Origin: Chytriomyces cf. hyalinus JEL632
Taxonomy: Eukaryota > Chytridiomycota > Chytridiomycetes > Chytridiales > Chytriomycetaceae
Length of the DNA: 64,000 nt
Reading direction: 5' to 3'
Assembly: GCA_025435555.1 (NCBI GenBank)
Contig: JAIWWG010000019.1
Coordinates: 124,001 to 188,000, forward strand
Shown: positions 1-64,000 of the stretch, in pieces
How positions within the stretch are numbered: position 1 is the first letter of the stretch
How the letters are laid out: each line of letters opens with the position of its first letter
The notes under the pieces: generated by a model
Seen by the model: the letters and a program-made list of their open reading frames with translations, nothing else
Databases searched by the model: none
What the model was told of the DNA's origin: nothing
Made by a program: the position numbers and the translations under genes

Positions 1-437
1 AGCATTGGCTGAATGGATGCTGGAGCGGGCATGGGCGGCGGCGGAGGAGGGGGCGGTGGTGGAGGTGGTGGAGGAGGATGTGACTTTGGCAGGTTTGATT
101 CTGGAGCAGGTTTTGATTCGAGAGCTGGTGGAGCATGAGCAGCATGGCTACAATGCGGAGTCTGAATTGGATTCTGAAAGCTCGCACGGGTATCGGCCTC
201 GAGAGCTGCGATGCGCTCCTCCAAAGACTCAATACGCATGCGTAGACGCGCGACTTGCTGTCCGCTGGATTGGCCCAACTCTGTCTGTGTTTCTGTCATG
301 TCCGTGAAGTCTGTCGTCTCCGCCTTGCGTTTACGCGGCGCCGTCACTGCGGCGAAAGCAGTGATTGCCGCAGCCGCGACGGCGTAGCAGCAGAGTCCGG
401 GCAGCCAAAGTCCCGGCCGGTTCTCGTCGTTGTCCAT
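1..437 (-). CDS. N-terminal membrane segment, coiled-coil and polyproline protein (5' part, runs off the left edge)
   Basis: A reading frame opens at ATG 437 on the minus strand and stays open to base 1, so the 3' end lies outside the window. The first 30 residues contain a hydrophobic stretch (LWLPGLCCYAVAAAAITAFA) followed by a basic RKRK patch, which looks like a membrane anchor. Next comes a heptad-like, charged segment (about residues 50-85, RLRMRIESLEERIAALEAD) that should form a short coiled coil. The visible part ends in a run of about 14 prolines and a PMPAP tail. Polyproline of this kind is typical of profilin- or SH3-binding actin regulators, but no FH2 or WH2 domain is visible. 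Family not recognised. The mirrored plus-strand frame here is a shadow of the proline codons. Confidence 0.6.
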   Translation of the reverse strand, partial: MDNDENRPGLWLPGLCCYAVAAAAITAFAAVTAPRKRKAETTDFTDMTETQTELGQSSGQQVARLRMRIESLEERIAALEADTRASFQNPIQTPHCSHAAHAPPALESKPAPESNLPKSHPPPPPPPPPPPPPPPMPAPASIQPM

Positions 438-473
438 CCAGTTTTTTGAAATATTACTTTATTTATGGTAAAC

Positions 474-1784
474 TCAGACAGCCTTCATCCATTTCGGCTC
501 AAACGACAACTTCAGCGCCACTGCAAAAAACATTGCGATAATGTTCAGACTGCCAGCAAATAAAGTCACTCCCATGTATCCCAGTCTGTCGTACATCAAA
601 CCCGCAAGCGGTGGCCCACACAGGAATCCAATCGACGAAACAGAAAGCATTATTCCCAAAATGCTCGGTAATCGTTTCAGCTCAAACGACTGGGAAACAA
701 GAACAGGAAGCAGCGACCAGAACCCACCGGCCGTGAAGCCGTTCAAGACGGCGAACACAGCCAACGCTGAAAATGACCGTGCAAATGTCCAAACAAAAAA
801 GCACGAGCACGCGTTCAAAAAGTTGCACACGATCATAGAATTCGCTCGGCCAAAAAGAAGATCGGCAATGACGCCGACAGAAACACGCCCCACTGCGCTC
901 GACGCGTTAAAAATCGCGACAAGCGCTGCGCCATCACTCGCAGACAAGCCAACAACGTCGCGCGCAATGAGCGGGAGAAAAAAGGCCGGAATGAAGCACG
1001 GAAACATGTTGAAAAACACGCTGCCGAGATGGAGGTTGAAACGCCGTGTTTTGCAAACTGTCCAGTCAAACTTCATCCCTTGCGACTTGGACGGGACACG
1101 CGCTTTTACGAACGGGGAAACTATCAATGCACAAGCAGAAACGCATCCTGCTGTGATCTGAAGTGCTGTTCGGACACCGAGTGCAGCAATCAAGCGTTGC
1201 ACAACGAGGCTGATGACAATGCCGCCAATGCCACCCCCAGCGACACCAATCCCATTCGCAATGCTCTTCTTCTTTCCAAACCAATGCGCCGGCAGAGCAA
1301 GGACGGGGATATACGACATGGATGCTCCCAGACCAAACAAGACTCCCTGAGTCAACAGAAGCTGCCACGACGTTGACGCATATGAAGCAAGAAGCAAACT
1401 GACTCCCATTACAACGGCGCCAATCATGACGGTAATCGTAAACCCTGCGTTTTAGCAAACATTTTTAGCGCCACATGGCTTTCAAGTTGCGAACCACAGT
1501 TCACCTATCCGCTCCGCCAGTCTTCCCGTCAGGACGCCTGGAGCCATCATACTGGCAGTTGCGACAGATCCAATCATGGAAATGACGGAAACTTGATCCA
1601 CGCCGGTTGCGACATAGTGGGCCCCGAACACTCCGAACGAGTACAGAATACCGACGGACACAATGTGGATGACGAAGCTGCCCACGACACTCATCCACGC
1701 ATCAAAGCCGCCGTCTGGAGGTCCCGCATCGCTGTCGGCTGCTGCGGCTGCTGCGTCCGCTATAACGAAGGATTCCTGATTCAT
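474..1784 (-). CDS. MFS transporter, monocarboxylate (MCT) type
   Basis: Two exons, 1505-1784 and 474-1444, are joined by a 60-base GT-AG intron (1445-1504) in phase 1, giving about 417 residues. Residues 20-30 read GPPDGGFDAW, the PDGG-type signature that opens helix 1 of fungal monocarboxylate-like MFS proteins (SLC16 family). Glycine-rich helices follow, for example TQGVLFGLGASMSYIPVLAL and GIGVAGGGIGGIVISLVVQR, and the second half carries NGFTAGGFWSLLPVLVSQ. Length and the run of about 12 hydrophobic segments fit the family. The likely role is proton-linked uptake or efflux of a small organic acid at the plasma membrane; the substrate cannot be read from sequence. The polar N-terminus, with alanine repeats, is cytosolic in this family. 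Confidence 0.85.
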
Positions 1785-2142
1785 CGCAAGCTTTCATCGA
1801 GCCTTTTTATTATTCTTGTTTCTTGAAATAGAAAGTTGGAATTTGTCATCATCAGCAGCACAAGGCGCTTCATTTTTTGCTTCTTAGCTTGAAAGGATGC
1901 ATTTGTGGATGGTGCTGGAGGCAGCTTCTGGCGTTGTACCTGAAGTGAAGTTCCTTGCAGCTGAGTCTGCCAACGTCCAGCTGCTTGGTTGTGGTTCAAA
2001 GTGCTTGCGTCCGTGGTGGTAAAACGGATATTGCTTCTCAACTCGAATCTATTGCAATACATTCGCGCATCTGACTCAACGCGATTCGTCCACATTTGTA
2101 CTTATTAAAATTATAATGTACATAACTATAGTGTTAGTAAAT
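1785..2142. other. Intergenic region upstream of the MFS gene
   Basis: About 360 bases between the MFS start codon and the tRNA. Minus-strand frames here have no recognisable domain. It probably holds the promoter and 5' UTR of the transporter. AT-rich tracts lie at 2095-2140, just upstream of the tRNA. Confidence 0.4.
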
Positions 2143-2224
2143 GGGCAGATGGCCGAGTTGGTCTAAGGCGTCACGTTAAGGCCGTGATCTAGTAATAGGC
2201 GTGGGTTCGAATCCCACTCTGCTC
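2143..2224 (+). tRNA. tRNA-Leu (anticodon AAG)
   Basis: The 82-base sequence folds as a type II tRNA. The acceptor arm GGGCAGA pairs with TCTGCTC. The D arm is GCC...GGC around GAGTTGGTCTAA. The anticodon stem TCACG/CGTGA encloses the loop TTAAGGC, placing AAG at positions 34-36. A long variable arm follows, then the T arm GTGGG-TTCGAAT-CCCAC. The long variable arm plus AAG means leucine, read as CUU/CUC after A34-to-inosine editing. There is no intron. A short T-run downstream (CTTTTTT, 2232-2238) could serve as the RNA polymerase III terminator. Confidence 0.95.
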
Positions 2225-2363
2225 ATTCCTATCTTTTTTCGAGATATCCCCGAAACAGAATGGTCCAATCCGAAGGGAGGACGCTCTTATGAATCTTCCA
2301 GGCAGGACATCATTTCTCTTCACTGTGCGACTGTGTGAATCAAGTAGAATAAGATATTCTTCT

Positions 2364-2697
2364 TTACTGTTCGCAGTCAAGTGAGATTGAAATCTGAATG
2401 CGTTGCACGCCAGCAGCATGCACGGCGTCTCTCACAAGGGCAGCGACGTGCATGATTTCATCCCATTCTCCTTCAAGAACAGCGTAACGCGGGTTGTTGA
2501 ATGCAAAGACAACGTTTCTTGTTGGGCAATGGGAGGCAAGTGTTTTCTTGACGATTGCGAGATACGGCGCCACTGGGGAGTCGGTCATTCAGACATGAGC
2601 CAAGGAAGGAACGATTGTAGTTGTTGAATCTGGGTGTTCAAGTACCAGAGATGCTGTCCACAATTGGGACAACGCTGAGGGATGCCTTCGCGTGCAT
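2364..2697 (-). CDS. UPF0045/MTH1187 (Ecm15-like) thiamine-binding-fold protein, copy A
   Basis: Exons 2646-2697 and 2364-2572 are joined by a 73-base GT-AG intron (2573-2645, phase 1), giving 86 residues. The product opens with the family strand ASLSVVPI, then VDSISVAPYLAIVKKTLA, and has the diagnostic EG block (YAVLEGEWDEIMHV) followed by VRDAVHAAGVQRIQISISL. These match the MTH1187/YqgV/Ecm15 family: small tetrameric ferredoxin-like proteins thought to bind thiamine or a related ligand. Without the splice, the first beta strand would be missing, which supports the join. Its start codon faces that of copy B, with only 38 bases between them, and the intron falls at the same place and phase in both copies. 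No database search was possible. Confidence 0.75.
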
Positions 2698-2735
2698 ATG
2701 CGCAGTTGGTTTACTGTAAATATTTACCACCTGAG
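2698..2735. promoter_or_regulatory. Ultra-short divergent promoter region between two UPF0045-like genes
   Basis: Only 38 bases separate the two start codons. The stretch contains TTTACTGTAAATATTTACC, an AT-rich element with partial dyad symmetry (GTAAATATTTAC). The two transcripts almost certainly share or overlap their control elements, so co-regulation is expected; this is inference from geometry. Confidence 0.4.
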
Positions 2736-3066
2736 ATGAGAACAAACCGGCAGGTTGTCTCGAACCTCGTCTTGATTCCAATGGGAGTAGGAACCTCCCG
2801 TACTGCATCAATCCTTTCGCTTTTGTGAAACATGCACTCGCTAAAACCAAAGCGCCTCAGTATCCGCGCACATTGCCGTTGTCGCCCAGATCCTCTCAAG
2901 AAGCAAAACCACGCATGAAACAGTGTCACACACAATGCATTCAAACGGAACTACGCTCAGCGGCGATCTTGCTTCAATCTGGAGTTTGATCCGGGCGTGT
3001 GTGGAAGCACTCCACGCAGCGGGTGTTGTTCGAGTGCTGACGAGCTTTGTCTTCCAGACCAAGTGA
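2736..3066 (+). CDS. UPF0045/MTH1187 (Ecm15-like) thiamine-binding-fold protein, copy B
   Basis: Exons 2736-2799 and 2861-3066 are joined by a 61-base GT-AG intron (2800-2860, phase 1), giving 89 residues. It reads LVLIPMGVGTS, then LSAHIAVVAQIL, NGTTLSGDLASIWSLI and ALHAAGVVRVLTSFVFQTK. This follows the UPF0045 pattern PxG(T)xS-xS-xA, then GTxxxGxxxxxW, then H-xAG-xRVxT. The first EG glutamate is Ser here (LSGD rather than LEGD). The stop at 3064 overlaps a good donor (AA|GTGAGT at 3063), so a short extra C-terminal exon is possible; no convincing in-phase acceptor was found. Copies A and B form an inverted duplicate with the intron at the same position. Confidence 0.75.
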
Positions 3067-3148
3067 GTTTATCTCACCCAGTTTGGCATCCAAAAGTCTG
3101 GCATTCTCAATACACTAAACATTTGTAACATGTCGTAAGAGATGCCTC

Positions 3149-3420
3149 AGGTTCAGAAGTCAAGGCATCGCGTGCAATCCCCGCAAACCTACTTTTCGCA
3201 ACCGGCGTCATTTCTGCCCGACAGCTTGCAACGAGCGCTGAATTTGATTCGGCAGTCGAGAATCTCGCGCGGGCAATGGCGAAGAACGCTGTCCGAACTG
3301 AGATTCACAACAGCAATATTCACGTTGAAGGTGACTGGGAAGCCGTCGGCCAAGCGCTTGATTGCGCGTGCATTGAATCGATGGAATGCCACATCACTCT
3401 GCAGTTAATACGCGTTGCTT
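3149..3420 (+). pseudogene. Possible third thiamine-binding-fold (YkoF/UPF0045-like) fragment
   Basis: One plus-strand frame reads EVKASRAIPANLLFATG, then a helix SAEFDSAVENLARAM, then VRTEIHNSNIHVEGDWEAVGQ and MECHITLQ. The order of strand, helix, strand, 'EGDW' turn, helix, strand resembles the repeat of the YkoF/UPF0045 fold, and it lies directly after copy B. No in-frame start codon precedes it and no clean splice to copy B was found. I therefore treat it as a fragment or a gene with an unresolved 5' end. Weak call. Confidence 0.3.
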
Positions 3421-3833
3421 CCTTTGCCACCTTGCGTGTGAGGTTCTCAACTGCTCAACACTCCTTTGGAACACAGAACGCGTTCCGATGCGAAAACAAG
3501 TTTGGAACAAGAAATGCAAGAGCTTGAACAAGAATATGCAAGGATTTGCTCCTGATTAGGAGAACCGCCACGACATAGTCATGAGCCAGAAATCTTTCCT
3601 CTTCTGCTCTGGATGAATTCTTGGCTCAATTAAAGGAGGGAGTTTGACGACTCCAGGATATTTTATGACGGCAAACGATGTCAAGCGCCAGAACTAAAGG
3701 GAACAGATCACGGGTAGGAAAACAACATAAGCGGCAGAAAAGCGCCATTCGACTCGACTCATCTGGATTTTCCCATGAACTGAACGAGACGGACGCCAGA
3801 AAAGAAAACAATATAACAAAACAGGTACTCCAT

Positions 3834-4637
3834 TTATTTCTTTCCAGCAGTGGCAGCCTTGGCCTTCTTGGTGCCTCTGAACTTCTTGGCTCTGTTCTTT
3901 CTCTCCTTTCTCTGCTTGGAAGAGATGATTCCCTTGGCACCAATTCCGTGTCTGATCAGACGGTACTTTGGCTCCACCTTCTTGGCTTCATCGAGAGAGT
4001 CGTAGATGAGGGCGAATCCAGTCGACTTGCCACCACCAAATGCGGTTCTGAAGCCGAAAGTGAAGATGCACTCTTCGGAGGATTTGTACAGCTTCGCCAA
4101 ACGATCACCGAGTTCCTTGTGGGAAACATTGGGGCGTCCTGAAATGAGAACACATTGGATGTTGAGTTGACTGAATATACGAATGCCGATAAAGGAGTCT
4201 CCACGCACCTGGGTGGAGAACGTCGACAATCATTTGTTTGCGGTTAAGCAGACGGTTCGTGAGGAACTTGCGGGTTCTGATTGTGACTGCGTTGTCTGCC
4301 TGATGGAGTGAAGATCAAAGATCAGTCCCACATGCTTTTTTTCGGTGTTTCGAAAGGCGATGATGGCATGATACGGCTGAGACTGAGCGTGGGGAGTGCA
4401 TATGAGTTCGAGAGCGGCTTCGCGGTGCGTGCAGTCCAGCATTTGCAGCAAAGTTGGCGGTTGTTCAATGTTGCACATCTCTCTCTCTTTGTTGTCCCAT
4501 CGGTCCATCATATCAACGCCGTCTGCTTCGTATCGCCTTCAATTGTCTCATTCTCGTGCACAATCATTCGGGCAGTGTCTGCCGATGCCGTTGTGGATGG
4601 GGATGGGTGGTCGTTGTCGGAGTCGTCCAATTACCAT
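3834..4637 (-). CDS. RPS24: 40S ribosomal protein S24 (eS24)
   Basis: Exons 4209-4299 and 3834-4138 encode the eS24 body: [58 protein letters not shown] and the basic tail [15 protein letters not shown]. The intron 4139-4208 is GT-AG in phase 1. Exon 2 begins in phase 0 just after an acceptor at 4300-4302, so the start codon must be upstream. ATG 4635-4637, directly followed by a GTAATT donor, gives an ATG-only first exon and a 132-residue protein, the usual eS24 length. Human RPS24 is also known for a first coding exon that carries only the ATG. eS24 is a small-subunit protein needed for early 18S rRNA processing. The body is certain; exon 1 is a proposal. Confidence 0.92.
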
Positions 4638-5229
4638 TTTGTCAATCAAAACTCGTTGTCCAGGCCTCACGGCCCCCTGAACGAAATTAGTAGCAACGCT
4701 TTGGGCTTAAACTCTGGGCAGTGAATATGCAATGCGCGTGCAGAAGCATGCAGCGGAAAAGGCCCTTCACTTCCTGATTCAGGGCAAAGAATTCTACCTC
4801 ATGTACTAGGCGGTCGTTATTCAGACGTCCTCTCGTTACACTTCTTTTCCCTGTCTGCGTGATATCTTGCGTTGTTTGGAAGCAGTCAAGAAAGCAAAAC
4901 CCGTCAGCGATTCAATCCTGCGACCAGTTGCACCTGCACAAATGCTTAAACGTGTCAAACGGCTGAAGATACGCATCTCCTTCCAAATATATGAATGCTG
5001 TTCTCAGTGAAGTAAGAAGCTCCCAAGCCCAGTGATACTTGATACGATTCCAACGATTTCTCCTGTACATTTTGAAGAAACTGAAGTTGGGCATGGCCTT
5101 TGCAGACTTCTCGGACAAGTGCCATCCTTTGGCAGGACACATCTAATTTACTTGACTTCGTCGCAGAATATGCACACCACTGGTTCAACCATCCCAGCAT
5201 AAATTAAAATCAGCAGTGCAAGGCTCTAA
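4638..5229. other. Intergenic stretch with no supported gene
   Basis: About 590 bases between RPS24 exon 1 and the end of the next minus-strand gene. Two overlapping minus-strand frames (4912-5142 and 4955-5200) reach 76-81 codons but show no domain or paralogue. The RPS24 promoter should lie in its left part. Confidence 0.4.
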
Positions 5230-6700
5230 TCAAAACCCTCTCCACTCTTTTTTGAAAGCCAACAATTCTCCATAGTAGACGTGCCTCCAATCGTCCACTT
5301 TATCTGATGAAACAGCATGAATTCCGTGGGGTAATGTGCTCTTGAACACGGGAACACCCTTCCCAGGCTCCTCTCCATCCACAAGCAGAGAGAAGCCCAT
5401 CTCGCTAAAGATATCTGCCCAACCATTCAAGCTTTCTTTCACAAATGCAGCATATGCTTTTGGAGCTCGAGTTTGAATGTTCTTGGTGTCGATTTCTGAG
5501 GATGTGAGGATCTTTTTCAAGTGATCCCAGGAGTCAAAGTAGTACAGGTACGGCGCAATGTCATCGGAATAGTAGTCCATGTATTTCCACCAGTCATTGC
5601 CTCCAAGAACTAGTTTTCGCCAGTATAGAAAGTTGATGGTATTTTTCTGGAAGAGTTTTCAGCGTTATTACAGTTACACAATGCACTTCAACTTACATCA
5701 ACAAGTTCTTTGAAAAACGCCTTGGATGGCACAAGCATCACAACGCCATTTGCCAAATTTTCGTACAGTTTCATCACAGAAACTTGGTACGGAATCTCAA
5801 TGAAGGCTGCGTGTAATGCAGCAGTTTTGGGTCCTCCGTAGTCATGTTCGACGCGCTTGAAGGGGATATTAAGCTTTTCGATTTCAGCGAGAGCATTCAT
5901 TCCTGTTTCGTGGGGTTTGTAAAGTGCTAGTGCGGCGTCTTTCTTTGCAACTGGCTGTGCAGATGCCATCTGATTTCAGTAAAACTGAAGAGGATCCAAG
6001 TAACACCTCACCTTTGCCTCCAAGTCTGAGAAACCTGTGGACCTCAACAGCCGCCATTTGGGTAAAGCGAGGGCAGTTCGTGCCATATCCATGGGTTCGA
6101 GGGGATTATTAGCGACCCAGAACACGTGTTTTGATGCGGTTGGGTGATTTGAAACTGTCCATATAAGCCGGTGGAAATCTTCGTCCTCGCGCATGTAGTC
6201 GAACCTGTTTGTAGCGTGTATGATGATAGCGGCTGAGCAGCGCACCGACGCGTTTGAATGCAGTAGAGAGTGAAGGAACGGGCGCGCGTCGGGCACAGTG
6301 TCCGAGACAACCACGGCGTCATTCCGCGCGCACAGCTCAGCCACGAACCCGCTTTCAACAAGTGAATCGGAGGCAGCTGCGTCGATGCCGTAGTCGCTGA
6401 CGCTTGCAGGGTCCATGCTTGATACGGAGATGCCAAGGCGTGATGCCACGTGTCGCATCTCTGCCTGTGCGCCTATGTTCCGTGAGAAGTTGGTCAGAAG
6501 TGCCAAAGCGTCAGAATGCGACTCATACCCAAGTGCCGGTTGTAATGCAATACTCGAGGGGACGGCCTTGTTGTGTTGTTATGTGTGAGGAGTTGCGACT
6601 CTTGTTCGCTCAGAGACTGCCAGGATACGACCATGAAGATGGTGACGAGAGCCGCGGCTGAAACAGCGACCTTGATCATGTGGCTTCTGATTGACGGCAT
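5230..6700 (-). CDS. Type II membrane protein resembling a GT-B glycosyltransferase
   Basis: Four exons (6629-6700, 6012-6566, 5697-5969, 5230-5646) keep phase 0 at all three joins and give 438 residues. The introns are 62, 42 and 50 bases. The N-terminus is a short basic segment then a single hydrophobic helix (KVAVSAAALVTIFMV), typical of a Golgi signal anchor. The lumenal part has an N-terminal Rossmann-like half (NFSRNIG, VVVSDTVPDARPF, AAIIIHATNRFD) and a second half with IPYQVSVMKLYENLANGVVM followed by LVPS. The last motif resembles the donor-binding region of GT-B enzymes, where a conserved 'Y.xS.MK.YE.LA.G' helix is common. The specific family and sugar are not recognised. Its start lies 157 bases from the ABCA-1 stop, on the same strand. 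Confidence 0.6.
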
Positions 6701-6857
6701 CGGAATCTTTTCACGTTACAGCAAATTGGTTTACTTTCTCACATCCACAAGCACACTGCAGTTAAAAGCATGCACACTCTGAACTTGTTTCTGTATTGTA
6801 TCAAAGCCGTAACATTCCAAAACAAGAAGGCAAAAACTCCCGATTCTAAGGGACTGA

Positions 6858-9800
6858 CTAATCTGCGTTTGCGTCGTCGTCGGTGATGATGCGCAAGAAC
6901 ACTCTGTTTTGCGAGGTGAGACTTTTCGTCAGCAACTTCCCATCTCAGGAACAACGAAATAAATAAGCATAAAAACTCAACTCTTCCAAAGTGGTTTGGG
7001 AGATGCCCCACTGCAGCACCCCATGATCTGCTTTCTGCTCTTCGATTGTTTCGAATAATTTTGGGATAGACTTGGCCGCCGCTGGGAACTCGTATGCCGT
7101 GCTGATTGAAAAAGCAAAAATTCGAAACGTCAGTACTCTCCCCACGAGAGTATAAAACATGATATTCTTACTTGGTCGAGAACGCGTCAATCTTTTTCCA
7201 TCCCACTGGCAGAACACTCTCGATAAACCGTGACGCCCGCTCCGTGTCGTGTGAAAGAGAGTGGAACGAAAGCTTAAACCCAGTGCCGTACAGCTCCTTC
7301 AATCTGAGGGGTTGTGCCATGCATCGCAGGGATCCTTTCGCCATGATTCCAATCCGCTGGCAAAGCGCCTCGGCTTCTTCCATAGAGTGCGTTGTCAGGA
7401 TGATCGTCTTGTCACCACGTGCGTCTTGGATAATGTTCCAGATCAAACGACGAACTTCAGGGTCAAGACCGGTCTAAACAAATGAGCAGAGAATATAAGT
7501 CAGGTTGGAGGCGAAAACATTGCAGAGCAAAAAAAACAGTCGCTCACCGTTGGCTCATCCAAAAAGACAACAGCTGGGTTTCCAACAAGAGCGATTGCGA
7601 TCGACAAACGACGTTTCTCTCCACCAGACAAGTTCTTGGACAAACGATGCTTCAGAGCAATCAATGAAACTTGCTCCAGCGACTTTTCAACGGCCGAAGC
7701 CTCACCGCCACTTTCAACTCCTTTCAAACGCGCCTGAAAGACAAGAGGAATTAGAAACATATTCATGTGGACATATATGGCATGCGCGTCGAGCAAAAAA
7801 AAAACTCACGTAGAAGTACAAATGCTCTTCAACGGTCAAGTCTTCCCACAAGATGTCAAACTGTGGGCACACTCCAATGTTGTTGTAGACCATTGCCTGC
7901 TGAGTCTTGATATCAAAGCCAGCGAGTCTGGCATGCCCGGCACTAGCTTCATACAGTCCCGTCAAGATGTTGATGAGAGTGGTCTTTCCAGCTCCGTTTG
8001 GACCAAGGAGCCCGAAAATAACGCCCGACTCAGCCGCAAAGGTAACATCACGCACCGCTACTTTAGGACCAAGTCCTTTCCGACCCGCGTAAACCTTGCG
8101 CATGTGTGACATGATGATTGGGCTTGACGGGTCGAATTTGTTGTTGTCGATACGGGCGCGTTCGGCACGCACGTCGTCGTCTTCACGCGTGTCGAGCTCT
8201 TTTGTTGCGGAAAGGGCCATCGCGGACTCTGTTTTGGGGTCCTGCGAGTTTTGAACATTGAAAGATGTCAGTATCGTGTCTGGTAATTGGATGGGTCCTC
8301 GGAACAAAAAACAGAGACAACTTACGACTCCTCCATTGGCTTTGCTGCGCTGCTTGCTCTGAGACAACGCAATCAAGTCGGTGATGGGGAAATGCCATGG
8401 TCTCGCAACACCAAATTCAGTGGGCACAACTGCATTCATGTACGCCGCAAGGGCTCCGTATGCGAAAATTTCGAAGAAGAGGAATCCACAGATGCTGCGG
8501 AACTCAGTGCCTTGAGCAAATTGAGAGTTTCCAAAAGGCTGACGAAAGCAGTACAAAAAAAAAATGGTGGGTACATTTGAACTAATGTGTTGTGCACGGT
8601 TCGAAGGGAAAAGAGACTCACAAGTGATCCTTCAGTATAACTGGCAGTGTTCATCAAACTCAAGCCTCTGTAGAATGCAAATGGTGGCCAGATATTGAGG
8701 ACAGGGAACTGGAAGCTGTCTTCATACAGATCCGACAGGACCAGAGAAATGACGACTCCAACAAGAACAACCAAGAATGTCATGACTGGAAAGAATTGAA
8801 ATTGAGACAAGAGAAATTAAAAAGTATTTGGGGAATTACCAAGCGCAATACGACTTTTGGAGAACAAAGTTGCGAGCAGAAACGCGAGTGCAATTTGCAC
8901 ATTTCCCCACAAAAAGAACAGGGCAATCAGGACAAAAGGTGCGGTCTTGGTGAACATGTCGAGCTTGGTAACGCGTCCAACTACAATAAAGACAAGCGTG
9001 GAGAAGATGAAGAGCACAAAGAAGGTGAGGTAGTGTGTGATGTAGTAGGCCCAGGACTTGACACCGTTCATTTTCATCATGATGTAGCTGAGAAAGAGAA
9101 AGAGTTAGTATTCGCACAAGACTACCGGAGAAGTGATAGAGAAGTTTACATTCGGTCTTCTTTCTCTGTTGGGTTTGGAAAATAAAAGGGTTCAATCGGC
9201 GTGAAATTGCGTTACGTAACAAAATTTTACCCTTCACAAGCATGATGACAAAGATGGGCAGCAGGAAACTGACTCCAAACGGATACAGAATTCGCCCAAT
9301 GAGACCACCGAATGGAAGCGTCAGAGCCGTGTCCTTCGTGAACGGAAAGGCGCGAATGCCTTGAGTCACAGTGGCCCTCTGCAGAGTGTCATTCTGACCC
9401 GCAAACGCTCTCAGCGCAGCTTGGCCCAACTGAGCAGCAGACACAAGCTGGCGGAACCCTTGTGTTGGGAAGTTGGCCGACGAACTCACACGCACATCGG
9501 TTCCGTAACTTAAAACAATTTTCAGACGCAAAGATGAAGCGTCAAAACTCTCCAAAAACAGGCCTCCACTTGGCATTTTCGACAACACGGCACCCGCGTT
9601 CAATTGGAAGGCTGTCAGGTCTTGCACTGTACGCTGGCCCGCGGGAACAAGCAAAATTGTCTTGTTGAGGGTGGCAAGATCGGCAATCAAGTTGTTGAGA
9701 TATTTGGAGATGGCATCGTCAATTGCGTCAGCGGTTTGCAGTTTGTCGGAGGTTTCGTAGTACGGGTACAGTTGAACACCCTTCAGCTGCAAAGGATTTT

Positions 9801-10845
9801 TGTCGGCAGCGTTGATTGACACGTTGATGTAGATGCGTTGCGCAATACTGCCAAGGAGCCCAGTTGATGGGTTGAAGGAGGGAGTGGTGAGTCCACTTGC
9901 ATTGAACGTGGCGAGAGCCGTAAAGGGAACATTTCCCCCATTGGGCTTAGTTCCGAATACGGCCGCTAATTCCGGCGCAGATCCGGCCACGGACCAACCG
10001 GAAGTTTGAAATCCGGAAAAGTAACGGAACGAGGTAGCGTCAAAGCTCATTGGGTTTGTGAGCAGTTTTTGAAGCTGGCCAGACCATCCTTCGTCGACGG
10101 GTGGGATGTAGGTGGAGTCGAGTTTCGCAAGTCCGGTCAGATTGGCGTTGCGTTCATAGATATCCGAGTTCTTTGGAAAGTCCGTTCCAAACCAGTAAAC
10201 GCCTGAGACACAGAAGAGTAAGTACATTCAACGGATTTATATAATTACTAATTGTGCTCTACATGGTTTTTTGGCGCCCAGCGCCGCTGCTCCCGGATTG
10301 GCCAATTTGGCGAAGGAGATATATCGCAGATAGTTGACGCTTTTGCCGTTGGGGACATCGACACCGTAAACACCTGGTTCGGACTGGTTGTAGATCGGCC
10401 ATCCAATGGGAACCAGGGAGTTGTTGTTGCTGCAGTATTGGATATCTGGACCAGGGTGTGTGAGATGATTTACAGTCGGGAATGAAGGAGTGTCTCCTCA
10501 CCTTCGACGGTCTGACTTCGGGCAATAAGGTCGTTGATGACTTTGCCCAAAATGGCGGAGATCAGGACCATCATGAGGGGACAAAGGCTGTGGATGATGT
10601 GTCAGCATTGACGCTCGAATGAACGGCCAGGCAGCGTGGGCAAGCCCAACACACAGCCGAGAGACTCACCAGATACAGCACACGTTTGTGAACATCTGTC
10701 TCTTCTGGTAGCTGATGGTCTTGCGAGAGAGTGCCTTCAACTGGTTGGCTTTCCTGACTCTGACGCCAGGTTTGTCCACGCCGGCTGCAGTAGCAGCGGG
10801 AACAGCCACAGTGACGCTGACAGGGTGTTCGGTCGCAGAGGACAT
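6858..10845 (-). CDS. ABCA-family half-transporter, copy 1
   Basis: Thirteen exons (10670-10845, 10502-10587, 10263-10445, 9231-10202, 9150-9165, 8840-9087, 8622-8785, 8326-8538, 7810-8241, 7548-7733, 7172-7473, 6982-7101, 6858-6903) keep phase throughout and give 1047 residues. The order is a cytosolic N-terminus, TM1, a large extracellular loop in exon 4, a six-helix membrane domain and one nucleotide-binding domain. The NBD shows Walker A (GPNGAGKTT), Q loop (CPQFDILW), signature ([10 protein letters not shown]), Walker B ([13 protein letters not shown], split by an intron) and H loop (TTHSMEEAE). ABCA proteins move lipids across membranes; half-size forms presumably dimerise. Exon 5 is a 16-base micro-exon. 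Copy 3 at 33.7 kb has the same 13-exon structure. Confidence 0.92.
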
Positions 10846-11256
10846 GTCGGTTGCCCAAAGTCGTAAAGTTTTGCGGGTAAATTTGGGGTCACGTTTTGAA
10901 TGAAGGCAATTTGTCCTGGGCCAATTTGAGTGGTTGCACAGAAATGGATTTCGAAGCCACGGATTTGGCCACGCATGCGCACACCCGCGCCTGCCAGTGT
11001 CCGGATGAGATGTCCGATGCCCGGAATCCGTCCGTGCTTCGGCGTCCATGCCCTGGATTGTTGGCACGAGGCGGACATGGCTGGTGCTGGTTGACAATAC
11101 ATCTGAATTTGTAAGTGGGCTTTCGTCGGGGTTAAGGAGTGAGTCAGGGTCAAAACTATAAACTTCACAAAAACCCCGTGCCCTTTCAAGAAACTTTGAC
11201 AAGCTTCCCGCCTCCGAAGCCTTCATCACAACTACTTATCTGAGCACGACGTCGAG
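10846..11256. promoter_or_regulatory. Divergent promoter region of ABCA-1 and ABCA-2
   Basis: 411 bases separate the two start codons. A minus-strand frame extends through it, but it is the ABCA-1 first exon read upstream of its ATG and has no domain. Shared regulation of the two transporters is a reasonable inference. Confidence 0.45.
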
Positions 11257-14200
11257 ATGGAGTTTGCTCAGACCACCGCCCCGAAGATCATGAAGAAGCA
11301 GCCCTTCTTCAAGGCTTTCTTCTCGCAAATGGGCATCATGCTGAAGAGGAACGCTGTCCTGCAGGTACCCATATCCGGAGGTCCGGAAGCTGTGAATCGC
11401 TGCCCGGACCATTTGACAGACCAAATAACCGTCGCTGTCCTTCCAGATTCGATACAAAGCTTCGACTTTTGCGCAGACCATTCTTGCGCCGCTCATCTTC
11501 CACTTGGTCTTGTTTGTTTTGCAGCAGGCGGACTATGCGAACCAACGTCTGGCCACACCGCACCCCCCCGTGGGTGCTCTTGATGGTGAGACCCTGCTTT
11601 GATATTCTGTCGCAAAACAAGCTCGAACTGATTCATCTTTCGCCTCTCGTCCGGCAGGTCTGCAGCCATGCACAGTGAGTTACTCCCTTTTCACCAGCGA
11701 TATATCCGCACTGACGAACGATTCACTGCACAGCCCTACACAGGAAACTGTATCCTGATGATGTACTGTGAGTGTTCAACAAAATGCTCTCAATTTCTCC
11801 TCTCCTCATTGACCGGTCCCTCCAGACCCTGCAACCACCGAAACAACTCAGTACATGAAGAACTTTGCGGACGCAAACAAAGCACGAACAGGGAACACCT
11901 TCTCAATTTCTTCCACTACCCTCACGGATGACAAATACAAGGCTGCATCCGGAGACGCATCGACAATCTACCCAGTGGCTTCGCAGGACTATATTTACAA
12001 CTACGCCCTGAACAACCCCAATGTCACTCGTTGGGCTGTGACTTTTGACACTGTTACGACTCCGTACGTCAACGTCCGTTACCAGCTCTGGTACAACGCA
12101 ACCTTGACTGCCAACGGAAGCGACATTTTTGGGAGAGAATTGATTAGCACAATTAGAGGACTCGACGAGGCCATCAGTTGAGAAATTCGAAATATTCCTT
12201 CACATTCCCGTTGCTGATTTCACGAATTCTAGTCACTGGATTGAACGGAAACTCAAAACAAGCAAATTTGGACTATCAAATGAAGGACTGGCCGTTGATT
12301 CCTGCAGTCACTCTCTCAGACACCATCGTGCAGACTTTGGGATCCTGCTTCTTTTTCTGCTCAGTGGTGGGTTAACACTCCTTTTGCACCAGTATATGAA
12401 GCGCTCATTTGCCAAATCTTGCAGATGGTCATCTTTATTTCAGTGCTGAACCAAATTGTCGGCGAAAAAGAGGCTCACCTGCGTCACGGAATGGAAATGA
12501 TGGGACTGTACCCGTCCGTATACTGGATCTCAAACTACCTGAGCGTCTCTTTCCTTGTCTTGATCAACTCGCTCCTCACTGTCCTATTTGGTCTCGCATT
12601 CCAATTCGAAGCGTTCAAAAATGCGAACTTTATGGCACTCTGGATCACATTCTTCCTGTTTGGGGAGAGTATGGTCATGCTGGCGTTCTTTTTGACTTGC
12701 TTTGTTCGTCAAGCGCGTGCAGGAGTTTTGCTTGGTATCTTCATCTTTGTCATTGGGCTCTTGTTTGAAAGTTTTGTATTTTCAAGTGGATTTTTGGGAT
12801 ACATTTGGTGGGTGCCTGAGCTGATTCCAACATTTGTTCCACCCAGTGAGTTCATTTTTTTGTTCATGGATCGTTACAACACCATTACTGAATTTTTTAT
12901 CACAGTTCTCGCCATCATTCCATTCTTCAATTTTGGTCACATCTTTTTGGACATCACCACATTTACAACGGGATACCTGGACCAGCTCACAAGCACCTAC
13001 ATTCCAGGCCCTGGGTTCCCATGGAGTGCTCTCTTTGAAAAGCTCCCGAAAAACCTTGTCCCCAGTTACAGTAACGGTACCCCAGACCTCCCCAACCCAG
13101 TTCAGTCGTGGTATCTTATGCTCATGGATATTGCCATTTTTGGTGTCTTGACCTGGTACTTTGACGCGATCATCCCCGACGAGTATGGAACCGCACACCC
13201 ACTGTGGTTTCCTCTGCTTCCCAGTTACTGGGGTTATGAAAAGTCAAAGACTGAAGGAGATGTTAAATCCTGGGTTAGAAAACTTGTGGCTTATACTTCA
13301 GGAGATATGCCCATCGGAGAGGAGGAAGCCGATGTTGCTGCGGAACGCAAGCGCGCTTTGTCGGAAGGTAGATTTCCGTTTTCGGCACTTCACCGCAATG
13401 ATTTTCTGTTTTCATGACGCAAATCTCCTTTTAACCCAGACGACGACTCTGCCATCAAGATTGTGAAGCTTCGTAAAACCTACCGTAAAAGCATGTTTTA
13501 CAAATCCGTGCAAGACAAACACGCCGTCCGCAACAGTAGTTTCACCCTCACGGAAGGAAAACTTCTCGCTCTCCTCGGCCAAAACGGTGCTGGAAAGTCC
13601 ACCACCATGTCCATGCTCGCTGGTCTGACCCCTCCCTCTGGTGGAGACGCCCTTATCTACGGACTCAGCGTTCGCTCGCAAATGAGTCAAATTCGTCGCA
13701 TGCTTGGTGTTTGCCCACAACACGATATCCTGTTTGAAGACCTTACTGCGCGCGAGCACATTGAACTGTATGCCGGATTGAAGGGTGTTCCTGCCGCTGA
13801 GTGGGCTGTTTTGTTTGAGGAGCGGTTGAAGGCTGTCAAGCTTTGGACTGTGAAGGATGTTCGGGCGGGAACTTACAGTGGAGGAATGAAACGTCGTTTG
13901 TCGCTTGTCATTGCCACCATTGGAGACCCGCAAGTCATGTTCATGGATGAGCCTACCACCGGAATGGATCCAGTTAACCGTAGACACGTTTGGAGTTTCA
14001 TTGAAAAGTTCAAGCAGGATCGTGTCATTATTTTGGTAAAGTTAGCCACCGTTCGTATTGTGTGGCTGTTGACTAATAGTTGCCTTGCCCGGTCATGTAG
14101 ACCACTCACTCCATGGAAGAGGCGGATGTTTTGGGTGACAGAATTGCCATCATGGCGCACGGACAACTGTCTGCGATTGGTAAATGAACTCCGTTCAACA

Positions 14201-14653
14201 ATTTGAATCTTGCCATCTTTAAAACTTAACTCTTGTGTCTCCATAACTTTTCAGGAAACTCAATCTCTTTGAAAAACAAATTCGGGGCGGGATACCGCAT
14301 CTCAGTCATTACATCGAATCCTGCTGTCATGAAGGAAAAAGTTCAGTCTTCTGTCCCCAACGCTGTCCTTGAAGACGACAGCGCCGGTGCACTGATTTAC
14401 CAGTTCCCCATTTCAAGCACGCCCAACATCCCTTCGTTCGTGAAGTGGTTGGAGGAGAACAATGACGGAATTGTTAAAAGTTGGGGTATCTCTCAGACAA
14501 CAGTTGAGTGGCGTTGCTTGATTTTGGGTTGGCAATTGTTTGATCTGGATCTCTGACTTCTTTTTCTTTTTTCTTACTCAGTTGGAAGAAGTGTTCCTGA
14601 AGCTCATTCGGGATGCGAACCCAGGTGGATACGTCGCGACAAAGACAAGTTAA
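11257..14653 (+). CDS. ABCA-family half-transporter, copy 2 (diverged)
   Basis: Twelve exons (11257-11364, 11447-11585, 11658-11674, 11734-11767, 11826-12176, 12233-12366, 12425-12845, 12906-13367, 13440-14035, 14101-14179, 14255-14502, 14582-14653) give 886 residues. The N-terminus is KKQPFFKAFFSQMGIMLKRN then a first TM helix. The extracellular part is shorter than in copies 1 and 3, followed by NQIVGEKEAHLRHGMEMMG, the ABCA membrane-domain signature, and six helices. The NBD has GQNGAGKST, CPQHDILF, YSGGMKRRLS, VMFMDEPTTGMDP and [10 protein letters not shown] 61-base intron at 12845/12906 is readable in frame and easy to miss. It ends SQTT-LEEVFLKLIRDANPGG. This is a distinct ABCA subtype, not a recent copy of ABCA-1. 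Confidence 0.9.
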
Positions 14654-15375
14654 AGTGCAGCACAACCTCAGATCCTCGCCGTTTCAAATTTCCACTTAAA
14701 ACGTCGTTGGTTCCATCATTCTTCTTACCTTCAAAAATAAATCTTACACGCTGTAAAGCCCAGTGTTTGACTTTGTTTCTGAATCAAAATATCCTCTTCA
14801 TTGAAGGCCCGCATGCACATAAGGAGTGAATTGCCATCCGAACCCTCCCAAAATCCTGTTTTAGGAAACTGTGAGCCAAACATGTGCGTGGTTGGGGAGG
14901 TGCAGTCGCGCCAATTCGTCAAGCCTTCCAAATTTTGTCTGTTCAGCATGGACTGACTGCATTGCTGCTCAGATGACACCTTCATCAGCAAAGTGCGGCG
15001 GGTAAACCGGAGTTATTCAGCATTGAAAGAAGAGGAAATGAATTTGATGAAAACGCTGGCTTTATTTCATCCCGAAAGACTTGTTCACCCACAGAGGACC
15101 TGCTCATTCAATCGTTAGATGGAGAAGCAGAAATAGTGGGTGGAGAAGAGAGGGAAAGGGGCCTGCTCAGACGTAGTATAATGATTCCGGATACGGACTT
15201 TTCCTCAAATATAATCAGAAGAGGGAGCGTCCACGATCATCCACGCAGTATGAAGGGAGAATGTACATGCAAAGAAAGGAGAATTGACTCACCAACGAGG
15301 TGAATTCGGCAATCGAGGGTCTATAAACAACCAGTCCATCGAGAACCCCACTGCAGGGAAAATGGGTGCACTAGC
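14654..15375. other. Intergenic region between ABCA-2 and RPS12
   Basis: About 720 bases where ABCA-2 (plus) and RPS12 (minus) converge. A minus-strand frame of 86 codons (14731-14991) has no recognisable domain. The rest looks like 3' UTR, with an AATAAA at 14736-14741. Confidence 0.4.
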
Positions 15376-15987
15376 TTAGCGACCCTGGAAGGAGGCGAGA
15401 AGCATGGTGCGGGCCTCAGAGTCGACTCCGAAGTCCTTGACGACAACGCAGGAGCATCCGACAATCTTACGGGCTTCACCGTTGGCATCAATCTTGCAGA
15501 GACCAACCCATTCACCGAGCTTCTTGGCATCAGCGACCTTGATGACGTTGATGTTGTGCTCGGCGCAGAGGGCCTCAACAAGCTTGACGTACTCCTTCTC
15601 AGTGCAGGTCTCGACGTAGACGCAGAGGTGGGCTTGACGTCTGAAGAGAGAGAGGAAATTAGTTAACAGCAGTTGAAAAGCAGAGGGCGGAGGTACAGAG
15701 ATAGGCGTTCTCAGTAATTTGCGATTCTCTTCAACAATAGTCGGATCCGTCTTGAAACATATTTGACTGCATATCATCCTCGAAGTTTGTGCAAGGGGTT
15801 GTATTGCATGTTTGGACATTCACCTGTCGAGGGCCTTGACGGACTCTCTCAAACCACGGGCAAGACCGTCGTGAACGAGGGCGTTCTTGAGCACGGCCTG
15901 GAGGGCATCCTCGATGGTCATGGCGTTGGCGTTAACAGCCTCGGCGGCGATCTCAACTTCGACATCAACAACTTCTCCGTCTGACAT
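15376..15987 (-). CDS. RPS12: 40S ribosomal protein S12 (eS12)
   Basis: Exons 15824-15987 and 15376-15640 join across a 183-base GT-AG intron (phase 2) to give 142 residues. The acidic N-terminus ([18 protein letters not shown]) is followed by [40 protein letters not shown] and [16 protein letters not shown]. The end is [20 protein letters not shown] and the C-terminal [12 protein letters not shown]. This is the standard L7Ae-like fold and length of eS12, a small-subunit protein near the beak of the 40S. A ribosomal protein gene with its promoter toward 16 kb. Confidence 0.95.
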
Positions 15988-16639
15988 TTGTAGATTTCGT
16001 TACTGAAGTAGGAATGGTGTTGGTTAGAGAAAGGCTCATGATTTTCAAATGCGGACGGTTGCCTCATCAGACTTCCACCTCTATGCACCTGCCTGCCGCA
16101 GAGAATGCATGTCATGCCTCGCTTTCATAGAGGAAGGATGGCGATGATGAGCAGTGGTGGTGGAAGTGATGCGGATGGATGTTCGATTGGGAGCATGCTG
16201 TCGGGGGAATTTGCTCACAAGTTATTTCCTTTTCCACAACGTCCGAAATCGCCTCAAATAGCATTTCTATGTCGGCGAGTTCCGAGCAAACAAGACGGCG
16301 CCAGTTTTTGCAAGATGCAAACGCGACTGCACACAGCTTCATTCGTTTGAGCAGCTTGCGAGACAGAACGAGAGACTTGCAAGATCCTTTTGAAGAAACA
16401 ACAGCTGGAGCGTTCTCTCATTCATTCCATTTCATGGTCAGACAACATCCGTGTCGCTCAACCGCATTTGCACCCAAATCTGAATCTGGTAAAATTCCAA
16501 TACCTATGCTAGAACATGTATATTTCCAAACAAAAAACACAAGACGGGAAACTCAAAAATAAAGTTACAATGGTTGATTTGATAAGGAAGAAAAAGTCAG
16601 TATAGAAACGGGCCCAGAAAATCGAATTGGAAAATGGTA
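15988..16639. other. Intergenic region between RPS12 and PKC copy 1
   Basis: About 650 bases holding the RPS12 promoter and the PKC-1 3' UTR (both minus). Small frames on either strand (for example minus 16112-16342, with Cys residues but no known motif) cannot be supported as genes. Confidence 0.35.
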
Positions 16640-20737
<4,098 letters not shown>

Positions 20738-20891
20738 TCAGCAGATGCTATTAAATGCTTGTGAGCGGGAGAGTAGGAGGTGCTCCGTACCATCGGGGGA
20801 CTGCTGAATGTCTGGAGGTGTCTTTGTTCTCCTCTTGTGAATAAGAAATAATTATGACTCTTGGTCTGTAAATATTTTATTTTACTCACGA
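20738..20891. promoter_or_regulatory. Divergent promoter region of PKC-1 and COX6A
   Basis: 154 bases lie between the two start codons, one on each strand. It has an AT-rich stretch at 20865-20885 (AAATATTTTATTTTACTC). No specific factor site can be named. Confidence 0.4.
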
Positions 20892-21479
20892 ATGAACCAT
20901 CTTGGATTCTTTGCCCGCCGTTTCAACTCGGTCGCTCGTACATTCACTGAGAACTCCTGCGTCATTTCCATCGGTGAAAGAGACTATGGCCCCTCACGCC
21001 TACCAAGAATACCAGCACGCCTACAGTTGAGTCGACGATCGGCCGCATCCCCATCTTACATTCTGTTCTTCTCCCTCTGTCTTCTTTCTTTCTTCGCATT
21101 CGCATTTTCTGCTCAAGAGTTACAATCGATGTATGCATTGCGTAGGACTCATTATGACTGAATTCACGCAGAGTCCACGAACACATGGTTTTACCGAAAC
21201 TTTGCCATCACTATCCCTGGTCTGGCCGCTGCCCTTTACTTCTGTGTACCTCCCGAATTGGAACACTTGAACCACTTGCTCGAACATCCGCGTGAATTCG
21301 AAGATCTCCCGTACATGAGAAAACGAAAGACTCCCTTCCCATGGGGTGACAACTCCTTGTTCCACAATGATCATGCGAACCCGGTAAGTTCAATTCTTTT
21401 ATTTGGGCAGGTGGAAGTTGAACGTGTGGAAAACTGATTTTCTATTTTGTTGACTGAATTCCAGGCTCCCAGCGAGTGA
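20892..21479 (+). CDS. COX6A: Cytochrome c oxidase subunit 6A (Cox13)
   Basis: Four exons (20892-20937, 20981-21025, 21172-21383, 21465-21479) give 105 residues. The N-terminus MNHLGFFARRFNSVAQT is a basic, amphipathic mitochondrial presequence. A single membrane helix follows (FAITIPGLAAALYFCV), then the family signature RKRKTPFPWGDNSLFHND and a HANP end. This matches COX6A, a nuclear-encoded regulatory subunit of complex IV in the inner mitochondrial membrane. The first intron is only 43 bases with an AAG acceptor; an internal start at ATG 20986 would drop the presequence, so the spliced form is preferred. Confidence 0.88.
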
Positions 21480-21772
21480 GCAAGAACTCGAACGTGTTAG
21501 AACTTCATTGCAGCAATCGATTTCATTTGTCATCTGTTTCTATGCTTTTTTTTGGGAAAGGGATGCGCAGGAACTGTTGATGGCATAAACCCAAAGCAAA
21601 ACTGTAACATGCGCTCGAGGCATTCTGCGATCAAAATAGCGACGTAATTAATGCGGCGATACGGCGCGTGAATTTGTTTTGGCGTTTATTTTTCTGAAAG
21701 AATCGGATTGAGTGTTCAACATTTCGAGGCAGTGTTCAAGGAGAAAAGGCTTGAAAAAATACACGCCCCAAA

Positions 21773-25701
<3,929 letters not shown>

Positions 25702-25842
25702 TTGGGATTTACGGTCGGTTTTATATTTCACTTGTTCACTTCTCTGACTGGAAAAACTCAAAGACAAAATAAACAGATGGGCTTTTTTGCTTTGTAATCC
25801 TCACTGCAACAAAAACAGAACTTTTTTTATTTTTTTTTTAAA

Positions 25843-27250
25843 TCAACCCTCTCCAAAAAACGCGACTGGGTCGGTGTACATGACGCCGACAATGCGGTTC
25901 CACGCGTCAAACAAGTCGACCAATGCGCGCATGTCGCTCGCGTCCTGTGCGTCTCGCTCGGCACCATCACCGCCGAAAATGCGCTCAACCAAGAACGCCG
26001 CCTCGCCGCCCCCGCACGCATTCACGTTCGTGACTGGGAGAACAACGGCCAACTGACTCGCTGAAACTTTATCTGCGGACAAGATTTTCTGCGCCAAGAG
26101 TGACACTTTCAGTGCTAGTGCTCGGCGTGCGGGGTTCAACCGCCACATACAAGCCAGGATGGCTTTGTCTCTTGGGTTCACAGTAGATCCTGTGAAACAT
26201 GGGTTAAGCAAGGGCCTGTCACATCAACGCTTGAAAAAATCATGCCAGTACCCCCGTTGTGCAAGTCAAGGATCAGTTTCCGCATCGACTCGGTCACAAT
26301 CCCACCAGGAACCCGTGCCAGCACGCGTTTCAAGTATCCAGCAATAATATTGCACGATACATTTGCATTTGCGGGCCACTGCTTCTCTTGAGCTTCTGTG
26401 GTAACCCCAGGCTCGAGACCTGTTGCGGTTTTCTGCCGATTCCGGAGCGTGCAGTACGCTTTGAAACCCACGTCAGTGATTGCACGAAGTTCTTCTGGTG
26501 GAGGCGGGACTCTGAACCATGAGGATGAGGACTTGAATTCTGGTTGATGATTGCAAATAATGAGGACTCTGAAGGTCTGGAAAAATGAAGTAAAAATTAA
26601 AAAACCTTGATCACTGCGTCCCAGCAGAAATTCAAAACAATCGGACGCGTCTTGAATCAAAGTATCTGAGATAGGAGACAGGATTGTTTCGTGATCTTTT
26701 ATGACTTCAACGCTTGTTGCAATCGTGTCTTGATTGCTAATCATGTAGTGCAGAAGTCAGCCTTGTTTTTTTTGTTTTTGACATGCGTTCACATCGAAAA
26801 TGTACCTGTAACTCGCGTGAATAAAAGCAACGACGTTTGGGTTCATGCTGGCTGCATTTTCAGCTTCAGATGCAACTACCAAATTCACTGCAGCAGGCTG
26901 CTGCGATGGAGCTCTTGTAGCAGCCAACTGCTCTTTCTGTATACATGCTGGTAAATCAGGGTCTTTTTCTTTTTGCACGGGCCTGCTGCGCGCGTTCCTC
27001 CACTTTGTAATCAATGGATCAATCACAGTAGCACGAAATCTGCTCATGGCATGTGGAAAAGACTGAGAAGCAGTGTCGGAGTAGTTGGTTGAGTCAGCGA
27101 CGGAAGTGTCGACGAGCGTGATGGCAGATTCCGAGGACGCTTGTATGTATGAAGAAGCGAAGTGATCAGCTTTTGTTGGATGAAATTCAGTCGTGCGATC
27201 AGGCAGTACCGCGTGTGCCGCCTCGCAACGGTGTAGGTGCTTCAGATGTA
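25843..27250 (-). CDS. Possible RhoGAP-like domain protein
   Basis: A minus-strand gene with at least three exons ending at 25843. The C-terminal part reads NVSCNIIAGYLKRVLARVPGG, then after a GT-AG intron (donor near 26252, accept near 26190) NPARRALALKVSLLAQKIL, VSASQLAVVLP and ALVDLFDAWNRI. The order 'LK..L...P', 'L..L...L', 'N.MS..QLA.V..P.l' resembles the helical core of RhoGAP domains. The arginine finger is not evident, so catalytic activity is doubtful. The N-terminal part (around 27047) is low in complexity, with no domain. The true start is unresolved: the frame is open to about 27245 without a clear ATG before MSRFRATV at 27047. Function tentative. Confidence 0.4.
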
Positions 27251-27603
27251 GTCATTTCGGAATTGTCAGATTGTTTTGTTTACAGGCAAGATTTGTCAGT
27301 TGCATGCAAAAAATAAAGTCCAGATACTCCAAAATCTATATTCACGAAATGTCATAAAAAATAAAGCAGGTTAAGAGACAAGGGGCAGCAGTTAAAAAGA
27401 AGACCTCGATATTGTTTAAGAGGAACAGATGGGGGGCAAAAAACGAACACAAAAGGGAAAGGTATAAAGAGAACCATGTCCAACCAAAAACATTGCAGAA
27501 ACCCACATCCGCATTCCCGCTTTACACCGCAACATGATTACTTTTTAATGACGTCAAAGTCCGCCTATTTGGTGAGCAGATTCCCGAGTGGTCAGACAGT
27601 GAA
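27251..27603. other. Intergenic region
   Basis: About 350 bases between the start region of the RhoGAP-like gene and the stop of the GT2 gene, both on the minus strand. It is AT-rich and contains AATAAAG tracts. No gene seen. Confidence 0.4.
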
Positions 27604-29703
27604 CTATTCAACAACAAGTGGTAAAACAAAATACTCAACTGGAGGAAACATAATTCCGTACATGACTGCACAACCTTCCATAACCACGCAGATGTATTGA
27701 ACCACCATTGTCACTGGAATCCGCAGCAACACAAGCAACGGGTTCACACCCTTGTCCACATCCTGGATGAAAATCCCGAGCACGTATAGATACACGAACG
27801 TTACGAACGACAAGTCCTTGAGAAATCCAAACCAGCGTGGCGTGGTGTATTTGTAGACGAATCCAAGAGGGATGGAAGCAATTGTGCAGTACAAGGAAAA
27901 TATTCCAAGGGCCCAGAAGAAAGCCCAGAGCTTTGGGAGAAAGTTTGGAAGTCGACGAATTCCGACAAACCATCGTCTTTTCGGAGAAGCGCGAAAAAAA
28001 CAAGCATGTCAGCCTTGTTATCAAACTTGAAAGTTTTCATAAGTTACCTTCTTTGTTTCATGAAACCCATGATGTCCAACGGGCTTTGCTCACGTACGAG
28101 TGCACAGACTTTTCCGCATCTGAATCCACGGTCCCATGCTTTCATTGCAAACTGATAATCCTCTGTAAGCGATCCAAGGTCCCACGTAACTGCGTTCTCA
28201 ACAAGTCCGTTGGTAAGCAAGAAAGATCCGTGTGCGCCAAAAATTGGTCGATGAAAGTAAGTGAACCTGGAAAGCTGGAGTCAGCGCATACGTTCACTTG
28301 AAAAAGATAAGAACCACTCAACTGTAAGTGAAACCGAGCAAGATCATCGCCAACACGAATCGCGTCTCCGACTGTGAAAATCCAGTTTGACCAGTAGCGA
28401 TACTGGTTGTAGAGAATCACACCCTGGCCAAAGTGGTAATCCTTCTCATACCAAATAAACTCCAAAATTCGCTTGACAGATTCATCGTCAATAACCGATT
28501 CTTCATCCAAATGCAGGATCCAGTCATGTTCAGTATATCGCATTGTTTGCCGATACCAATCCAGTGCACGTGCTTTATACTTGCTGTTTCCAGTCGTGAA
28601 ATTTTTGGGGCATGTGTAGCAGTTAATGCCTTCGAAAAAGTAGGGTTCATCCGTCAAGACATGCACACGGATGGATGGGTGAAACGCTTCCAGGTGCTTA
28701 TGTGCTTGCCACGCCCGGTACACAGCTTCGCGGTTATCGCCCTTGGTGACAGTGACAATGTATAGATTATCGAGGCGGCGTTTCTTGATTCCTTCGCGGG
28801 CATAGTCAAGAAACTTCGGCGTGCGGTACGGGAGAATGAGACCGAACAAGCAGATGAGGGTGTAAGGGAGAGGAAGAAGCCAGCCTGAATGTGAAGTTTA
28901 AGTCATCCAATGCCAGTTGGCGTGTTTTTGGACGTTCACGTACCGATTTTCCAGTAGCAGCCAGGATTCCATAAAATGTAGTCATCGTATGCTTGCAGTT
29001 TCCCCAGATAAAACGTCATGAAGTACATTCCCGCAAAGAGGAAGAACATGTTGAAGATCCACATTTCAGATAGCATGGCCATGATGGCCTTGGTGTTTCC
29101 AAGATTGGTGCGCACAGCCGGTTGACCTTCAGGGTTTTTGGAAAGGGCAATTCAGTAAATCAAAATCTCAGTCCGATGGAATAAAGAATGGCAACCATTT
29201 CTGCGAGCAAGCGACCCTGACAGAGCGTACGACAAGGGTGGCTTGACGGTAGCCAAGTCTGAAGACGCCTCGAGGGATGTGGCGCCTGCTGGGATGCTAA
29301 CATCGATGGTTTGGTCTGGTCCGTCGAAGGCCGATGCGTCTTTGAGAGGCGAAGAAACAAACTTCTTCGGCTTCATAGCGGGTGCGGCTGGCCTTGCTGC
29401 GGCCGCAGCAGGAATTGCAGCAGGTGCTGCAGCAGTGCCTGGCGCCAGGGCCGTTGCACCAGTAGCAGTTCGTGGGGGTGCATGCGAGTGATCGTTGTAT
29501 GTATTCTGCGGCACAGCGAGCTGTGTTGAAAAGTCGTCGAAGGCACTTTCGGAGGCATTTGAGCCCACATCGCTGTCCTGGTACGCATCCCGCCTGACAC
29601 TGGCCGGGTTGACTGCGCTTGAGGAGCCAGTGGCGGTATTGAACTGTACGCCGTTATTGCTGCTCTCGCTGCTGTCGTCCAGCCACGCTTTGTTGTCGTC
29701 CAT
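27604..29703 (-). CDS. Egghead/BRE-3-like GT2 glycosyltransferase (beta-1,4-mannosyltransferase family)
   Basis: A multi-exon gene from ATG 29703 to the stop at 27604. The N-terminal 170 residues are Ser/Ala/Pro-rich and disordered. Membrane helices (MWIFNMFFLFAGMYF; LPYTLICLFGLIL) precede the GT2 domain. The domain shows VTVTKGDNREAVYRAW, KARALDWYRQ, DWILHLDEES (DxD-like), HFGQGVILYNQ, FGAHGSFLLTNGLVE, GSLTEDYQFAMKAW and KQRRRWFVGI, the QxxRW motif split by an intron. These blocks in this order match insect Egghead and nematode BRE-3, which add mannose to glucosylceramide. Several C-terminal helices follow. It probably acts in ER/Golgi glycolipid synthesis; substrate is inference. Confidence 0.8.
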
Positions 29704-30070
29704 TTGACTGTTCCCTCTTCAGACTCCTTGTTTTGGGATGCAATTTAAATTTTTATTCAGAAGCAGCCCACCCAAGTCCCAGCGACCCGCCTGAACAGAC
29801 AGCAACCAGGGGGTTCGTCCAGGAGCCATCCCCTGATGCAGTTCCACTTTTCATTCTTACCAATCCCTGCTCTGCTGCCATGCTTCGTCTGCCGTTCTCA
29901 CGTAGACGCGTAACGAGAAACCCGTGGCAGAGCACAGAGGATGACCACGCATGCGCCAGCACTCTCTCCTGTGCTGCGGACTGCGATACTTGTCACTCAA
30001 ACCAATCATCCACTGTTCAGAATTAAATCATGCTGTTTAAGATCACAATTTTAACATCCACCAAAGCCAA
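29704..30070. promoter_or_regulatory. Divergent promoter region of the GT2 gene and PKC-3
   Basis: 367 bases between two outward-facing start codons. A 97-codon plus-strand frame (29733-30026) shows no domain and is best read as chance. Confidence 0.4.
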
Positions 30071-33490
<3,420 letters not shown>

Positions 33491-33711
33491 AGGACGGTTT
33501 TATTGTTTAGTAAGGATGCAATTATTGTAATAGATGACGTAGAAGCGAGCAATGCGTGTATAATGCGTGGGTGTGTGGATCTTGTGACATGCAACGCTGG
33601 TGCATTTGTCTGAGTTGAACACTGCGTGGAAGTTTATTAGTCATCGAAAAAGAAGTTCACCCAAAAACAGGATCCCTGCAAGAAACCTGCCAGCCAACAA
33701 CACAGCAAAGA

Positions 33712-36700
33712 ATGACGGACGGAGGATTCATGGTCGCCGATACTGCTAGACCGCGCAATCAGGACGTCGTTAGCGGCGATGTCTTACCGCCGTTGTCTTT
33801 GAAGGGAAAGCCGAACCAGCTGAAGGCATTGACTCGCAAGACCATCAGCTACCAGAAGAGGCAGATGTTTACAAACATTTGCTGCATCTGGTGAGAATCG
33901 TCTTCATTACCATTTGAACTGTCGCTCGCCTTACGCCGATTGGCCGCAACAGTCTGTGTCCTCTGATGATGGTCCTGATATCTGCGATTCTGGGCAAGGT
34001 CATCAACGACCTGATCTCAAAGAGTCAGGCGCTCGAAGGTTAGCCGTCTTGCTTTACAACGGCCCTTTTAAGTTTTCCAAACTGTCGTTGTCTCCCTCAG
34101 ATATCCAGTACTGCAGCAACAACAAGTCGCTCGAAGCGATAAACTGGCCCATATTCAATATTTCTGACCCGGAAATTCACAATTCCAAAGTCCCGAACGG
34201 AAAAAGCGTCAATTTTTTGAGTTACTTCTCTTTAGCAAAACTGGCCAATCCAGGTGCAGCCACTTTGGGTGCCAGAAAGTCTTGTAAGTTGTGCAGTGAA
34301 TCTTGAAAACGCTGTCGATTCAGCAACTTACGGAAAACAAACAAAAAAGGCGTGTACTGGTTCGGCGATGACTTCCCGCAGTTCTCTGAAATCTACGAGC
34401 GCAACGCAAACCTTTCTGCGATCGCCAGACTGGACTCCACCTACATCTCCCCACCAAATGAAGGGTGGGTCGGACAATTGAACAAACTGCTGACGAAACC
34501 GAGGGAGTTCGACACGATTTCGTTCCGGTATTTCACTGGATTTCAGACTTCAGCATGGTCAGTCGCGGGTGCCTCGCCCAATCTCACCTCTGTACTGGGA
34601 TCGAAATCGAATCAAGGGAACATTCCTTTCCAGCAGGTGCGAACGATTAACGCAACAGCACTCATAACTCCGTCATTCGATCCTTCATCGGGAATCTTGG
34701 GATCTGTCGCACAGCGGCTGTTCGTCAATGTTTCCGTAAATACCGGAAACAGAGAAAATCCATTTCTGGTGAACGGTGCTCAACTGTACCCGTATTTCGA
34801 AACGACAAACACGCTTCAAACGACAGATGCCATCGACGATGCGATTTCAAAGTACCTGAATAGCCTGATTGCCGATTTAGCCGCGTTAAACAAAACCATT
34901 CTGCTCGTCTCCGCGGATAAAAGAAGCGTCCGGGAGCTCACGATATTTCAGCTGAACGCGGCTGCTATTCTTGCTAAAATGCCAAGTGGGGGATTGTTTT
35001 TGGAAAGCTTTAGTGCGGAAGATTTGCGGATGAAAATTGTGTTGAGCTACGGGACAGATGTGCGTGTCAGTGCGTCAGCAAACTTTCCCAGTCAAGGGTT
35101 CAGGCAGTTAGTGACCGTATCACAACTTGGTCAAGCAGCACTACGTGCGTTCGCTGTCAACAATGAGACTTTACAGAAGGCCACTGTGACCCAAGGTATT
35201 CGTGCATTTCCATACACGCGAAACACTGCCTTGTCATTGCCGTTTGGAGGGTTGATTGGGCGCATTTTGTATCCGTTTGGAGTCAGCTTCTTGTTGCCGA
35301 TCTTTGTCATCATGCTCGTAAAAGGTGAGTTGTTATTCCATTCACTTTAACTGAAAAGAACTGATGACGAATTTCGACATTTTAGAAAAGGAGGACAGAA
35401 TGTGAGTGCCTTTAACCAGGTTCTCATGGTATTTTCATTCTGACACATCTTATCTTCCATCAGCTACATTATGATGAAAATGAACGGTGTCAAGTCGTGG
35501 GCCTACTACATCACGCATTACATCACATTCCTCATTCTCTTTGTCTCCTCCGCTCTTGTCTTTATTGTGGTTGGACGCCTTACCAAGCTTGACATGTTCA
35601 CCAAGACCGCTCCTTTTGTCCTGATTGTCCTGTTCTTTTTGTGGGGAAACGTACAAATTGTACTTGCGTTCGTACTTGCCGCCTTGTTTTCAAAGAGTCG
35701 CACTGCGCTTGGTATGATTGATCCCATTTCAAGTGTTTGAACCGCGTGTTCCTTAGGATTTAACCCTTTTTCACCCATTTGCAGTCATGACCTTTTTAGT
35801 GGTCTTAGTGGGAGTAGTGATATCTCTCGTTTTGGCAAATTTGTATGAGGATACATTTCAGTTCCCGGTGCTGAATCTGTGGCCACCCTTTGCGTTTTAC
35901 CGTGGTCTGAGCTTGATGAATACTGCTAGTTTCACTGAAGGAGTCATTGTAAGAACAAATTCCTCAATTATTCGCTTTCAATGATTTAACCCGCCGTCCT
36001 TATTTCTTAGCCTTTTGGGAACTCTCAATTTGCCCAAGGCACTGAGTTTCGCAGTATCTGTGGATTTCTGTTCTTTGAAATTTTCGCATACGGAGCGCTT
36101 GCAGCGTACATGAACGCAGTTGTACCTACTGAATTTGGAGTTGCGAAGCCGTGGCATTTCCCCATCACGGACTTGATTTCGTATGCTCAAAAAAAGCAGC
36201 TCAGCAAAGCGAATGGAGGCATGGTCAGTGACTTCTGGCGCATCATTCCAGATCCTTTCGACATTCAGTGTATTGACTCAATTACTTCCAGGATCCGGTC
36301 AGTGAATCGTTGATGCTTGACTCTCGAGAAGATGACGATGTTCGAGATGAACGCGTCCGCATTGATACTGGTCACCACAACCCCGCATCTCCCATCATCA
36401 TTTCTCACATGCGCAAGGTCTACTCGGGTCGAAAAGGGCTCGGCCCCAAAGTGGCGGTGCGTGATGTTACATTTGCGGCCGAGTCGGGCGTTATTTTCGG
36501 GCTGCTTGGGCCAAATGGAGCTGGAAAAACGACACTCATTAATATCTTGACGGGACTGTATGAAGCCACTGGTGGACAGGCCAAACTTGCTGGTTTTGAC
36601 ATCAAGACTCAGCAGGCAATGGTCTACAACAACATTGGAGTTTGTCCACAGTTTGACATTTTGTGGGAAGACTTGACCGTTGAAGAGCATTTGTACTTTT

Positions 36701-37615
36701 ACGTGAGTTCTTCATCTGTGCCAATTTTCTCAAACAGTTCTAAATTTTTCTGCTTTCCGAAGGCTCGTCTCAAAGGTGTTGGAAGGGGAAATGAGGCAGC
36801 TGCAGTGCAAAAGTCACTTGTGCAAGTTTCATTGATTGCTCTGAAGCATCGCCAGTCAAAGAACTTGTCTGGTGGAGAAAAGCGCCGTCTGTCGATCGCA
36901 ATCGCTCTTGTTGGGGACCCAGCTGTTGTCTTTTTGGATGAACCAACGGTAGGCAACTTATTCTTCACATACTCAGAGTGGCAGCTTAAATCACCTTCAT
37001 GCGCATTTATTTAGACGGGTCTTGACCCCGAAGTGAGGCGGTTGATCTGGAACATTATCCAAGAAGCGCGTGGTGACAAGACTATTATCCTGACAACGCA
37101 TTCAATGGAAGAAGCCGAGGCACTTTGCCAGCGGATTGGAATCATGGCAAAAGGATCTCTGCGATGCATTGCGCAGCCCCTCAGATTGAAGGAACTGTAC
37201 GGCACTGGGTTCAAGCTTTCGTTTCACTCCCTGTCGCATGACACGGAGCGGGCGTCACGGTTTATTGAGAGTGTGTTGCCAGTGGGATGGAAAAAGATTG
37301 ACGCGTTTTCGACCAAGTTTGTATTTGATGCTTTCAACACCTAAGTGAGAGTGCTGACGGTTCGAATTTTGCTTTTTAATCAGTGCGGCGTATGAGTTCC
37401 CGGCAGCGGCCTATGCCATTCCAAAGCTGTTTGAAACAATCGAACAGCAGAAAGCAGAGCATGGAGTTATACAGTGGGGTATTTCACAAACGACTTTGGA
37501 GGAGTGAGTCTTTTTTGCCGCACGAGAACATCCATTTGGTGTTGCTGTTTGCTGATATTCATTGTCCAGAGTATTCCTGCGCATCATCACAGACGAGGAT
37601 GCCAACGCAGATTAA
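33712..37615 (+). CDS. ABCA-family half-transporter, copy 3 (close paralogue of copy 1)
   Basis: Thirteen exons (33712-33890, 33953-34038, 34101-34283, 34350-35324, 35386-35401, 35464-35711, 35785-35948, 36011-36223, 36292-36702, 36763-36948, 37015-37316, 37384-37503, 37570-37615) give 1042 residues. Nine of them (exons 2, 3, 5-8 and 10-13 apart from small changes elsewhere) match copy 1 exactly in length. The signature N-terminal block [18 protein letters not shown], the large extracellular loop in exon 4, the membrane domain and the NBD ([50 protein letters not shown]) are all present, as is the [14 protein letters not shown] end. Likely lipid export. It follows PKC-3 at 221 bases on the same strand. 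Confidence 0.93.
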
Positions 37616-37955
37616 ACCTCTGCGCAGCCAAACGTTCATTTTCTTTCTCTGACAATTTAAAAGTTTCCGTCCTGGCTGATGCAGTATATGTTTATGGGCC
37701 CAAAAGAAAGCCTCGTTGCTCCACTTTGAAAATGCAGTGCCTTTAAAAATAATCGACGCGATGAAAAACTCCTGCGGCTCCACTTGGATGCGCTCTTCGC
37801 TGCACAAGAAGACAGTCCAGAAATTCACACGACGACGGCTTTGAGAGAAAGGAGAACTCCTTCTCAACACATTCGTACGCAGCATCGCGCATAACCATTT
37901 TGAATCTGAGTGGCATGGTGGGGGGGGGGGGGGGGGGGGGGGGGGGGGAGGTTGT
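37616..37955. other. Intergenic region with a 29-base poly-G tract
   Basis: Downstream of ABCA-3. It contains an uninterrupted G run (37920-37948). No gene is supported before 37956. Confidence 0.6.
37920..37948. repeat. Homopolymer G tract (29 G)
   Basis: Twenty-nine consecutive G residues seen directly, ended by AGG. Such a run can form a G-quadruplex and is prone to slippage and to assembly errors, so its true length is uncertain. Confidence 0.95.
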
Positions 37956-38581
37956 TTATGAAGCCGGATTTTTGAAAATCATCTTGACCATGGATTTCGA
38001 AGTCAGTGGGAGGAACGTAAGCGTATGAGTGTCTAATTTCCGACGTTGCAACGGTAAATTAGTTTGCTTGTTGATATTCGCCTCGTCCGTGAGATCACAC
38101 ACGAACTCCTTCATGACCATTCCACAAACTCCAACCGCGTTTACATCGGGCAAAGAAAGCGCGTTGAGATAAATCAGGATCTGACCAATTTCGGAGTGGC
38201 TGTTGTCATTGGTTGATAATCTCGGTTGGCGCGTGTCGCCGGGATCGAGGAAGCCAGGAAAAATCCAGTCCTGTTCAATCAATCACGCTGGTTCAGTTGC
38301 ATGGATGTAGTGCAGCGGCGACAAAGAGTTTTCAGTGGGTAATGCACTTGGTTCTCAGTGTAGCTGCTTGTGAAGCTTGAGAAATGGCAGTAGTTGCAAG
38401 CGTTGGGCGGCTCAGAAAGTGAACTCTCAAGACATATGCTGGATGCGGCTGTGAAGAGGTGAAGACACCAGCTCTGTGCATGAACCTGTGTGCATGTCTG
38501 CCAGTCCCATCTTCCAACGCGTGTCAGTTGAGGAACGCCGTAAAAGTAAATCGGAGACAACCAAGCAGGCCAAGCAGGCAC
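37956..38581 (-). CDS. Hypothetical protein, Cys-rich N-terminal half
   Basis: Two minus-strand frames join cleanly in phase 0 across a 77-base GT-AG intron (38271-38347): 38348-38581 and 37956-38270, giving about 182 residues. The first exon is Cys- and Trp-rich (VGRWDWQTCTQVHAQSWC, NACNYCHF), and the second has DVNAVGVCGMVMKEFVCDL. No signal peptide, TM helix or known domain is seen. The gene would be divergent from the alpha-mannosidase, 89 bases away. The start and the reality of the gene are both uncertain. Confidence 0.3.
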
Positions 38582-38670
38582 ATAATCATGCTTGGCTCAG
38601 GAAATAAACAGTCCTTTGTTCCGGTGGCCAAGCAAAGACCAAATTATTTGTTCCCCAAAAAACACAACGA

Positions 38671-41600
38671 ATGAGCAAACGAACGCCACCGACAACGAAC
38701 CTCAACACCCTGCAGAAGCACCGCGGTGAGTGCTTCTTCTTTCCCGAGCAGTGCATGCAGCGCCCCTCTCCTGTCTGACGCTGATCCTCCCTGATGCCGC
38801 CCCCCAACCAGGCATCACTCAAGCGCGTTTCGAACGCTTCATGCAAAGGGGCCAGTTCGACGATGTGAATCTCCAGACTGCCCAGTGGATTAAACGCACG
38901 AACGAGGCAGTCACACTCTCGGTGTTCGCTCCTCCGGAGCTGAAGAGGATTCCGTTTGAGGAGGCCGTCAAGGGAGACTATAAACCAGCAAAAATTGGCG
39001 ACTGGTTTGGTCCAAGTATGTTCTACTCTTTCCGTTAGAATTAAGGCGACTGCTCTAACAGCCACTCCACTACCAGCCAATGCCACATTTTGGTTCAAGG
39101 TGGACTCCACTTATTTCTCCAGTCTGTTTGCTCGTGTTAAAACTCCTTATTCAGGCTGATATTGAAATTCCCGCCAGCTGGGCTGGTCTGGAAGTCCAGT
39201 TTGAGTTCGATGCAGACAATGAAGTCATGATCTGGTCCACAGATGGTAAATGCCTGGTTGGCCTGACGGGTGGCAGTGGTGGAGACAGACACGCGGATTA
39301 CCCACTCACAAAAAATGCTGTTGCGGGGGAGGTAATCCTCGCCATAACTTTCTCATTTACCTTATCTCACTCACTCACTATTCTTGCCTTGTAGAAATTT
39401 CATTTCTATCTTGAAATGGCGTGCAATTTCCGAGGAGGGATGGCGAACGGTGGTGGCATGGATCTAAACCGCACTTGGCGCCTAAATGTCGCCGACATTG
39501 CTGTCCGAAACAAGATCGGCTTCGAACTCTATGGAATGTTTGATCTGATGAACCAGTTGACGCGTGTAAGTTTTCTTCGCAGTTCCTGTGCCGAAATCTT
39601 GATTTTTCGTTCTTCAGGAAACCTCTGAGGAATGGCAAATTAATGCAGATGCCATGTATCACGCAGATTTGATCGTCAACACTTTCCGCATCAATGACGA
39701 AGAGTGAGGATCCTGACACATTGTTCGCAACTGCCCTTTCTCATTAACGCACGCACACAGCGCTCTAAACGAATGCCACCGAATCGCGAAACAGTTCTTT
39801 GCCGACAGGAAGAGAACAGGAAAATCTCTCCACACGATAACGGCCGTTGGAAACTGCCACATTGACACGGGTATGCAACCAACGATTTTCATTGAAAAAA
39901 AAAGTAATCCGCATCTCACAAACGTCTTTTCGACAACGTACAGCCTGGTTATGGGTTGGTCGCGGTTTCTGTTTGGCGCGTTCTTGCGACATCAAAATCT
40001 AAACCTCCTATTTCTCAGCCATTCTCGGAAACAAAGCGAAAAGCCGGTCGTTCCTGGGCTCGTCAAATTCACTTCATGAAATCCCATCCAACTTTCACAT
40101 TTGCAGCCTCTCAGGCCCAGCAATTCGAATGGGTTGAAGAGTGGTACCCAACTCTCTTCAAAGATATGCAGGAATACACCAAAAAGGGACAGTTTATTCC
40201 AATTGGTGGCACTTGGGTTGAGATGGATACCAATATGCCAAGCGGAGAAGCTCTTTGCCGTCAGTTCATATATGGGTATAAAACAGTGTCAAACAAGTAC
40301 TTTCCAAACCGACTCACTCACTTTCGCTGCCAGGCAAAGATATTTTGAGAGTCGTTTCGGAAAGAGATGCACCGTTTTCTGGCTTCCAGGTTTGCGGAAA
40401 CTTCTTGTGATTTGGTTAATTCTCATCCAATTGTTTGCAGATACTTTTGGATACTCCGCCCAGCTTCCGCAAATCTCGAACCTTGCTGGTAAAAACACCT
40501 CTATCGTTTTCTCACCTGTTCACCTGGTTTTTTCTCTGACAATGTCTTCTCTTCTGTCAATGTAGGCATGCCTTACTTTTTCACTCAGAAAATCAGTTGG
40601 AACAACATCAACAGGTTCCCACACACCACATTTAAATGGGCAGGGTAATTGAGTCGATTTTAATTGGCTTGCCAATGGTGTTAATTGTTGCACTTTTCTT
40701 CTCCAGTCTGGACAACTCAGAAATTCTGACGCACTTTGCACCAGCCGATACATATGTCGGACAGTGCAACGTTGGCGATTTCGTGAGAAGGTGAGAAGCA
40801 TTGCGCGTCGTATTTACGTCCGTTCTCATGGTCTTTTTTCTTGCAAAGTGTCCACAACAACAAAGACAAGGTTTACAGCAACAAATCAATCTTTTTGTAC
40901 GGAAATGGCGATGGGGGTGGTGGCCCACTTCTTGAAATGCTCACTAAGCTTGAAACTCTGAAAGACTTGGAAGGGCTTCCAGGAAAAGTTGAGGATGGTG
41001 ACCCGAGCAAATTCTACGAAAATTTGGAAGCCACAAGTCATGGACTCGTGAGATGGAAAGGAGAGTTGTACTTTGAACTCCACCGTGGAACTGTTGAGTG
41101 GTTTTTCTTCGTAAAAAAGCCACGTTCTTTTTTCTTACAAAACACACAAACAGTACACTTCTCACGGACTTATCAAAAAATACAACCGCCAATCCGAAAA
41201 TCTGATGCGTGAAATTGAATTTCTGTCCACGCTGGCTCTTGCGAACCCACACAAGTCAAGCAAAGCCAACTCCTTCGTATACCCCAAGGCTGAGATCGAC
41301 CGCCTCTGGAAACTTGTCCTCCTTTGCCAGTTCCATGACGTGCTGCCTGGTAGCAGTATTAAAATGGTGTATGATGATGCGCTTGTGCATTACAAAGATG
41401 TGGAGGCTAGCGGTAAAAAACTCAAAGAGGAAGCCTTGAAAGCGTTCATGGCTGGTATCGAAAGCGGAAATAATCACGCGCAAGGTATCATTGCCCCTAC
41501 TCATGACTTCCCATATATTTGACTCACTCTTTATGAACTTTGCAGCTGTCACTGTCATCAACACCACGAGCTGGCCGGTTGACGCCGCTGTAGTTGAAGT

Positions 41601-43335
41601 GAACCCAAGTGACCTGACAGCCGGTGCTGAGCTCTATGGAACTGCAACTTGGCAACAGTTTTCGAGAGATGGCAAAGCCCTTGTTTATGGTAAGCGATTT
41701 TTCAACCAACACCGTTTACCATCTAACAATCAATATTTTTGCAGTTAACAATGTCTCCACTGGATCTGTGCGCAGTTTCGCACTTGGCAACAAACCTGCT
41801 GATTTCGTCCCAGTCACCGTGAAGCCAGTTTCTATTAGGCATGGTCAGGTTGTGAACGCGGACGGATTTTTGGATGGTAAGTTAACAGCGTTATTGAGTG
41901 CGTTTGTGGACTCATCGATTTATGAATTGTCTTCAGTTGCCACCAAGAAAGCTTTTGTTGTTGAGAACAACTTTATTAAGGCGACTATCGATGAGAATGG
42001 TCGGCTTGTCTCGCTAATTCATCGAGAGACCAAGTGAGTCAGATCATTTCATAACCGAGAGCGTGCATGTCATAATCATTTTTTAACAGCCGCGAGTCGA
42101 TTGCGAAAGACCAGCTCGGAAACGTGTTTAAAATCTTCGAAGACATCCCCACTGCGTGGGATGCCTGGGACGTGGAAGTGTACCACCTTGAAAAGGGTTG
42201 GGATGGAGCTGTAGGTACGGCCACTGTGCTGGAAGCGGGCCCTCTCCGCGTCGTCATCGGTGTTAAACATCCATTGACTCCCTTGAGCACCATCGAGCAA
42301 AAAATCATCTTGACCGCGGCTGATGCCAAGGTGGAATTCGAGACCAAAGTTGACTGGCATGAAAATCGGGTTATCCTGGTGCGCTTCAGATCTTTACATT
42401 TGCTGAACTGTTTCCAAGTTTGTCGCTCATAATTTGTACATTTCACAACAGAAAGTCGAATTTCCAATGAATGTAAACTGCGATGTGGCGACCTATGAAA
42501 CACAGTTCGGATATATCCAACGTCCCACTCACTATAATACTTCATGGGATTTGGCTCGCTTCGAAGTGTGCGGGCACAAATTTGCTGATCTTTCCGAATA
42601 CGGGTTTGGAGTGTCTTTGTTGAATGACTGCAAATACGGTTACAGCACATTGGGCAATGTGATGCGCATGTCTCTGCTGCGTGCGCCAAAGGTGAAAAAT
42701 ATTTTTTGGATCAACTTGGTCCGTTTTTGACTCATCTGTTGCCTTCCAAAATGCGGATATTAGGATCCAGATAACACCACAGACATGGAGGTTCACACTT
42801 TCAACTATGCGATATACCCGCACAAGGGCGCGTTCCTGGAGAGCGACGTTGTCAAAGTTGCTTACCAGTACAACATCAAACCAATCACACAGTTGAGTTT
42901 AGATTCTCTCATAATTGGACAAGTGGATTAACAGTTTCTTCGTGCAGTGCAACTCTCGTGAACCCAAGCGCTCTCGCTTCTGCTGACTATTTCACTGTCA
43001 GTGAGCCAAACCTTGTCCTCGACACTGTTAAAGTCGCGGAAGACGCGCGAGTTTCTGGTCAGAACGGGCAGGTTGACGTCATTTTGAGATTCTATGAGGC
43101 ATATGGTGGCCGTGGAGTTGCAAATGTCAAAACGTGAGCTTTTATTCAAGGACCTTTCACATTTCAGAACCTTTTTCTGACTGTTCCTGTCCTCAGTTTA
43201 TTCAACATCAAGGAAGCCAAGCTGTGTAACTTGCTGGAAGATTTTGGCGACGCTGTGAAAATTGAAGAGGACGGTAGTCTGAATATCGCCTTCACGCCAT
43301 TCAAGATCGTGACTGTGCGCTGCTTGATTGGTTGA
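38671..43335 (+). CDS. AMS1: Alpha-mannosidase, GH38 (Ams1/MAN2C1 type)
   Basis: A gene of about 20 exons from ATG 38671 to the TGA at 43333. The N-terminal domain has [18 protein letters not shown] and [11 protein letters not shown]. The GH38 catalytic core follows: [20 protein letters not shown], the zinc-site block; [39 protein letters not shown], with the Asp nucleophile in [14 protein letters not shown]; and [20 protein letters not shown]-terminal beta domains include [12 protein letters not shown]. Ams1-type enzymes hydrolyse free oligomannosides in the vacuole or cytosol; no signal peptide is visible, as expected. The residues AWLW are carried by an 11-base micro-exon (39944-39954). 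Tiny introns pack the whole gene. Confidence 0.93.
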
Positions 43336-44024
43336 CAATATGGAGCGCGTTTGATTTTGTGAATTATGCGCCGTTGTTTTTATGCGTTTTTTCTAGTTCG
43401 TATGAAGTACATGATTTTATTATAACACTTGTCTGTGTGTGATGGGATGTGAGAGAGTTCGAGAACCGGCAACAGCGCATGTTCAGAATCAAACATCTTG
43501 CCAGGTGAAGAAGCTGTAGGCACTGGGGTGAGCAATAAAAACATATATCGCAAGAAGAGAACGTGAAGAAGGGAGGTTGAAACAAGAAGGAGAGTATAGC
43601 TGGTTGACTGGCTTCTCCTGATCCATCGCAACATCAGGTGACATGTGAGTTCAACTGCTCACAGATATCGGGGTTCACCGACACGACTCAGAAGACGCGT
43701 CAGCCATCCCAGGCAACTCACTCACTCACTCTCTTGTCAGGGATGCGCGTTGTCTGCAAGGGTCGGGATTTACATGCCTGCTGTAATATTTATCAGACAA
43801 AGGATTTTCAAAAAGTCACGTGACATCACAACAAACAGATTGTCAACGCGAAGGCCCAAACATTCCTCTACTTGTCGCGCATTGAGTTCCCTTTTTTTTC
43901 TTACTTGAAAACCACCTTTCTTCCTCCTCCTCCTCTCCTCTTAGAGACACTAGACGTCTGCCGACACACATCTGCCTTCTCTAAACTGTACACCTGTCCC
44001 GCACTACAACCCGCCACTAGATCT
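43336..44024. other. Intergenic/5' UTR region before the repeat protein
   Basis: About 690 bases. Its right end is pyrimidine-rich (CTTTCTTCCTCCTCCTCTCCTC, 43916-43938), as is common upstream of highly expressed fungal genes. No other gene seen; the open frame from 43872 is the repeat-protein frame read upstream of its ATG. Confidence 0.4.
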
Positions 44025-45650
44025 ATGCAACTCTCAAACATTTTACTCGCGGTGATCGCCGCCTCCTCCTCCTCGGTTCTCGCAGCTGACGGATACGGTT
44101 ACAACGCGCCAGCCCCAACCCCAGCTCCAGTTGCCTACGGCTACGGCGCGCCCGCCCCAGTCGCTGACCCAGGATACGGCTACTCTGACCCCAAGCCAAC
44201 TCCCGCCCCAGTTGCCTACGGCTACGGCGCTCCAGCTCCAGCTGCTACCCCATACGGATACTCTGACCCCAAGCCAACTCCCGCCCCAGTTGCCTACGGC
44301 TACGGCGCTCCTGCCCCAGTCGCTGACCCAGGATACGGATACTCTGCACCCAAGCCCACTCCGGCCCCCGTTGGATACGGCTACGGCGCTCCAGCTCCAG
44401 CTGCTACCCCATATGGATACTCTGACCCCAAGCCAACTCCGGCTCCAGTTGCCTACGGCTACGGCGCTCCTGCCCCAGTCGCTGACCCAGGATACGGATA
44501 CTCTGCACCCAAGCCCACTCCGGCCCCCGTTGGATACGGCTACGGCGTCCCAGCTCCAGCTGCTACCCCATACGGATACTCTGTACCCAAGCCAACCCCA
44601 GTTGGATACGGCTACGGCGCCCCTGCCCCAGTCGCTGACCCAGGTTACGGATACTCTGCACCCAAGCCAACTCCAGTTGGATACGGCTACGGCGCGCCTG
44701 CTCCAGCTGCTACCCCATACGGATACTCTGCACCCAAGCCAACTCCAGTTGGATACGGCTACGGCGCGCCTGCTCCAGCTGCTACCCCGTACGGATACTC
44801 TGCACCCAAGCCAACCCCAGTTGGATACGGATACGGCGCTCCTGCCCCAGTCGCTGACCCAGGATACGGAGCCCCCAAGCCAACCCCAGTCGGATACGGC
44901 TACGGCGCGCCTGCCCCAGTTGCTGACCCAGGATACGGCTACCAAAAACCAGCTCCAGCCACTCCAGGATACAGCAAGCCAGACCCAGTCATGCCAGGAT
45001 ACAGCAAGCCAGACCCAGTCATGCCAGGATACAGCAAGCCAGACCCAGTCATGCCAGGATACAGCAAGCCAGACCCGGTTGTGCCAGGATACGGCAAACC
45101 AGAACCAGTTGGATACGGCAAACCCGACCCAGTCATGCCAGGATACAGCAAGCCAGACCCAGTTGTGCCAGGATACGGCAAACCAGAACCAGTTAAGGAA
45201 GGATACGGTGGCTACAAAATCAACGGCCACCTGTTCCCACCTGGCACCGGTTACGGCAACCCCAACGGCGAAGACGGTGACTACGGCCATGAAGACGACA
45301 AGAAGGAAGGCTACGGCGGCTACGGCGGCTCCGACGACACCAAAGAATGGGATGGCAACTACAACGCCGACTTTTACAAGTACGGATCCAAGGATGTTCC
45401 ACCACAAGATGGCGGTGACTGTGTTCCAGGTGTGGACCCAACCACGTGTGATGACAAGTTCAGAGGTGTTGCTCAGTGTGGTGAGAACGGCAAGTACACG
45501 GTGCGGCAGTGCGACTTTATGCACTCGTGCATCATCTTAGACGAGGCGCCATATGCAGAGTGCGCGTACGGAGCACCCGTGAACAACGACTACTACGACG
45601 TGGAGTCTTCTACTGAGTACGAGTCGTCAACCGAGACCATCTACGAATAG
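44025..45650 (+). CDS. Secreted Pro/Gly/Tyr-rich repeat protein with CBM19-like Cys module
   Basis: A single exon of 541 residues starting at ATG 44025. MQLSNILLAVIAASSSSVLA is a clear signal peptide. Eleven copies of a unit containing YGYGAPAP (VADP or AATP) then GYGYSDPKPTPAP follow, then about eight shorter PGYSKPDPV / PGYGKPEPV units. After these comes a Gly/Asp/Tyr-rich spacer. The C-terminal part has six Cys in a pattern (C-x7-C-x8-C-xxNGKYxxxxC-x5-C-x9-C) like the CBM19 chitin-binding module of fungal chitinases. The end is Ser/Thr/Glu-rich. The Tyr-Pro-Gly repeats resemble structural or adhesive proteins. A wall-bound glue or coat is inference. Long open frames on the other strand come from the repeat's codon bias. 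Confidence 0.85.
   Translation: MQLSNILLAVIAASSSSVLAADGYGYNAPAPTPAPVAYGYGAPAPVADPGYGYSDPKPTPAPVAYGYGAPAPAATPYGYSDPKPTPAPVAYGYGAPAPVADPGYGYSAPKPTPAPVGYGYGAPAPAATPYGYSDPKPTPAPVAYGYGAPAPVADPGYGYSAPKPTPAPVGYGYGVPAPAATPYGYSVPKPTPVGYGYGAPAPVADPGYGYSAPKPTPVGYGYGAPAPAATPYGYSAPKPTPVGYGYGAPAPAATPYGYSAPKPTPVGYGYGAPAPVADPGYGAPKPTPVGYGYGAPAPVADPGYGYQKPAPATPGYSKPDPVMPGYSKPDPVMPGYSKPDPVMPGYSKPDPVVPGYGKPEPVGYGKPDPVMPGYSKPDPVVPGYGKPEPVKEGYGGYKINGHLFPPGTGYGNPNGEDGDYGHEDDKKEGYGGYGGSDDTKEWDGNYNADFYKYGSKDVPPQDGGDCVPGVDPTTCDDKFRGVAQCGENGKYTVRQCDFMHSCIILDEAPYAECAYGAPVNNDYYDVESSTEYESSTETIYE
44094..45195 (+). repeat. Tandem coding repeats (two nested unit types)
   Basis: Direct tandem repeats inside the secreted protein gene. 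The first block (about 44094-44945) has units of roughly 60-87 bases built on GGATACGGCTACGGCGC. The second block (about 44950-45195) has units of about 33 bases built on CCAGGATACAGCAAGCCAGA. Several adjacent units are identical or differ only at third positions, which indicates recent expansion and unequal crossing over. Confidence 0.9.
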
Positions 45651-46107
45651 TCGCGCCCCATTGCTATGCCTCTACGCTGCCCTTGATCAATCAAGCTGTC
45701 GCAAAAGCCCTTTTTTCTATAGACATAACTTGATTTTTGGTTTCTCTTGTTTCCTGTTTTCCTGTTTCAGTTTTTGAAGAGTCCCATAGAACTGCATTAA
45801 AGAAAGATTGGCTGTTACTTGCTACTGTTTTTATGCTTTGAAAATCCAGCTTGAGATGAGGGAAACTCTCAGATCTTTATGCGCTAAGATGGTGGTTGTC
45901 GCTACTGGGCACGGGCTCTGTGTGCGCGTAAAGTTCAAACCCTCATGTGTTTAACAGAAAACTCGGCGTGTCAATCGCGCCTAAACTGTGACATTCTGGG
46001 ACAGCGCTGGTTTTGTTTTAAATTGTGCGAGACTATTTTGAGAGCCGTGATCGATTTTACTCAAAAGAAACAGAGCAACATTCGGACAAACAGTCCCAAT
46101 AGCTTCA
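45651..46107. other. Convergent 3' regions
   Basis: About 450 bases between the stop of the repeat protein and the stop of homocitrate synthase, which face each other. No gene seen. Confidence 0.45.
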
Positions 46108-47805
<1,698 letters not shown>

Positions 47806-48262
47806 TGTGGTGGCAGAGGGTGTTTGGGGGTTGAGGGTGTTGGAAGGACGGTTTTTGACTTGTTTTTTTGGTTTGAGTTGAAGAAAAAAGCAAGTTTTCC
47901 ATTTTCTGTGATTTCACACGAAAGGTAGATAAGGACCAAGGTGACTCACCTAATCTACCTTTCAGATCGGACGCACATGGGCCGTGTCCGGAACTGGTCC
48001 AACGGGCGCATTCGTCAACAGCAGCAGCAGCAGCGTGTATATTCGCGGGTCGTGCGACTGTCTCCTTCTTGCTCTCTCGCGCTCTCTCCGCTTCTCTCAC
48101 CATCTACATCTGCTCAGAGACAACGCGTGCAGCACCATCATGGGCTGCTCAGCCATCCATATGGCGCTTCCCATGAGTATTTCCAAGGTGGGTGCTGGCA
48201 CACATATTTTATTTACTGCGCTGTACAGACGGTCCTCCATATGTTGTGACTCTCGTTCCTGG
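47806..48262. promoter_or_regulatory. LYS20 upstream region
   Basis: About 460 bases between the LYS20 start and the stop of the SH3 gene, both minus. It should hold the LYS20 promoter. Overlapping small frames have no domain. A CAG/CTG-rich stretch lies near 48020-48035. Confidence 0.4.
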
Positions 48263-48873
48263 TCAAGCGTCTCTTTTCTTGACGAACGCCTTTGGATACA
48301 AACCCTCTCTGCCGTTGATCTTCCCTTTTGCCCAGTTAGCATCGACTGGCGGCCCGTTTAAAAAAAAAAGGTGAAAAAAGTGATTTTGTGAGTCGACTTG
48401 ACCGCAAACAGTTGAGTTGAAAGGGCATGAGTTACCGTCAGCCACGTGCTCAAGCGTGTCCCCCCTCCGGAACTCCAAGTCCCCCACCTCCTGGGGTACA
48501 AAATCCTCGATGGCGATCATCAACGGACCCGAGTTTCCGATGGCTATCTTCCTTCCCATGATACTGACGCTGTGGCCGAGTCCACCAGCCCCAATCTTGG
48601 ACGGATCGACAGTTGAGGCTGCGATTGAGTTTGCAGAACGACCTGTTGCTGCAGACTCTGGGTCAGACTTGTCAAAGTGAAGGCCCTGCATTGTGATGTC
48701 TGGTTGAAGACGAGATGAGTGTTGTAGTTGAGTGCAGTACTGTGTTTTGCAAGGTGCGCACCGTACGAGTGCGTTGTGATCCACTGGTTGTCGTGCAGTG
48801 ATTCCATGTGGTGAAGCACAGCATCAAAAAGATCGTCGCGGAAGGCTTTCTCTCCTCGAGTGAGTGGCTTCAT
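48263..48873 (-). CDS. SH3-domain protein
   Basis: Proposed from ATG 48873 with three exons. A GT-AG intron joins ITTHSY to DITMQGLHFDKSD in phase 1. A second intron lies inside the SH3 domain, with donor after HVAD and acceptor before VDANWAKG. The C-terminal SH3 reads MIAIEDFVPQEVGDLEFRRG, then ANWAKGKINGREGLYPKAFV, which has the ALYDF, W and GLYP-xxYV-type ligand-binding positions. One of the usual tandem Trp residues is Asn-Trp here. The middle is Gly/Ser-rich. At about 150 residues it is an adaptor-sized protein that should bind proline-rich partners. Nothing more specific can be said. Confidence 0.7.
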
Positions 48874-48950
48874 TGCTGCTGGGCTGGGTGATTATCAAAT
48901 ATTTAAGTAAAACAAATATTTAAATAAACTCTAAATATATCTACGGCACT

Positions 48951-50773
48951 CTAAGAGTTGTCTTCAAGGGAATTCCTCCCCTTCAGCTTCTTGCCCCACA
49001 TACCCTCATATCGCCTTTTAACACCAACAAGAAACTGCTGATACGCACGCCCCACTGTTTTCTTGATGATCCCTTCCTCTCCACCCTTCCAAACCTTGCG
49101 GCTGGCACTCTCCCCATGCCACCGATGCAACACAAACACTTGCGGCGCAACATAAAATCGCACGCCTCGAGCCTGCATTTCAATGCTATGGCTTCGCTTG
49201 TTGAAACTGTATCCACGGAAAGTGGTGTCAAACCGCGGCACGATTGCGCGACGTGCAATAAAGTATGGCTCATAATACACTTGAATAACGCGTTTGCCTG
49301 ATTTCGCGGCTGGTGGTAGCGGCAGTTGTTGGTTGTCGTCGAGTAGCTTCAAGTTGTTGGAATCTTGGAGAAGCTGTGCCTTTTGATGCTGGGATTTAAC
49401 CTGTGCTGCCGCGACAGTGCTGCCAACAGTGGGGATCTCGTATGTGGAAGTTGTTTCGAACCAGCGAGTAAAGTTTGTGTGACCTTGGACGGCAGTCACT
49501 TTAACACCTCTCGGAGGGACGAGTCTTTGCCCCTGGCACCACTCGATGACAGATCGCGGCAATTTCTGAGCAATTAACGTGTCATTTAGATGCTATCACA
49601 TGAAACATATCATCCGAAAACGGGTTACCTTGACTGTCTTTCCCAATGTGATTGCGTTGACACCAAAATGAAACGGAACAACTAAACCCTCCTGGCAGCT
49701 CTTCACAAGAGTCGGCTTATCCAGCACACGTTTTCCAGAGTCGCGTTTTGAATCCCACACATCTTCAAAGGCTGCCAAAACAACAGCGGAAGGCCTCTTC
49801 AGATCAAACAAAATCTCAAGCACACCGTCCGTTTGCAGGAGTTGCGCATGCATCCCGCTCGATGGCTCAAAGTCAGCATCTAAACTCATCACGAATACGG
49901 TTCGAGCCTCTTGAAGCGCCAAATTCCGCAACTCATTGATTGGGTACAACAGATCATACGGGTGATGCAGGGGTTCCTGGTTTGGAGCTGAAGCAAGCTG
50001 TGACGGCGTCTCGCAGGAAAACGTGAGCATGAGAAAGTCAATGCCGAATAAGAGCGATATGGATATTGTTCGGCCGTTTTCAAGTAGATGAGGGTTGTCC
50101 GAGGTGATGTACGTTTCGAGTGCTTCCAGGTGCTTTTGCAGATCGGCCAGCTGATTTAACGACTCGATGTAAATTGCGGCCGAGATGGACGCGTCCCAAG
50201 TCGACACCAGCGTCAGCAGCGTAGAAAATCTGCAGTAAACAAGTTTAATCTGACATTTCACCGTGGCGCTTGTTCAAACTAAACTGACCTGTCGAGAGAA
50301 AGCTGCGTAAACAGAGTTACGTCGTGCGCTAAAGGAGTCTCTGCTGCCTTATGGAACACGCGGTAGGACGGCGCCGTCCAAAGCGGGACTGGGTTTGATC
50401 CATCATACACACCGTCATCGCTCGAGAGAGTTTCCATGGTTTTAACGTGTGGCCTAAACCGCCGCGCCGCTTTCGAGCACAGATAATTGTCGCGTTGTTT
50501 GTATTTTTGGTCCATGCTCTGCGCAGACACATCAGTAGTTTCTTTTAAGGCAGGTTTCGGTTGAAAGCGTTGGGTGTGGAAAAAGTTGGCCAACGCAACT
50601 GGCGTTTTGTACGCGTGTTTTGGAATGATCAGATCGGCGCCGTCGACGAGCAAAGAGTAGTTGAATATTCTCGCGTTCCTGTTTGAACCAGCTGTGTCTG
50701 CGAGCGCGTTTACTTGGCTGATGAGCGCAAATGCGCCGATGAGCAGTTGTAGTGTTGTTAGCCAACTGGGCAT
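48951..50773 (-). CDS. LARGE/B4GAT1-like glycosyltransferase (GT49)
   Basis: Three exons from ATG 50773 to the stop at 48951. The N-terminus is a signal peptide or anchor (LTTLQLLIGAFALISQVNA). The GT49 core shows HDVTLFTQLSLDR-FSTLLTLV, TWDASISAAIYI, HHPYDLLYPINELRNLALQ and TVFVMSLDADFEPSSGM with the DxD motif. It goes on with VVLAAFEDVW, YEPYFIARRAIVPRFD and FRGYSFNKRSHSIEMQARG, ending FVLHRWHGES. This is the Pfam 'glycosyl-transferase for dystroglycan' pattern, known from animal LARGE and B4GAT1, which add xylose or glucuronic acid. Fungal members are little studied. Golgi location is expected. Confidence 0.88.
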
Positions 50774-51359
50774 TGTTATTTTTTAAACTGATTTTTATTT
50801 ATTCGTTTATTTTGTTGACAACTTTGGACGCTTGGACAGTTGGACTGTGGAATCATGTGCTTGCAAAAACACGTGTTTGTGCCAAGTGTGGCAGATAAGC
50901 CCGCAGCGATAATGGCGTGAACGCATAAAGGCTTGCGTTCATCGCTGCGGCCGTGTCTCGCCTGGAACCAACCCTGCTGCGAACCTGCCCTCTCCTTCCA
51001 CCGCAAGCGGAAATGGCGAACGCAGACCATCTTCTTGGCTTTGCAGCAAACAACTGACTGCCACGTGACGGTGCACAGATCAACTGACCATTTTTAATAC
51101 ATCTCCACGACAACAGCTGCTTGGCCCTTGCTGGCCGAGCTGTTCTCCGCAGCCGAGTCTGGCTGTGAGCTGTACGCAGATGGCTATAGCTTGATCCTGA
51201 AGCGTACGCAGATACGGCCACAGCAGCGATCATAGCAGCCAGAATGCGTGCCGGATCTTCCTGAATTTTCCACAATGCGTGCCTTTGCCAAGCCTCCGAA
51301 CTCAAAGATTGCTATAAAAGAGAACATACTGACTGCATCCACAATACACACACAAAACA
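50774..51359. promoter_or_regulatory. Divergent promoter region of the GT49 gene and the acid phosphatase
   Basis: About 590 bases between outward-facing genes. A minus-strand frame (50853-51305) has no domain. The right part carries a TATA element (listed separately). Confidence 0.45.
51313..51320 (+). promoter_or_regulatory. TATA box of the acid phosphatase gene
   Basis: TATAAAAG lies 40 bases upstream of the start codon at 51360, with an AC-rich leader (CACAATACACACACAAAAC) between them. The short leader means transcription starts very near the ATG, as often seen in strongly regulated fungal genes. Confidence 0.55.
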
Positions 51360-52342
51360 ATGCAACTCACTCTCTCCATCGCTGCCATCGTTCTGGGCTC
51401 CGCGCAGCTCGTCTCTGCCGGATGCAGCAACATCAAGAGCGTCATGACCATTGTGCTTGAGAACACCGACTACGCGGAAGCCATTGCTCAGTCATACATG
51501 GGAGCCACGCTGCCACCAAAGGGTTACCTGCTGACAAACTACTTTGGCGTCTCTCACCCATCGCAGGGAAACTACATTGCAATGGTTGCTGGAGGTGTCA
51601 ATGGCTGCAAGAGTGACTCCAACTGCAACCTGAGTGTCGTGAGTTACAGTTCAATCTTGGCCCCGTAGTCTCAAACATAGCCTTATTCCTTTTTTTCCTC
51701 GTTTCCCCAACACCAGAAATCAGTAGCAGACCTCCTTGAAGCCAAGGGCCTCACCTGGAAGTCTTACCAAGAGTCCTACCCCGGAAACTGCTACACAGGA
51801 AGCAGATCCGGCACTTACTACCGCAAACACAACCCATTCATGTCGTTCACAAGCATTTCCGGCAACCCAACGCGTTGTGCCAGAAACGTTGTGGCCTCGC
51901 AGCTCGACAGAGACGCGGCCAACAACGCGCTGCCCAACTACATGTTCTACTCTCCAGACATTAACAATGACGGACATGACACTGGTGCCGCGTACGCGGA
52001 TAGGTGGTTAAAGTCGTTCTTGGAACCAAAGTTGACAAACCCGGCGTACAAGGACACCTTGTTCCATGTCGTGTTTGATGAGTCCGACACGAGTTCTCCA
52101 AATTACATTTGTGAGTGATATGCTTCTTTTCAGCTTCGACCCTTCGCTCGTGTTTTCTGAACGCAACCCCTGCTACAGACTCAATTCTTTTGGGACAAGG
52201 AATTGCGGCGGCCGGAAAGAAGGACAGCACAAAGTACACCCACTACAGCTTCTTGGCCACATTGGAGAGCATCTTTGATTTGGGTAATCTCGGACAAAAC
52301 GATGCCACTGCCACTAAAATCCCATTGAAGTGCGTCGCTTAA
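51360..52342 (+). CDS. Secreted acid phosphatase / phosphoesterase family protein
   Basis: Three exons from ATG 51360, joined at NLSV-KSVADLLEAKG and PNY-SILLGQG. MQLTLSIAAIVLGSAQLVSA is a signal peptide. The body shows TIVLENTDYAEAIAQSYM, YFGVSHPSQGNYIAMVAGG, KSYQESYPGNCY, HNPFMSF, PNYMFYSPDINNDGHDTG and FHVVFDESDTSSPNY, then a C-terminal HYSFLATLESIFDLGNLG. These are the conserved blocks of the fungal phosphate-repressible acid phosphatase family (phosphoesterase, PF04185). It likely releases phosphate outside the cell; repression by phosphate is inferred from family members. Confidence 0.88.
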
Positions 52343-52561
52343 AGAGCGTTGTAATTTTTGCTTGCGAATGGTTTTTTTTTGGTTGTGACTCCCCCAATTC
52401 GAGTACTGTGGGTACTATGATGTTCAAAATGTGTGAAAGTATCGTTGAAGAAATAAAAGAGAGGTATCATTTATGAGGATTTGAGCTTCCGAGAGCTGGT
52501 AATGCTGCTCCCATCGTAATGAAAAAAAAAATACATGCATGTGGCAAAATAAATGGACGCC

Positions 52562-55561
52562 TCAACCAAACACACCCACAACTTTCATAGCAATAATAGC
52601 ACCAACGATTATTACCAGACCCGCAACGAGGCATAATACAAGCACTTTGCGCCTGTGGTAAAAAGAAATTGCACGGTGCATAAACGCATGAGTCGCAAAA
52701 ACAAAAACAAAAAAAAGAACCTCCCCACCGTTTTGAGCCATCTTCAATTTTCCCCATCATTCCTTCGGAAAGAGGAGGTAAATTATCGACCCGAATCACG
52801 AGAGACGGCTGAGATTGAGATGATCTATTTTGAAGGTTTGTTTCTTCCAGCTCAATGACATGAGACAGTTCCGTTTGATTGAGTTGATATCTACGACTGG
52901 CGGTTGTCGCATCTCCAGCATACAATCCACAAGCAGCAAACGCGTGCACGACTTTATCCTGCGATGGTTGCAACTCCACAACGGGTGTGAAAAGTTCAAT
53001 CAGCCCATTGGATGAAATTCCCGAGATTCTGACTTGATTTGATGCGCAAAATCTGGAGGGCAGCAGGGCATACGTCTGTATTGCGAAAAAAAAAAAAAAA
53101 AAAAAAGAAGGTAAGAAATATGCAAGATTCGAAACGAACGTGGCCAACAGCCAGAAACTCACACTAAACAAACTGACGCCAGAATGCTCTGCGCACCTTT
53201 CCAGCGAAAAATTCAGGATCCCGTTCCGGTCTCGACTCTGAACTTCCACTTGGACGTCAGACCACACAGGTTCCACTAACGCCTGTTTCATAAATTCGAG
53301 TCGCTCTTCCATCAAACCGAACCCTTCCATTTTGAAAGTAAACCCGCCTCCGGACGTTGCAATACGGTCCAAAGACTCAAAAGCGTCCAAAATACCGACA
53401 CTGACTGCAAACACGCGTGCAAACGAATGCAGTGGCCGTTGCCCGCATTTTTGCAACAGAAGCGCGCAAACAGGATTGACATTGAACAACAAGCCATCAG
53501 ACACGATAATAATTTGAACAGGCGCGATGGCTTCCGCAGAGTTTTGTTCAAACACGGATTCAAGCGCTGAAAACAAATTTGTGGTATTCCCAAGCTCCGA
53601 GTGGCGGGGGAGGTTGAGGAAACTCTTCACAGTGTCAACGGTTATATCAGAGAGACTTTCATATTTTGCAGACATTGATTTTGAGGTGGATCCAAACAGA
53701 TGGACATTAAAGGAGAACGTGGAAGGCAAGAAGGACAGCAGATGCATCACAGAGTCTTGAGCTAATTTCGACTTGACACCCTGCATCGAACTTGACACAT
53801 CCACCAAAAACGCCACGTTGGATTTTTGAACCTGGGAAATCCGAAAAATGTGAGAATCATCAACCTGACGGTGGTTCACTTAAATAGCAGGAGTTACCAT
53901 GTGATGTTTTGGAGGAACGAAGGCGACACCTAACGCTGTTGTTCCGGAATTTTCATTCCTTTCAGTAACACAATACGCGTTGCAAGGCTCTGACAATTGA
54001 ATTTCCAACGAAACTTCCCGATCAGATTCGGTTGCATTGTTACCCACAAGGATTTGGACATTGGCGTCAGCATCGGTTTGAACGATACTCAATTCGTGAT
54101 GAGAAGGGCTGCTGATGCATTCAATCGGTTTCATTATGACAACTTGGACGTGTGCAGATGATTGTGTGGTTTCCATGCGCTTGTCAGATATTGCGAGAGG
54201 AGATTTTGCAGGTATTTTGAAAAGCATAGAGGCTGGGTTTTGATGGGGACGCAAGTGCTGTATATATTTGATCGTGGTTGTAACGCAACGCAGGTTGGAG
54301 ATGTGCTTGAGAGAAACTCGAAAGACTGGTGACAAATAAAAAACATGAGATAAGAATAAAAAAGGAAATAAAATGAGATCTTACATTCTGGTAAACCAGG
54401 AATCGCATTCCATGTCGCTGCGTCGCATTCAAATCCCACAATGGAAGCACCTTCAGGTATCGGAAAACAAAACAGGCCAAACATGTCGTATTGGCTAATA
54501 TCCTCATGACGCACTTCAAACGTCTGTGTCAGCACGACGTGTGCACACGCTCCGACGATCAAAACACGCGACTCCTGTCCCGACTCATCCCAAAAGCGTG
54601 CCCCAACCTCAAGTACACGAGTCCACTCCATGCCTTCAAGCCCATGGGCACCTTTGCATGATGCAAGAAACCCTCTTCGGTTCATGCAGACAAGTCTCTT
54701 TAGCAACATCTCTGCCCCACGATATCCTTCCTCAACAAACGCCCTCCGATACAAATCACACGCAACCCTGGTATCCTTTACAAGAACCCCACACACACCA
54801 AGCTCATACATCTGAGCAAGCCGCGTAATCGCCACCACGTCCCCACTTCCTACAGCCTGCTTGTACCATTCAACCGCTTGCCGTTCATCGACAGGAAGTG
54901 ACCCCCGACCTTCCAGGTAGAAATCTCCAAGCATGCATTCAGCGCGCTGTGAGCGCTTGGAAGCTGCTCGAAAGAAATGCTCAAGTGCAAGAGCGTCATT
55001 TACAACCTCCAGTTCAAAACGGGAGTCGTAGTTGCCACCTTTTCGAAAAACTCGATGGGATGTTACCGCTTGGTGTGTAGAAGGAGAGGAAATGAACGCG
55101 ACTATATGTGGGATAATGGTGGCGGCATCAAACAACGGGTGATGTATAAGACGCGCATTTTTCGCGAGATGGAGTTTTGGTGTAATGGACGACCGCGAAT
55201 CAATACAAACAATGGCGTACGGCATTGCGATGGTGTATGCAATCAGTTTGAACTCGATAATACATGCAGGATCGCTCCAGTATTCGTCCGATATTAAACA
55301 GAGTGCAACATCAGAGTTAAATATCTGCTGAGGGTGGTGGTCGCGATTAGATATGGCTGTGCCGCCATTGCTCTGATGGATGGTGTAGCCTTGGGTAATC
55401 AGTGACCGCGCAATCGATTCAGGGTCCATTGATGTTATGTTGGGTGAAGATGCTTGTCCATTTGAACGAGTCACAGAGTTGCGCGCACTGAAGCTCAAGA
55501 AGATGCTGAGCTTCGGGACACTGGAAACATTGTCATTCGTCCTCGCCGTGTGCTCCATCAC
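52562..55561 (-). CDS. TIR - Sel1 - VIT - VWA protein with C-terminal membrane anchor
   Basis: Five exons (54385-55561, 53898-54325, 53163-53831, 52729-53075, 52562-52652) close all phases and give 903 residues. Residues about 17-150 form a TIR domain: strand KLSIFLSFSARN, then NSDVALCLISDEYW and SDPACIIEFKLI, with Glu103 placed as the catalytic Glu of TIR NADases. Residues about 190-290 hold Sel1 repeats (AECMLGDFYLEGRG, AVEWYKQAVGSGD, AITRLAQMYELGV). Then comes a VIT domain (AHVVLTQTFEV, LFCFPIPEGASIVGFECD) followed by a VWA with an intact MIDAS (DVSSSM, TTNL, SDG). The end RRKVLVLCLVAGLVIIVGAI is a tail anchor, so the TIR end faces the cytosol. Each domain is recognisable; the combination is unfamiliar to me. 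Confidence 0.85.
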
Positions 55562-56004
55562 ACCATGAATGTGCTGCTGGAGGGAACTGGGTTTACGAGA
55601 CGGGGTTCCAGCGAATGAAAGAATTGCAATTCATAATGACGAATTTATTGCTCTGTTTGGTCCGAATACAGGCCTCGAAAGAGAAAGACAGAAAGGTGAA
55701 GAAAGGGAAGCAGTTGTGCGTGTGTGTGTAAGAGAGACAGCAGGCAACTCACCATGACTGCTTCAAATGCCCACACTGTAAAAACCAAAAAGGTCCTTGC
55801 GCAGACCAGACTCCGCCAGAGCAAGCAAGGGGGCGAGACCTTATTCATCAGAAAATTGCGACCGACCTCAAGTCAGACCAGGGTGTCGTGTGCCGTCAAT
55901 GAGTCACGCATACGACGCCAATAAATTGCCCCCTTTTTTTGGTTGACACACGAAAATCAACATAACATCTCAAAAAAAAAACCACCACCCACACGCGCGC
56001 AGCC
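55562..56004. promoter_or_regulatory. Divergent promoter region of the TIR-VWA gene and the desaturase
   Basis: 443 bases between outward-facing start codons. No gene is seen in it. An A-rich leader (AAAAAAAAAACCACCACCC) lies just before the desaturase ATG. Confidence 0.4.
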
Positions 56005-59000
56005 ATGTCACCATCAGTCGCAGATGCAGCCGTGCTCACTCCAGACTTAACGGCCCGTAAAGCTCCGCGAGGCACAGGAATCACCATCCGTCTCGACGAC
56101 ATTGCCCAGCGTACTAAAGACAACAAGGAGATCCTGATTGTGTTTTCAAACAAAGTCTACGACCTTACAAAGTGGGCAAAGTTCCATCCCGGCGGTGACC
56201 TCGCAGTGCTGCACATGAATGGTGACTTTGCTTCCCACCCCCCAATATACAAACAATAACCAAAAAAAACACGTCATTCTGACAGGCCGAGACGCAACTG
56301 ACGCAATTATAGCCTACCATCCCGAATGGGTCATGGACAAGAAAATGCCCCATTTCTGCATCGGAGAACTTGCCCCACACGAACGCACCTCCTCAAGGAA
56401 GGTTTCCGTCGGCTACCGTCAACTCGATGAAAAGCTTCGGAAGCTCGGATTTTACAACACAAATTACTCCTTCTTTATTCGAGAACTCATCAAGTTTGTC
56501 GTGCTGCTTGTCTCGGGGGTTTACTTGGTGCTGCGTTATCCAAATGTGTACGGTGTGCTGGCTTCGGCTCTCTGCTTTGCTACTCTCTGGTGGCAAGCTG
56601 CGTTCTACGCGCATGACGGTGAGTTTTTTGAACTTTTCCCATCCTTTCCCAGCCATCGGGAAAATTCCATCGGCGCTTTTGCGAACGAAAGGTCAGCCAA
56701 AACCATCAGAAGCGATCGATAAATGCATAACCTTATGAGCATGGCAGTTTTTATCCGTCTCTTTATATCGCACCACATGAAATTGAAACACGACCCAATT
56801 TTTGTCGCCCCGCTTCTCGATATATTGACCCCAATATATTCTAAAAATTTCACTTATCCTGTTCAAAACACCGCCAACGAAAAAACCGACCGATAACGGC
56901 CGCGAAAGAAATCGGAGCGGAATCGGCAAAGCTTTCGGCCGAAATCGGCGTCGGCCGGGATCGTCACCGATTCGGCAACGATGACCGGTTGATTTGCCTG
57001 TCAGTAAACTGTTGAATAAACTGCTAAAAAACGGGCCGATTGGCGGAGAATAAACGGCCGCTTTTGAAATCGGCCGTTATTCGGTCGCATGACACTGAAG
57101 ATTGTCGCCCGATTTTTAGCCACAGATCATCGGCGGATGAGCTGGAGAAAAACGGCCGTTTCATCGGCAGAAAAGCGGTGCTAGAGATAAAAGTGACAAA
57201 AAGGGGACTTGAACCAGCATACCACGCAGTGGATGCGAGGGTTCCCACGACTATCCTGCATGCCCAGTGACGATGGGACGGAATAGCTAATAGTGTGGAA
57301 TGGCTCTGAGTACGAGGAGTTTTTCTGAGGATTGTCTTTAAGAGAATTAAGAGTTGTAAGAGAAGCTGCTTTATTCAAGTGAACGAGGAGCGCTTTAAAT
57401 ATTGAATTCCAGTTTTCTAAATAAAGAGTTTTCCAAAAATGTCGTGGGAAGTGGCGAGAGAGATTTCGACATGTCGAAATCCGGTTCCAAAAATGTTGTG
57501 AAGAACGGTTCCAAATATAGCTGAAAGGCGAGAGCGGTAGTTACGTGATCAGGCTGATTACGTAACAGAGGGCTTTGACAAGACTGAACATAAAACACTT
57601 AAAAGGCTGCGCTCTTATTTTGTGAGAGGATTTCATGACCAACCACTATTTGCCAATCAATTGCTCCACCAAATCATCTCCTTTCACCTTTGTTTTGCAA
57701 CACTACATGGGCCTTGGACCTCAAGTGCTCAGACAGGCTCTCAATTCTTTATTGAATCAAAGAAGCAACAAACATCTCAAGCTTTTGAGAGTAAAAAGTC
57801 AAGGAACACATCTGTTTGGGCACTTCCAAGTGTGTGATGACATTCCATGCGAAAGGGATTTAGAAAATACGTGTTCAAAGTTGAATGTGCAATAGATCCA
57901 TCTTGTCTCCAGCTGCACAAAAACTGCTCTTCCCAGCAGTCGTGACTGACATCTGCTTGGTCATTGATATTGCCAACAGGGACATAGAAGTTGTTGTGCA
58001 AACTACATGCACGTAATCTCCATGATGTTAACTGGCCGTTCAGCTCTAATTCTTGCATTAGACAAGTTTTGGTGTGCTCGTTATGTTGAATGACTTTTCC
58101 AATACGGCCCCAGTTGTCAAAAAAGAAGAATCTGCCAATCTGAATGCGAGCTCTTGATGGAACTGGCCTGATGGGAGGGAACAAATGCTTGACTATAATG
58201 GAATTTGCTCCAAGTTCAAGTAATCCAGGCCCTCCTCCTGATGCCCCTCGTAAATATGATACTGTCCCTTCCCGAATTGCAAATGCCCATGCCACATCTC
58301 TTGATGGTGAATGCCGATTTGAATTTGCTATGTCTTTGCGCACATCTCCATTCATTTGTTCTGGAACTTCAACAGCATACAGAGACAGTGGTCCCCAGAT
58401 CCGGAAATTATCAGGGAGATGAGAAAGTAGATGGACTTTGAGCTTGTCTTTTGCTGATGGCAGTGAAACATGGAACAGACGCTGAACTGCAATGGTAGCC
58501 TTTTGGAGATGGCGGTACCTTAACTCAAAGTGTGGATACTTGGAATCATATGCCAGTTTCGTAAGAATTGCACCAGCAAGCCAAAGCCAAGTTAGATTTG
58601 GCTGAAGCCAAGGGAAGAATAATGGCCCTATTTGTGCAAGGCCCTTGAAGTCTTTTCCATTCATGCTTCCAATGTAGCGAGTCACTTGTTTTGATGACAA
58701 ATGACAGTGTTGATAGGTTGAGATGATTGCAAATAGAGATGCAGCTCTGAGTTTGAGAGACCTTGACTTCAGCTTTTCTTTGGACTCTGTCCCCAAGTAT
58801 TTCATGACTCCAAGTAACAGTGTATGGAGAATTTCAACTGGAGTTTGCGCATGAGGTGAAAAACCAGGGAGGGAGAGATAGATGTTGGCGTGCTCAGATG
58901 GAACAGTTATCCCAGTTGCTTTTCTCAGAGACTCTGATTGTGTTTTGTTCATCTGTGCCATTCGAGACAGTACTTGCTTGGTTTCATATAACCATCGATA

Positions 59001-62000
59001 AGGATGAAGTTGCATGCAAGTGGATGGACTTCCAATAGGTGCAGTGCAAACTCGACAGTTGAAGTCACTTCGTGCTCCAGCTTGATGGCATATTTGGGCT
59101 GCACGTGGATTATCCACAAGCATTGCAAGTAATTGTGAAACAACAATCACATCCTCTCCGGTGCTTGAGTCAAGTACTTTGATTCCAAGAGATAGAGGGC
59201 TGCCTGGTGATTTATTCAGTACTGCAATGTCAAAATAAATACAGATTAATGTTACCTTCTCTCAAATCGTGCAAGACAACCTCAGCAATATCTGACCATG
59301 ATCCAGTGTTTGTAGTGGCAGCAAAGTTGATATATCGAGGACCATAAAACTTGTGCGGAAGCAATGGAAATATAACGAAAAAGTTTTCAAAGTGGTTGTA
59401 GCGCTTGGTTGTGTTTCCTGAAGTTTCATCTGAGCTGCAGATGACTGGAAAGTTGATGACTTTCCGGCCATTTGCTGAACAAATTCAGTTACTATCTTCA
59501 AAATAAATGCTTGCACACAAACCTCGAATACTGAGATTGCCCCTTTGAACAAGTGTCATTGCATCCCCTGGATGCAGTTCAACTGTAGTTGTGAAGTTTT
59601 GCAACAACACAGAATGGAAATGCTCAGCAACTTGCCCAAATGCCACAATACCAGGTTTTGGAAAACACTTAATAATGCCTTCTTCAAAATTGGGCATTAC
59701 AACAGTATCTCTAAAAGTGATATCAGCTAAATCACTAAAAACATTTAAGGAAGATCTCACCCAGCGTAAAATCGAGTTGAATTGTTGTCCATCCAAAGGC
59801 AAGGCGCTCTCACAGAAAATGCTAATGACTCAAAAATTTCTTGTGGATGTGTTGATAACTGTGGACCATATCGGATTTCCTTTGCAATAGATGGTGTTGC
59901 AAACGCAGATTCAATGAGCTCAGGAATAGGCCTGACAAAGATTTGAATGCCTGATGCAGATTTCCTTTCAATGGGCTGCACTTTGCAAAGCTTCTTGCGT
60001 AGCTTCAAAATTGCATTCAAAGAAGGGCACTTGACTTGCAGCAGTTCAAATATTCCCCAGAGAAGTTTCATTTGAGTAATACTGATGCGGCGACGCTTAG
60101 CAAATAGCAGACTGAATAGCAGAGCATGTGTTCTTGATGGAAATGGGTAGAAATGGCTGGATCCAAAGTCAGAAGCTGCATCATCAGAGTCCATATCAGA
60201 ACCATCATCAGAGTCCATATCAGAACCATCATCAGTGTCTGACAATTCCATGTCAGTTCTATCTGACTGATCAATACTGTTGCTGTCGCTTGTGCTGTGA
60301 TGTTCATCTGGTCCAGCCACAATTGCGCATTGTTCTTCTGCTCTGACACTTTTGTCACTGAGACAATCATTGGAATCTGCTGGCAACAGATCTGTCAGTC
60401 CATTTTGTAAATTGCTAACCCAGTCAAAAAGCCTTTACCTGCTTCAGTCTCAGCAATCATATTGATGCACTCTTGGTTGAATGCAAGGCTGTCAAAACTT
60501 TGCTGAGCAGAGCTTGTACTCTTGCATGAATGCATACTCCAAGCATCATCTGATTCCGACTCATTTGTGCAACGCTGCAGATGATGGTTCAGATTCCTTG
60601 CCCAGCGTTTCCCAGCAAATGGCGTGTTGCAGTTTGGACATCTGTGCTGACTTTGATGCATGTTGGGCACAAATTGGGATGAATCACAGAACAAATTGGG
60701 CATGTCGGAACAAATTGGAGCAAAGAAAAATGAGCCTCAGAACTGATCAGCATGCAAGGGTGATCTGATACAGTGTATCTTCCACTGCACAGGGGTCAAT
60801 CAGCTTTACTTTCCAGGGATCTACTGGCCAGCCAGTTTCTTACCGCCCTCGTCATCAGGATGAAGAGTTTGACCAATTCAGCCCCCAACAAAGGGGACCT
60901 GCCAGATTCTCCAACTCACCTCTTCAGGCTGGTCCATCAACTCAGATTGGTATGTTGCCTTTCACTACATGATGTTTCTCACCTCACTGTCTCATTCAAA
61001 TTCAGATATGCAGCCCTTTGTCTCTGTGATCAGAGATCTGAAAGAACAGTTTCAAGAGCAGGCTGAATACAGTAACAGTGAAACCACAGCTTTGAGGCAG
61101 TCTATTGCTATGCTCAGCAATAGCTTTGTGCCCAAGATGCGTGAGACAATTCCAAAAGCGTTGAGGACAGACATCAAACGTGCAAATGAGAAATATTTTG
61201 TCGCAACTGCCACCAAGTACGTTCTGAAACCAAATCTCACTAAGATAGAGGTGAAAACAAGTCCTATTGATATTCATCTTTATTAACTCTGCTTCTTCAC
61301 ATTCAGCATCACCTTGAAACAGAATGGGGACCCTTGATTGCAACATACAATGAAGATCAGCGCACCATGTTTATTGAAGAGATCAAGAGCTCATTTCGAA
61401 GCGCTCGCGACACTATGGTGAAGAAGGTGAGTTGATGGCATTGAGTATGAATGGCTCTGTTGTGCTGAACTAACTTTGCATTAATAGATCAAAGGACACT
61501 ACAATAAAAACACCGCTAATCTCACCCTTCAAAAATACGCTGTAGTTGTATTCGGTGATAGGTGCAAGTTGACGAATGACGTTCTGAAGCGTGCAGCGTT
61601 GATGGTAAGTGTTTCACGATGTTTCGCAATTGTGACACGAATATAAATACTCACCTTCACACAGCGCAGAGTCCGTGGTATGTTGAGGGTGAGGGTTCCC
61701 TACTTTGCGATCCTCATCGAGGAGATGAGGCGCATTGCAGGTCTTGGGCCGGGGGGTCCTGCTGAACTGGAACGGATCAAGGCCTTAGATCTGGCAACAT
61801 ACACAGATCAGGGCCCACAGGCAGCCGCTGACTCAAATGATGAGAACGAAGGGGTATAATCGCTGCTCACCTCAACAGCGGCATTGTTCCTTGCGACGGG
61901 TGGTCTTGCGACAGCTGGTCTTGCGACGAGTGCTCATTTTATACATAATAAATTTTTAACTTTACGAACGATAAATATTTTATTTTACTGCCCATAAATC

Positions 62001-63153
62001 CAGCTTTTGGGTTGACCGTTCATCGACTGGTTTGCAGATACGCGGCCGATATGCTTGCGAGATACGGCCGATAGGTTTCCGATGTTCGACCGATAAATCG
62101 GAAGAACATCGGCCGAATGGCGTGAGCGTCCGGATCTCGGCCGATTTATCGGTCGTGTATCGTCGCCGCATCGTCGCCGTTTTCGACTGATAAATCGGCC
62201 GATTTCGCCCGTGAAAAGATTGGGGGTGAACACAGCCGGACACTCGGGCATAACACACGACCGCTGGACCGACACCGTAATGGGCATCTGTCTTGGAAAC
62301 TATGTCGGAGGTCTTTCAGTCGGCTGGTGGAAAAAGAACCACAACGTTCACCACATAGTAACAAACCACCCAGAACACGACCCTGACATTCAACACATGC
62401 CATTCTTGGCAGTAACAAGCCGGCTCATGCACAACCTATACTCTACTTACTACAAACGCGTGATGGAGTTTGACGCCGTTGCACGTGTCATGATTCCCAT
62501 TCAGCACTACACATTTTATATCCTTCTCGCGTTTGGCAGATTCAACTTGTACGCAAACAGCTTTGCATACCTGTTTTCAAAGGACAGAGTTCCACATCGG
62601 TGGTTGGAACTTGGAGGGTTGGTTGTGTTTTGGACGTGGTATCCAATGCTATTGTCAACGCTGAAGGCAAAGCCTAGTTTGATTGTATTGCACGTATTGG
62701 TGAGTCACATGTTTACGGTGATTCTGCATGTGCAGATCACATTAAGCCATTTTGGGATGGATACGACGGTTGTGGAGGGTGAATCGTTTGCAGAGATGGC
62801 GTTGCGGACGAGTATGGATGTGGAGTGTCCCAGGTACATGGATTGGTTCCATGGAGGGCTGCAGGTAAAAAAATATTTTGTTTTGTGTTTTTGGGTTTGG
62901 AAGACTGATTCTTTTCCTTCATAAATAGTTCCAAGTTGTGCACCACATGTTTCCACGTGTACCACGCCATAATTTACGGGCTATTGTGCCGTTGGTGGAG
63001 GAGTTTGCAAAAGAGCACGGACTCACATATCATCGCTACAAGTTTATCAAAGGGAACTGGATTGTTTTACAGTGCCTTGCCAAAGTAGCGGCAGAGGTGC
63101 GTGAATCCATGCAGATTGCCGTGGACAAAATTAATGCAGAAAAGAATAAGTAA
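56005..63153 (+). CDS. Front-end fatty acid / sphingolipid desaturase with N-terminal cytochrome b5
   Basis: Exons 56005-56221, 56286-56618, 62236-62864 and 62929-63153 give 467 residues in closed phase. The cytochrome b5 domain has VYDLTKWAKFHPGG (haem His) near residue 60. The desaturase shows four membrane stretches and three histidine boxes: HDAGHSGITH, WKKNHNVHH and QVVHHMFPR, the last with Gln in place of the first His, the mark of front-end desaturases. It belongs to the delta-5/6/8 and delta-8 sphingolipid group; which one cannot be read. The second intron is 5617 bases, far larger than any other here, because a transposon sits in it; the donor splits the first His box (HD|AGH). Outer splice sites remain intact, so the gene may still work. 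Confidence 0.9.
56880..57165. repeat. Left subterminal repeat cluster of the transposon
   Basis: At least nine copies of ATCGG/CCGAT, many as CGGCCGAT or ATCGGCCG, in both orientations within about 285 bases. The density is far above background and is matched at the right end. Confidence 0.7.
57195..57272 (-). other. tRNA-like sequence with an RNA polymerase III B-box
   Basis: On the minus strand GGTTCAAGTCC matches the B-box consensus, and GATAGTCGTGGG upstream loosely resembles an A-box. The acceptor arms do not pair, so it is not a working tRNA. It could be a tRNA relic or a SINE-like fragment inside the element. Weak. Confidence 0.25.
57777..60703 (-). CDS. Transposase-like protein of the intronic element
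   Basis: A minus-strand multi-exon gene starting about 60703. The N-terminus has a zinc-finger-like block (RCPNCNTPFAGKRWARNLNHH, then LQRC; CxxC...HxxxxC). An Asp/Ser-rich acidic stretch follows with DGSDMDSDD repeats. The large last exon (57777-59150, 457 codons) reads RAAQICHQAGARSDFNCRVC, TPVEILHTLLLGVMKYL, GKDFKGLAQIGPLFFPW, KLKVHLLSHLPDNFRIWGPL and DIANSNRHSPSRDVAWAFA. The blocks 'PVEILHT.LLG..K', 'K.H.L.HLPD....GP' and 'SNRH.PSRD' recur in large fungal transposon proteins that I associate with CACTA/CMC-like elements. The family name is provisional. Confidence 0.6.
60775..61859 (+). CDS. Second protein of the intronic element (unknown)
   Basis: A plus-strand gene with about four exons, opposite the transposase. 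The first exon gives GPARFSNSPLQAGPSTQI; then MQPFVSVIRDLKEQFQEQ, NSFVPKMRETIPKALRTDIK, IKGHYNKNTANLTLQKYAVV, LTNDVLKRAALM and RRVRGMLRVRVPYFAILIEE. It ends with an acidic tail (DENEGV, stop at 61857). It is helical and basic in the middle. Possibly the DNA-binding or accessory protein of the element, by analogy with two-gene transposons. No domain recognised; exact start unclear. Confidence 0.5.
62030..62215. repeat. Right subterminal repeat cluster of the transposon
   Basis: At least seven CGGCCGAT/ATCGGCC copies (for example GATAAATCGG, CATCGGCCGAAT, CTCGGCCGATTTATCGG, AAATCGGCCGATTT) in about 185 bases, ending 20 bases before the desaturase acceptor. Confidence 0.7.
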
Positions 63154-63525
63154 ACAGTGTTGGGAAACCAAGATGGAGAGTTGATGGAGGAGGGGGTGTT
63201 TTTTCAATGTCATGTTTTTCCGTTGTTGCTTTTGTTGCGAGTTTGGTGGTTGGGACGCTTTCTCTCTCTTTTTTTTCTGTAGACTTTTTCTTTCTTAGCG
63301 CTGTTTTGCGTTTGCTGCTCGCGCCGTAATTTAAAATATGTTTGTAATATTTTATAAACCAATGGGTAAATATTTAAACATGTACAAGCTATTTATTTAC
63401 TTTATTGCTCAAATCATTCGTGTCGTTGTTTCTTTTCCGGCATTTTCAGTGGATGGATGGGGCCGCCCCACTAAACACTAAAAAAAGGAACACCACGTGG
63501 GGGTGTGTTTTGTAAGTGAAGAATT

Positions 63526-63708
63526 CTATTCAAAGAAAGCGTTTGCTTCAATTTTTGGGGATTTGATTTCGTCATAAATTGGTGCCACGCAATCCGTGTC
63601 ACGTAACACAAGAGAAAGGTTCGGGGTGAATTTCAGGGTTCCGACAATCACTGGATGGTCTTCCGAGTACCGGCCTGTGCTGCTGCTGCGAGGAGTGACT
63701 GGCTGTGG
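63526..63708 (-). CDS. Last exon of a minus-strand gene that continues past the right edge
   Basis: A frame preceded by a TAG acceptor (63709-63711) reads SSSTGRYSEDHPVIVGTLKF, then TPNLSLVLRDTDCVAPIYDE and a clean end NAFFE with a stop at 63526. The strand pattern 'VIVGTLKF...LSLVLRDTDCVAPI' resembles half an OB fold (as in CTC1-like proteins), but this is only a hint. Upstream exons around 63793-63890 (frame with SEAPNCTRVFDHVVHA) probably belong to it, but the joins could not be fixed. It converges on the desaturase. Confidence 0.5.
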   Translation of the reverse strand, partial: PQPVTPRSSSTGRYSEDHPVIVGTLKFTPNLSLVLRDTDCVAPIYDEIKSPKIEANAFFE

Positions 63709-64000
63709 CTACCAGTCCAGAAATGCGGATGTTCATGTGGCAGGGCTGGCAGGCAGAAGGAGGCATGGATCGGTCGGCAGATATGCGGAGATACCTGTAC
63801 ATAACACGACACCTGCATGGACGACATGGTCAAAAACGCGTGTGCAATTCGGCGCTTCGGAAAACAGTGCTACTGGACTACTTTTACTATTAGAATATGG
63901 ACACGAAAAACGCAAAAAAAAACATGTATGAGAAAAAAAATGCCAATCAAGAGCTTGGGAAAGATGGGGGGTGGGGCGGGGGTAAACGTTAAAGCAAACG

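Follow-up and report, generated by a model that had tools for sequence, protein, structure and literature searches.

In MyD88 and TIRAP the TIR domain serves for docking and not for catalysis, and TIRAP lies close to the membrane. Proteins that combine a VIT with a vWFA domain are intracellular in many lineages, fungi included, where they are discussed as binding hubs, and the MIDAS residues of VIT-vWFA relatives have been tied to partner contacts (available passages of PMC10539598). Sel1 repeats are described as adaptors in the assembly of complexes (PMC7145615, in excerpt). Reports of classical TIR domains in fungi are rare; the excerpted part of a EukProt survey found them among fungi only in Rhizoclosmatium globosum and mentions very few earlier reports (PMC13142454). 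The excerpt of an NLR survey records no NLRs in the chytrid genomes examined there (PMC4986451), and that of a later survey cites TIR in NLRs of Chytridiomycota together with TIR-like NLR effectors in Pezizomycotina (PMC9815663). No title or abstract among the open-licence literature matches listed describes a TIR-Sel1-VIT-VWA combination, in keeping with the unusual architecture claimed in a preliminary description of the locus; the nearest are two papers that name three of the four domains.

The gene that carries this combination is present as first read, on the minus strand of the window (the whole stretch of 64,000 nucleotides that was analysed), as one open gene model of five exons (Table 1). 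Its four introns (59, 66, 87 and 76 nt) are all GT-AG and the joined frame is open. The continuous five-exon gene of the preliminary description is thus upheld with two corrections, in that the start is the ATG at 55558 and not at 55561, and the product has 902 residues and not 903. The Cys and Glu of the C-x-x-E motif are likewise both present, as Cys99 and Glu102 and not as Cys100 and Glu103. The fusion of TIR, Sel1, VIT-VWA and membrane anchor looks real and unusual. A single uninterrupted exon encodes the TIR, the Sel1 repeats and the VIT segment that was detected, so the joining of these three is independent of splicing.

Table 1. Features of the gene, with positions counted in the window
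Feature	Position	Strand	Basis or remark
Whole coding region, ATG to stop	52562..55558	minus	five exons, 902 aa
Exon 1, aa 1-391: TIR, Sel1 repeats and detected VIT segment	54385..55558	minus	single intron-free frame
Exon 2: presumed remainder of VIT and linker towards VWA	53898..54325	minus	PARP4 match starts at aa 440
Exon 3	53163..53831	minus	
Exon 4	52729..53075	minus	
Exon 5, stop included	52562..52652	minus	
Intron 1	54326-54384	minus	splits VIT domain
Intron 3	53076-53162	minus	splits post-VWA region
Divergent TIR domain, approximately aa 17-143	55130..55510	minus	Pfam TIR_2 E 0.2; 19-TIR profile 18.9 bits
BB-loop region, aa 58-75; His61 and Ser63 replace Trp and Asp	55334..55387	minus	19-TIR comparison
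Glu102, at the column of the catalytic Glu in TIR NADases	55253..55255	minus	column is Glu in 18/18 other TIRs reaching it
Sel1-like repeats, aa 186-290, limits approximate	54689..55003	minus	Pfam Sel1 7.2e-11, two stretches; PDB Sel1 proteins
VIT domain, about aa 331-440	54180..54568	minus	Pfam VIT_2 at aa 334-381; extent past aa 381 estimated
VWA domain, aa 539-707, complete MIDAS	53313..53819	minus	Pfam VWA_3, VWA
Post-VWA region, aa 708-866	52749..53312	minus	PARP4 match runs on to aa 807
C-terminal membrane segment, aa 876-894	52589..52645	minus	Kyte-Doolittle 3.23

The Sel1 and VIT-VWA modules are recovered by Pfam above its cut-offs (Sel1, 7.2e-11; VWA_3, 3.7e-9; VWA, 8.1e-7; VIT_2, 3.5e-6), as the preliminary description had read them, with VIT (1.4e-4; 22.4 versus 26.5 bits), VWA_2 (3e-4) and VWA_CoxE (0.014) below; the same search leaves TIR_2 at 12.6 versus 28 bits, also below cut-off. 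The VIT_2 match corresponds to positions 7-52 of a VIT model that is 111 positions long, and the remainder of the domain, if it is whole, would continue into exon 2 ahead of the VWA. The NCBIfam model TIGR03788, presumably a VIT-VWA model for the marine sortase-target protein, matches aa 435-735 (1.8e-20) with 73 bits, far below its curated equivalog cut-off of 551.65, which places the gene outside that protein family. All MIDAS residues of the VWA are there (D545-x-S547-x-S549, T618 and D646), so the motif is indeed intact. Against solved structures, the Sel1 part is closest to an E. coli Sel1-repeat protein (3.9e-15), whereas for the C-terminal half it is PARP4 that matches, along aa 440-807 (E 1.5e-4 with the whole protein, 8.6e-5 as a piece), with ITIH1 weaker (0.0059 and 0.0031, respectively).

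The hydrophobic C-terminus of the earlier reading is also found. All eight of the most hydrophobic windows fall at aa 875-900, Lys-Arg-Arg-Lys precedes the membrane segment and eight residues follow it to the end of the protein; by inspection, the segment would be a tail anchor. No N-terminal window is among the eight highest, hence no secretion signal is seen, as judged by hydropathy.

We take aa 17-143 as a divergent TIR domain, related by descent, on the strength of profile comparisons. A profile of 19 other TIRs, with the query left out, scores aa 1-180 at 18.9 bits, where none of 10,000 shuffles exceeds 7.1, and a fungal TIR profile scores the same piece at 15.0 bits versus 8.8 for the best shuffle. 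With the whole 902-residue protein the fungal profile reaches 11.2, and among 5,000 shuffles of the first 180 residues the highest score is 8.3. In a MAFFT alignment with 10 bacterial and viral-contig TIRs, the query aligns over the core, and Cys99 and Glu102 stand in invariant columns. We judge the TIR signal weak because Pfam stays below its cut-off, because whole-genome Pfam TIR_2 and TIR searches do not have the gene among their matches, and because a bacteria-only TIR profile fails, placing aa 1-180 (7.6 bits) third behind two shuffles (9.2 and 7.8). The TIR module proposed earlier is upheld by the mixed and fungal profiles and falls short by Pfam and by the bacterial profile.

The 19-TIR set holds nine places from the same genome (the first on C123, C184, C68, C90, two on C46, C166, one on C187, and C211), nine of ten bacterial loci (L054 being dropped as a fragment) and one viral-contig locus (L055). 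The second C123 place, C37, C46:6235, C204 and two further C187 places were left out. The exons of the own-genome TIRs were joined by eye, and the C211 row, cut after its Cys where the next exon is uncertain, does not reach the Glu column. PDB searches used 11, 8 or 3 rows of this set. The profiles of 11 and 8 rows match Cat1, AbTIR, SARM1, Roq1 and RPP1, which we take, partly from entry names and partly from general knowledge, to be known NADases. MyD88 is found by these profile searches only in the way that any TIR relative of the rows would be.

At twelve columns, 85% or more of the 19 other TIRs agree. The query keeps S22, G57, Y93, C99 and E102 and has F23 instead of Tyr, so that the Glu at the NADase position is real; it departs from the others at six columns, namely H61 (Trp in 19/19), S63 (Asp in 19/19), I69 (Gly in 18/19), D96 (Ser in 18/19), A98 (Asn in 18/19) and I106 (Ala in 17/18). 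The BB-loop Asp column corresponds to SARM1 D594, as a profile of three own-genome TIRs sets W-I-D against the F-I-D of SARM1 (counted from residue 563 of the full-length chain). SARM1 itself thus has Phe at the Trp position, and the BB-loop Trp is therefore not strictly needed. The Asp is another matter, as the natural SARM1 variant D594E has its NADase abolished, just like the dead E642A (passages of PMC9381744), and the TIR BB loop must open for substrate (PMC10675840, in excerpt). Because the query lacks this Asp, we expect from the alignment that the TIR has no or little NADase activity, though the retained Glu102 leaves some room for it.

We could find no splicing or frame effect as the cause of the loss of the Trp and Asp. 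A hidden intron or frame shift was considered; in the stretch 55447-55262 a single GT, at 55406, precedes the loop. The GT-AG spans that run from it over the BB loop, to 55328 or 55325 (79 or 82 nt), would both break the frame, and the other two frames over the loop carry neither W-x-D nor F-x-D.

The genome that was searched comprises 37.8 Mb in 242 contigs. Radial spoke protein 3 is found in it (1.9e-50), with a match in none of the controls, and there are 67 chitin-synthase-type matches (best 4.3e-166). The latter alone are not proof of a fungus, since 4 of the 14 bacterial and archaeal controls match too; taken jointly, radial spoke and chitin synthase indicate a chytrid-like true fungus with flagella. 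Fifteen other TIR_2 matches lie in this genome, eleven of them above cut-off. TIR exons on C187 are followed by NPHP3_N/NACHT (5.3e-24) and WD40, the C166 TIR has NPHP3_N/NACHT (4.8e-23), and ankyrin repeats lie near the C211 TIR. These neighbourhoods are drawn from 10 ORFs picked by eye (8 with a match, 2 without), with gene boundaries likewise set by eye. We further note that the other TIRs of the genome keep the BB-loop motif.

A protein search of the genome returned 33 matches and no full-length paralogue, as five are the gene's own exons and 27 fall in the Sel1 part, which leaves the C90 TIR (E 0.196, 28% over aa 8-104). With an E limit of 0.1, the genome's only VIT match is likewise in this gene, and that match is below cut-off. 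PADLOC returned nothing for the protein, and the VWA piece, the Sel1 piece and an alignment of three TIRs found no relatives in viral contigs. Immunity is a possible setting for the protein because the genome holds TIR exons beside NACHT and WD40.

Of the explanations considered, we rank first a membrane-tethered scaffold with a docking TIR that is most likely inefficient as an NADase; a housekeeping hub, an active NADase effector and a gene-model artefact follow in this order. Our preference for the scaffold is tentative and stops somewhat short of even odds. The protein would be an intracellular VIT-vWFA binding hub with a C-terminal tail anchor, and the topology that we infer would have all domains facing the cytosol. 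The TIR and Sel1 repeats would have been added ahead of the VIT-VWA half. Partner binding would fall to the Sel1 repeats and to that half, whose MIDAS is complete, and the TIR, presumably without catalysis, would be a docking or assembly piece that gathers the canonical TIR proteins of the genome at the membrane by TIR-TIR binding, possibly with a role in defence or cell death. Candidate docking partners are the genome's 15 other TIR_2 matches, of which some adjoin NACHT and WD40. An altered BB loop together with a kept core could be the look of an assembly module; the retention of Glu102 and Cys99, on the other side, is not needed in a pure adaptor and counts against docking. The scaffold reading is drawn from a single gene in a single genome. 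Its fuller form, in which a silent TIR, tail-anchored on an organelle membrane and gated by VIT-VWA, would act as a fungal TIR adaptor that gathers TIR-NACHT-WD40 receptors and TIR enzymes for non-self recognition or death, we regard as quite unlikely.

The next explanation would remove the protein from defence altogether and make it a tail-anchored membrane adaptor of protein quality control or of ubiquitin ligases, with the TIR as a leftover or a general contact surface. SEL1L is an adaptor of the ER membrane, and the Sel1 repeats match five SEL1L chains (7.7e-9 to 2.7e-7); the best match to other Sel1-repeat proteins, that from E. coli, is nearer than SEL1L. The gene neighbours look ordinary, as the flanking frames match a phosphoesterase and a cytochrome b5 type, and a Dictyostelium VIT-vWFA protein acts with a WD40 F-box protein (passages of PMC10539598). 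A TIR that retains its Glu and Cys, however, suggests a TIR-specific role, and we consider such a housekeeping hub somewhat unlikely.

The preliminary description had suggested an active NAD-cleaving effector. Here the TIR would be a working NADase in which another residue stands in for the missing Asp, and the VIT-VWA part would sense a ligand and release the TIR at the membrane. Retained Glu102 and Cys99 are consistent with this, as are the other TIRs of the genome, which keep the motif and in some cases adjoin NACHT and WD40, and the repeated gain of TIR domains by bacterial vWA proteins in conflict systems (passages of PMC7159879). The loop speaks against the claim, as the Trp and Asp found in 19/19 others have there given way to His61 and Ser63, and the Gly found in 18/19 to Ile69, with the corresponding SARM1 D594E dead (PMC9381744, as excerpted) and the next Asp past the loop start, residue 73, lying ten residues further along. 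We therefore hold an active effector to be unlikely.

The model is known from DNA alone, and two of its properties could speak for an artefact. The donor of intron 4 (GTGGGG) is the weakest-looking in the gene, and by codon usage each of the five exons scores a little below zero (-0.033 to -0.115 bits per codon), despite the model frame being the best of six in each. Codon usage was learned from 11 other long ORFs in the window with stop-containing frames penalised; given this penalty and the negative scores, it is weak support and adds little beyond the open frames. Intron 4 is favoured in spite of its donor because the exon that it opens has a rare hydropathy, its 19-residue value of 3.23 being equalled by 1 of the 1,367 stop-terminated 30-codon stretches in six frames of the window, presumably the exon itself. 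That two genes, or a pseudogene, have been taken for one is very improbable, as a single 391-codon exon without a stop holds the TIR, the Sel1 repeats and the detected VIT segment, only about half of the VIT profile is matched before this exon runs out, so that a whole VIT would have to cross the junction, and the model frame is the best throughout.

The architecture is unexpected and the genome well suited to the study of fungal TIRs, but the enzyme claim is weakened. With 15 TIR_2 matches besides this gene, recurrent TIR-NACHT-WD40 genes and a membrane-tethered TIR of altered active site, such a flagellated fungus would allow the wiring of fungal TIR signalling to be studied, as well as whether a TIR that loses catalysis can become a recruiter. 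Judged from its residues, the gene product may be a membrane-bound assembly platform and not a NAD-destroying death enzyme.

To our knowledge, none of the nearest described kinds has the TIR-Sel1-VIT-VWA-anchor order. Compared with MyD88 and TIRAP, the protein has no death domain match in Pfam. With SARM1 and the plant and bacterial TIR NADases it has in common the TIR homology and the Glu at the catalytic column, but it lacks the BB-loop Asp (SARM1 D594) and the neighbouring Trp and Gly. PARP4, the vault ADP-ribosyltransferase, is the best solved relative of the C-terminal half and likewise couples VIT-VWA to a NAD-related fold; here, Pfam finds no ADP-ribosyltransferase or BRCT match, and a TIR takes their place, together with a tail anchor. 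A vault connection, suggested by a PARP4-like half joined to a TIR, is kept as a resemblance only, with no major vault protein shown (none matched in the genome, and the control genomes likewise have no match).

Other systems join TIR-related domains to a vWA or to fungal cell death. TEP1, with its DUF4062 TIR-like NADase, likewise has a TIR-like domain and a vWA in a large eukaryotic protein, and combines NACHT with an active NADase in the vault (passages of PMC13174449), whereas in our query the BB loop is changed and neither NACHT nor WD40 is matched. The bacterial vWA-MoxR ternary systems also couple TIR to vWA, in conflict systems (PMC7159879, in excerpt), but the query is eukaryotic with a VIT-type VWA, and neither of its two flanking genes is a MoxR or STAND partner. 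HET domains, remotely related to TIR, bring about cell death in fungi, and TIR-like NLR N-termini are known in Pezizomycotina (excerpts of PMC4986451, PMC9815663 and PMC12881547); in the query, which has no HET or NACHT match, VIT-VWA and Sel1 replace the nucleotide-binding domain. Neither NACHT nor NB-ARC is among the 8 Pfam families matched at E up to 10, which sets the protein apart from the NLR/STAND proteins. With VWA5A/BCSC-1 and Dictyostelium Vwa1 (passages of PMC10539598) it shares a VIT before the VWA, the MIDAS and the lack of a visible signal peptide, and it differs from them in carrying a TIR and Sel1 repeats ahead of the VIT and a membrane segment at its end.

Three TIR_2 matches in the genome of the same fungus (G000:C37:67998-68213, C46:6235-6450 and C204:209549-209764) share an equal score and an equal frame length, and two of the three sit less than 7 kb from a contig end. 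These equal-scoring matches possibly represent a subtelomeric or mobile gene. We further note that the TIR genes of three other loci, L033 (G000:C123:161000-170500), L034 and L040, resemble each other. A conserved stretch of the 'DFxxNHPxA' type is found near two TIR genes of this group, and the one ORF tested for this stretch gave no Pfam match; a P-loop ORF of L033 has a short septin match. At L036 (G000:C211:25500-34500), an ankyrin-repeat frame of 730 codons lies downstream of TIR exons.

The top VWA match of the genome (L001, G000:C208:110287-113760) is preceded by a Cys-containing stretch that is RING-like by eye. At another VWA locus (L042, G000:C191:181500-191000), a stretch judged caspase-like by eye comes first; VWA is next, followed by Vwaint (2.8e-14) and then by a Hint domain of the Vint type (2.9e-30).

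Within the window, two long frames resemble each other and are possibly duplicated transporter genes; a Pfam search with the minus-strand frame returned no match.

Frames within the window
Feature	Position	Strand	Basis
Long frame	8839-10227	-	shared 'YWFG.DFP...' (14 protein letters not shown)
Long frame	34307-35347	+	shared 'YWFG.DFP...' (14 protein letters not shown)
ABC-transporter frame	13418-14203		

Among bacterial TIR proteins from gut Clostridia-type MAGs, those of L047 and L049-L053 end in paired hydrophobic stretches that look TM2-like by eye, and L045 carries MORN-like repeats, likewise recognized by eye.

On contig C187 of the fungal genome, a TIR-NACHT(NPHP3_N)-WD40 gene is repeated at a spacing of ~5.3 kb. 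The two copies within L041 (G000:C187:81000-90500) have almost the same sequence, and a third match lies at G000:C187:94149-94313. At L038 (G000:C166:2000-11500), a TIR exon is followed by NPHP3_N/NACHT (Pfam, 4.8e-23). The C187 genes are thus NLR-like, in a fungus that is flagellated.
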